This document shows positions 1 through 64,000 of a stretch of 64,000 nucleotides of DNA, in pieces. A program made the position numbers and the translations under genes. Within the stretch, counting starts at the first letter, position 1. The number at the start of each line of letters is the position of its first letter. Source of the DNA: Phocoena phocoena (taxonomy: Eukaryota > Chordata > Mammalia > Artiodactyla > Phocoenidae); contig NC_089239.1 in the NCBI RefSeq assembly GCF_963924675.1, positions 30,403,818 to 30,467,817 on the forward strand. The letters are read 5' to 3'. The notes beneath the pieces are model-generated. The model ran no database searches. It was given only the letters and a program-made list of their open reading frames with translations, and was not told where the DNA came from.

Positions 1-1000
1 TTGTTCTGTTCTGTTTTGTTTTGTAACTGTAAACTGTTTGTGGTATCAGAAAAATGCTGGCCTCTTCTTCTATCAGCTGGAAAAGTTTGCTCAAAATTGG
101 CATTACTTCTTTTTTAAAACAACTGCAGTCTTCTGTTTTCTTTGTGGGACAGTTTTTAACCACAAATTTAATTGCCTCAATTGACATGGGACTATTTAGG
201 TTACCCATTTCTTCCTAAGTAGTTTCTTAGTAGCTTCTTACTACCTGTGTCTTTCGAGGAATTTGTACGTCTCGTCTTAATTATCAAATTTATTGACACG
301 TAGTTTTAAAAAATATTATCATTTTAACTAGAGGATCTATTGCATTGTCCTCATTTTCTTTCCTGATATTGGTAATTTATACCCTTTTTTGGGGGGGGGT
401 TCTGGATAATATTTATCAATTTTATTGATCTACTCAAAGAACCAACTTTTGAGCTCATTGACTTTTCTGTATTTCTACTGTTCTCTACTTCATTGATTTT
501 TGTTTTATCATTATTGCTTCCTTTTGCTTACTCAAGGTTTGATTTGTTCTTACCTTTATAGTTTCTCAACACAGAAGATTAGAGCTTTAAGACCTTTCAT
601 GTCTTCTAATATGAAGATTTAATGCTATAAGCTCTGTTTCACCTGAATCCCACAAGTTTTGATATGCTGTACTTTCATTTGCATTCAGTGCAAAATATGT
701 TCAAATTTCTGTTTTGATTTTTCTTTGACCTATAAATTATATAATCGTTTGCTATTTTATTTCCAAATTTTGAAATACTTCGTCAGATACCTTTCTATTA
801 TTGACTTCTAGGTCAATTTGTCGTGGTTACAGATAGCATTCTGATTGATTTCACTGCTTTTACGTTTATGGCAACGTGTTCTACCACCCAGAATATAGTT
901 TATCCTTGTGAATGATCTGCGTGATCTTGATAAGATTCGTGTATCCTGTTGCTGAATCAGGCTTGCTTCTAAGCTATGTTCAGGGTCGATTCAAAGCCTT
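1..1000 (-). repeat. old L1 (LINE-1) fragment, antisense ORF2 region
   Basis: Read on the plus strand this shows the usual reversed L1 ORF2 wording: tattgatctactcaaagaacc, cattgatttttgtttta and aatatagtttatccttgtgaatg, with a degraded frame. Stops in every frame. It is divergent, so an ancient copy. It runs off the left edge. Confidence 0.7.
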
Positions 1001-1689
1001 TGGTCCAGGGCTAGTTGATGCCCACTATGGAGCTGGTGCTTTTCTAAGGACTGCACCCAATGTTTGTTTATTATGAAGTCTTTCTATTTTGGCAGGTGGA
1101 AACACAAATGATTCTAAGGTCTGCACTGCATGTGTCTCAGGCAACGTTTGTCCCATTGCTTTCTGGTGTTTCCCCATCTTCAGGTGATGCCTTCGTACAC
1201 ATTTGCGGATCAGTAGCTGAAGACTTAACGTGCATCCCTCTGCTGAGGGATGAAGCTTTTCTTTTGTGAAGCTCGCTCCTCTCAGATAACCTGCCTCACA
1301 AATTAAAGCCGTGTCGGTTGACTCAAATACCAATCTCTGTCTCCTCAACCGATAACTACTGCTTGGCTTTCCCAAACCTGTGCAATGGCTTCCAGAGAGT
1401 TAGCTGAGGCCTCATCTGCTTCCTTTATGTCAGGGATCCGAGCACTCTGCTGCCTGTGGTCGTGTTGGAAAACTATTGTTTCACGTTTTGTCTAGTTTCC
1501 TAGTTGTTAACGGCAGGACAAAAACCCCCGTCCCGTGTACTCCACCATGGTGCTCAATCTATTTGCAACCTTGTGTTTTTGAATTACATTTGTTTTGAAT
1601 TCACATTTCTCAGTTACACCTCGGTTTTCAAAGAATGACTATTAATTTTCCTTTTTACAGAAGAGAAAATAAAGTTTAGAGAGATCAAT
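1001..1689. other. unassigned stretch, possibly an older part of the L1
   Basis: No gene. Short open frames on both strands have no recognisable product. The part near 1480-1560 (gtctagtttcctagttgtta, then tactccaccatgg) resembles reversed L1/HAL1 leader or internal sequence, so the whole may belong to the neighbouring L1. Family not certain. Confidence 0.35.
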
Positions 1690-1700
1690 AAATGGGCCAG

Positions 1701-1862
1701 GGAAGATCCCACATGCCGCGGAGCGGCTGGGCCCGTGAGCCATGGCCGCTGAGCCTGCGCGTCCGGAGCCTGTGCTCCGCGACGGGAGACGCCACAACAG
1801 TGAGAGGCCCGTGTACCACTAAAAAAAAAAAAAAAAAAAAAAAAAGAGTAAAAATAAATAAA
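1701..1862 (+). repeat. CHR-type cetacean SINE, 5'-truncated
   Basis: Starts inside the element at ggaagatcccacatgccgcg, so the tRNA-like head with the A and B boxes is missing. It ends in a long A tail followed by an AT-rich extension. It is flanked by an 11-bp target duplication aaatgggccag (1690-1700 and 1863-1873), which shows that truncation happened at insertion. Confidence 0.9.
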
Positions 1863-1873
1863 AAATGGGCCAG

Positions 1874-3689
1874 AGCATAATATTTTCTTTCTCTTAGGCT
1901 GTACCCCACACTTTAGCGTTCCACTGATTCTCTTCAACCAGAGTTCTTACCAGGAATTTGGAATCACGTATTGGTGGTTTTGAATACAGTACCATCATTT
2001 AACAGGACCCGGAACAAGTTAATATCTCTAAGTCTGTTTTCTCATATGCAAAATGGAAATAATAACAAAATAAAATCTCAGCAGTGCCTTGTAATGGTAA
2101 GCATCAACATATAGAGCTACAATTTGGATGATAAAGATGATTAAAGTATCAGTGCTCCCATAACTGGCCCTCCTATCAACACTTCGTACTTATTCTGTAT
2201 TTGTTCTCTCACAGTATTAAAATTAGTTGTAAGGAAAGGGTTGAACTCTTATGTCCTCGTTGCTCATTTAAGGCTCAATTTAATACATACCTCATTTTAT
2301 GTTTTATCACCAATTTCATGAGCTGTCCGATCTATCACATGAGTGTGTGATAACTATTTTCGTCTACCATTAATGAACATTACCGTCAATTTTGACATTC
2401 TCGCTTATTCACCTCAAAGTATCATTGGCTTTAAATTAGCTCTTGCTTGTATCTAGAGGAGAATCATTTCAGGATTATACACTTCGACACAGCCTGATGT
2501 AGTCACCATCATCGTTTTCTGTTCATTAAAGGGGATTTTATCCTTTCAAAACTAAACTATACAGCAGTTTTGACATAACGTTATTTAAGATAAGAAAACA
2601 AGCCAAGATGCCTGTGTGGATGCGGAGCGGTTAGCTTTTGCACATACATCACCCAGAGCCCAAACCAAGATTTTCATGTTTTTAAAAAGGCTTGAACATT
2701 CAATCTGTTGTGAAACATTTTGTGCCTACTCAATCCTCGTGTAATCCTCGTATAATCCAATTTCTTGAGTTAATTTGTTCGTTTATAATGTTTCAAAAGC
2801 CTTTCAAATGAATATCGCCAAATAAATATAGTTCTAAAAAAGAAACTGCATCCTTCATAAATGTAAAATGAAGTTTTGGTGAACGTATATTTATATATTG
2901 CGTTTCAAGATTTTTCTGGTTTTAACGTAAGCAGGCAGCATCCCAAACTACCTACACGGAACTGGGACCGGCTGAGACCTGAGTCCGTCCCATAGTGAGT
3001 TTTGGAGTCTCTGGTGATTCACCATAAATCTCTTTACGGTGAGACCCACAGGTGTGCACCTCGGGAGGAGCCTAGAAGCTCACGACGACTTCACAGGTCA
3101 CTTTCCCCACACACCCCCCTTCTCTTTCTCTACACAGTACTCACCAGTTTCCCCAGGGCTCTCCTTGGTCCTCCAGCCAGAAGCTGGGGATTCTGCTACC
3201 TCGTTCTGTCCGACACGTTTCTGTCACTACATCTGCATCTGAGGCCAAGCGGCAGGAGGACAGGAAGTTGTTAAAAGTGCAAAGACGATCACACCATCCT
3301 CTAGAGACAACAGTTCCTTCACTCTGAAAAAGGGACGCTGCTGTCATGGCTGTCACTGTCTCTACCCTAGGCTTGCTAGGGAGCTGGGGCATGAGAAAGA
3401 AGAGAAAATGAAAATCAATGGGATATTTCCCCCACCCTCTCTGAATGTTAGAGACCCATTTCATGCTCCTCAAACCAGAGCTGGAGGGCTCCTCCTGGAG
3501 CTTCTTCTCGGTCCACACTGATGCTATTTCCTAACATGGGGCTGCCTTGAGCCAAGGCTGAGGGTAATGAATGGAAAAAAATTAGGTAAAACCACCACTA
3601 ATTTAGGAGTACTTCAACGTCTAGTTACTTCTCTAATCAGCTTATTACTGTTTACTTTTTTGTTTTTTTTTACTATTTACTTTAAAAAA
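1874..3689. other. intergenic, no gene or clear repeat seen
   Basis: AT-rich unique-looking DNA. A more GC-rich piece at about 2930-3540 has short open frames on both strands but no conserved peptide, splice context or start that I can support. Confidence 0.5.
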
Positions 3690-4030
3690 AATAGGCTTTA
3701 TTCTTTAGAGTAGTTTTGGCTTCACAGCAGTATTGTTTCTCATATTCCCCCCAACACACACACACAGTCTCCTCCATTATGAACAGTCCCACCAGATGGC
3801 ACATTTGTTCCAGCTGATGAACATATGCTGACACATTAGTATCACCCAAACTCTGTAGTTCGTGTTAAGGTTCACTTTCAGTGTTGTACATTCCGTGGGC
3901 TTGGATAAATTTATAGTGATAGGCATCTTCCATTTTAATAGCATATGGAGTAGTTTTACTACCCTAAAAATCCTCTCCGTTTAGTCACCCCACCCCACCC
4001 CCCACTAACCCCTGGTCACCACTGATATTT
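3690..4030 (-). repeat. L1 3' end fragment (antisense)
   Basis: Plus strand reads ggctttattctttagagtag, ttttggcttcacagcag, then ccctaaaaatcctctccg and ctaacccctggtcaccactg. This is the reversed 3' UTR of older mammalian L1. Includes a short CA run (3753-3764) and is followed by a CT repeat (4033-4048). Confidence 0.6.
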
Positions 4031-4050
4031 TTACTCTCTCTCTCTCTGTA

Positions 4051-4094
4051 TTGGGTTGGCCAAAAGGTTGGTTTGGAACCTTTGGCCAATCCAA
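4051..4094. mobile_element. minimal mariner remnant: two inverted termini with almost no interior
   Basis: Left arm ttgggttggccaaaaggttg and the reverse complement of the right arm (ttggattggccaaaggttcc) are the terminal inverted repeat of a ruminant/cetartiodactyl-type mariner. They lie almost back to back in 44 bp and are flanked by TA on both sides, the mariner target duplication. Confidence 0.75.
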
Positions 4095-4096
4095 TA

Positions 4097-5949
4097 TGTA
4101 TATGCCTGCGCCAGAGGACCCTCTCCCCTTCACAAAGATTTTCATTAACATAAGGAGAGCTGAAAGTTGTCACTGAATTCTTCCAGTTCGAAATGTTTTT
4201 CCAAAGTTATAAAGCAAAAATCGAGACGTATACAAACCGAACAACAGTTTTTATAGACCTTATCTCTTATTAAACCAGCAAACTGTTAACATGCTTTAGA
4301 GCAAAACAGGTAAAAGCCAACACACTTTCAGAAAAAGCTAGTGGACAAATACTCCCTCGTGGCATGTTGTTCTTGGCCAAAACAAAACTCTGCCAAATAG
4401 CAGACGCAGTCAAATATCTCTGTTATAGGCGATTTATTTACTGTCCCAGGGATCAATACTTCATATCAGAGGGTGAGCTTACCCTGACAGCATGACATCA
4501 GCGTTGGTTCTCATTCTTCAAATGCTATCAAGTACACTAAAGAAAATTAACAAGCCACAGTAAGCATTCTCTCACGCACAGTTTTAACTGAAAATAATGA
4601 GACAAAAATAGAAATGTAATAAAACGGTATATAAACTTGGTACCTCAGGTTTGCATTCCCAAATCAGCTACAAAACTATGCTAAGGCAGGTCGTCTAAAG
4701 GCAGTTTCCTAGGTATGAATTCTACAAAATAATTATTCCACAGAAAAGTGATGAAAAATGCCTAAGCACCTTTAAACTGAAAAGCGTTCTAAAAGTGATA
4801 GATTTGATGACGATACAGAAACACACATATATTATTGATCACAGAGTTTGAGCCACTGTAATAAAATGACCAGGAGAGAGCATGAGTTTATTTCAAAATA
4901 CAGGAGAGTCACAGACCTACTCTGCTTATCGAGCTCTGACAGTGATTCTATAGTGCCATTTTAAAGTATGAGAATAAAAAAGGTTAAAAAAATAAGCTTC
5001 CATTTAAAAGTAGCTTACATTGACATCATCTTCATATTTTAATTCACTCATCACTGGAAATCTTTGTTTTGAGGTTTAACTATTTATCACAAAAAATCTG
5101 AGATTATGAGACCACTAAGTACACAAGGGTTTTCAATCCAAGACATGCGATTTTCCCAATGCCTTTGTAATGTTTTTGAAACTAAGGGCTAAAATACAAG
5201 ATACTATTTATGCAAAACAAAAATGAAGACATACCCTTTGGTATATACAATCACGTGTACATTGATCAACTACAACTGATTATAATCATTTGTAACCCCC
5301 TTCGCAGGATATTATTGTTGAAAGGACCACATGGTGAGGGAATTCTTTCCTTCAAAAACTAATATTTTATTTTTGTATGTAAGATAATTGCCATTTCGAA
5401 TATGACTAATTTCTAAACTCTGATTTTACAAAAAAGACGGCAACGGAAGGCCAACTCTTTTGCCTTTTATCGTAAGATTATAAATTATAAACACATAAGT
5501 TCCCCTTTTTTTTCATGAACAAGATGGCAAAATGGTAAATTGCTAAAATAGTCATTTGGGCAGATGTCCGTGAAATAGTTGTAATAAGAAACAAGCTGTC
5601 ATCAGCTTAATATAGTTGGTTATATTGTTCCTTTAACTTTTTTACAGACGGCTACATATTCACTGTGAAACACTCAGCCCAAGGTCCTGTCGAAGTCAAA
5701 GAAGCAAAGAAAAGACAGTATGTTACCCACTCCAGCTATTCCTCAACTCGTGTGAATCATAAGGACACAAAACCCGAGATATAACACAAGGTTGTTTAAT
5801 AAATTATTGTATATTCTTGGGCAATTCACTTAATGTCTGAGTTTATTTATAAATTAGAAATTAAAAAATGACCTCTATAGTCCTTTTCAACCCCCAAATC
5901 CAATGATTATAGTGATGTAATTAACTGTTTAAGACAAATATAATGATCT
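4097..5949. other. intergenic, nothing recognised
   Basis: AT-rich DNA without a supported gene. No SINE or L1 wording was recognised. Open frames are all short. Confidence 0.5.
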
Positions 5950-6125
5950 CATCATCTATCAGCTACTTCACACAAATTATTTTGCAAAACTTTCTGAAGT
6001 AGGTGTATTTTATTCTGATTTCAGTTTCACAGATATGGACACTGAGACAAAAAGAGATGAATACCTTCTCCAAGATCACAAGGGCAGAGACAAGATATGA
6101 ACCCAGAGAGATGTTCTCAAAGGTC
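5950..6125 (-). repeat. MIR-family SINE fragment (antisense)
   Basis: Plus strand ctgaagtaggtgtattttattc, then ttcacagatatggacactgag, ccaagatcacaagggcagag and atatgaacccagag follows the reversed MIR core closely enough to recognise. Old and diverged. Confidence 0.6.
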
Positions 6126-6329
6126 TGCATTTTCCTTCTTACCTTTCATTCGGCTTAATTTGATTTTTAATGGAAGGAAATCATCATGCATCGTGTACAT
6201 GAAATGAAGTTCATAGATTTCAGTGTAGAGGTTCATTACTTTGGACAAACCCAAATAACCCCCATCCCAGTAAAGATCTGGGATACTTCCATCACCTCAG
6301 GAAGTTCCCTCAATAGCTTTAGAAGGAAG

Positions 6330-6590
6330 TGAGGTGTCAGAGCACAGCCCACAAAGAACTGAATCCTGACAACAACGCTGTCAGTGAGAGAGAGAGAAAG
6401 CTACGAAGGAGCTCCATCCCAGGTGAGGCTTGAGATGACTGTGGTGTTCTAAGAGGATCCAGGACCATATAATCTAGATAAGCTAGACAAACCGTGCCTG
6501 GATTGCTGACCCACAGAAACAAAATAATGTTGCTTTAAGCCACTACGTTTGGGATAATTTGTTAGGCAGCAATAGAGAACGACACAGCGA
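6330..6590 (+). repeat. MaLR (MLT1-like) LTR, 3' part
   Basis: Contains aactgaatcctgacaacaac, attgctgacccacagaaac, gctttaagccactacgtttg and ataatttgttaggcagcaat, which is the well-known 3' half of MLT1-type solo LTRs. No coding part of the element remains. Confidence 0.6.
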
Positions 6591-9500
6591 CAATAGGCTT
6601 GTAGTAGGATTTGCATTTCATTTGGGAGATTCAGTGCAGTGTTCAAAGATGCATCCTCTGGACTGGAGGCTGTCAGAAAGTGAGGACAATTCTATGATTG
6701 AGCGTCTTAATAATTTTTATCTAAAAGGCAGGAAGAACATGGTGACCTTAGAGGTCAGGTGGTAAAGAAACAGCAGTCATTTGCATTAGCAATGAGAGGG
6801 AGAAGTAGACTTTTGGTGAGGTTGGTCTGGACAGTTTTTGTTTCGTATTTTGCCCAAATAATTCTGGAATGGTCTTGGTTTTGTCTTGCTCCTTCATGGT
6901 CATTGATTGTTTTTGATTTGCCGTTCTTTGAAGTTGTGTATGTTCATCTAGAGAAAATCTCTAAGACCCAGACCAGCTACCTCCCAGTTGATAGCAGTCA
7001 GGGTTTTTTTCTCTTTTTCTCAAGGTACCTGATGATTCTTGAATATTAGGTAGTGAAAATTAAGAAATCGGGGAAAAAATCTTAAAATCAATTGTGTTGA
7101 CTTATATACACACCATCACTATATGTTCAAAATGTGATTTTTACATCGTTTGCATTGATTACATTGTTATCTCTAATCTACTATGTGTACTTCCTACTAG
7201 GTACAATCTAGGAGGCTTGGAAAGTACAATTAGTTTAAAACCATGAAGGTATCATTCAGGAAAATTATTACCTTGTAAGCTTCACTCACATGTCAAGAGC
7301 ACTCAATTCTCATTCTGCACGCTGTGTTTTCTAAGACCTGATCCCATGCTCAGAAATAAAGTAGTAAGAAAGACGACGAACACAATAATCATTGTGAACA
7401 CTGCATACACAGAGAAAAGCAAATGTAGTTTCTAACCTCAAAGGCTGGAGAACTTGGCCTTGTACTGCTGGTTCCTTCAGGGTGGAGGTGAATGGCAAGC
7501 TGAGAAGGAGGTGGTACTTCCAGCTTTTGTTAATCTGCGGAGCTATTCAAGTTTTCCTTTAAATGACGTCAATATCCTTAAAATCCACTTCTCGCTTCTG
7601 GAAACCCTCTCCCTTTGTATATGGAAGGGCTAGGTTGGCATCGTATCTTTCTCAATATAGCAACTAGATTACAGTATATATATGCTATATAAGATTTCAA
7701 GTGCAGATTAATAGATTTCATACAGAGATTCATTGATGCCAGAGATAAAAAATAAAAAAGATCCAAAAAAACGAGAAATACGCTCATTCCAAATGCTCAT
7801 TTATTAGAAAGCACAAAGTTATGTCACATGTATTTTTGTTGGATCATATGGGTGAAACCTCGCTGGCACGTCCACTAACACATGAATCAGTCAAAAGGGG
7901 AATGTTAATATTTAAACAACTTGCGTTAACCTTTTTAAGAAAAAAGTATCAGTACCTTCTGGACATACCAAAAAAATTAATAAAACAAAATCTGGTGTTG
8001 ACATACACTTAATCAGTATCCTAAATAACGCACACAGCAGCACCTCTGCTCCGTCTTTCAGTGCGTTCCTTTGATTACTGCTCCTTTTCAATCTACATGA
8101 TATGGTTTGGAGGGACTGACTCACGGAGTTGAATCTGTGGTGGGAAAAACCACATTCCCATCAAGGTGGCCCCAAGAGACAAAAACAGTTGCTCAATCAA
8201 ATAAAAAAAGCAAATAGATCGCAACACCACTCTAAAAGTCAAAACATGTTCCCATTTTCTGGTCGGCAGCAATGCTGGGGAACTAAATGGAATCAGCTCC
8301 TCTACTGTCCTGTCCCCAACTTTTACGGGATGAGAGTGTTCTATTCTGCACAACCTGGGGGTTGAGTGTTTGCTCAAGTACCTTGAATAGAGGGCAATAA
8401 GTCCTGAAGAAAATAACACCTGTGGTCTCAATTGTTTTTTACAGGTTTTGTTTTTTTTTTTTTTCATTTTGTAGGCTGTTATTTCTTGGTCTAAGTTTTG
8501 TATTTCTGACTTTCTTTTTAAAATGATCCCCCCATGCAATAGATATCTTCCAATAACATGCTCTTTTCTTTCTCCTTCTTATTGAAAGAATAATAGCAGA
8601 ATTACTTGGATCTCTTCTCTTTCCTATTTTTCATTCCTGCATTGTTTGTTTATCTGTTTTATTTTGTTTGGTGTTTCCACTTTTAAGAGTTTCCGCAGGT
8701 TAGAAATAGTCAAGAAAATTTCGATTTCATTTTAATATTATTTCACTTATTATTTTATTTATTTCACTAATTCACTTATTAATGAATTAAATAATAGAAC
8801 TTATTTCATTTCCTAAGTTCTTTTCAGTTTCCAAGCATGATGGATTTTTATGGCAAAGAGCAAAAGAACCTAAAATGATCAAACAGGTAGAATTCACTTT
8901 TGAGAGAAGAAACTCAAGGTCCCGGGCTTATTTAAGCTAGGCGAAAGATGTTTACATTTGAGCTAGCAGCATTTCATACAGACTTGCCTCCACTGAATGC
9001 ATATGATCTGTCATCTAAAAACCTTGCAGAAAACGCAATAGAATGTTTCTTCAAGGTAATAGTTTAATTCAAATTTTATCATGTTCAGCATATCTCAGCT
9101 ATCAGGTAACTTAAATGAAATATACTTTAAAATGATTGTTTCTGTTTTGTCTAAAAGGCAAAAATAAAACAAATAAAGCAAAAAGTCAAGTTTACTTGAT
9201 CTCTGAGTGACTAAATCAGAATCTGTTAATACCTAAGTTTTAACATGAAGAAGTAAACTGACTAACCCCAAGTTGCAGCTGGCCAAGACACATTTATTCT
9301 CAAAATGAGTAATTTCCTTAGCTTCAACATCAGCTTTACAATTCTCAAAAGGATTATATGTCAATTATATCCCAATAATTAGCTAGGGGAAAAAGAGTTC
9401 CCAAAAGGAAATTACCCACTTTAAAGATAAATGTGTATTTTTACAAAGAGAAATGGACTTCTAAGTTGTCAAAGATTACAATTATCTTATGATGATCAGT

Positions 9501-10329
9501 TTTTGAAAAGCACATATTGTGAAATTCTTGTTCATGTTGATATTCTTTAACATATCATTCTTTATTCTCTCGTTGTTATGCTAAACATTTCATAAACACT
9601 GGATGGAATAAGAATTATCATTTCCTAAGATTTGGCTAGGGGTAATTTTTGTGTTGTCTTCAAAGTGACTTTTTAAAACATAAGACATTTTCCTCAGATC
9701 TACTTATAATTATTGTAGATATCAGCAACCTAAGTCTATGAAATTTCCAAGTCGCCATTTATAATAATACAAAAATAACTGAAGGCTAATATAATTCCTT
9801 AGGCCTTATAAAAATTAAGTTTTTTTAGATAGTTATTTTAAAATTGCCATTACTTCTGGTTTGGCCAGAAGGAATTACATCCAAAACAAACAAAAACTCT
9901 GGAAAAAAATCTGTTTTTCATTCCATTGCTCTCACCTTGAAATTTTGAAGCCAACCAAGAATCATTTTTCTTTCTGAATTGCACTAGTCTTTTTAGTTTC
10001 TCTGTTAGTTTACGAAGCACTAAAGAAAACACAAAACAATAAACATTAGGCAAGGAAATAGCATAAACTGGGAATCGTTATCATCTGCTAAATGAAATGA
10101 CCTCCACAGTCTCCATTCCACCCTCTCCCCACTCAGCATCCCCATGGTATGGATCACGCACAGAATTTTCATTGCATTTTGAAGTATCAGGTCAGCTCAA
10201 TCGAGGCAATAAGCATCTGAAAGAAATAGCGTCTACTGCATTGGAAAGAATGCACACACATAAGAAAGAGGAATAAACAAAACAAGAAAGAAAAAAACAA
10301 AAAAGAAACACTGCAGAAACTAATAATAA
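6591..10329. other. intergenic region downstream of GPM6A, no gene seen
   Basis: AT-rich, mostly unique-looking. The longest open frames (e.g. 8093-8539 on the minus strand) have no recognisable domains, no splice or promoter support, and a composition typical of random AT-rich DNA. No young SINE falls in this 3.7 kb. Confidence 0.5.
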
Positions 10330-10351
10330 GTACACAAAGTACACAAGTGTA

Positions 10352-10357
10352 TTTATT
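10352..10357 (-). terminator. candidate distal poly(A) signal AATAAA of GPM6A
   Basis: Minus-strand AATAAA followed directly by ACACTTGTGTACTTTGTGTA, a GT-rich element of the kind found downstream of cleavage sites. It would end the mRNA about 1.95 kb after the stop codon. Chosen as the likeliest main site from position and context; not proven. Confidence 0.45.
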
Positions 10358-10853
10358 ACATTTTGCAAGCACTTTGTTCTACATTTCAAAAACGCCACCA
10401 TCAAGCTGTTGGCACATTTATGTACAAAACAGATTAATTGTAATGCCTGCTACAAAGCACTCTTTGTGAAAATACAAACTCTAATACCAGAAAGAAAAAA
10501 AAAAGCGCCAAAAACATCAACATCATTACATAAGTTTAAAAGACAGTTTTAAAAATCATCACAAACTATTAAGACACAGAACCGAAACACTACAATATAG
10601 GATTTAAAGAAGCCCATTAATACTTTTGCTGAATATCTGTAATACTGCATGTATCAGAAAAATGTTGAACCAGTAAGATAATCTAAGTGTAAAAAAAAAA
10701 GAAGCAAAACCCCAAATTAATTAAATAATACTACGGAATGCATAATCATGCCACAGATAACCTAGTAATACCCCCCTTCCTACTACAAGAACTTGTAAAA
10801 TTATGGATGATGCATGACTAGTCATTGTACAAAGATTGCTTCACTCAATAAAT

Positions 10854-10859
10854 TTTATT
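10854..10859 (-). terminator. candidate proximal poly(A) signal AATAAA of GPM6A
   Basis: Minus-strand TAATAAAATTTATTG about 1.44 kb after the stop. A further AATAAA at 11070-11075 is followed by a run of A and looks weaker. These could make shorter 3' ends. Confidence 0.3.
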
Positions 10860-12301
10860 AGAAATGCACTTACACTGAGAAAAGATTTCACAATGGTCAA
10901 ATCAGTGCACAATACTACCTAGTTTTTACACTGACAGCAAAGTCTCGTCAGGCTATATCATTTTAAAAGACACTTTACAGCATTCTTGTAGCATTAGAAA
11001 TAACCGAAAGAAGAGTTAAGGTTAAAACAAACACCAAATTTGGTCCAATAATACTGATTGCTTTTTTTTTTTATTCTTTTGATATAGGTACGTCTTATAA
11101 ATGAATACGAATGAACATTTGGTTAAAATGACTTACTGGAAATAAAAACACAAATATATCACTACACTTCAAAAGGATACATTGTATAGTGGCCTCTCAC
11201 CACACTTTTTAAAAAAACACTACAGGTAAACCGACATAGATTGGAAGGCTGCAAGCAAAGCTATTGTATTAATGGAAACCTTTTCAAATATATCATACAC
11301 AATTTGAGGGATAGTTTACAGAGGTGCAATCCATTAAAATTTTTTAAAGTAGGTAAAACAACTTCAGAGGGGTTAGTGTGCTCATTTTTAATATACCACC
11401 TTCATAAAGGTAATTAATGTCCCACATTAACATATTAAAAGTTCCAATCCAGCCACTGCTTAAATCACAAAGAGATCATTTGCCAATAGTCCACAGTAGT
11501 TATTTCCGTTAAAATAGTCTCTATACTAAACTTTAAAAGGTAAGCCTGGTGTCACAATCTTAAAAAGGTAAGTAGCCATGCATAAGCAGCGTTGTTTCTA
11601 CATGCTCACAACAGAAACATGAGTCATCAGAGAGTACTGCCTTTTAAGTACATCAAGAAAAAATACAATGTTAACAAAGATAAGAAGCACTTTTTTTTTT
11701 TAAACCTACTCTTACAAATTTAGAAATTGCACCTTAGATTGATGAAAACATTAACCAGGGCCTATAGCAACGTGGCCACTGATCTTCAGACAAGATTTTC
11801 ATGTTTCGGGTCATCATGATATCATCTCTGTCTATCGTTCATCATGTACAATGGTCCCTTTTGAAGGTTACCTGTAGTTAAACTAGTTACCGAAATCAAA
11901 ACTAAAAAGTATAAAAAGCTATTTTTCTTTTCAAAACATAAGAAATAATGCAAAAGGTATAATGTATAACACACGGAAGTGGTTAAAAATCAAAGAAATC
12001 TCTGCATTTGACAATGTTAGTCTCTTTGATCTTACAGAATTATTAAATGAGTTTGAGAAATTTAAAAAAGAAAAAAAAAGGCTGGATAGGAGCTTGGAGG
12101 AGAGCTCTGATTACACCAATTTAACAAATTAGGAAATTAAGTGCTAAACAACAAAGAACTGTATTCAGGTGATTCATAAGTCACCCTCCATGTCATTGAT
12201 GAGAAGCACTTTCATTTTCTTTTTCAAAAGGTTGGATGGTTGGATGGCCCTTAGATAATCACCAATGCATTTGAATGGTGGAAAGGACGGGAAGGCGCTG
12301 T

Positions 12302-12454
12302 TTATGTGTATGCGTTGAGCCGCTCTTTGGAGCGAGTAGAGTGGATATCATGAAGTTCCTGTTCCTCCTTCGACTTGATGTCCTCATACTTCTGCATCCG
12401 GCAGGCATCTTTCACATAAGCCCAGTTGGCAGACAGAACCATAAGGTAGTGGAC
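12302..12454 (-). CDS. GPM6A: GPM6A coding exon 7 with stop codon (residues 229-278, cytoplasmic tail)
   Basis: Last coding exon of M6-a, 153 bp with the TAA at 12302-12304. Seen: acceptor TTTGATTAG, then VHYLMVLSANWAYVKDACRM (end of transmembrane segment 4 and start of the tail), QKYEDIKSKEEQELHDIHST and RSKERLNAYT. The tail faces the cytosol. By counting, Lys250, Lys255 and Glu258, residues reported as important for filopodium formation, and Tyr251 are all present. The acidic and basic C-terminal stretch with DIHSTRSKERLNAYT is characteristic of GPM6A and separates it from GPM6B and PLP1. With exons 2-6 it gives 800 coding bases. Adding the 37 bases expected from the missing exon 1 makes 837, exactly 278 residues plus stop. 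Confidence 0.98.
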   Translation of the reverse strand, partial: VHYLMVLSANWAYVKDACRMQKYEDIKSKEEQELHDIHSTRSKERLNAYT

Positions 12455-13268
12455 CTAATCAAAGACAAAGATAATTTATACTGGAAGTCTGTTCTGTGTC
12501 TTCATTACACCTTGCTATCAGGAAAGAAATATTCTAATTATATACTTATATAGAATATGTTCATTAACAAAATGGAATGAAGATTTCTGTTGTAACACAA
12601 AGAATATAAATACAATATATTCCTTCCTCAATTCTCCAACTATGACACTGTCTTCTCAGCTCCCTTTTTTCAGTATCTTTCTTCTCTTTCAACTCCGAAG
12701 TACCCAAGGGTCTTAATTCAATATTTTTAATCTTTATGTGATGTTTCCTGTCCTTTTGTCCTCATTTACTCAAACCCAGACTATACATTTCATGTTTATG
12801 TATTTATGTTTTCTAATCCACTGTGGGAAACAGTCTCACATACAGTGGAGTCCAGTGAACTTGAATTAATGAGATGATATGTTGCCCACAGTGCAACGGA
12901 AAGAGGGCTCATGGAAACCCCAAAATAAACCTGTAGATTTAATTAACAAGTTAATTTTCCATACAGTGAATTCTGCACAATGAATTTTATGTTGCCAACT
13001 ACAAGAAAGCAAGCACTGTGTCATATGAATCATGAATATTTATATACGCTCATAATAGCTAGAATAGTGCCCTGTTCAAAAAGGAAGCTCCTGATTTTTC
13101 CTGAATAGACTGACCAATGAGATCACTTATTTGTTTTTCTTTCTTTCCCTCCCTCGTAGTCTATGAGAGAGAAAAAGTAGTTTTCGAAATGGTGAATTTT
13201 GATGGACGAATAGGTAAAAGACACTAAGTTGTCAGATATATACTTTCTCTGAATTTTAAAGGGTACGC

Positions 13269-13487
13269 GTTTTTGTTTGTTTTTTTTTTTTTTTGCGGTA
13301 CACAGGCCTCTCACTGTTGTGGCCTCTCCCATTGCGGAGCACAGGCTCCGGACGCGCAGGCTCAGTGGCCATGGCTCACGGGCCCAGCCACTCCGCGGCA
13401 TGTGGGATCTTCCCGGACCGGGGCATGAACCCGTGTCCCCTGCATCGGCAGGCGGACTCTCAACCACTGCACCACCAGGGAAACCCC
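13269..13487 (-). repeat. CHR-type cetacean SINE (deleted form)
   Basis: Full tRNA-like head to tail on the minus strand, with the A-box word tggtgcagtggttgagag and the tail as a T run on the plus strand. Target duplication taaagggta(c/g)gc at 13257-13268 and 13488-13499. Confidence 0.93.
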
Positions 13488-13537
13488 TAAAGGGTAGGCA
13501 TTATTTTTATCCATAATTTAGTAAAATAGAACACTAA

Positions 13538-14400
13538 AATTTTTTATGGAAGTATAGTTGATATTCTATATTATGTACAGTATAGTGATCCACAATTGTT
13601 AAAGGTTTTATTCCATTTATAGTTATTATAAATTTGGCTATATTCCCTGTGTTATACAATATATCCTTGTAGCTTATTTTATACATAATAGTTTGTACCT
13701 CTATTTTTTTTTTTTTTTTTTTTTTTGTGGTATGCGGGCCTCTCACTGTTGTGGCCTCTCCCATTGCAGAGCACAGGCTCCGGATTCGCAGGCTCTGCGG
13801 CCATGGCTCACGGGCCCAGCCACTCCGCGGCATGTGGGATCTTCCTGGACCGGGGCACGAACGGGTGTCCCCTGCACCGGCAGGCGGACTCTCAACCACT
13901 GTGCCACCAGGGAAGCCCAGTTTGTACCTCTTAATCTCCTACCCCTATGTTTCCCCTCCTCCCTTCCCTCTCCCCACTGGTAACTGCTGGTTTGTTTTCT
14001 ATATCTGTGAGTCTGTTTCTTTTTTGCTATATTCACTAGTTTGTTGTACTTTTTAGATTCCACATATAAGTGATATCATTCAATGGTTGTCCTTCTCTGA
14101 CTGACTTATTTCACTTAGCATAATGCCCTTCAGGTCCATCCATGTTGCTGCAAATGGCAAGATTTCCTTCTTTTTCATGGCTGAGTAATATTCCATCGTA
14201 TATATATATGTATCACATCTTTTTTAACCACTTGTCTGTTGATGGACCCTTAGGTTTCTTCCATGTCTTGGCAATTGTAAATAATTCTTCTATGAACACT
14301 GGGGTATGTATCTTTTTGAACTAGTGTTGTTTTTTTTTCTGGATATATACCCAGGAGTAGAGTTGCGGGGTCATATGGTAGTTCTATTTTTGAAGAACGT
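13538..14400 (-). repeat. L1 3' end (end of ORF2 and 3' UTR), interrupted by a SINE
   Basis: Plus strand shows reversed L1 phrases: ggctatattccctgtgttat, ttcacttagcataatgccct, catggctgagtaatattcca, tatacccaggagtagag. Same direction as GPM6A. Diverged from the young L1 copies at 32-35 kb, so older. Confidence 0.8.
13702..13918 (-). repeat. CHR-type cetacean SINE nested in L1
   Basis: Complete short-form SINE. Perfect 12-bp target duplication agtttgtacctc at 13690-13701 and 13919-13930, which is L1 sequence. The SINE is therefore younger than that L1. Confidence 0.95.
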
Positions 14401-15382
14401 TAAAGTTTTGATTAGTCAAAACAGGAGGTAGGCTGGTTCTAGAAAAGTAGGGATGGACATAAAGAATGCAAGGTCAATTCTAAATGGTGACTACTGTAGT
14501 ATGTTAAGGCAGTCAATGGACAGCAGAAAGAAATTAACAAAACAATTTTGACACAATGATACAGGAAAGAGATGTATACCAATAAGAAAATGAATAAGAA
14601 TTAACTCATCATTTTTGCGTATTGAACTGGCTATACCATGGGTGAGTTTACTGGGCACCTTCTAAAGCTCTATGCTACTTATATTCTAGGACACAAGGAC
14701 TGAAGACCTGGGCTGCAAAAGCTCTGACTGGTGTGCAGAGTACATTGTTCATTGTTGCCACTTGGCATTCCCTTGAACAAACCGGAATTCACGGTGAGTT
14801 ACAAAGAAGGGACGGTGTCTAGCACATTGTAGGTCCTCAAAACTCAGTAAAAGCCTGACTTTCAGGACTTGTTCTTAATATTTCTGAAGAAAGTTAGATA
14901 CAGAAGACACGACATGAGACTACCGAGGTTTATGTGGGGAGAAATAAATTAATCCTTTTTTCCTAAGTGACTCAGTGTGGCTTTTGTATGTTCTGATTTA
15001 AGGAGGAAAAAAGGATAATATAAGTCAAGGAATTGATTAGATTACTTGACTATCCCACCGATACATACTTATATGCTAAAGAAATGATTTTTTTATGTTA
15101 ATAGTAGGCTCATATCTAAAATGCTAGTTATTTTGGTTAGTGTTACCAATATTACGGAGCGTCTAAATTCTTCAACTGATTACCAAATATTAGCTCTGTT
15201 GTAACGATAATCTTTCTTTAGGTTAAGCCTTGTTTTTCACTTATTTATTCGCCCATTCTCCTCCACCTTTTTTTTTACTGATATTAAAATACATACGATT
15301 TGTATAGACTTCAGACATTAGAGGTAAGTTATCGTCTCTACAGGCAAAGTGCAACATCAAGCCTCAGAGCTTGAGGTCTTAC

Positions 15383-15448
15383 CATAGCGATGACTGCAGC
15401 CCCAGCTCCGGCAAGGGCCACGATGAACAAGTGGAAGGTCATGTTCAG
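15383..15448 (-). CDS. GPM6A: GPM6A coding exon 6 (residues 207-228, fourth transmembrane segment)
   Basis: Sixth coding exon of M6-a, 66 bp, the same length as the matching exon of PLP1. Seen: acceptor TTCCTTTGCAG, then LNMTFHLFIVALAGAGAAVI and AM, ending on ATG before a good donor GTAAGA (phase 0). NMT is the second N-glycosylation sequon of the outer loop (Asn208 by counting). The remainder is transmembrane segment 4, rich in Ala and Gly as in the rest of the family. It joins exon 7 as M|VHY. Confidence 0.96.
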
Positions 15449-15982
15449 CTGCAAAGGAAACCACAGAGAAACAGAATGAACATCAGGGTTACAACAGAAG
15501 AGAGATAAGGATGCCTGCTGCCTTACGAATAAGAACTCTGTTCACCTTTAACAGAAGTGCACCCGTGACAAATCACTTCATCAAAAACATTATTACAGTA
15601 TCTTTTCTCCTGCAAGTTATTTAAATCTTTGCAACTGTACCATTTTAATATAATTTCATTTTAAAGATGAACTCATGATTAATAATGATGGCTTCCAGTA
15701 ACAGTATAACCACAGAAGGCTATGTTATATCCTTTAAAATATAACTTTATGAGTTTTCAACTTTCATTAAGATGACAGTTTCTAGAAAAAAAATTATAAT
15801 TTTTATCGAAATATGCAGAGTATCTCATATTTATTTTCTAGTCCCCCTGCACAACATCACTGGATGTGACCTTGCCTCTGAAAGAAAGAGGGGGAAACCC
15901 AATGTCGATTTAATTATATGTTCCTCAAATAACGAAATGAAACTCAAATTCTGACAAAATTAAAGGCTGTAAAAACAGTCAC
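15449..15982 (-). other. GPM6A: GPM6A intron 5
   Basis: 534 bp, phase 0, the shortest intron. No repeats recognised. Donor GTGACT is weak by consensus. Confidence 0.9.
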
Positions 15983-16059
15983 CTCAGTGGATTCACACAT
16001 CCTCAGGAAATTCTCCGAGACAGTGCAAATTTTCTTTTCCTCTCCAATTGTCACAATCC
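15983..16059 (-). CDS. GPM6A: GPM6A coding exon 5 (residues 181-206, extracellular loop 2)
   Basis: Fifth coding exon of M6-a, 77 bp. Seen: acceptor CATGTTGCAG, then GG completing Gly181, then IVTIGEEKKICTVSENFLRM and CESTE, ending on GAG before donor GTGACT (phase 0). The donor departs from the GTRAGT consensus at its last three positions (GTGACT), so it may be a weaker site. Counting places its cysteines at 192 and 202, the two partners of the exon 4 cysteines in the second extracellular loop. It is 534 bp from exon 6, the shortest intron in the gene here. The peptide is typical of M6-a; I see no loss of key residues. Confidence 0.96.
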
Positions 16060-16369
16060 CTGCAACATGGAGAAAATTACAGTTTAACATTAAAAATGTC
16101 TTCAGGATCCCAGAGAGAGCAAAAGAAACTTGAGCTGATAAAATCTAAGCAAGTTTCATTTTATGTTATATTGTAACAAAAATTGTTACAAGCTTTCATT
16201 GCTTGACAATAGTTATGAAAAAACTGAATGAAAGATCAAGACTATTTAGGCCTCAAGCAATTAAAAACATTTTCAATCTGAATTCAATGGAATCTCGCTA
16301 CCAGAATCTTCATATTCAATTGTAGCTACTTCATTGGTTTGGTCCATTAATGTCCTGGTGTAGGCATCA

Positions 16370-16581
16370 GGGCTTCCCTGGTGGCGCAGCAGTTGAGAGC
16401 CCGCCTGCCGATGCAGGGGACACGGGTTCGTGCCCCGGTCCGGGAGGATCCCACATGCCGCGGAGCGGCTGGGCCCGTGAGCCATGGCCGCTGAGCCTGC
16501 GTGTCCAGAGTCTGTGCTCCGCAACGGGAGAGGCCACAACAGTGAGAGGCCCGCGTACCGCAAAATAAATAAATAAATAAA
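16370..16581 (+). repeat. CHR-type cetacean SINE, antisense to GPM6A
   Basis: Starts gggcttccctggtggcgcag and ends in an AAAT-repeat tail (aaataaataaataaataaaa). I cannot define a clean target duplication. It lies 310 bp from exon 5 on the intron 4 side. Confidence 0.93.
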
Positions 16582-16744
16582 AAGTGTTCTGCTGGTACAA
16601 AGCCTCTGTTAGTCTATAAAAGTGTATTGCCCAAAGGAGCAGTTTTTCTCTGCTAATTCTGAAAACAGTGCTATTAGTAAGGGGAAATAAAAAGCTGCAA
16701 TTTCACTACTATTTACCCTTGCTCCAGTTGGTTTACGGAACGAA

Positions 16745-16890
16745 TGCATCAGAATCTCCTGGGGAGCTATCACAGATAGGTATCTCTGGACTCCACCACA
16801 GGACTGTTTAATCAGAATCTGTGACTGTTTGCCAGGAGTACTGCATTTTTAACAAGCACATAGGTGATATGCTGCCACAGTCCTCATGTT
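16745..16890. repeat. MER5-like (hAT-Charlie) fragment
   Basis: Words gcatcagaatctcctgggga, actccaccacaggactg, taatcagaatctgtg and gcatttttaacaagcaca match the MER5 terminal and core region as I remember it. Diverged. Confidence 0.5.
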
Positions 16891-17429
16891 AGAGAAGTGA
16901 TCAAGTTCATCCTAAAATGGGTCTTTGATTTTGTTTGGAGAACTACTGAAGTGTTAAACACATATATACATGAGCAGAAAAATTCACGAGTTCTGGGCAA
17001 ACTAATACCTAAGCGTTTAGCACTTGCTGCATAATAATATATGCACATATTATTGAGTTTTAATATGTACGTATATACACACCTTCTTAGCTTTGAGGCG
17101 CACCATCCACTGTCCATCTCTGTGGAGCTGCTACCGTCCTGCTTTGCCAAGAGTTTGGGCAATTATTTCAGTTAAAAAAAATCTACTTGCAGTACCTCGA
17201 ATGCAGAGATCCTTCTCCGCGACCTTCCCTTTTTGCCAAGACAGCTCTAAGAGGGGGTAAAAAAGAACCTCCAGAAGATGTGACTAGTGAACCATCATTA
17301 GCGAGAAAGCTTCCCAGGAAAGGCCATCTTTCTCCATGTTGATCTATTACAGATTTCATTCATTCACGTGGAATACCTTGGCTGCGCGTACATTTCCTCA
17401 CCCATTTCTTTATTCACATTCACAGCAAA

Positions 17430-18190
17430 ACTTCCAGGGTTGCCTTTGCTCAGTCTGCAATTTCTTTCTTTCCATTTCCGCTTAAACCCTTTCTAGTCAA
17501 ATTCACCCCAATCCTCCACGGAAATTTTTCTTATAGAGGTCACCCATACCCTCCAAATGGTTAAAGCGGAAGACGAATTCTCGGTTCTCCTTGTACTTGC
17601 CAGTCAGCAGAACTGGAGCCAGGTGATGACTTCTGCGTCCTTCATGGTCTCTTCACTTGGGTTCCAAAATCTACAGTCTCTTGTTTTTGCCTTTCTGCTC
17701 TCATCGGCTTCTCCCTCTCAGCATCTCTGTCTGGTTCCTCCTCTCCGCTAGGACCCCTTTCATTGGTGCTTCCCAGTGTTCAGTCCTCAGTCATGTGTCT
17801 CCTTTGCTGATCTCATCCTGTCTCAGAGCTTTTAAAGACTTTAAACATTATCAAGACTCCTAAATCCATATAGCCAGGCCCATACTACTCTCCTGAAATT
17901 GACACCCATATATCCAATTTCCTACTTGACAACTCTGTTGAGATGTCTAATAAGCATCTAAAAATTAACATTGTCAAAACTGAACTTTTGATCTTCTCCC
18001 TCACCTGCCCCACTCCTGAGCAAGCTCTTCTGGTTGGCTTTCCCGTCTCATCTCATAGCTGATCCATCTTTCCGGCTGCTCAATCAAAAAATGAATTCTT
18101 TCTTGAATCTTCTTTTTCTCTCAACCCCACATACAATCTATCAGGACATTCTGTTGTCTCTGTCTGTACCCATCATAATCCACATTTTGG
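17430..18190. repeat. ancient mammalian interspersed repeat, family not assigned
   Basis: The stretch around 17930-18150 (gagatgtctaataagcatct, aaaactgaacttttgatctt, ccacatacaatctatcagga) reads like a frequent old mammalian repeat. I cannot name the family with confidence. No functional frame. Confidence 0.4.
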
Positions 18191-19324
18191 GGAGTGAACG
18201 TTCTTTTCTATTCTGATGCCCCTTGTTTATACCTTGATTGTATATGAACATTCAGGATTCCTGTTAAGGACCTATTATCTGGGGGGTAAATAAATGCTAT
18301 CCAGGTGGTAGATTCTGTGTTAAGAGCAAACAGAAAGCCTTTAAGGCTGATGTAAAAGGTTTCATGACATCTGAAAAGTGCCTTCCCGTCCATGTCACAA
18401 AGAAAAGCTAAACTTGCGTAAATCCTGGTAACTATGTTGTAAACAGTGCTAAGGGTCAAAGAGCAGCTTTAATCATAGTCATGCTTTACACTTACTGGAA
18501 TTAGGTCCCGTATAATATTTGAGACATACTGGACTAAAAAAAATATTGCTTGTTTATTTCATACTCAAACTTAACTGGGAGTCCTGTAATCTACCTGGCA
18601 ACCCTCTCTGTGACACTAGTCACATCTTTTCCAATCTTACTTTTTCAGATCAGCAGAATTAAAGCAAGACATTGTAGTATGTGGGGTGGTGGTTACTGAA
18701 GTCAGGGCCGTGGTTTTCCAAGCAGCTATTTTCCAGTGACCTGCATCCAGCAGCTGGTGCCGACGTTTCCTTTTCCTGTGTTTACATGGGACGTGATTCC
18801 GAAGTTAAAACCTCCCCAGTGGAAGAGCTGTCCACATTCCCTCCATCATCTTCTTGCCAAGAACCTCATGCACAGAGCAGATCATCCTGCTTTTCATTCG
18901 GGCCAGACAATGGGGGCTGGGGACTCCTTCTGACAAGAGGGTGGGCAGGCCACACTTTTGGAACACACGGCTGGCTGGGGATAGACTAGTCCTACCTGTA
19001 CCCTACAATCTGTCTACAGTATAACCTTAGAGCCACAGGCTTGCACATAGCATCTACTGAAATGTTTCCCGCTTGCCTGAAGTATGAGGAAACCCCCATT
19101 AGAGAAACACATTTAGAACGTTCTTTAGATTTTAATAGCTGTGTTGTGAAAAAAAAGTCCCTTTGAGCCTGTGAATTTGCATATCTTTTATAAATTCTGT
19201 AGCCCCCATGTTTTTACAAATGATGGGATAGAATTCTAAACAGGTTAGGTGACATTAGACTCTACACATTCATAGTTCAGTACTTGTTTTGACAGGAGAG
19301 GCAGTTAACTTCTAGCTAAGAACA

Positions 19325-19560
19325 GACTGAAGCTAGTTGGGGGTGAATCCTGGCTCTGTCACTTACTAGCTGTATCGCCTTGGGCAGGTAATTTAATCCC
19401 CTGGTTCCTCAATTTTGCCATTTATAAAGAGGATAACAGTGTCTGCCATACTTAATTATTGTAAGAATTAAAACATGTCAACATATACAAACCATTCAGA
19501 AAGGGTCTACACATTGTAAGCCCCTATATACATAAGAAAGTATTATTATTAGGTGAGGTT
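19325..19560 (+). repeat. MIR SINE
   Basis: Contains gaatcctggctctgtcactt, actagctgtatcgccttggg, ccatttataaagaggataac and a 3' tattatta end, the standard MIR order on the plus strand. Confidence 0.8.
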
Positions 19561-20064
19561 TTAGCCCTAAATAAAAATAACCAAAGAGGACTACTGATTT
19601 ATTTAACATTTTTTGATTTTGTTATTATGAAATGCTAAGGTGTTTTGTTTTGTTTTTTGCCCTATTTCAGAAGACGATGAAGTACATATTTCTTAATGAC
19701 CTTCATAGCAGACTTCACAGATTGTATAGTTTATCATGAGAGAATGAAAATACTATGCAAACATCACACTGAGTAGGAAAAGTTCACAGGAATCACGACA
19801 GGAAAATCAAAATGATAACTTGCCAACACCAGGAAACACAACCTGACAGCCTGTTCACATACACATGTTTGCGGGTTCATGTGAAATCAACTTCCAATCA
19901 CTCTGAAATTCCTACTTGTTTCCGTTTTAAAAGAATGACTTAAACGTGAAGACTCTGATACATCTATCTCTTTGGTAGAAGAGGCAATGATGGTTCCACA
20001 GTGATTTACACTATTTTAGAGGCAGTTATTTGGGAGAAACCATACGAGCCAGAGATTCACCTAC

Positions 20065-20218
20065 CGAACTGACGAAGGTCCAGGCAGAGATTCGCTCCCT
20101 CCACCAAGGTGGTGTTTCGGCAGATGGTCCACAGGTTGAAGTACATGTAAACTGGCAGCGAGGTGAACGCCGTGACTCCCAGCCAGGCCAGCATGAAAAG
20201 GTATGTCAGCATAATAAA
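20065..20218 (-). CDS. GPM6A: GPM6A coding exon 4 (residues 130-181, third transmembrane segment and start of big extracellular loop)
   Basis: Fourth coding exon of M6-a. Seen: acceptor CTCTGTTGTAG, then FIMLTYLFMLAWLGVTAFTS and LPVYMYFNLW (transmembrane segment 3 and its outer edge), then TICRNTTLVEGANLCLDLRQF. It ends with a single G before donor GTAGGT (phase 1). The length is 154 bp. By counting from the full protein, the two cysteines are Cys162 and Cys174 of the second extracellular loop. In the family they pair with Cys202 and Cys192 and are needed for loop folding. NTT at residue 164 is an N-glycosylation sequon. The reading frame is open across the exon and joins exons 3 and 5 without adjustment. 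A plus-strand open frame over the same place is a shadow. Confidence 0.97.
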
Positions 20219-20864
20219 CTACAACAGAGAAGAAGTCAAGACAGAAAACACATAATCTACTGGAAAAGAAGAATTTTATGCTTAACTTACACAGCTCGCT
20301 ATCAAAGGTCTGAATGATTACAACCCAGGTAGGCACTGCAACCTGGGAAGCTGAGAGATGGTGAATACTATGGGGCACGGGAAGAAACCTGCCAGAAAAC
20401 TGAGCTTCTGATGTGCAAAGGAAGAGACCATCCAGCTGCATCTTGATGCCTGTTTTGTTCATGTATTTATCTTAAAGATCTCACCGCACATTTTTTAAAC
20501 TTTAGAAAACATTAACTGGTAAATTTTAGAGGGGATTCTGCACAGTGAGTTAAAACCTTGTCAGTAACTTTATGTTACAACTAAATGGGCACGATTTTAT
20601 ATCATAAATATTTAAGCTACTTAATTGTGTTTACATTTAACATTCTAGATATGATGAGTCACAAGTCATTTTCGTATATAATATTAGTGTGCATTTCTAC
20701 TCCTTTTTAATGACTTCTGTAAACTTTAAATCTAAGTCTCCTTTCATGCATATTAATTTTACCTCTGATTGACTGACTGACCAAACATTGATTGACATGC
20801 CACTCACTCACAGTGTCCCCAGCCTAAATGCCACATTTATTTAGCAAAAACAGGGGCCTTAGAG

Positions 20865-21140
20865 CACATTGATTAAAGGCACAGACTCCTGAGCTGGAAC
20901 GAGTATAGGCTGCTCTTTATGTCTCTGTGTCTGCCTCTGCAAGAGAATACCTCCTAAATTGATCTACAATTAATCACAACTGTAATCTACAATTACAATC
21001 ACTGCAGGACTGTAGAGAGGCTGGAATGAGATGACATGGGAAAAGCATTCAGCATCGAATCTGGCACATAAGAAGCCCAGACAAAGTATTAGCTAGTTTT
21101 TATTCTAGATAGTATTACTGTGATTACTACTACTACCATC
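20865..21140 (+). repeat. MIR-like SINE, diverged
   Basis: Starts gattaaaggcacagactcct, and later has catcgaatctggcacataag and tattactgtgattac. This is the MIR order with an unusual middle. Confidence 0.5.
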
Positions 21141-22130
21141 AAATATATATACCTGCCTGAATGATAGGACTCTACGCAAATAGGAAATTAGGTTTCGTTT
21201 CACGTTTGGAGAAAATAAAAAGAATGAGAACTTCTTCAGTCTGGGAAAGTTATTCAAAGAGGGCTCCCACTCAAGGAGAAAGACTCTAGAAAGTTTGGAA
21301 ACCGTCCCGAAACTGAAGAAATCTTGTTAATGGAACGCCTTGGAGTGGAAAAAGCCCTGTTTATTAACATTTTCATTATTCACAACTGTAGCTCTCCAGG
21401 CTAATTGACAGTCTCAGGAACAATGAACATGATATGGCCGCTCCAGACCCAGTTCCCTGGAGGGAGCTAGTAACTCGGAACCCACGGGAGAGTAATCAGT
21501 GTGCTTTTGGCTTCGTCCTCTCTATCTTGTTTTTCTTTCTGTCCCAGGCGATTTTTCAAAAGCTTCTTTTGAAGGTGCTATTCACTGCAGGACGGGACTT
21601 AGCATTCAATAGGTTTAGACTCAAAGTGGCGTGGAGCCCTCTGAAACATGTTGCTACTGCCACTTGACAAGGCAATGAAAGGAGTGACCCTTAAACCACA
21701 GTTCTGACTCCTGTTGGCCATAATGTTATGGTACAGTAGTAAAGCTGAACGTTACAGAGTAAATCTTTGCTGTGAGAAAATGTTTTTCATGACGACTAGT
21801 GCATAACTTTTGTTCTAAGACACAGCAGACTTTACTTTTGAATTGGAGTACCAAGCAGTTACATGTCAGGACGCAGCAGTTCACGGTCACTAAAGTATCC
21901 AAATTAAAGATGCTAAAAATACAAGTCTATCTTCCTATTTTATGTTTCGCTTAGAGTCTGATAATGACTGACAAATTATTTAAATTGATCAAGTGTGATT
22001 CTAGGTAAAAATTCTCTGTATGTAATAGAATATCTCATGATTACCATAAATTATTTCTAGCTCTGCACTAGAAATGTGACAGATATGCATTCTGCTGTCT
22101 GAGCATTAAATAAATAAATAAGCTACTTGG

Positions 22131-22475
22131 TTTAAAAAATGAGGTATAATTGATACATAACATTATGTTTCAGGGGTACGACATAATGATTTGATATTTG
22201 TATAGACTGTGAAATGATCACCTCAATAAGTCTAGTTAACATCTGTCACCAGACATAGTTATGAATTTGTGTGTGTGTGTGATGAGAATTTTTAAGATCT
22301 CCTCTTTCAGCAACTTTCAAATATATAATACTGCATTATTAACTATAACCACCATGCTGTACATGACATCCCCAGGACTTACTTATTTCGTCACTGTAAG
22401 TTTGTACCTTTTGACCCCCTTCACCCATTTTGACCACCACCTCTGGCCACCATCAGTCTGTTCTCTGGATCTTCA
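22131..22475 (-). repeat. L1 3' end fragment (antisense)
   Basis: Plus strand aaaatgaggtataattgatac, ttcaggggtacgacataatg, ccaccatgctgtacatgaca, then ctctggccaccatcagtctg. Reversed 3' UTR of an L1M-type element. Contains a short TG run. Confidence 0.75.
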
Positions 22476-24394
22476 ATAAGCTACTCTTATTAGAACAATC
22501 TCTGAGCATTTGAAAAATTCTTCTGATTTTGAAAATCTTATTTTTTCCTTTATTAACATCTATTCAGATGAAACACTTTCTGAAATTTAACTCTGCAATA
22601 TCTGTTTGGGGAGTTTAGTGAAAACAAACAAATAAAAACTGGAAGAAATAAAATAACCCTGGACTTGACATCACAGGACTGGATCACTGACATCTCACTT
22701 AAGGCTCAGAGTCACCTCCTCATTCACAAACTGGAAATTAGCAGACCTCTCTCACAGGGCTCAGATATGAAATCACTTAACAGTAAACATGGTCCACGGT
22801 AAATCTTACTTAGGAAGAAATCCCAAGAGAGGAAGTTGTTTGATTCAGCAAAAAATTATTTTTCATTTCTAAAGGTGAGGTATGGACAGACTAACCTATT
22901 TACATTGCATTTGGTGTTTATTGCCTTGAACAGCAAGGAATTTCACTTTCTAAATTCAACAGCTGTGGCCCTGTTTATAAGAAAGGAGGGAGGGATGGGT
23001 CGTGTGGAAGTTTGACCTATAAAGTAGACTCAGTGGCTTTTCTCATTTCAGCCATTGTTTAATATATCACTCACATATTAAAATGCTGACCATTTTCTCC
23101 TAATTCACAAAGAAAAAAAATCTCAGTAAAATTTCCTTGGTTTGGTTTAGATTAGTTAACTTGTTGATCTTCGATGGTAAAAAAAAAACACCATTAAGTG
23201 ATAGAGACTGAGTGCCAGCTTCATAATTGGTATCCAGCAATCTCATTATCACATCATTATTTGAGTACCGTTTCATCAGAACATGCAAATGACTTTCACA
23301 ATAGCATCTTCTTGTTATCCTACTTCTTGTTTTGTTTTTGTTTTTACTCAAAATACATTTGTTGATGGTTAGTATTAAATTCAACAAAATTGCTGTGAAT
23401 TACTTCTTAGTGGCTTAAAATTTTAAAAGAAACATGTAATTATTGCTTTGATCTCAACCTGGATATTCTAACCATTGTTAGAAATTCAGACGGGAGGTTG
23501 AAATATCGAACTGCGGCAGACAAGGTTTTTATAACCTTTGAAAGAAGGCTAAAATAGATGATTAATCCTTGCTTACGTAGCTATTGAGATTACAGTGTAT
23601 TTAACTGGAGAATGACTTGTAAAAGGTAATTCATTTTTCGTCTGAACTCCTATGAACTTAGGCTTGATCTCTAAGAAAATCAGACTTGGCTGAGCTACAG
23701 GCTTTCTGGGCAACTTTAGCAGATGTGCACCAATCAGGGTAAAAATAACATCTTAGAATTTAGCAGCCCTGATGAAAAAGAGCCAGCTGACCCTGACTCC
23801 CAAGTCTCTGAGTCTATGAACTATGTAAACACTGAAAAAATAAGCCACATACCAAATGGAATGTTATGATATAATGAACAAATTCAGGCATGAAGCAGAC
23901 CCAACCTTTAGTGAACAAAATGGATCCATGCAAACATATACCAAACGTATACTGTTGGGTTCCACTCAGGTTACTGTCTATAAGGTCCCTTTCTCATTAA
24001 TGTTTCGAGACACAGGATATAAAAGTACTTAGCTAAGTCTTAACTCAGAGCCCCCTCATTTCACAATAATATGTTTTCAATGACATTTCCTCATTGTGAA
24101 TGGATTTAAAGAGTAAGAGATGCTCAGGCCTTGCCCTTGCCAACTATATCTGTATGTACAATAGTGGGTGTCCAGTGTGAGGAACTACTGCTCTACTGGA
24201 ATCAGTAAAGCTCTCGTGAGTCCATTTGATGTGGAAACATCTTTGCTATTTATCTTTAGGCTCTTCAGGGTACCACACCTGAAGGAGAAAAAAAAAGAAA
24301 AAGTACAATTGGGATGATTTGCCAATGTCAACAAAACAGCCAAATGCACGGATGAGTGAGGGACTGGACGTGAACCAAATTTCAAAATCAAGAC

Positions 24395-24590
24395 TTCCCA
24401 AATTCAGCACTATGGAAATTTTCAGCCGGAAAATCCTTTCTTATGGGGAACGTCCTATGCGTTGCAGTATGTTTAACGGCATCCCTGGCCTCTACCCAAT
24501 AGATGCCAGTGGTGTAACCAAAGTTTCTCAGTGTCCCCTGGGGGTGGGGTAGGGAACTAGCCCCTGGCTGAGAATCACAGTTCTAATATG
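24395..24590 (-). repeat. MER20-like (hAT-Charlie) DNA transposon fragment
   Basis: Words ccaaattcagcactatggaa, tttaacggcatccctggcct, ctacccaatagatgccag, then ggctgagaatcacag correspond to MER20 read backwards. Named from memory of the consensus. Confidence 0.5.
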
Positions 24591-24784
24591 AGAAAGTACG
24601 AAGTCAAAAAAAAAAAGCAAATGGACACCTGAATATACTATCACTAAGAACGCAAAATGGAACAGCATCAACAATACTCAACTCAGTAGGCTCTGGAAAG
24701 TATACAGTGTAAAGTTAGCTGCAGAAAAAATTCTTACGTTATTATGTAAATTACTTGAAAATATGCAAGCATCATCGTCAACAT

Positions 24785-25700
24785 CATGGCCCAAAACTAT
24801 CTTAGCGCAAGTAGTGATCAGAAGATTTCTGATCTAATTATTTGCTTAGTTATAGCCACTTTTTCCATAATTGCCAAGACTTGGAAGCAACTAAGATGTC
24901 CTTCAGTAGGTGAATGGAGATATAAACTGTGCTACATCCAGACAATAGAATATTATTCAACACTAAAAGAAATGAGCTCTTAAGCCATGGAAAGACATGG
25001 AGGAACCTTAAATACATATGACTAAGTGAAAGAAACCAGTCTAGAAAGACTACATAATGTATGAGTCCCACTATATGACATTCTGAAAAAAGCAAAACTA
25101 TGGAGCCAGTAAAAGGATCACCGGTTGCCAGGGGTTGCAGGAGAGGGAAGGATGAATAGGTGGAACACAGAGGATTTTTAGGGCAGTAAAACTATTCTGT
25201 ATGACACTATAAAGATGGACACATGTTATACATTTGTCTAAACCCACAGAAGTTACAACATCAAGAGTGAACTCTAGGGCTTCCCTGGTGGCGCAGTGGT
25301 TGAGAGTCCGCCTGCCGATGCAGGGGACACGGGTTCGTGCCCCGGTCCGGGAAGATCCCACATGCCGCGGAGCGGCTGGGCCCGTGAGCCATGGCCGCTG
25401 AGCCTGCGAGCCGGAGCCTGTGCTCCGCAACGGGAGAGGCCACAACAGTGAGAGGCCTGCATACCGCAAAAAAAAAAAAAAAAAAAGAGTGAACTCTAAG
25501 GTAAACTATGGACTTTGGGTGATTATCATGTGTCAGAGTAGGATCATTAATTGTAGCAAATGTAACATCTGGTGCAGAATTCTGATAGTGAGGGAGGCTG
25601 CACATATGTTGGGGTGGGGGGGATATAGGAAATTTCTGTATTTTCTGCTCCATTTTGCTGTGGACCTAAAATTGCTCTAAAAAATAAAATCTATTTTAAA
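24785..25700 (+). repeat. L1 3' end (L1M type), split by a SINE
   Basis: Plus-strand phrases cataattgccaagacttgga, aatagaatattattcaacac, ggatcaccggttgccagggg, then after the SINE ttaattgtagcaaatgtaac and the end aaaaataaaatctatttt. Opposite direction to GPM6A. Confidence 0.85.
25277..25484 (+). repeat. CHR-type cetacean SINE nested in L1
   Basis: Complete short-form SINE. Perfect 14-bp target duplication aagagtgaactcta at 25263-25276 and 25485-25498. Confidence 0.96.
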
Positions 25701-27159
25701 ATATATTAACTGTAATGCTTTCTTCTTTTTACCTTGCATTGGTCTCATTCATTCAACAAATCAAATTAAAATACTTCAGAATATAACACAGGATCCATCA
25801 CGAGTTTCCACCTGCCTTATCTAACACTTGGATTACTGCAGTATTCTAAAAAGTTCATTCTAATTAGCACCCTGAAGGTTACTCATAGAACTTCTTTCTA
25901 TCTTCCGAACCCCAGATGAAAGTCACTTACTCATTAATAATTAAAATATCTCATGTGTCAGCAACATGTACTGTAGGAGGCCTTGGGTATTATACTGGTC
26001 AACAACATCTATCACAGACTTTAACCGCGCCCTGGGCAAACACTGTAAGCCACCCATGTTCATCAATGTGCTCAGCATGTACGTGCTTACGTAGAGCTTA
26101 CTTTTTCAAGTGAAAACAGAATTCAAACAAAATCAAATTATATTAAAGGTAAAAGCATCAGTGGCACCTTTTCCAGCAAATATTACTACAGAGGAAACTT
26201 CCTCTTAGTGAATACTATTTTATTATCAATTACATTGTAAATATCTGAGAAATGTATTTTTGACCAAGAATCCCAATATAATAATACTAGGCTTAGTCAT
26301 TCCTCAGTGAACTTTTGAGTTTTATATCGTTAATATACCATTTCCCCATAAGGTAATTTAAAAACATAAACTATGGTAGTTAATCTCAAAATGAGAAAAA
26401 GAGATAAAGAAATTGAGTCTCAAAAATATGGTGAAGCTTCCTATGTTTTGTAAAATGTTACTGATTTAAAGGCAAAGTCAGAAAAATATATAACCCTTGC
26501 TTGTTTTTAAAGAAAATATAAAAATAAAGATCTTTTGTGTGGAGATTATTCCCAGTACAATGGGCGTGAAGTTCCTGACTGAAAAAGAGAAGTATCTATT
26601 AATCAATGTTTTAAAAGGCCATTTGTAATCCAGAGTTATTATTTCATCCCCAATCTAGTGGCCTATTTATAACTCTTACACGTATGGAAATATTTGAACC
26701 AATTTAAATATTTGAACCAATTTTAAAAATTAGATTTCTATTTGCAGTGTCACCTGAACATATAAAATCAAGGTTAGTCACAGTACAAGCAGCTACTCTG
26801 AGTGAATGTATTCAGGATGTTACATTGGGATTCATAAAATCTATGAATTTGAGGACATTTTCTATCTATCCTTAAGATGAATTTCTAGCTTTATTATAAA
26901 ATTTGCTTGAACAGTCTGTACCTGCAAATGACTTCATTTAAACTAGAATATCTTTATAAGCAGAAATGGAAAATTCATTAGTTATGGAGATATTCCCTTA
27001 GAAATTTTCAGTGGGTATCAAAGTCTAAGATTTAATTTTATATTAATTAAATCAGAAACTGAGGGTTTTGAGGGCTCTGTAGAAATGAAAATAGAGGTCC
27101 ATAGAGTATTATCCTGCTATGTACAGTTTATTTATGATAAGTTGTATTTTAGCATGATT

Positions 27160-27373
27160 TTTTTTTTTTTTTTTTTTTTGCACGGTACGTGGGCCTCTCA
27201 CTGCCGTGGCCTCTCCCGCTGCGGAGCACAGGCTTCAGATGTGCAGGCTCAGCGGCCATGGCTCACAGGCCCGGCCGCTCCGCGGCATGTGGGATCTTCC
27301 CGGACCGGGGCACGAACCCGTGTCCCCTGCATCGGCAGGCGGACTCTCAATCACTGTGCCACCGGGGAAGCCC
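27160..27373 (-). repeat. CHR-type cetacean SINE
   Basis: Complete short form. Target duplication agcatgatt at 27151-27159 and 27374-27382. Lies 448 bp from an oppositely oriented copy. Confidence 0.95.
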
Positions 27374-27474
27374 AGCATGATTATTTTTAATAGATCTATT
27401 TTGTTTAGGAAAACATGGATCAGAGAATGTGTTAATTAATGTCTTTAGTTTTCTTTTTCAATTAGTAGTACTTT

Positions 27475-28011
27475 AGATGTACATGAAATAATGTGATGAG
27501 AAAGATACTTTATCTTTGAGTCTTCCTCCCCAAAGTCCAAAGCCCCGGTCTAATCATGAGAAAAATATTAGACAAATTTCAATTGAGGTACATTCTACAA
27601 AATACCTAACTATTACTCCTCAAAATTTTCAAGATCATCAAAAAACAAGGAAAGTCTTAGAAAAAGTTACAGATCAGAGTAGCCTAAGGAGAAATGACTA
27701 AATTGTAGTATGGTATCTGTATCCCCTGAGTGGGATACTAGAAGAGAAAAAGAACATTTGATTTGGTAAAAACTAAGGAAATCTGAATAAAGTATGGACT
27801 TTGGTTAATAATAGTGTTTCTGGGCTTCCCTGGTGGCGCAGTGGTTGAGAGTCTGCCTGCCGATGCAGGGGACACAGGTTCGTGCCCCGGTCCGGGAAGA
27901 TCCCACATGCCGCGGAGCGGCTGCGCCCGTGAGCCATGGCCGCTGAGCCTGCGCGTCCGGAGCCATTGCTCCGCAATGGGAGAGGCCACAACAGTGAGAG
28001 GCCCGCGTACC

Positions 28012-28045
<34 letters not shown>

Positions 28046-28195
28046 GTTTCTATATTGGTTCATTAAATGTGACAAATGTACTATGCTAATGTAAGGTTTT
28101 AATAGGGAAAATTGAGTTTTATATACATGGAAACTCTCCGTACCATCTTCATCTTTCTGTAAATCTAAAAGTATTGTAAAACTAGAAGTTTATTT
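27475..28195 (+). repeat. L1 3' end (L1M type), split by a SINE
   Basis: Phrases ttcaattgaggtacattcta, ctcaaaattttcaagatcat, aaatctgaataaagtatgga, and after the SINE atattggttcattaaatgtg and tctgtaaatctaaaagtatt, which is the usual L1M 3' UTR order. Confidence 0.8.
27822..28042 (+). repeat. CHR-type cetacean SINE nested in L1
   Basis: Complete short form with a long A tail. Target duplication agtgtttct at 27813-27821 and 28043-28051. Confidence 0.96.
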
Positions 28196-29449
28196 TTGAA
28201 AAAATACTTTAGGATTTTAAAAATATGAGGAGTCATAAATGCTATGAAATTATATCCTAGGATGATCTGATGGGTGATCTGATATAGAGAAGTCTAAAAA
28301 TGCCACTTGAATATACAAATTTAAAAAAGAAAGGCTTAGCAGAAGACTATATTTCATGACTTGAGTAATCAAAAGAACAAAAACAAACAGAAAACAAAAC
28401 CTTGGCTCAATATTTCGAGAAGTTATTTTTATTTGAATAGAATTCCAATCATGACTTATGGTGACTGGAGAGGAATCAGGATGATTCAAACTTTTTCTTC
28501 AATTTTTCATTTCCAGCAGTTTTAAGTCTCTTGAACGAAAAATTCTATAACCAGAAGATTTACTTTTTTACAAGAGATTTTCCCATTTTGTCAATGTCAT
28601 CTTCTAAGGCTAACTGAAATTTTTTGTCAAGTTTTATGCCCTAAATCTGAAAAGAATGAGACCCATGTTTGCTTTCTTTGCTATAATTTATGTACCAGCA
28701 GATTTAATGTCTGGATGGTCACACTGAGATTGGTGTACTGTCCTGTATTTACAGACCAGTTCTGAAATTTTAAGTGCATGCAGGAGATTCACCTCAGAGC
28801 CCTGTGGCAAACAAGCTCCTGGTGCCATCTTCCACATGCACTGCTTTTTGAAACATTATTTCTAAATATTACCTCTATGCCTGAAGCAGTTTATGTTCCC
28901 CCTAACCTCCCCCTTTTTTCTCTACTGAGAAAGTGTTAAAGTGCCTTGTTGTAACCTGAAACAAATCATGTTGCCTTCTTCAGGTTAGAGTTGGAATATC
29001 CTAGAGAGAAACTAAGCCTTATTCTAGGAACTTGGCAGTCTTGGATCAAAACTGTTACTATCTTTTTAATTTACTTTGGAAGACACTGGATTTTAGAGAC
29101 AGACTAGAATGCAGAGTTCCTTGATGACACTTTAGTTAGGAAGTTACCTTAGAACTCTTTATCGGCAGAGTCATCAAAATAGAAAAGTACCTTTGATGAC
29201 TGAGTTATTTCATATCCCACAGAGCATCCCTGTCTTGTAAAAAGAGATAATTCATGATTGTGGATAAAGGTTAAAATGAGGACATCTCTGCAACGAAGGA
29301 ACTTTCCAACCATCAATGAATGATCTCACCAAAGGGCAAAACAAAAGTGACTGGTGAATTACTAACAACTCTCACAAGCAGATAATTCTCCTATGACGTT
29401 AGCCCAAATAAAACACAAAATGACAAGGCAAATCCTGACCATGAGTTTA

Positions 29450-29675
29450 GTGACATGGGCTCTGGGCCAGATGCTCAAATCCAAATCTGCCTCCACTGCC
29501 CACTACGTACTCATCTCTTGCTGGCAGATCCCTCATCTGTGAAATGAAGGTAACTAATATTGGTATCTACCTCACATAGTTTGGAAGATCAAATGCCCTA
29601 GTGTTTCCTAAAGTCCCATGCATAGCAACTGGCATATGTAAGCACCTAACAACCATTTCCTATTATTAATACTGG
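29450..29675 (+). repeat. MIR SINE
   Basis: Contains tccctcatctgtgaaatgaa, tatctacctcacatagtttg, gcatagcaactggcatatgt and a tattatt end. Confidence 0.65.
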
Positions 29676-29843
29676 ATTTATTATTAACACTTAACTTTAA
29701 GCTATGAAAATGAGCCAGGAGTCATTACACAGTGAATAGATGTAAAGGTAGTTCTACAGACTATGTCTTATGGACACTAGTCTAATAGGCTGTAGTCAAA
29801 ATCTATAAACATCTGAGGCTAACAGGAAGGATTAAAATAAATA

Positions 29844-30398
29844 CAGTTGGCCTTCCTTTTTGACGTCCTTGGATTTAACCACGACGAATGGAAAATATTC
29901 TTCAAAAATATCCCAAGGCTTCCCTGGTGGCGCAGCGGTTGAGAGTCCGCCTGCCGATGCAGGGGAACGCGGGTTCGTGCCCCGGTCCGGGAAGATCCCA
30001 CAATGCCGCGGAGCGGCTGGGCCCGTGAGCCATGGCCGCTGAGCCTGCGCGTCCGGAGCCTGTGCTCCGCAACGGGAGAGGCCACAGCAGTGAGAGGCCC
30101 GCATACCGCAAAAAAAAAAAAAAAAAAAAAAAGTCCCAGAAAGTTCCGGAAAGCAAAACTTGAATTTGCCACACACCAGCAACTATTTCACAGCATTTAC
30201 ATTGTATTTACAATCCATTACAGAGTGTGCTTTGTATTAGGTATTATAAGTAATCTAGGGATGATTTAAATTATACGGGAAGATGTGTGTAGGTTATATA
30301 CAAAGACTACACCTTTTTATAAAGGGGACTTGAGCATCTGTGGATTTTGGTATCCATGGGGGTCCTGGGACCCATCCCCTTGGATACTGAAGGACTAT
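29844..30398 (+). mobile_element. Tigger-type (MER2-like) non-autonomous DNA transposon, split by a SINE
   Basis: Starts cagttggccttcc after TA. After the SINE it continues agaaagttccggaaagcaaa, attgtatttacaatcc, gtattaggtattataagtaa, ggacttgagcatctgtggat and ends ggatactgaaggactata. This order matches the MER2 type of Tigger-derived element as I recall it. No transposase frame. Confidence 0.65.
29917..30132 (+). repeat. CHR-type cetacean SINE nested in the Tigger-type element
   Basis: Complete short form with a 1-base insertion in the ggggaacgcgggttcg region. Short target duplication tcccaa/tcccag. Confidence 0.93.
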
Positions 30399-30506
30399 AA
30401 ATAGAATACGCTTCTTCATCTGTAAAATGGGGGTAACAAAGGTAACTGCTTATTTTTGTTGCTTTAAACATTGTGTGTGGCACACTGTTGCTGTTATAAG
30501 GCACAC

Positions 30507-30938
30507 TGTTATGAGTTGAACTGTGTTCCTCCAAAATTCACATGATGAATTCCTCACCCCCGTACCTCAGAATGCAACCTTATCGGGAGATAGGGCTTTT
30601 ACAGAGGTAAGCAAATTTAAAAGGAGAGCCCGAATCCAATGTAACTGGTGTCCTTTAGAGAGGGAAATTTGAGCACACACATGCAGACAGGGAGAACACC
30701 AGGTGCAGATGAGGACAATGACGGAGGGGATGCTTCTATCAGCTGGGATCTCCAAAGATTACCAGCAACCCACCAGAGGCTAGAGGAGCAGACCTTCCGC
30801 AGAGCCCTCAGAAGGAACCAACCTTGCTGATGTCTTGATCTTGGACTTCAAGCCTCCAGAAACGTGAGACAATAAATTCTGTTGTTTAGCCATTCAGTTT
30901 GTTGTACTTTGTTATGGCAGCTCTAGCAAATGAATACA
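30507..30938 (+). repeat. MaLR (MLT1-like) solo LTR
   Basis: Starts tgttatgagttgaactgtgt and runs through cctcagaatgcaaccttatc, gagggaaatttgagcacaca, ccagcaacccaccagaggct, tcttggacttcaagcctcca to tttgttatggcagctctagc and gaatacaa. Complete LTR order with no internal part. The AATAAA-like ataaattctgttg is in its 3' half. Confidence 0.75.
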
Positions 30939-31478
30939 AATACTTTCACATTTTTTACTGCTTTATGTAACACTTAGAGCAGGTGGATTTATGGAAAGTA
31001 AATGTATTAACTTCCACAGAGTGTAGCACATTTAAGAACTCTCTTACTTCAGAAGTGTTGGGCTTAAAAATCTAAAGTGTCAGAACAAGCACAGATAAAT
31101 TCTGAGATCCATATTTCTATCATAATACTAACGGGAAATTTTTAGAAATAAGAAAAGAGTGATGGCTGTAACAACTATCCCATGATTTCAAAATGTGAGC
31201 CACTGAATGCCTCTCGTTACAACCAAATAAATATCTATAGTTTTTGGTTTAAAAAGTTAATGGGGAAGAAATTCAAAGAAAATAAATATTTCCATATTCC
31301 TTAAACTGAAGTTCACGTTTAATGTATTTAGTAACATGTTTGACTGGTACGCAACTTAGGACCATTTGCCATTTAAGTTAAATAAAATCTGTTACTTAAA
31401 ATATTTTAGTAACTTTTGACATGATCTTAATAAGCTAGTTAATGGTTCTTACCCCCCAAAGGTTACTACTGTGCTGTT

Positions 31479-31683
31479 TTTTTTTTTTTTTTGCGGTACG
31501 CGGGCCTCTCACTGTTGTGGCCTCTCCCGCTGTGGAGCACAGGCTCCGGACGCGCAGGCTCAGCGGCCATGGCTCACGGGCCCAGCCGCTCCGCGGCACG
31601 TGGGATCTTCCCGGACCGGGGCATGAACCCGTGTCCCCTGCATCGGCAGGCGGACTCTCAACCACTGCGCCACCAGGGAAGCC
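31479..31683 (-). repeat. CHR-type cetacean SINE
   Basis: Complete short form. Perfect 10-bp target duplication ctgtgctgtt at 31469-31478 and 31684-31693. Confidence 0.95.
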
Positions 31684-32119
31684 CTGTGCTGTTGTGTTTT
31701 ATGTGCCTCACATTAAGGATTTCGAATGACGGCATTAAAAAATTGAAATGAACTTGAACTGGTCTCGATACTGCATGAGAAGAAATGCATAATGCAGATC
31801 GTTATGCTTTCAAGAGTATTCATTAGGAAAAGAGAATATTGATTAGCATCTTGTATTCAGTGATCTGAAGCTGCTTTAAAATTAGCTGCATTTGTGCACT
31901 GTGCACAATTGCATGTTGTGAGTAGAATCATTTACTAGTAACCATTTTACGTTTTATACAGCACAGAAAAACAGGGATATAAAAATAAGTTTCTTTCAGT
32001 ACTAATTCTGGAAGCTTATCGGACAATAATATGGTTGTTCCAAAAAAAATTTATTCCACCTGTCAATATTACTCAGAATTCCAAACAGAAATTCATTAAT
32101 ATATTCAGCTTCCAAAAGA

Positions 32120-33820
32120 CATTTTTTTAAACATCTTTATTGGAGTATAATTGCTTTACAACGGTGTGTGTTGGTTTCTGCTATATAACAAAGTGAATCA
32201 GCTATATGCATACATATATCCCCATATCCCCTCCCTCTTGCGTCTCCCTCCCACGCTCCAAATCCCACCCCTGTAGGTGGTCACAAAGCACCGAACTGAT
32301 CTCCCCTTGCGATGCAGCTGCTTCCCACTAGCTATCTATTTTACATTTGGTAGTGTATATACGTCCATGCCACTCTCTCACTTCGTCCCAGCTTACCCTT
32401 CCCCCTCCCCGCGTCCTCAAGTCCGTTCTCTACGCCTGCATCTTTATTCCTGTCCTGCCCCTAGGTTCTTCTGACCATTTTTTTTTTTTTTTTTAGATTC
32501 CATATATGTGTTAGCATACGGTATTTCTTTTTCTCTTTCTGACTTACTTCACTCTGTATGACAGTCTCTAGGTCTATTCACCTCACTACAAATAACCCAA
32601 TTTCGTTTCTTTTTATGGCTGAGTAATATTCCATTGTATATATGTGCCATATCTTCTTTATCCATTCATCTGTCGATGGACACCTAGGTTGCTTCCATGT
32701 CTGGGCTATTGTAAATAGAGCTGCAATGAACATTGTGGTACATGACTCTTTTTGAATTCTGGTTTTCTCAGTGTATATGCCCAGTAGTGGTATTGCTGGG
32801 TCGTATGGCAGTTCTATTTTTAGTTTTTTAAGGAACCTCCATACTCTTCTCCCTAGTGGCTGTATCAATTTACATTCCCACCAACAGTGCAAGAGGGTTC
32901 CCTTTTCTCCACACCATGTCCAGCATTTATTGTTTCTAGATTTTTTGATGATGGCCATTCTGACTGGTGTGAGGTGATACCTCATTGTAGTTTTTTTTTT
33001 TTTTGCGGTACGCAGGCCTCTCACTGTTGCGGCCTCTCCCGTTGCGGAGCACAGTCTCCGGACACACAGGCTCAGCAGCCATGGCTCATGGGCCCAGCTG
33101 CTCTGCAGCACGTGGGATCCTCCCGGACCGGGGCACAAACCCATGTCCCCTGCATTGGCAGGCGGACTCTCAAGCACTGCGCCACCAGGAAGCCCCTCAC
33201 TGTAGTTTTGATTTGCATTTCTCTAATGATTAGTGATGTTGAGCATCTTTTCATGTGTTTGTTGCCAATCTGTATATGTTCTTTGGAGAAATGTCTATTT
33301 AGGTCTTCTGCCCGTCTTTGGATTGGGTTCTCTGTTTTTTTTGATATGGAGCTGCATGAGCTGCTTGTATGTTTTGGAGATTAATCCTTTGTCAGTTGCT
33401 TCACTTGCAAATATTTTCTCCCATTCTGAGGGTTGTCTTTTCATCTTGTTTATGGTTTCCTTTGTTGTGCAAAAGCTTTTAAGTTTCATTAGGTCCCATT
33501 TGTTTATTTTTGTTTTTATTTCCATTTCTCTAGTAGGTGGGTCAAAAAGGATCTTGCTGTGATTTATGTCATAGAGTGTTCTGCCTATGTTTTCCTCTAA
33601 GAGTTTTAAAGTGTCTGGCCTTACACTTAGGTCTTTAATCCATTTTGAGTTTATTTTTGTGTACGGTGTTAGGGAGTGTTCTAATTTCTTTCTTTTACAT
33701 GTAGCCGTCCAGTTTTCCCAGCACCACTTATTGAAGGGCTGTCTTTTCTCCATCGTATATTCTTGCTTCCTTTATCAAAGATAAGGTGACCACATGTGTG
33801 TGGGTTTATCTCTGAGTTTT
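32120..33820 (-). mobile_element. young L1, 5'-truncated, split by a SINE; same direction as GPM6A
   Basis: Plus strand starts at the reversed tail (tttttttaaacatctttattggag), then the 3' UTR (cacaaagcaccgaactgatc) and the last part of reversed ORF2 up to about 33820. The ORF2 C-terminal frame remains long in two pieces (33295-33753, and part of 32578-33177), so it is a fairly recent copy but clearly broken. Imperfect target duplication aaaagacattttt / aaaaggacattttt near 32115 and 33820. Confidence 0.9.
32995..33195 (-). repeat. CHR-type cetacean SINE nested in young L1
   Basis: Target duplication ctca(t/c)tgtagtttt at 32981-32994 and 33196-33209. It carries more differences from the short-form wording than most copies here (e.g. 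ctcagcagccatggctcatg). Confidence 0.95.
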
Positions 33821-33976
33821 CTAAAAAAGGACATTTTTAAAGCTAAGGAACTCATAGAACAAAAAGTAGACTGTAAGATACAATTTACCTACAAATTGGA
33901 AAAAGAAAAAAGGCAGCAGAATGGAAATAGGGAAGCAAGGAAGACTAAGTAGCAGGAGAGAATGACCGATAAAACA

Positions 33977-34909
33977 GTTTCTTTAACATTTTTATTGGAG
34001 TATAATTGATTTACAATGGTGTGTTACTTTCTGCTTTATAACAAAGTGAGTCCGCTATACATAAACATATATCCCCATATCTCCTCCCTCTTGCATCTCC
34101 CTCCTACCCTCCCTATCCCACCGCTCTACGTGGTCACAAAGCACCGAACTGATCTCCCCTTGCGATGCAGCTGCTTCCCACTAGCTAGCTATTTTACATT
34201 TGGTAGTGTATATATGTCCATGTCACTCTCTCCCTTCGTCTCAGCTTACCCTTCCCCCTCCCGTGTCCTCAAGTCCATTCTCTACGTCTGCATCTTTTTT
34301 CCTGTCCTGCCCCTAGGTTCTTCAGAACCATTTTTTGTTTTTTTTAGATTCCATATATATGTGTTAGTATACAGTATTTGTCTTTCTCTTTCTGACTTAC
34401 TTCACTCCCTATGACAGTCTCTAGGTCCATCCACCCCACTACAAATAACTCAATTTTGTTTCTTTTTATGGCTGAGTAATATTCCATTGTGTATATGTGC
34501 CATATCTTCTTTATCCATTCATCTGTCGATGGACACTTAGGTTGCTTCCATGTCTGGCTATTGTAAATAGAGCTGCAATGAACATTGTGGTACATGACTT
34601 TTTGAATTATGGTTGTCTCAGGGTATATGCCCAGTAGTGGGATTGCTGGGTCATACGGTAGTTCTATTTTTAGTTTTTTAAGGAACCTCCATGGTGTTCT
34701 CCATAGTGGCTGTATCAATTTACATTCCCACCAACAGTGCAAGAGGGTTCCCTTTTCTCTGCACCCTCTCCAGCATTTATTGTCTGTAGATGTTTTGATG
34801 ATGGCCATTCTGACTGGTGTGGGGTGATACCTCATTGCAGTTTTGATTTGCATTTCTCTAATGATTTAGTGATGTTGCGCATTCTTTCCTGGGTTTGTTG
34901 GCAATCTCT
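33977..34909 (-). mobile_element. second young L1, 5'-truncated (933 bp); same direction as GPM6A
   Basis: Same 3' end as the L1 at 32120-33820, bounded by target duplication gataaaaca (33968-33976 and 34910-34918). The ORF2 C-terminal frame is still mostly open (34344-34853). The 154 bp between the two L1s are non-L1 DNA, so they are separate insertions. Confidence 0.93.
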
Positions 34910-34929
34910 GATAAAACATTATTATTATT

Positions 34930-35300
34930 TTTTTCCTCTGGTTCCATGGAGCCCTAAATCCTGCATGAGAGGGTTGCAGGGCTGTGCACTGTGCAGGGCA
35001 CTTCCAGGCAGTGCAGCCAGTCCCCTTTTTGCAGGGGCTGGTCCCCTTCATGGAGGCCATGTTGGGACAGCCCGCACCTGACTCAAAGGCCTCGCCCGTG
35101 CGCTGCATTGCTGCTTTTGTAAGACACACAAGAGTGCAGCTCTGCTTCTCCCTCAATTCTGCTCATTCCTGGGTGCGGAGGGGTGCTAAAGGCGTGGGTG
35201 GGGTGTTTTAGGGGGCTGACTCCCTGCTGCCTCGCCTCTGGAGGGACCCACGCAGCTGCTGCCACCCTTCTGGGCTGTTGGGTGGGACTGGTGACACAAT
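34930..35300. other. GC-rich block, unassigned
   Basis: Abrupt change to about 60% GC in AT-rich surroundings, with several internal repeats of gcag/gtgcag words. Both strands have open frames of 75-115 codons but no recognisable protein, so I do not call a gene. Could be an LTR, a processed fragment or a regulatory island. Confidence 0.45.
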
Positions 35301-36929
35301 TGTAACTATTATAGAAAAAAATGTGGCTCATTTTTGCTTTAAAAATTCTTATTTGAGATGGCTTTGAAGTGTCAATGGCAAGCGGATAATTAGTAACGGC
35401 ACATAACTAGGTGTTTTCTTCCACGGCTTTTTGCTTCTGCATACAATCTTATGCAGAAATTTCACAATCTCAATGAAACGACCTAATCTACTGCACTCTT
35501 CCTGGCGAAAGGTCACTCCCCAATGGTAAAAGAGACCCCTTTCCTCTATGATTTCACTCGTGTTTTAGAATTATGGACTCTTGGAGCTAGAATGAGCTTT
35601 AGAGATGATCTAATGTCTTTGTGATGTAAGAGAGTAAACTGGGATCCGGAGAAGTTAAGTGACTTGCTAAGACATACAAATGGTGTTATAATGATACTGT
35701 CCTAATTATAAGAAAAAGCCCATCATTAACTGAATTCACCATAGTCTACTGGCAGAGTATGAGCGAATCTAAAATCAAACGTGCCTTCTTAATAGAGAAA
35801 TCCCTTAGGTGTCACTGAAAATTAGCCCACTGAATATTCATATTTTACTTATTAAATTAATTCAAGATCTTTAACTAAACTTCCTTTGGGTCTGTAATTT
35901 GATATTACTGATCCTAAACAATTAGATAATACAACAAACATTGTTCCCCAAAAGAGTCTTACAAGAAATGATTGCAGCAACAACTACAAATACCCACAAC
36001 ACAGGCTAACTATTTTATAAGATTATTATCATTATTGACACTGAGAGAATATCAGAACTTGTTACAAGCTGGTGGAAAAAATGGTTGGTGGTTAACAGGT
36101 ATTTTTGAACTTTTCTGTAAGACTGAAACAAATTGCACCATTCCTTATTAGAGACATCTTACTTAATAGGAAGTATATGCGCTAATTAAGTAGATATTCT
36201 CATATAACATTGGGAAATAATAAAAACACATTGGTCAAGGATGGAAGCTCCAAAGTTCATTTTATGCAAATTATTCTGCATAAAAACGTGAATGTATTTT
36301 TAACATATTACTCTTAATTTTCATCAGTCTTGTGCTTTAATAGATATACATGCATTTTCTGCATTGCATTAGCTCTAGACCATAAGTTTGAGTTACCGTT
36401 AAATAACATATCAATAACGATTTAAAATCTAAATTAGTATAATAGAGTAATTCTTACCTTATGTCAATATTAAACAGTAACTGCCTAATATAGTTCCCAC
36501 CCAAGTTTACAGTAAAATACATGTAACGTGTATATAACATGTATATAAATACATGTATATAACATGTATTTAAGGAAGAGAGACCTGCACCGTTATAAGT
36601 TGCAGATGGATTTTTCTGTTATCTTAAATATTGTATGGGAAGCCCAGAGCCATTTGGGAAACATAGATCATAAATCAATCAACAGTTTGCTGCCTCTAGA
36701 AGCAAGATGAGTTGCGTTGCACATGATTTGAGAATCTGAACCTGAATTTTCACATGGAATCGTTATTTTGAAAATACCATTAAGATTTAAAATAGCCACC
36801 AGAGCAGGGGATGTTACTGTGTTAAAAAAAAACAAACAAAACCCTCCAGTTCTTGGCAGATGAACAGAAACACCTGTGTGCTCCTGAAATAAACCCACAT
36901 TAACTCCCGAGGAAAGACAGGTAACGTAC

Positions 36930-37086
36930 CCAGGCACTCACGCATCTGCCACACGTGGTGATTTTGAAATCCCCGTAGAGATCCTTGATGGCCCCAGTCG
37001 TGAAGAAACCTTCCACCATCAGCAGAATGCCGTACACAAAGAATGCAGCAGCAATGCCATAGATCACATACTTGAAGATGTCAATC
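36930..37086 (-). CDS. GPM6A: GPM6A coding exon 3 (residues 77-129, second transmembrane segment)
   Basis: Third coding exon of M6-a. Seen: acceptor CTTCCCAG, then G completing Met77, then IDIFKYVIYGIAAAFFVYG and LLMVEGFF, which form transmembrane segment 2. The intracellular loop TTGAIKDLYGDFKITTCGRCVSAW follows in pieces and ends on TGG before the donor GTACGT (phase 0). The length is 157 bp. In PLP1 the matching exon carries an extra 35-residue PLP-specific loop. That insert is absent here, as expected for the M6 and DM20 forms. The loop motif GAIKDLYGDFKITTCG is very strongly conserved between M6-a and M6-b, but the residues of the neighbouring exons (C-terminal DIHSTRSKERLNAYT, exon 4 NTTLVEGANL) identify GPM6A. 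Intron 3 after it is 16.7 kb, intron 2 before it 9.45 kb. Confidence 0.97.
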
Positions 37087-37589
37087 CTGGGAAGAAAAGA
37101 CGAAGTGGTTTAGTTTAATAACTCTTCATGGCTGATCTGCAGCAACTGAGGCCCACGTGCTCAGGGTTCCTTTGGAAGGAAAGCTACGGAGTTTTTATGT
37201 TCATAATGGAGGCTGGATTTTAAAACATTTTTGCTTTGTATGTCTAATGTGTGTACACTTTGTTCTGCCACTTCTAGTATCTGTTGACAAGGGTTTTTCA
37301 TGCCTGTAAGTTTCTTCCTCTTCCCCTGCACCATCCCCCATTCCCTGAATAAGAAATGCTCAAAAGGTACATGAATGAAACTGTAAAACATCCCTGAAAG
37401 ACACATTGATTTTTTTTGTAGTGACATGCTTTTACTTCTTTCTTATTTTCGTTTGTGTATCTTCTACAGGTATTTTCGTTGTGGTTTTTACCGTGGGGCT
37501 TACATGAAACATAGTTAACCATCTATTTTAAACTGATAAATTCAATCATATAGACGTACTTGAAACTTTGGCTTCTCTCCCACACACAC

Positions 37590-39240
37590 TTTGTTATTGA
37601 TGTCACGAATCACATCATGTTACATTATGAACCCATTAACATATTTTATAGATTTTTCTTATACTTTTGCCTTTTAACTTCTATGCGAGAACTCAAAGTG
37701 ATTTATGCGCCACTATTACAGTATTAACAGTATTCTGTATTTGTATATATATTTACCTTTACCAGTGAGCGTTATACTTTCACAGACTTTTGTGTCGCTA
37801 TTTAAAATCCTTTCATTTCAACTTGAAGGACTCCCTTTGGCATTTCTTGTAAGGCAAGTCTAGTGGTGATAAATTCCCTCCGTTTATTTTTATCTGGGAA
37901 ATTCTTCATTTCACCTTCATATTTGACGGATAGTTTTGGCAGATATAGTATTTATTCTTGGTTGGCAATTTCTTTCTTTCAGCAATTTGACTATATCATC
38001 CTACTCCCTTTGCCCCGCGAGGTTTCTGCCAAAAAATCCGTTGAGAGTTTTATGGAGTTTCTCTTGTAGGGGACAAGTTCTCTTGCTGCTTTCAAAATTC
38101 TTTCACATTTGACAATTTGATTATCATATACCTTGGTGTGGATCTGTTTCAATTTATATGAGTTAGAGTCTACAGACGTTCTTAAACCTAGACGTTCATT
38201 TCCTTACCCAGATTTGGGAAGTTTTCTGCCGTTATTACTTTAAATAAGTTTTTTGCCCTTTCTCTCTTCTTCTGTGAGACTCCCATAATGTATACATTGG
38301 TCCACCTGACGGTGTCCCAAAGTCCGTTTGGCTTGCTTCACTCGTTTCCATTCTTTTTTCGTGTGGTTCCTCTGAATGGGTAATTTCAAATGACCTGGCT
38401 TTGAACTTGCAGATTTTTTCTTCTGCTTTATCAACCTGATTTTGAACCCCTTTAGTGAATTTTTCAGTTCATTTATTCAATCTCCCAATTTTAAAAAATA
38501 TTTTCTATCTTTTTGTTGATATTCTCATGTTGCTCATGCATTGTTTTCTTGAGTTCATAGAGCATCATTATGACAATTTTTAATCTGTCGGGTAATTCAT
38601 ACAGCTCTACTTCCTTACAATTGGGTTCTGGAGATTAATTCTGTTCCTTTGTTCTGGTCGTGTTTCCCTGTTTCTTCATGTGTCTTATAACTTAGTGTCG
38701 GGGACCACGCATTTGAAAAAGCAGCTACCTCTGCCAGTCTTTAAGGAACTGGCTTTGTACAGAAGAAGACCCTCCCTAATCAACCTGCCTAGACATCATG
38801 CGGGCCTCTAAAAACTTTTGGGGGGAATGTGACTTCTGAAGGCCTGTGAGTGCAATTTTCTCAACTAGAGAGGCTTACTGGTATCTTTTTCAGGATCTCA
38901 TAATCTTGCTTCTTTTGTGCCTGCGACACTACAAGTTCTGGTTCTACAGTAGCAAGCTGCCCTGATCTCTCTTGTTCTCAGTGGCCAACCAGCATGCAAA
39001 GTATGCCAGGCCCCCATCAGTGCCCTGAGTTAGACACCTGCTCTGTCAGCGCTCTGAGTGAGACAAAACAGAAGCCAGTTCCTTGGGCAGCCCTCAGGAA
39101 AGCCAGAACGTTGGATGAATGCTCCAATCTTCTCTTTCCCCACAAAGGAGAAGTCACGATCCAGGGCATTCTCACCTTGCCCTGGTTTGGGGTTAGGGAC
39201 TGATGCAGGTAAAGTGAAATTGGCCGTCTTACCCAATTCA
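37590..39240 (-). repeat. HAL1/L1 fragment with ORF1-type sequence (antisense)
   Basis: Plus strand gcaagtctagtggtgataaa, tagttttggcagatatagta, ggtttctgccaaaaaatccg, ttggtgtggatctg, cagatttgggaagttttctg, tcccataatgtatacattgg is the reversed coiled-coil ORF1 region of HAL1 or an old L1. Leader-like sequence follows to about 39240. Stops throughout. Confidence 0.7.
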
Positions 39241-39590
39241 ACATGACTGTTCTCGGCTTTGTGTTTGTCTCGGGTACTGAACCTTCTTAATAAAAGGAAT
39301 AAAAGTATTTTGGTCTGTATATCACTGATAAATGGGTGTTTCTCTGTGGGAACAAGCATTGGGATTTCCTATCACCACCTTGATGACATTACTCCTTCCA
39401 AATTCATGTTTAATTCAATTAAAGTTCATGTGTACATCATCTGGTTATTTACACTAGAAGTATAACTGCAAATTATTGATGACAATTACATAGCAATCAC
39501 AAACCCTTTGCTTTTATCTTTCTGAAATTGAGCTCAAACACTGTGTAAGAACACCTGGTAGTAAGTACTGGTGTAAAGAGGTGTAGCTGT

Positions 39591-40055
39591 TGATTCATTT
39601 CCTATGGTCTCTCTAAGAGATTACCACAAACTTGGTGGCTTGACACACATTTATTTCCTTACAGTTCTGGAGGTCGGAAGTTTGAAATCACTTTCACTGG
39701 GCTGAAATCGAGGGCTAGGCAGAGCCTCACTTCTTCCAGAGACTCTAGGGGAGAGCGTCCTTATACTTTTCAGCTTCTAGAGCTGCAGCTGCATCCCTTG
39801 CCTAGTGAAGCCAGTAAATAGCGCCTTGTTTCTGCAGTTACAATGCCTTCTTCTCTGGACAAATATTTCTCTACTGCCTCCTTATAAGGATTACTTGTGC
39901 TTAGATTTAGGGCTCAGCTGGATAATCCAGGAGGATCACAGCACTTCAAGATCCTTAATCACAACTTCAAAATCTCTTGCATATAAAGTAAATCTCAGAT
40001 TCCAGGGGCTAGGTTCTGGATAACTTTGGGGGTCATTATTTCAGCCTGCCACAAG
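39591..40055 (-). repeat. MaLR (MLT1-like) solo LTR (antisense)
   Basis: Plus strand gattaccacaaacttggtgg, cttacagttctggaggtcgg, gactctaggggagagcgtcc, gctggataatccaggaggat, then gggtcattatttcagcctgcc. Reversed LTR order, complete. Confidence 0.7.
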
Positions 40056-40809
40056 CTATACTTTCTTGAAGCTGAATGTTAATTTCTTGACATTCAAAAA
40101 CTCTTACATAAAGTTTTTCTTCCAACAATCTGAGGATGGACACTTTCTAATGTTACATTCCAAAATTAAATCATCAAAATATTTAAATTATAATATACTT
40201 GTCATGATCTTATTGGCCTGAATCCCTCTGTTTTATCACAAAAAGTACTCTTTCTTGTAAACATGCAATATATGAATTTAACAAAGAATTTCAAATATGA
40301 TATTGGGAAAATTAAACTCTTATTCTCTGTAAAGATGAGTTTCCTGTCAATGATACATCAACAAAATGCAGTAATAAAAACCCTCTGGTAATGAAGTCAC
40401 TGATCATGTGTCCACTGTAGGATCAAATAGCAGAGAATCAGAAGAAGTCTTACCTTCACGGTACTACTTTTGCTTTGCAAAGTAAGAATCCATATTATCT
40501 TACTTCTAAAGGAAAAAAGTAAAAGCACTTAACCTCCTTTCTAAATGCAAGCTTTCAAATTTGACAATGTTTCTGTAAACCACTGTTTTACTGATTTTAA
40601 AAGCAATCTATATTCATTGTAGAGAAAAAGGAAAATAAAACCGGAAAAACAGACAATTCACTGTTTATTCTCCCAATTTTTTAATATGAATTACAATTAA
40701 CTACATGATACTATTACACAGTTGTATCAGGATGTTTTTTAAAGATTATGGCCCAGTCTATTATTTGAAGGTTTGACATGTTTTACCACTTCTCTACTTT
40801 TGCTCAGTG

Positions 40810-41290
40810 GTCGGAACAATAATGCCGCTCCCAAAGATGTCTGCCTGTAACCTCCAGAACCTATGAATATGCTCTCTTGTTGAATGAGACTTGGCAAATG
40901 TGATTGAATTAATGATTTTGATATTCAGAGATTATCCTGTGTTATATAATCACAGGGTCCTAATAATTAGTGAAAGAGAGGTGTAGGAAAGTCAGGGTCA
41001 GATTCAGAGAGAAGTCTGAAGGGGCTCCACTGCTGGTTTTGAAGAAGAAAGGGGCCCACGAGCCAAGGAGTACAGGTGGCTCCTAAGCTGCAACAAGTAA
41101 AACTACGGATTCTCCCCTAGAGCCTCCAGATGGAGTGCAGTCCTGCCAACACCTTGATCTGACCCCATTTCAATAAGCCCAGTAAGACCCATTTCAGACC
41201 TCTGACCTCCAGAACTGTAAAAAATTAATAAATGTGTTTTTCTCATGCACTAAGTCTGTTGTAATTTGTTACAGCAGTAATAGGAAGCTA
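40810..41290 (+). repeat. MaLR (MLT1-like) solo LTR
   Basis: Contains cccaaagatgtctgcctgta, atttcagacctctgacctcc, agaactgtaaaaaattaata and gtaatttgttacagcagtaa. Same LTR group as the neighbour at 39.6-40.1 kb but in the opposite direction, so the two form an inverted pair of old LTRs about 0.75 kb apart. Confidence 0.7.
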
Positions 41291-42661
41291 CGCATCATTA
41301 TTACAAACATCATTTAGGATAAACCTTTGGGCCGTGTAGGCTGTTTCCCTGGCATAAATTCCTAGAAATTTTTAAGGCACGTATTGTGAAAATGGTGTCC
41401 GGAAAGTTTGTGCCAAAATAAAGATGCACTGATAATGAGGAAGAGGGCTTATCGTCTGTTTCCCAATACTGAGTATTACCATTCAATTCTTCTAATAAAT
41501 TAATAGTTAAAAAGCAATGGTATTATCATTTTAATTAATTTTCTTGGTTTAGCAGTGTGGATGAACATATGTTTACAAGCTATTAATCATCTGTATTCTC
41601 TAAGAAATATGTCTTTACATTTTGCCAATTTTTTACTACATATGTATCTTTTTGTTGAATTTATTCTGTTTATTAAAATTAGGAAATCTTGTTATATAGG
41701 TGGTAAATACATTGCTCAGTTTTTGCACACCTTTTAATTTTTTATAATACTTTAATGAGTAAAATTTAATTTATATTATTATATATTATCTATATTATAT
41801 TTATAATTTATATTATGTCAAATCTATATATTTTTTCCCTTGTGATTTCTTATATTGCTTATATACTTCTTGCCCCATAATAAGTAAAATCTTAAATCTG
41901 TATTTTCTTCTCGCTTTCACAAATTAGTTTACTCTTAAATTTCAACTTTAGATCCACCTGAAAAAATTTTGGTAAAAACTAGAGTAGGAACATACTTTTA
42001 TATGTACTTATAAGTACATATAAGTACTTTACAAGTACTTATATGTATGTCTGTGCCAATGCCATGTAGTATTAATTACTGTAGCTCCTCAACTGTCTCT
42101 ACTTCATTAACCTGATGCATCCTAGGAATCCGCTCAAGTACTAACTACCACTACCTGATTCATATCTGCCGAGTCTAACGTGGATGGTACTTTGCTGACA
42201 TATCTTTCCTATGTCGGTACGAGAGGAAAAATAATTTGTCTTGTTTTACTTTTTATCCCTAAAGATTAGCACAGTGACTGGCACATAGTATAACCCTGTA
42301 TTTTTTGCTGAGTAAATGAATTCATTAAAAAACAAACCAGACAAAAGATTGACCTGAAAAAAAAATCTGAATATTTGAAAACAAGAACATTGTAGAAATG
42401 TTCTGTATTCTGAGACAAAAACTCTTTCCCTATAAATTGAAATCCCTTCACCCAAATCTCTCTCTTTGAACCACAAAGAACAAAGCAAACTTCCTTTTCC
42501 TTAATAGCCCTTCAAATATGCATAGAATGAAATCATCATGTTCTTATTTGTAAATATTTTTTCTAGAGTTGCCGTATTCCTAGGTTTTAGAAAAGAGAAC
42601 AGAAATTAGGTCTTTGAATTCTAATCCAGTCTGACACTACAGGTGCTCACCTACTCTAGTC

Positions 42662-42707
42662 AAAGAGTAAGTCAGAAAAAAAAAAAAAAAAAAAAAGAGT
42701 AAGTCAG
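42662..42707 (+). repeat. poly(A)-only insertion with target-site duplication
   Basis: A run of about 18-21 A lies between two perfect copies of the 14-mer aaagagtaagtcag (42662-42675 and 42694-42707). No SINE or L1 body remains. Confidence 0.75.
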
Positions 42708-42790
42708 TAAGAGTGTTATGGTAAGTAGGGTGTGTCCAGGGACAAACAGACTTTAGGAAACATGACACTGGGCATTAAAATTGTGATACA

Positions 42791-43010
42791 GGGCTTCCCT
42801 GGTGGCGCAGTGGTTGAGAGTCCGCCTGCCGATGCAGGGGACACGGGTTCATGCCCCGGTCCGGGAGGATCCCACGTGCCGCGGAGCGGCTGGGCCCGTG
42901 AGCCATGCCGCTGAGCCTGCGCGTCCGGAGCCTGTGCACTGCAATGGGAGGGGCCACAACAGTGAGAGGCCTGCGTACCGAAAAAAAAAAATAATAATAA
43001 TAATAAAATA
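42791..43010 (+). repeat. CHR-type cetacean SINE, antisense to GPM6A
   Basis: Starts gggcttccctggtggcgcag. One base is missing in the ccatgccgctgag region. The tail is A10 followed by AAT repeats. Target duplication not clear. Confidence 0.93.
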
Positions 43011-44703
43011 AAATATAGATCACATGAGAACAGAGATTATTTGCAAACTTATTTATGAGAAGTAAGTTTTACATTCTGGAAAGATGATTAATGAAATGAA
43101 GTAGGCATATTCCAGTGTGTTTGCCCTTCCTATGTCCCCCTGTAGACTTGGATATTGACCACGTGGAGACAGATGTGTGTATATATTTACGAGAGGTGCA
43201 GTGGAGAGACAGAGAGAGAAGCTGAGACAAAGAAGGGAGTCCTGAGGACCTTGGGTGGAAGACGGGGGCTTAGGCAATTGGTTTTATCTCTTCGTTCACA
43301 CACCCAGAGAACAGGTTTCTTTTCCTTTATAAGTATATGAGGTAGGAGCGCTTAATTTGGTTGAATCAAGCCTGAGAACTATGGAGACAAGACATAGACC
43401 CTGTAAGTTACTAAAGTTGGCCAACAAGTCCTTTCTTCAGAATCATTCTCTTACACATTCTTCTCCAAACTTACCTTAGCTTATTTTCAAGGAAGCTGTA
43501 TTGCCTGCAATTGCGTCTCTCACTCACTTCTGCGTCCCAAGTCCTGATTTTACTTCCCCTTTGCCCCTCACCGTATGGAGTCCGCTAACAGCCCTGTAAG
43601 GCAGCCCCCATAGAGTAAACGCTACCTTCCTCTCAACTGCTACGTGACTGGAAGGTACCGCTTGGTACTAATCACACCCGGTAGTTATCTGTACACACCT
43701 TCCCTCTGTGTTTTCACGAACCGTTTGCCGACAGGGAGTCTTAATTCATTTGGTAGCTCCACGGGGTCTAGGATGAGGTATTTTAGTTATTTGAAATATG
43801 AAAAGAGAGATAATTTGAGCACTTGCTTTCATTCCAATGAAAATGGTATGCTTCCCACGCCAAAGATGCATTACTGATTTCACATTTAACTCCCAGTATA
43901 AGAGACCAAAAGTAAAAGTTCCAAATTAAGCGTATGATCTCTGATTTCTCTGCTGAGCTCCCACATTCACTACCCTTCAGAGCGGTAGTCGAGGTCTGTG
44001 ATCTATTAAGGCCGGTTGTCTAAATGTTAAATAAACATCCTGACAATTGGTTTCTGATCGATTTATACAATCATCCCATGCCAGTTACTAGGCTTATGAT
44101 TTCTTATAAACTTCTATAACTAAAGGTAGCAATTTGGATGTAGCCTAAATATAGAGAATCTGTAGATTAAGAACATCTGTGGTAGCTTAAAATAATGCAA
44201 AGTGAAAACGTATTTTGTCCAGTGTAGGCTGAGATAAAACTGAAAAGAAAATGTCAGTATTAGCACGTTAAAGTATATTCATGCAATCATTGTCTACAGG
44301 CTCTCTGCAAACTAACCTGCAATAGTCCAAAGCATTTTCAGATAGTTGAATTATACTCCAAATGATGACTATCACTCATAAACTCTCAAGGATCAATTCA
44401 TGCTAGAACCTGATTCAATGGAAACTGGTGAACTGTCTACTATGGGTTTAAAAAACTTTCATTTAATGAATAACGCTAAATTTTTGGAACTAATTTGTAA
44501 AATAAAGTTACATTGGGAAATATAAGTGATATCGTTCCCTCATCTCTTTTTTTTTCCATGATTTTTCAAATTTGCTATTAATTCTTCATTTCCATTTATC
44601 AGTGACATTGATGAAATAAACTGATGCTTCCAAGTTAGGGACTATGTTTAAATAATTTAACTTCTTATCTCAGTGGCTAATCAATGTCCACCTCCTCTTA
44701 ATC

Positions 44704-44705
<2 letters not shown>

Positions 44706-44741
<36 letters not shown>
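44706..44741. repeat. (TG)n microsatellite
   Basis: About 18 uninterrupted TG units, 30 bp from the TSD of the next SINE. Confidence 0.95.
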
Positions 44742-44742
<1 letters not shown>

Positions 44743-44771
44743 TACACTTGGTTTGTTATATTTCTCATTTT

Positions 44772-44980
44772 GTTTGTTTGTTTTTTTGCGGTACGCGGGC
44801 CTCTCACTGTTGTGGCCTCTCCCGTTGCGGAGCACAGGCTCCGGACGCGCAGGCTCAGCGGCCATGGCTCACGGGCCCAGCCGCTCCGAGGCACGTGGGA
44901 TCTTCCCGGACCGGGGTACGAACCCGTGCCCCCCTGCATCGGCAGGCGGACTCTCAACCACTGCGCCACCAGGGAAGCCC
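44772..44980 (-). repeat. CHR-type cetacean SINE
   Basis: Complete short form with a (GTTT)n tail on the plus strand. Target duplication ta(t/c)atttct(c/t)atttt at 44757-44771 and 44981-44995. Confidence 0.93.
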
Positions 44981-46536
44981 TACATTTCTTATTTTACAAC
45001 CAATATCGCTCAAATTTTAAGTGCCAACATATTTTAGATAAACATAAAAGTTTTCAACTTTCTTTTTCCTAAAAATTTTGCTATCTCTATGTCCATGGGG
45101 ATGTGCCCTCCAGCCCCCAAGGAGGGAATTCTTGCTCTATTACTTGATAGAAACGTGCATCTCTTTTCACTTCTCATTTTCATGGAACTCAGCAACATTA
45201 ATGAATGAAATAACAAATACAGTTTATGAGCAATACTGTGTTCAAGACGATCTGACTGCAGCTGATGGATTATTTTAAAAATTTAGAAATATGATGTATC
45301 TTCTGATACTGGAGTTGGAGAAAAGCTATCTTCCATCTAGAATGGTGTCCAGGGTGACCAAGGGTTGTCTTAGATTAGGGTCTTAGCTTATAGTTTACCC
45401 TGTCAGAAGGAATTGCCCTGGGTGAATAAGAAGTGTAACCTTGTTTCATGGAAGTGGTAAGAGCAAAAAAGCACCGTCTTCCTAACCAGCCATACGACCA
45501 TTCCAGTTTGTAACTCTAGAAGCATCTTATGCCAGAAAGAAGTATGTATAAATTAAGAAGTGTTGAATTTATTGAGAATAACAAAATAAAGCAACGTGAA
45601 AAACATTATAATCTCATAGTATCCAGAAGCATGAAATAGATTTAAGAAGTTGTACAGGCAACACACAATACAATAGAAATGAGCTGAGATTATAAAATAA
45701 TGAGTAAATAATTTATTTTCTTTTTGTGGGCAAGAAATCACTGAATAAATGATCTGAATTGGGAACTTATTGGGGAAAAAATTCCTCTGTAATTCAATCT
45801 TAAAATTTTGCTCTCTAGAAACTTAGGCAATATGGGACTGAAACTTGAACATTAAACTCTTTTCTACTTCCAGACTATGTTTGAATTATGTTTTTTTAAA
45901 AAAATATTAACATCACCATAGTTCAGTGATCCCAGGAGTTTACATTTATGGGTAAAATGTACATTTTAAGCATAATTGGTGGTTGTAAAAAGGTGCTCAA
46001 TATTTCTTATGTTTATCATTTTACAGAAGTCGATAAGACCCTTTCAAAATGTTCACTCAGGTAGTCACATTTCTAGGAGGCAGGAAATAACGATGATATC
46101 ACAGCCATGGTTGAGTTAAAATTTTTTAAAAGTTGGGAGTAGCCACAGAGTTTGGGTGATTTTCCTAGAATCAGCAGCAGAGTATGCACTTACACCTGGC
46201 TCTGGTTCTATATTCTGTTCTATTCTGCTAGAACAGCCTCTGCTCAAATTTGAAGAGCGAGAGAAATGCAAGTATTCCACTTAATGGTAACTGAATGTTG
46301 GATAAAACTTCACAGGCAAATTAAAACACAAATTAAGTCCAGATTAAGTTGGCCTCTGATCTGCTGTGTACCTTCCTGTTTTCATGGTAAGGGTCAGTGT
46401 CCTTTTGACTCACGTATATACCCTAAGAGTACTTTTTCTTCTATCTAACACTGCCTCACTTAATTCTAGATTTATTCAACACACAGCAATGTGCACATAC
46501 ATTCTCAAAATAACAAGCGATACCAGAATGACCTAC

Positions 46537-46729
46537 ATGGTAAAGACATCCAGCGTATCTCCCGCAGTTCTGGCCATCTCAAAGTAGGTTTGCAGGATGT
46601 TAACAGTTCCAGAAAGAGCTTCATGACCACAGCCGCAGAATAGGGCAACTCCAGCGTACAGCAGGATGGTGGCAATCAGAGAGGCATAAGGAATGCCTCC
46701 CAGGCATTTAATACAGCACTCAAAACACC
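46537..46729 (-). CDS. GPM6A: GPM6A coding exon 2 (residues 13-77, first transmembrane segment)
   Basis: Second coding exon of neuronal membrane glycoprotein M6-a, a four-pass plasma-membrane protein of the PLP/DM20/M6 family that promotes filopodium and neurite outgrowth. Seen: on the minus strand a TTTTGCAG acceptor precedes GG (the last two bases of the Gly13 codon). It is followed by the Cys-rich start [11 protein letters not shown], whose Cys17, Cys18 and Cys21 are known palmitoylation sites, then the first membrane segment [19 protein letters not shown] and the CGCGHEAL motif conserved through the family. The exon ends in ACC AT before the donor GTAGGT (phase 2) and joins G-ATT-GAC of exon 3. 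Its 193 bp match the residue count of the mammalian protein. The start codon lies in an exon upstream of this window. The acceptor lies inside a 139-bp tandem duplication, so a second copy of it sits just upstream (see findings). Confidence 0.97.
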
Positions 46730-46998
46730 CTGCAAAAGTCCAACAGGAAAAAAGTTAGAAATTCATATTTTTATTAATCTTATTGAACTTTTTTCCAAAC
46801 TTAAGCATTATGGAAAACATATTTGCATTTATAGATGACATCAGGTCAACCATGTAAATCAAAACACCCTGCAAAAGTCCAACAGAAAAAAAGTTAGAAA
46901 TTCATATTTTTATTAATCTAATTGAACTTTTTTCCAAACTTAAGCATTATGGAAAACATATTTGCATTTATAGATGACATCAGGTCAACCATGTAAAT
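46721..46998. repeat. 139-bp tandem duplication across the GPM6A exon 2 acceptor
   Basis: Unit 1 is 46721-46859 and unit 2 is 46860-46998. By eye they differ at two positions (cagga versus cagaa; atcttat versus atctaat). Each carries the minus-strand branch-point word TTCTAAC, a pyrimidine tract, TTTTGCAG and the first 9 exon bases GGTGTTTTG. A 3-bp microhomology (caa) at the junction points to a replication-slippage or end-joining origin. Only unit 1 is continuous with the rest of exon 2. Confidence 0.97.
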
Positions 46999-47164
46999 CA
47001 AGTCCTAGAGTGTCCTGGAAGGTATAAAAATCAAGTTTCTTAATGATAATCCCATGCTCCACAGACAGGAGGATGATTACTTCTGCTGAGGGTTTCCTCT
47101 TCTACCCCCAAGCCAGAGAAGTCCTTCCTTCCCAACTCAGTAAGATACTGTCAGAGTAGAAAAG

Positions 47165-47320
47165 AGAGACCTGGAAAGGGTTGGAATCTTGACTCCACCA
47201 CTGTGTGTTTTGGGGCAAGTTTATTCTTTTGAATTCATCATTTGTAAGAAGGTGACAGTAAAGCTTTCCCTCAAATGTTCTTGTGAGCATTAAATGAGCT
47301 AATACAGAAAACAGTGCATG
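47165..47320 (+). repeat. MIR-like SINE
   Basis: Contains ggaatcttgactccaccact, tttggggcaagtttattc, catttgtaagaaggtgacag and gagcattaaatgagctaata. Diverged MIR order; it is cut at its 3' end by the following L1. Confidence 0.6.
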
Positions 47321-47321
47321 A

Positions 47322-47820
47322 CTGGATAAAGAAGATGTGGTACATATATACAATGGAATATTACTCAGCCATAAAAAATAATGTCATTTGCAGTGACATG
47401 GATGGCCCTAGACATCGTCATACTGAGCGAAGGAAGTCAGACAGAGAGAGACAAATATCATATGATATTGCTTATTTGTGGAATCTGAAAAAAATGGTAC
47501 AAATGAACCTATTTACAAAGAAATAGAGTCACAGATGTGGAAAACAAACTTATGGTTACCAAGGGGAAAAGGGTGGTGGGAGGGATAAATTGGGAGATTG
47601 GGATTGACATATACACTTTACTATACATAAACTAGATAACTAATAAGAACCTGCTGTAGAGCACAGGGAACTCTATTCAATACTCTGTAGTGACCTATAT
47701 GGGAATAGAATCTAAAAAAGACTGGATATATGTATATGTATAACCGACTCACTTTGTTGTACACCCAAAACACAACATTGTAAATCAACTATACTCCAAT
47801 AAAAATTAATAAAAAAAATA
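47322..47820 (+). mobile_element. L1 3' end, 5'-truncated
   Basis: Begins at ggataaagaagatgtggtac and continues through gaatattactcagccataaa to aaatcaactatactccaata and an A-rich tail. Imperfect target duplication (c/t)agtgcatgac around 47310 and 47825. Opposite direction to GPM6A. Confidence 0.88.
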
Positions 47821-48494
47821 AAATAGTGCATGACACAGAGTCACTACTCAGTAAATGTTACATCTACCATCACTGGATGTAATTTTAACTATTATTAATA
47901 TTAAGTATTACTGTGTTGTAATATGGTTTCCAAAAATTGGCCACAGTAATTACTTTTGCTTTTTGAAGTTTCATCATTTTAGTCTTTCATTTTCAAAAGA
48001 TGGCTTTAAACTAGTCTGAAACATCAGATAACCTTGGTTGTTAATATTCAAAATAAGGATCAGAATTTTCTAGTCAGTCAGCTGTTAGGTATCTTCTTCT
48101 AAAGGATTAACTAGAAATGTTTGAGTATATATGTTTTGCAATAAGAAATACTGACGAGATACTATTTGCCAGACCCTGGTGAGAAAGGAACGTTTAGATT
48201 AGAGGCTGACAACTAAGAGGAACGCCTATGTGATCTGTTTTACTTCTGTCCACCTCTGTCCTCCACTGCTTCCCCACACATATCCTATTCCAAAGATTTC
48301 CTCCTACTTCTCTCCTTTTGCAAATTTTTGATCAAACTTTCTTTTATAATGCTGAAACTTCTCAAGCTCTCTCCGTGTGACTGACTTTTTCTTTCTTCAG
48401 TAACAAATGATATTGGAAAATGGATTGTTAGGTATTGTACTTAATTAAGTCATGGAAAGATCTGTGTTTCCCTGAAAAAAATATGGCTATTGTT

Positions 48495-48770
48495 TAGGCA
48501 GGTTCTTATCAGTTATCTATTTTATACATATTAGTGTCTACATGTCAATCCCAATCTCCCAGTTCAGCCCACCACCCCCACCACCACCCCCGCCACTTCC
48601 CCCCTTGGTGTCCATACTTTTGTTCTCTACATCTATGCCTCTATTTCTGCCTTGCCAACCGGTTCGTCTGTACCATTTTTCTAGATTCCACATACAAGCG
48701 TTAATATATGATATTTATTTTTCTCTTTCTGACGTACCTCACTCTGTATGACAGTCTCTAGTGTGTTTTA
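48495..48770 (-). repeat. L1 3' UTR fragment (antisense)
   Basis: Plus strand ttatctattttatacatatt, gtcaatcccaatctcccag, ttctctacatctatgcctct, then agattccacatacaagcgtt and actctgtatgacagtctct. Contains a (CCA/CCC)n stretch at 48568-48602. Confidence 0.8.
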
Positions 48771-49943
48771 TCAATAATGCATATACGTTTATAGCAATAT
48801 CTGAAACATGCAGTGACTGCAAAGTTTCTGAGTGACGTAACTTTACATTCAGAAGATGGGCGAGTCTGCTATTGTAATATTGATCATTCAAGTAACTTTC
48901 TTAAAAGAATCATGGATCATCTCGTCTGTCCCAGGAGAGGTTAAAAAGAAGTCTGAACACCTCCCCACTTCCGTAGCTCTTGCTTGCATAGGACGAATCA
49001 TTTCCTGAACTTTCTGCCCCCGACACACATAACACACACACACAATGTGGGGAAGTAGAAAAGGTTAGAACAGCTTGACACTTCACGTGATAGGAAGAAG
49101 TCTCACTGGCAGATGGGTGAGACAGTGTGTGTAGTATCTGAATGTCACTGAACACAGTTTCGAGTGGAGATTAACAGGGTAGCAGAAAAATCTTTGGACT
49201 AGTCTCTGTCTCTCCATGCTGTAAAATTTTCATCTTACTGATCATTTAAAAATAAAGAGAAAAACTAAAATTGGTACCAACCCGAAGAAGAGTTACTTCT
49301 AACTTTGGCAAGTGCCCCAAACAGCCCCATGATCTCAAATCCCAGTCCTTTGTGATTTCCTCCCTATTTTTCAAGAATCTAAGAGTGAGGACTTCCTGCT
49401 GCAGACACTGAGGTGTCAAAATCAGATGAAAGTATCCAACAAAACCCTCAAGAGTAGGAGTCAAATATACAGGGGAAGAGTCCAAACACCAAATTCGTAG
49501 ATAGGAATTACCTTTGCTGATCCTTCACTTAAAGCTTTTAACAGACTAAAGATAAAGTCAGAACGAGAATGGCTCAAGAGCAAATGAAGTGGTAAGCGCA
49601 CTGATGGTCACCAAACTGCTATCGAGTATTTCTGACTAATTTTGTTACTAATTCAGAGTCACTTTCTGCTTATTCCATGTTTCCTCTACTGTGGTTTAGC
49701 TGGACCAATACTAGCCTCCATGCAAGCAAGCTTAGTTACTTAGACTATATATGTGCGGTGGGAGGGGACACAATATATTCGTGTTCTATTCTATAGCATT
49801 AAGTATAGCTTTAACTGAATACCGCTTTTTAAATTTAGAAAAACATGAGATAAATTTCAATACTGAGAAAACCCAAAAATTGACAAGCCTGAGTTAATAG
49901 GCATTTCTGAATGAGTTTAAGACCTCCAACTTATAATGACCTC

Positions 49944-50276
49944 TTTTTTTAAAAATAAATTTATTTTATTTATTTTTGGCTGCGTTGGGTCTTCATTGCT
50001 GCACGCGGGCTTTCCCTAGTTGTGGCGAGCAGGGGCTGCTCTTTGTTGCGGTGTGCGGGCTTCTCATTGCGGTGGCTTCTCTTGTTGCGGAGCACGGGCT
50101 CTAGGCGTGCGGGCTTCAGTAGCTGTGGCTCGCGGGCTCTAGAGCGCAGGCTCAGTAGTTGTGGCGCATGGGCTTAGTTGCTCTGCGGTATGTGGGATCT
50201 TCCCGGACCAGGGCTCCAACCCGTGTCCCCTGCATTGGCAGGTGGAGTCTCAACCACCGCACCACCAGGGAAGCCC
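49944..50276 (-). repeat. CHR-type SINE, long (undeleted) form
   Basis: About 330 bp with the usual head (ccaccagggaagcccc on the plus strand) but with the extra central part (gcttcagtagctgtggctcg, ttgctgcacgcgggctttcc) that the short copies lack. This older form is shared more widely among cetaceans, hippos and ruminants. Confidence 0.9.
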
Positions 50277-50499
50277 CAAGATCTCAAAATTAAATAGAAA
50301 TGTTTCTTTTACTTTCTATTTAAATGCTGTCCCTTAAATCCCTCAGGATTATATTACCCCTACGGGTAAGCACAAATTCCTCTAAAGCTCCATTACTGCC
50401 GGGTCAGGCTAGAATCTTTCCATTTCAGTCCTGATCCTCTGCAAAACTTTTACTCAAAGTAAGAAACGTCAAGCATCTCATCAGGCACATTTTGAACCA

Positions 50500-50775
50500 G
50501 AATGGGCTGGATCCTAACTGCCCTCACTCTTCCGCGGTCCCGAGTTGCTGTTGGATTTTAAAGAAGGCTCTCAGAACTCCCATCGGGGGAAGCAGCACAC
50601 CATTTCACAGTACTCCCTCCAGCTGCCAGAATCCCACGTAGCTGCTGGCAGGGGAGCTTCTTTCCGCCCACAGTGAGGACCAGCCTTGGCAGAGCTGCAG
50701 AGTTACCATAGCAACCGAGCTCCGGGGTCCAGGATATGCTCCCAACAATCATCTTTTAAGGCTGAGGACTCTGCT
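50500..50775. promoter_or_regulatory. GC-richer unique segment with RFX X-box (candidate regulatory element)
   Basis: A non-repeat segment in intron 1 about 3.8-4.0 kb upstream of exon 2, richer in GC and CpG (ccgcgg at 50532-50537) than its surroundings. At 50702-50715 it carries gttaccatagcaac, a perfect match to the X-box GTNRCC-N2-RGYAAC bound by RFX factors. Could be an enhancer or an internal promoter. Inference only. Confidence 0.35.
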
Positions 50776-51459
50776 GCCACCCATCACCATGTTTGTACTG
50801 CACCTCAAATGAGAAACCACTCCATTAAATGAATATCAGTGAAAGTATGATAAGTGGAATGCTGGCACTGGAGAAAATACCTTGCTTGAGAAAATAAAAA
50901 CAATACAATTACTTTGCACAGGAAACATTTTCAATATTAGATATGATGATTGATTCTCAAATAGAGCTGGTGGTTGAAATACTGAACCCAGAATTTACAT
51001 GCTATAGACCTACCTGTATACACAAAGAAGCATTTCTCAAATCCAGTTCCTGTATTTTCTCACAGTGAATTAACACTATGTTTTTACTTTCACGTAAAAA
51101 AAAGAAATTACGAGACTTTCTTTTCAACACACTCTGCAACGTGTCTGAAAATTTCAAAGAAAATAAAAGCTCTTGAGATAGTCAACCTTTTTTTTAAATG
51201 AGATATGTGCTTAATTTGCTTTCATTTAACCGTTGTGAAATAAACACAAGCCTTGTTCACTCCACAAAGTGCACCGAAATAAATAAAGGAAAAAGACCTT
51301 AAATAACAAGAAAGAGAGCCTGAGACACAGAGAACTGAGAAGAGAGGCCAACACAATGGCAGATCCTGGAAGAGAGACTGACAAGAGACTGACAATGTAT
51401 TCACTGATAAATTTTTCCCAACATCGTTTACCAATGAGTTGATTCTTTCTCTTCCAACC

Positions 51460-52370
51460 TACCATATCACCTTTGTCATTATCAAGTATGCAGAGGTCTG
51501 AGTCTGTTTGTGGGCTCTCTATTCTGTTCCATTGGTCTATTGTCCATTGGTCTACCCCCAGGCCTTGGAATCTGTCTTGGTTTGTGGTGGAGAAAATTCC
51601 CCAAACTTGCTCATCTTCTTATGTGTATCATGCTACTCATGGATGGCTCTATTGCATTAACATATACATTTTAGAAACAGTTGGCCTGATTCCACAATTT
51701 ATTGGGGTTCTGATTGGTTTGGTTTTTGTTTTTTTTTTTGCGGTACGCGGGCCTCTCACTGTTGTGGCCTCTCCCGTTGCGGAGCACAGGCTCCGGACGC
51801 GCAGGCTCAGCGGCCATGGCTCACGGGCCCAGCCGCTCCACGGCACATGGGATCTTCCCGGACCGGGGCACGAACCCGTGTTCCCTGCACCTGCAGGCGG
51901 ACTCTCAACCGCTGCGCCACCAGGGAAGCCCCTGATTGGTATTTTTATACTGATTTTGCATCTAGAAATTTTGCAAAATTCTTTTTTTGATCCTCTGAAT
52001 TATTTTGATTCTGGGAATTAGTTTAAGTTTGTGTTGATAATCATCCCATCTGTGAAAATTTTGAGCTTTGTCTCTTGCTGTTCATTATCTATACCTTCTT
52101 ACTGACCTTTCTCTTCACTTCACTCTGTTCCTTTACCATTATGTGTGATGCTCGCTATTGGTTTCTTGGTTATAGAAGGTCTCTTCAGTTTTGAACTCCA
52201 TAACAGGCTTTTCCCCATCTGTTGAAATAATTTTGTTTTTTCTTTTTACCTGCCATTTCAGTGTTTTTTTTCAATTTTCAACTAAATGCATTCCTGAGAA
52301 AACTCCGACTGAGTCATACTGTATTTTTTAATACATTGCTGAATTTGTCACGCTAACATTTTGCTCCATG
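51460..52370 (-). repeat. L1 ORF2 fragment (antisense), split by a SINE
   Basis: Plus strand ctattctgttccattggtct, ttattggggttctgattggt, then after the SINE tgattttgcatctagaaatt, atcatcccatctgtgaaaat, ggtctcttcagttttgaac. Reversed L1 ORF2. Degraded. Confidence 0.75.
51719..51931 (-). repeat. CHR-type cetacean SINE nested in L1
   Basis: Complete short form. Target duplication ctgattggt at 51710-51718 and 51932-51940, which is L1 sequence. Confidence 0.95.
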
Positions 52371-52622
52371 CTTTTGTATGTATCGATTCATCCCACAAAT
52401 AGTTAGCAGGGCCTCACCAGGTGCCAGGAACTTCACTAATTGCTGGAACTGTGGAATTAATAAAAAAACAACTGCTGCTCTCCTTCTAGAGGTGGGAAAC
52501 AGACAATAAACAAGATGCAGAAGTAATATATGTGAGACTGTGAAAAGTGCAAAGAAAAGCCAAAACATGAAAGAGGGGTAAGGAATATCGGAATAATTCA
52601 GGGAAGGAATAACTGAGATGAC

Positions 52623-52833
52623 ATTTTTTTTTTTTTTTTTTTTCGGTACGGGGGCCTTTCACTGTTGTGTCCCCTCCCGTTGCGGAGCACAGGCTCCGGA
52701 CGCGCAGGCTCAGCGGCCGTGGCTCACGGGCCCAGCCGCTCTGGGGCATGTGGGATCTTCCCGGACCGGGGTACGAATCCGCATCCCCTGCATCGGCAGG
52801 CAGGCTCTCAGCCACTGCGCCACCAGGGAAGCC
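52623..52833 (-). repeat. CHR-type cetacean SINE
   Basis: Complete short form. Perfect 10-bp target duplication ctgagatgac at 52613-52622 and 52834-52843. More diverged than most copies here (cggtacgggggcctttcact). Confidence 0.95.
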
Positions 52834-53099
52834 CTGAGATGACGTTTTTTAAAAGGTGGGAAGGAGGTAAAGGAGGCAGGCAGGTGACTCTATGGGAGCG
52901 GAGGGTTTCCAACAGAGGAAAAGTGCATGTGAATGTCCTGAGGCAGGTGTGTGTGTAGCCTATTTGAGGAAAATCTAAGAAGTCAGGGGCGGTAAAATAG
53001 ATTAAAGCTGAAACAAAAGAATATGAGATGAGATGATGAGATGAAAAATGCAGTGGGTTAGGACAGGGATGTTAATGAATGTGACTGGCATCTAATTTT

Positions 53100-53440
53100 T
53101 GCTTTCTTGCTTTGAAATCAACTTTATGCTAAGCCTGGTATGGTGAGCTCCTTTTTCTACACCCTGGGGTTGTTCCCATCAGGTTTAGCTGCATAAGAAA
53201 CATTTGGTAGCACCAGCCGGTAAAACCATCCAGGCCACTTGTGTACTTCACGGGAAGAAGTTTACTGATCTAATTAGTTAAAGAACTAATCAAATTTTCT
53301 ATTTCTTAAGTCTGTTTGCTAATAAGTTCAGTGGTGTAGGCATTTGTAAACTTACTATAAGATTTAAAACTTATGATGAAGTTTTATGTAACTTTTATAG
53401 TATTTTTAACTTATTCATCACCTGCGTATATTTCCTTTTA
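53100..53440 (-). repeat. degraded L1 ORF2-like sequence (antisense)
   Basis: Phrases such as gtaaaaccatccaggccact and aattttctatttcttaagtc resemble reversed L1 ORF2. Weak, from pattern only. Confidence 0.45.
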
Positions 53441-54018
53441 TTTTCCCTTACGATTTCAATTCCCTCCCTTCTTTCCTTCCTTCCATCCTCTCTGACCCCA
53501 CCTCTCTTTCCTCCTCTTTCTCTCTTTTCTTTCTCTATTCTTAAAGTGCATCAGTCAGAATTGCATGGGTTTTGTTCTATGTTTGCTACCCCAAAAAATC
53601 AGTGACTTAAAACATCACATTTTATATTTCAATCAGATGATAATATTTCCATCCAAGGTTAGTAGTGGGGTTCTCTGACCATTCAGAAACTCAGGCTGAT
53701 GAAGGGGATGTTACTTTGAGCATTGCCAGTCGTCACATCAGAATTAAAAACATCAGGGAAGTCTCACTCTGACAAATATCCGGGGCTGCAACGATAGTGC
53801 TATTTCTACTCGCAATCCAATGCCTAGAAAGTCACATGCCTCCCCTCAATCACACAGAACAAAAAGTGCAATTCTACCATGTTTGCACAGGACAGGGGTC
53901 CATAAATGCTTAGGCAATAGCCTTAATGGCTATTGTAATAATGGGTTTTCAATGTTATTATTCTTTTCAAATAACTCATTTTGCACGATTACCTTTTGCT
54001 TCCTTAATTTCTGTTCTT

Positions 54019-54397
54019 TTTTGTTTTTTAAGTTACTCTTTTACTTATTTATTGGCTGCATTGGGTCTTCATTGCTGCATGTGGGCTTTCTCTAGTTGTG
54101 GCGAACGGGGGCTGCTCTTCGTTGCGGTGCATGGGCTTCTCATTGCGGTGGCTTTTCTTGTTGCGGAGCATGGGGTCTAGGCGTGTGGGCTTCAGCAGTT
54201 GTGGCATGTGGGCTCAGTAGTTGTGGCTCATGGGCTCAGTAGTTGTGGCTCATGGGCTCTAGAGCACAGGCTCAGTAGCTGTGGCACACGGGCTTAGTTG
54301 TTCCACGGCAGGTGGGATCTTCCCGGACCAGGGCTCGAACCCGCGTCCCCTGCATTGGCAGGCAGATTCTTAACCACTGCACCACCAGGGAAGTCCT
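54019..54397 (-). repeat. CHR-type SINE, long form with internal tandem repeats
   Basis: Long form as at 49.9 kb but extended to about 379 bp by two perfect copies (with a third partial) of a 23-bp unit, gggctcagtagttgtggctc plus at, at about 54210-54255. Perfect 15-bp target duplication ttaatttctgttctt at 54004-54018 and 54398-54412. Confidence 0.93.
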
Positions 54398-54419
54398 TTA
54401 ATTTCTGTTCTTAAATTAC

Positions 54420-54800
54420 TGCTTTTGTTTTCACTTTCTATGGGTGTATTTTGCTCTACATTTCATCATGTCTTGAGATGGATGCTAAGCTATTAATCTT
54501 TAGTCTTTCTTCTCTTCTAATACAAACATTTAAAGAGATAAGGTTCCCTTCTAAGTTTGCTTGAGTGAGTTCCACAAGTTCTAATTTGCAAACTTTTCAT
54601 TGTTGTCCAGTTATAAGAATTTTCTAAAGCCTATTGTGATTTGTTTCTGAAACATAATTTATTTATATATTTGTTTTCTTTGAATTTTTTTTTTTTTTAG
54701 TTTCCAAATACATGAGGCTTTTTTTCTATTTTTTTGGCGTGTTTTGTGTCTGTATCTTAATTGCACGGTTGTTATGTAGAGAAAATGGCTTACGGGGCAG
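54420..54800 (-). repeat. old L1 ORF2-like sequence (antisense)
   Basis: Plus strand gagttccacaagttctaatt, ttcattgttgtccagttata and ttgtgatttgtttctgaaac resemble reversed L1 ORF2 of an old copy. It probably continues from the sequence before the SINE at 54.0 kb. Confidence 0.5.
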
Positions 54801-56016
54801 CAGTCTTTTGGAATTTATGATGATTTCCTTTAGGTCAAAACTTAGACTTGAGTTTATCAGTCTCTAAAGGTAGCAGAAATTAAGGTCAAAAACTCACAGG
54901 AAACCTGGCCTGTGAGCTGTCTCAGATTCTGAGGCAACATTTGCCCCCCTCAACCCACCCAAGGTAAAGGACAGGTCACGTTTTTCTGTCCTACACAGAA
55001 ATTTTGTCATCATTGCTATTCTGTTTATTTTTTGTTTCATCTCATTTTTTTTCATGGTTTAGGCTCCTGCAAAAGATTTTGAGAGTCCTGGATGTTGTAC
55101 TGTATATCTCAAGTTGATTCCCTGTCTAGGAACTCGGCTGTTCCCTAATCCCTGCTTCCAGGACATCACATGTAAAGCCAAGAAGACCAGAACATCAAGG
55201 TGACCACAGAGCCTGCCGTTAGCGCAAAGCTACCTTGCTTATCCCTTTGAACTCCTCTTTAACTTTATTTTTGGCTTCTGAGGACTCTGCTTACTCTCTT
55301 GCAAGTGTACCAATGTATACTTACATAAGTAAATATATTTTAGTTATATCTACATGTTAAATATGTATATTTTAAATACACACACATATTAATTCCACAA
55401 TTTAAACTGCTTTACAAAAGCAAAGTTTTCTATGTTTTTTAGTCGACCATACTGCTGCGAGTTCACTCTTTATTACAAAAGGACAACAAAAGATCACTAG
55501 GTATTTGAGGAACACCTCCAACTTGAAAGAAGGAAACAAAAATAAATAAACGCAAAGGGAGCTCAGAGATACGAGAGGCAAAGCAGGCAGCATGCACGCA
55601 CACACACACACATTCCTATATTCCCCTAGGATATACTTAAACACACTGTATTCTTGAAGTAAGAGTAGATGCTAAAAATAGGTAACTGCAAAAAATTAAA
55701 AGCTCTTGTTAAGTAAGAATATGATGGCAGAAGTTTAAGATTTACTGGATGGGCTAAAAGACAAAGAAAAGGAAATCTATGTCAAAGAACAAAAAGATGG
55801 AGATGGAAATTGGACAGAAACGATGAGCAACTGAGAAGATAAGATGAAGTCCAATTTCGATCTTCAAAGAGAATGACGTCCAACAAGAAAACCAGAGAAA
55901 ATGAAGACTACCCAGCCAATCATCAAATACTATGAAACAGTACATCAACTCTAGAATTGAAGATTGCGCATCTCTAGATGGACAGGACTTTTCTTCATGG
56001 GCTGGTTTCCTGGTCC

Positions 56017-56018
<2 letters not shown>

Positions 56019-56049
<31 letters not shown>
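56019..56049. repeat. (AC)n microsatellite
   Basis: About 15 uninterrupted AC units. It makes spurious Thr-His open frames on both strands. Confidence 0.95.
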
Positions 56050-56922
56050 ACTGCTTCCCCTACAGCCACGCGATACCAAGAAGAAGAGAGGCCTGGGACT
56101 GGATGTGTGGCTCTTCCCGTCACAGCAAGTGGGGTCATGGAAACAAGTGTCTTAGACAAAGCCATCATCAGATGAGGGAAATGGGAAGTTATCCACTAAA
56201 GGAAAAGCAGATGACTTTTCAGAGGACTGTTTCTGAAGACTTGTAACAATGCCATTTGGCCTTAGGATCCTTAAGCATCTGTGGAAATCTTAGTGGCATG
56301 AAGCCAACCTCACTTTCTCTTGTCCTCTTATACAAGGAAACATGTCCTGTGCGTGGAAATAGTATAGCCACCGTTAAGTCAAGACTTGACTGTACCAGGT
56401 TTATCTCACATTCCATTGTTCCATGTCTTGCTAGCAACACGGGCACCGAATCACTATATCAATATACAGTGAATGTTTTGAAGCACCTACTAGTTCTACA
56501 TCCTGAGTCCACAGGAGTGACAAAAAATATGATCTCTACCTGCTAGTAGTGAGAAACAAATAAGCCTACATACTAGTGGGAAATAAAATCAGAAATTTCT
56601 TGCACCTTTTCACAAAGTTTTCCAAGAATATTCTACCTGAATATTTAGTACTGTTGTGATGTCGTGCGTGTTCAGTCAGCACAGCCAGAATCACCATATT
56701 CATCAACAAACCAGAAAGAGCGGCAGTGGCCTTGGAGTTCAGAGTTATTCAGCGAATAGTAGGAAAATGCCCTTGGTGGGAAGTGTAGCATACTAGAAAG
56801 ATGAGCAATAAGGTAAGAGTTCAAAATTGTGCTTGTGAAGAATTTTTTATACTGTAAAGTTTATAGCAAACAGAATTTGTAACACTAACCCTCTGATTAA
56901 TGACACCATCATCTAAACTTTT

Positions 56923-57122
56923 TTTTTTTTGCGGTACGCGGGCCTCTCACTGTTGTGGCCTCTCCCGTTGCGGAGCACAGGCTCCGGACGCGCAGGCTCA
57001 GCTGCCATGGCTCACAGGCCCAGCCGCTCCGCGGCATGTGCGATCTTCCCGGACCGGGGCACGAACCCGCGTCCCCTGCATCGGCAGGCGGACTCTCAAC
57101 CACTGCGCCAGCAGGGAAGCCC
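56923..57122 (-). repeat. CHR-type cetacean SINE
   Basis: Complete short form. Perfect 16-bp target duplication catcatctaaactttt at 56907-56922 and 57123-57138; a clean, probably recent insertion. Confidence 0.97.
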
Positions 57123-57414
57123 CATCATCTAAACTTTTAAAGCCTCTTAGAATATAGCTCAAATAATCCCCCAATATTATTGAAATGCTATTAACATTTA
57201 TTTAAATATAGTCCTGGCCTAAACAAAGTACAGAGTTAAATATTTGAATAATTCAGGACCAAGTGGGATTATCAAGAATACAAACGAACATAACAGGTTT
57301 TAAATTTAAATATTTTAGTCGTTGCTACAATACTATGCTTAAACAAATCAGTTCCTAATTTTAAAAGAATATGCAGAGTTTGGAGATATTCTTTATACCC
57401 TCCTAAATTTGTGG

Positions 57415-57530
57415 CTGGGTACCAAAATCACCAGCGATTTTCTCAAAAACAGAGATCCTACGATCCCCTCCATTGAAAACTTTGCTGTTTTTATCAAGTA
57501 CTTCAGCTGATTCTGATGTACAGATGTAAC
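57415..57530. repeat. MER5-like (hAT-Charlie) fragment
   Basis: Words accaaaatcaccagcgattt and cttcagctgattctgatgta resemble MER5 termini. Short and diverged. Confidence 0.4.
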
Positions 57531-58945
57531 AGCATACCGAAACCACGCAGTATTATATAAAATCATATTAACTACCTAACCTACTTTAAAACAAGTTGAT
57601 AAACCAGATATACATGTAATACAGGGATTAAGGATTCACTCTAGGAATTTTGTACAAATTATTAAACAAAGTATGCAGTTTATAACTAAATGACATCCAT
57701 CAGAATTTTTTTTGAACGGTTCCAATGCATCAGAAACAGTGCCAAGACTTTTAATGTACTGATGGGTGTCGTCTCCACAGTAACCCTACGAAGGGGGTAT
57801 AATTCCATATGGGTAATTTCTCAAATGATTATTGAGGGCTGGTATTGAAAAGTATGTGAAAGCCTGTGGTATAGTGAATTTTCCAGAAGAATGATGACAT
57901 TTTCCTTTTAAAAATGTTATTATGGACATTTTTATAATATTATTATTTACAACTCAGAGTTTAAAAAAAATATATCGCTAATTACAGAACAATCTGTACT
58001 GGTCAACATGACTTAGCAAGAATGTTTTGATTAATTAAACTCACCTCCCTAAGGCAGAAAAGTTAATTGTTTCAGTAATGATTAGAACCATACTCTTCCA
58101 ACTGTGATAAATAAGCCCTTAGTATGAGGGAGCAGTCAGGTGGAGAAAGGTTTCTGAGGTGCAATCAGAGCAATCCCTGGAAGGTAAAAAAGTGGGGCCC
58201 CCAAACTGGTCTGAGCTGCAGACACCTGGGAGGTGTTTGCAGAACACATCTTCCTTGCTCAGATGATGTTCCGAGATCCAGTTAAAACCCTCACCTTCCC
58301 CTGTAAGGACTGAGCCGGTCAACATAGATTTCAGCATGGCTGCATCCTCACAACACTCAGGCCTATGTTCAAACAAATGCCGTTTGTTTATTTTGGGGGT
58401 TATGCTGCTTAATGAGCCATCCCAAAGATGTGTTAGCTTAAGAGGAAAATATATTACAATTTCTCATAGTTGCATGGGTTTATTGGACCCCGATGGACAG
58501 TTTTCACGTGGGATCATTCAAGCTCTTGTAGCCAAAAGATGAATGGAGTCAGGAGTCATCTGATTCTTTGACTGAGCTGGTTCCTCCACCTGCATGTGTC
58601 GTCAAGCACCCCAGCTAGCACGCCTGCAACAGCTGAGGACTTCCTAGGAATATCTCATTTCCGGTGGCCTCTCCCAGAGGCTACTTAAGCTGTCTCACAG
58701 CAAGGGGAGGCATAATGGATGGCTTCTATCAAAGCAGGAGCTCCCAGACAGAGAAAGCAAACCTTTCCAGTCTTCTTAAAGGCTGAGCTCAGAAATGGGC
58801 CACGTTGTACTGTCAGAGTAGTTACAGGAAGCGCAGATTCTCCAGTGTAGGGAAACTGACTCCAAGCCAGGATGGGAGGAGTGCTAAAGAATGCGCAGCC
58901 ATCTGCAATCTGCTACAAGATCATCCAGTTTAAAACTGAACCTTC

Positions 58946-59151
58946 GGGCTTCCCTGGTGGCGCAGTGGTTGAGAGTCCGCCTGCCGATGCAGGGGACGCG
59001 AGTTCGTGCCCCAGTCCGGGAAGATCCCACATGCCGCGGAGCGGCTGGGCCCGTGAGCCATGGCCACTGAGCCTGCGCGTCCGGAGCCTGTGCTCCGCAA
59101 CGGGAGAGGCCACAACACTGAGAGGCCCGCGTACCGCAAAAAAACAAAACA
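58946..59151 (+). repeat. CHR-type cetacean SINE, antisense to GPM6A
   Basis: Complete short form with an A4C-type tail. Perfect 14-bp target duplication aaaactgaaccttc at 58932-58945 and 59152-59165. Confidence 0.97.
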
Positions 59152-59872
59152 AAAACTGAACCTTCTACCCCAAGGATCACGTTGGTTTTGTCCAGGACAC
59201 CACTCATTGACATTTGACACACTTTTAATCTAATTTGTTGACTATTGAACCTCTTCGCCAAAATGAAAAATGTGTGAAGTCAAAAATTTCTGGGTTGTGC
59301 TCATTTTGTATGCCTACTTCCTACAACAGAATCACACATGGTAGATGCTCAATTCACATGTGTTGCATAAATGAATTAATTGGAACATCTGTCCCCAAAA
59401 ACCAGTTAGGACAGGTGATAAAGAGGTCATTAGCTCCAAACCTTCCACCATGTCTACCCTGCAGACAAACGTCAGAATCATGAAAATTTCCTACCTTGTG
59501 ACCAAGAAGAGAAACTTGGGGAATACAAATTGGTTGCAACATTGTTTTTCCTTTTTTTTTGTCCCATATCTTAAAAAAAAAAGTTTATTTTTCTTTTGAA
59601 ATAATTGGTAAAGAGTTATTTATGCAGGTTTGCAGGGGAGATAATTAACAAGCCTTCTTGTAATGTATCATAATTTTGTAGAAGAAAAAACTGGGATTAG
59701 GATACTCATCATACAGCATCATATGGGTAAGTACCTGCCAGTGCTTGGATTTGTACTAAATATATTTGTCTGTAAAATATATTTGCTTTAATAATACACC
59801 ACACAGGATTATCAATATGACTCTCCACCAAACAAAATAAAAACACATATTTCTAGATCAAGAACAACAAAG

Positions 59873-60752
59873 TCAAATCAAAACTACAATGAGATATCAT
59901 CTCACACCGGTCAGAATGGCCATCATCAAAAAGTCTACAAACAATAAATGCTGGAGAGGGTGTGGAGAAAAGGGAACCCTCTTGCACTGTTGGTGGGAAT
60001 GTAAATTGATACAAGCCACTATGGAGAACAGTATGGAGGTTCCTTAAAAAACTACAAATAGAACTACCATATGACCCAGCAATCCCACTACTGGGCATAT
60101 ACCCAGAGAAAACCATCATTCAAAAAGAGTCATGTACCACAATGTTCATTGCAGCACTATTTACAATAGCTAGGACATGGAAGCAACCTAAGTGTCCACT
60201 GACAGATGAATGGATAAAGAAGATGTGGCACATATATACAATGGAATATTACTCAGCCATAAAAAGAGACGAAATTATTTGTGGGGAGGTGGATGGACCT
60301 AGAGTCTGTCATTCAGAGTGAAGTAAGTCAGAAAGAGAAAAAGAAATACCGTATGCTAACACATATATATGGAATCTAAGAGAAAAAAATGTCATGAAGA
60401 ACCTAGGGGTAAGACGGGAATAAAGACACAGACCTACTAGAGAATGGACTTGAGCATATGGGGAGGGGGAAGGGTAAGCTGTGACAAAGTGAGAGAGAGG
60501 CATGGACATATATACACTACCAAACGTAAAACAGATAGCTAGTGGGAAGCAGCCGCACAGCACAGGGAGATCACCTCGGTGCTTTGTGACCACCTAGAGG
60601 GGTTGGGTAGGGAGGGTGGGAGGGAGACGCAAGAGGGAAGAGATATGGGAACATATGGATCTGTATAACTGATTCACCTTGTTGTAAAGCAGAAACTAAC
60701 ACACCATTGTAAAGCAATTATACTCCAATAAAGATGTTAAAAAAGAAAAAAA
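59873..60752 (+). mobile_element. young L1, 5'-truncated (880 bp), antisense to GPM6A
   Basis: Starts in the last part of ORF2 (gatatcatctcacaccggtc) and runs to the 3' end (tatactccaataaagatgtt) with an A-rich tail. Target duplication agaacaacaaag/aagaacaacaaag at about 59861 and 60753. Same 3' family as the two L1s at 32-35 kb but in the other direction. The ORF2 frame is interrupted. Confidence 0.92.
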
Positions 60753-61109
60753 AAGAACAACAAAGAAAGAGTCCACAGAGGATTCTGAGGGCTTACATTT
60801 TAAACAGATGAAAATTAAATTCCAAACAGAAGAAGCTGATGATATTGACAATAAAGGTAAAAGTCACCAGCCTCCTAAGCAAACTAATTCAGGAAAAGAG
60901 AACAGTGTTTTTCTTAAAGTAATTTAAGATATTTACTCGTGCTCAGGAAAATTTTACATGATTTTGAAAATATCTGTTAAGTACTGCTGCAAAATATTGT
61001 GGTGCCCGGATATGTTTTTTCTGAAGCAGCTTTGCCTTCCTAATAATGGGTGTATTCTCTGTCTTTCCTCACATAACACTAATTCAAAAGCTGGAGGAAG
61101 TATTTCAAA

Positions 61110-61400
61110 ACGTAAGTGGAGCTGTATCACTCTCCTGCTTGAAATCCTTCCCTGACTTTCTATCAGGTTTGCTCACCAGTACGCCTTCCATCAGCTGCCT
61201 GCACACCGGAGTGCCGCTTGTGATCTCTGCAGCGTCACTTCCCACCCGACGTGGCCGGCGCTGCACACCAGCCGCAACGGCCACCTTTCAGTGCCTTAAA
61301 GACAAGCCTTTGCACCCATGCTGCCCCTCCGCCTGCTTCCGACGCTCTCCCCGTGTTAGGCTCCTTCCTCCCCCAAGTCTCCACGTCTCTTCCTTAGTGA
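61110..61400. repeat. L2-like LINE fragment
   Basis: Words ctcctgcttgaaatccttcc, gcctttgcacccatgctgcc and the C/T-rich order resemble the 3' part of L2. Strand not assigned. Confidence 0.45.
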
Positions 61401-62456
61401 GAATCCCCTTTATCATTCATGAAAGAGGATCCTATTTTCAATACTAAACAAGTCTAGTGGAAATGGTGTATTCACTGATGGTAGGGTAGAATTCCCTTAA
61501 GCACAGTGTATCTTCAAGCTCATCATTCATTAACATTTATTTTTTAAAGATGTATTTTTCTACATCAGTACTTATCACTTGGTCACTAATGATGAGACTG
61601 CCCCAACTGTCAACATTTTGCTTTTGCTGGAATTTTATACTACAGTAGAGTAGCAGTGGTGTTAACTGTCATTTCCACATATGTACATATACATGAGTAA
61701 TAAAATAAAAAATAATCTTTACTTAAGTCTCTTTAGATAAACAAACTTGTCAAGACAACTAGAAGAAGGAAGGACCTGGTGATGAAATGGATCCTCTAGG
61801 AAAAATTGGGGATATGCTGTTTTAACGGAAAATACTTCATACTTATGTGAATTACACAATTAAGCCTGCACTTTTCATTCTTGGCTAATATGGTGAACCA
61901 TGTATTATAAAAAAAATTTTAAATGTCTTCTGCACATCACAAAGGAGCTGCTATAATTGCCCAGAATTTTCAGTGTGATAAGGTGTTCTGTGTTGTGAAA
62001 TAAACATTATGCGTTACGTAATGAAGCAATATGGCATTAGGTTATTTTTAAACTTTAAACAGTATATACGGTTTTGTGAAATTGCACCAATTAAATATAG
62101 GAGTCTGGATTCTAGATCAAGTATCCTAATATTCTATGATTATATTGCTACTTTAAAAATAACAAAAGAATAAGGAAATTTTTAAAATTAATCTTAAAAA
62201 ATAACATTTATATTTTAAAAATTAAATTGGTCAAAAAATATATTGCTCCATGTTTAAACCCTATGACAATTTTTTAAAAAAAGTATTGATCAGTGTTTTC
62301 TTTGAAACTCCAGTGAAAAAAGGCAAAATGGGATCATCTACTATCATAATCCAAGTAAATGATCGAATACATATTTTATATCCAACTGGAATATACTTAA
62401 AATATAATTGAGTAACAAAGGATCTGTGTCCTTAACCCCTAACTTGTTCAAGGGTC

Positions 62457-62460
<4 letters not shown>

Positions 62461-62514
<54 letters not shown>
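62461..62514. repeat. (AT)n microsatellite
   Basis: About 27 uninterrupted AT units, a cruciform-prone sequence. The preceding cttgttcaagggtcaac looks like the end of a small transposon. Confidence 0.97.
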
Positions 62515-62518
<4 letters not shown>

Positions 62519-62774
62519 CAATTTGCATTTCCTGCATATTTTTTCTTTGCTTCCATGTCTTTTTTTAGATAACTTCTTCCATCAGAACTACATGTTACAA
62601 ACAGATATATATCTCTATAAAAACCTCATGTAATATTCCATGGGTAAGAGACATTAAAGTATACTCCCAATTGCTGAATATAAAAAAAGATATATATATA
62701 TAATTGAGTAATTTGAAGACATTCTTGAAAATAAAAATATAACTTTAAAAGTTAGTGACTAAAAGAACTATGTA

Positions 62775-62970
62775 GGGCTTCCCTCGTGGCGCAGTGGTTG
62801 AGAGTATGCCTGCCGATGCAGGGGACCCGGGTTTGTGCCCTGGTCCGGGAGGATCCCACATGCCGCGGAGCGGCTGGGCCCGTGAGCCATGGCTGCTGAG
62901 CCTGTGTGTCCGGAGCCTGTGCTCCGCAACGGGAGAGGCCACAACAGTGAGAGGCCCGCGTACTGCAAAA
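62775..62970 (+). repeat. CHR-type cetacean SINE, antisense to GPM6A
   Basis: Complete short form. Perfect 14-bp target duplication aaaagaactatgta at 62761-62774 and 62971-62984. Confidence 0.97.
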
Positions 62971-62984
62971 AAAAGAACTATGTA

Positions 62985-64000
62985 ATAATCCCAAATTATG
63001 AATTAAAGTTGTGAAAGAAAAATTAGAAAATAAAAAAATATAAATTCTCTTTTTAAAGATAGTGTGAATTACTGATGGAAAGTTTATTTCTTTAATTTAG
63101 TTTGTAGAAATTCACTATGGCATTTGCAGATACAACCATATTTCTCTAAACACAATGGTAGGTTTTTTAATGCAATCTGGTATTTTAGAATTTACATATT
63201 TATTCTAAATTTAAAACTAGCTTTTTCAGAAAGGCAGGTATTAACATTTTCTATTTCATAGTTACTACAAGTATACAAAAATTTGGTATGAGACAAAATG
63301 TAAAGTCATCGTCTGAAACATGAACATGATAAGAATATTTTAAAGTAGAGTTTCTTACATCAAAATGTTATTTCAAAATCTGTATGGAATAGAGAACAAA
63401 GCAAATCATCTCCTGATGATCATATTAAGATGTTTTCCCGTGAACATTAGCGGAACTTTCAAAATGAGTATATTTTTTCACACTTAGTTTCACAATCAGT
63501 TGTTTTTTGACAATTAGTCACAAGCCGTCATAATTTATTAGAAGGAAAACTCTCTTCCCTAGTCCTGAAGTGCTGTTAAGGGCGTCTGAATTGTCTAATG
63601 TATATTTGGAAGTAGGCAAAATGGCACCATTGCAAAGTAGAAATGTCACTTCTGCAAGCGCTATCTTTTCTCAAGTGCCAGAGACTTTAAAAAGCTAAAA
63701 TATATTTTTTTAATCAACAGAATATTTTTCTTTTCTCTCCCTCTACCTCTCTCATCAGAGGAGCTATGGTCCTATGCTCGGCTCCCTAAAGGCCAGGGAA
63801 GTACTAGCTCAAAGTCTCTAGTAAATCTTTTTAAATGTTGTAGAGGAAATGTTGATTTTATCTGAGCCAAGCAGAGGCCTGCCATTTTGTTGCTTCTGTT
63901 ACAATCTGAATGAGCATTGTAATCACAAAACACAGATGCACAGTTTTTTAATTACAGCGATTTTCATTCCCGACTAATTTGTCCCATACTCCACACATTT
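62985..64000. other. intron 1 tail of the window, nothing recognised
   Basis: AT-rich unique-looking DNA with no repeat wording that I know. The last 300 bp (63.7-64.0 kb) are a little richer in GC and may be conserved, but I see no exon with a partner. Confidence 0.45.

Follow-up and report, generated by a model that had tools for sequence, protein, structure and literature searches.

A 139-bp tandem duplication that appears to double the exon 2 splice acceptor of GPM6A in Phocoena phocoena

The window analysed here is a stretch of 64,000 nucleotides from the Phocoena phocoena assembly, in which the end of an intron of GPM6A and the start of the following exon stand twice in tandem. This raises the questions of whether the repeat belongs to the animal or to its assembly, which of the two acceptors would be used, and when the second one might have arisen.

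The GPM6A locus and the duplicated unit

The gene was identified as GPM6A from a 64-residue reading of exon 2 on the minus strand. Eight GPM6A peptide words were also sought on the minus strand of the window; four matched in full, and three of the eight in part, as at exon ends. The exon 2 translation and these matches agree with the initial annotation, which had named exon 2 of GPM6A as the host. The exon 2 donor, placed by the reading frame and consensus score, scores 6.54 (97th percentile). Exon 3 lies at about 37.0 kb, and intron 2 is about 9.4 kb long. The first-exon word MEENMEEGQTQK had no match in the window (best score 28 of 62); for that known first coding exon, intron 1 is therefore at least 17 kb long. 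The features are listed in Table 1.

Table 1. Features of GPM6A and of the duplicated unit (positions are those of the window)
Feature	Position	Strand	Basis
GPM6A exon 2, 193 nt; acceptor 46730/46729, donor CAT/GTAGGT after 46537	46537..46729	-	frame and consensus score
Further GPM6A coding stretches	36909-37085; 20063-20218; 15395-15451; 12344-12466	-	peptide-word matches
Proximal copy of the 139-bp unit, adjoining the remainder of exon 2	46720..46858	-	offset comparison, TRF
Distal copy of the 139-bp unit (transcript-upstream), 2 differences from proximal	46859..46997	-	offset comparison, TRF
TCAA, 4-base breakpoint microhomology	46998..47001; also 46720-46723, 46859-46862	.	sequence
TTCTAAC branch-point-like word, true acceptor (A at 46755)	46754..46760	-	sequence
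TTCTAAC branch-point-like word, decoy acceptor (A at 46894)	46893..46899	-	sequence
Pyrimidine tract and TTTTGCAG, true acceptor	46730..46753	-	sequence, acceptor score
Pyrimidine tract and TTTTGCAG, decoy acceptor	46869..46892	-	sequence, acceptor score
Copied first 10 exon 2 bases (GGTGTTTTGA) after the decoy acceptor	46859..46868	-	sequence
TGA ending the frame if the decoy is used	46846..46848	-	frame reading

Comparison of each base with the base 139 positions on revealed a head-to-tail tandem duplication of 139 bp that spans 46720-46997. The matched tract (46720-46862 against 46859-47001) is alike in 141 of 143 columns; on the minus strand, the two mismatches pair C at 46747 with T at 46886, and A at 46781 with T at 46920. 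The TRF score of this repeat is 550, whereas the other 20 rows of the window reach at most 112, so chance is not an issue. On the minus strand, the unit takes in 129 bases from the end of the intron and 10 from the start of exon 2. The two near-identical 139-bp units with two differences that were described initially are confirmed, and each copy carries 10 rather than nine bases of exon 2 (GGTGTTTTGA). The exact phase of the units is ambiguous by four bases, because the matched tract is longer than the unit by the four bases TCAA.

A scan of offsets from 30 to 1000 with at least 92% identity matched four offsets, which were the 139-bp repeat, a TA microsatellite and two SINE pairs. A perfect (TA)28 microsatellite stands at 62460-62515. 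The SINE copies, which presumably belong to the cetacean CHR family and so agree with a whale as the source, form two pairs of similar copies within 13297-13919 and 51722-52782, where they are 432 and 903 bases apart and alike in 174 of 191 and 142 of 158 bases. The sequence about 300 bases transcript-upstream of the duplicated unit (47300-47520) is what we take to be the 3' end of an L1 element.

The TCAA word is present at all three joints of the duplication (outer left, middle and outer right). Joint homology of at least four bases at the 139-bp spacing was found at 2.2% of local positions (44.0-49.5 kb) and at 2.3% of positions at 2-62 kb; this rarity speaks modestly for a mutational origin rather than a random mis-join. 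It also bears on the chief alternative, which we regard as unlikely: an assembly artefact in which contig ends that overlap, or two haplotypes, were set one after the other although the animal has one unit. Such a join gives no reason for a breakpoint homology that occurs at about 2% by chance, the window is without any N, and two differences in 139 bases are above the usual heterozygosity of whales; on the other hand, 139 bp is about one short-read length, and one difference borders a run of A (G-A7 in one copy, GG-A6 in the other), a typical place for errors. The preferred explanation is a single small tandem duplication, which would have copied the 129-base end of intron 1 together with the 10-base start of exon 2, with four bases of end homology as in replication slippage, template switching or end joining. 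In the assembly, both acceptors are intact and nearly alike.

The two acceptors and their expected use

Both copies contain TTCTAAC, a pyrimidine tract, TTTTGCAG and 10 exon bases (TTTTGCAG/GGTG at the junction). The A of TTCTAAC lies 26 nt before the exon in both, and no AG occurs between this A and the acceptor AG. The locus holds two complete acceptors, each with a separate branch point, tract and AG, and they differ by one tract base; the initial annotation was right in placing these elements in each copy. Words and spacing are the same in both. An acceptor score was calculated over the final 14 bases of the intron plus the first of the exon, using an approximate consensus table. The score is 8.02 for each acceptor, at the 97.6th percentile of minus-strand AGs, and their last 14 intron bases are identical. 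The tract difference is one T in the distal (decoy) copy for one C in the proximal copy, 18 bases before the exon; since it lies outside the 14 scored bases, the equal scores say nothing on this difference. U-rich tracts bind U2AF somewhat better, and the decoy tract may have a slight edge at most. The suggestion that the upstream tract is slightly better is thus correct as to one extra T; any advantage in strength would be slight.

Use of the decoy would give the frame (G)GG-TGT-TTT-GAT-TTA-CAT-GGT-TGA (GCFDLHG, then a stop at 46846-46848), and frame reading bears out the same frame and stop proposed before. The stop was numbered by adding the decoy frame to the 12 codons that precede exon 2 in the Bos taurus N-terminus (P0043); with these standing in for exon 1, it would be codon 20. 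The decay rule concerns stops that precede an exon junction by more than about 50 nt, and the stop at 46846-46848 lies farther than that from the junction at 46537; it is also close to the start codon, at codon 20. According to an excerpt of PMC4141738, beta-globin messages whose stops lie near the start codon resist decay. The term 'decay-prone' used for this isoform was therefore too strong, because a start-proximal stop can escape decay. If made, the decoy message would probably be unproductive. The segment retained on decoy use is intron-like by its GC content (28%, against 49% in exon 2).

Two other outcomes were considered and rejected. Re-initiation at the in-frame ATG of EMARTAG (46577), which would give M6a without its first membrane span, is unlikely because eight further ATGs come between the stop and 46577. 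As for a pseudo-exon or a new intron inside the copy, the sole positive-scoring donor-like word between the acceptors is weak (3.13, 84th percentile).

Exon 2 is flanked by long introns and would probably be recognised by exon definition, so the exon-proximal site 46729, nearest to the exon body and the donor, is expected to win mostly. Between sites so nearly equal, the choice should be settled by the exon body, its enhancers and the donor next to 46729. The decoy 46868 would then yield no more than a minor isoform, longer by 139 bases and ending at codon 20. According to excerpts of PMC9225289, the upstream preference among 3' sites of comparable strength is strong where the flanking introns are short and drops significantly where both are long; long introns favour the sites closest across the exon, and competing acceptors more than 12-20 nt apart are typically chosen at first recognition. 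However, the same excerpts report an overall upstream preference for 3' sites at least 20 nt apart and cite Reed and Maniatis for choice of the upstream 3' site; both points would favour the decoy and speak against dominance of 46729. No order preference was described in an excerpt of PMC6783452 for two consensus tandem acceptors (2-59 nt apart).

On balance, it seems rather likely that one microhomology-flanked tandem duplication occurred in this lineage and that 46729 dominates, with the decoy 46868 minor at most. The effect of the duplication on the gene would probably be small, unless it is an assembly error. Frequent use of the decoy (tens of per cent or more), which would lower M6a or make a regulated poison isoform, is improbable: the decoy is followed by just 10 exon bases before AT-rich intron sequence begins, and both flanking introns are long, a setting in which the upstream preference drops significantly. 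Selection would also tend to act against strong loss of a conserved brain protein. In favour of frequent use, the decoy is complete as an acceptor, shares its last 14 intron bases with the true one, has one more tract T and would gain from the upstream preference given for intron definition and overall in the excerpts of PMC9225289. That a lineage-fixed natural cis-competition between the two near-equal acceptors has provided some group of toothed whales with a second, unproductive GPM6A isoform, the share of which tunes the brain dose of M6a, is highly improbable.

A relative with one unit and the age of the duplication

The exon 2 protein search returned 43 matches, of which 14 were inspected; the comparison with the window intron took in two of these, P0001 and P0002. 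Both are identical across the whole exon 2 query and have extra sequence in front, which may be read as translated intron. P0002 contains VDLMSSMNANV...KKF once, matching VDLMSSINANM...KKF of the unit, and this motif lies 32 codons before the exon-junction codon, compared with 40 codons in the window. For the intron part of P0002, the score is 61 against the window reduced to one unit and 54 against the duplicated state in the exon frame. When it was compared with 2130 window chunks, the distal copy with its outer flank scored 61 and the proximal copy 54, and the best score elsewhere was 39. The 12 codons before the P0002 unit differ from the outer flank of the distal copy by 11 base changes in 36, a match equalled by 1 in 20,000 random 36-mers; against the inner junction there are 19 changes in 36, and 24% of random 36-mers do equally well.

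P0002 thus matches the outer flank and not the inner junction, which indicates that this relative has one unit. It is one protein from one relative, on a 1462-base contig, and a short-read assembly that collapsed two copies would look alike. Because the single unit directly follows the flank of the distal copy, the duplicated state of the window is probably derived relative to at least one other lineage. In P0001, whose intron stretch is shorter, the codon for F before H-W fits the distal TTC rather than the proximal TCC (score 35 against 27); the score of 35 is not above chance, as an unrelated chunk at 62.2-62.4 kb reaches 40. The fit draws on the place of this stretch next to the exon and is only suggestive of the proximal tract base being the derived one.

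Searches with two window frames (across the unit junction, and antisense to the exon) gave no candidates and are uninformative on the duplication in other genomes. In viral contigs, 10 stretches fit a peptide pattern and none was a relative; there were also no exact matches to a 26-base exon-intron word. In prokaryote contigs, 146 stretches fit a pattern, and again none was a relative. Such absence is expected, since GPM6A is a mammal gene. The PDB sequences gave no matches at E 0.001.

Two changes in 139 sites correspond to an age of 7.2 My (0.9-26) at an assumed rate of 1e-9 per site per year, 14.4 My (1.7-52) at half this rate (0.5e-9), and 3.3 My (0.4-11.8) at 2.2e-9, figures that would be wrong given sequence errors or gene conversion. 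The duplication looks fairly young relative to mammals, and with a range of about 1-26 My it could be family-wide in whales, private or polymorphic. The initial annotation had called it recent, perhaps lineage-specific or polymorphic; its derived state against P0002 supports this in part, whereas 'recent' is weakened by the range of about 1-26 My at the assumed rate. An old duplication common to many artiodactyls, its copies held similar by gene conversion or constraint, is most improbable. Two differences alone would allow up to 26 My (1e-9) or 52 My (0.5e-9), but one relative, P0002, has a single unit, and copies so nearly identical suggest a younger age if there was no conversion.

Comparison with known systems

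Among the matches listed in searches of the open-licence literature (titles and abstract starts, on duplicated acceptors, GPM6A splicing and cetacean splice-site duplications), nothing on this locus was found. The kind of event is known and ordinary; the GPM6A instance appears to be unreported among these matches. If the duplication is real, it would offer a ready-made test of competition between duplicated acceptors at an endogenous long-intron exon, where the predictions of exon definition could be read directly from brain junction counts. For GPM6A, it would also show how a near-perfect decoy is tolerated in a strongly conserved gene.

Like other small tandem duplications with breakpoint microhomology, the GPM6A repeat is head-to-tail and has short shared end bases; in this instance the copy happens to span an intron-exon boundary, and its mechanism is a matter of inference. 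An excerpt of PMC2891723 describes intron gain in Drosophila by tandem duplication of an AG/GY proto-splice site. There too, splice signals are duplicated, and the copy can then be removed as an intron; whereas in GPM6A an existing acceptor was copied and no new intron is needed. Moreover, the donor-like word after the GPM6A decoy is weak (3.13), and its use would add one base and shift the frame. A further parallel is offered by competing tandem 3' splice sites (cis-competition of duplicated sites by Reed and Maniatis, as recounted in the excerpts of PMC9225289; ALTssDB, PMC9225289; designed tandem-acceptor libraries, PMC6783452, in excerpt), in which two complete and near-identical acceptors compete for a single donor ahead of a single exon, as the GPM6A pair would. 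Compared with these, the GPM6A pair is natural, with acceptors 139 nt apart that have separate branch points in a long-intron gene.
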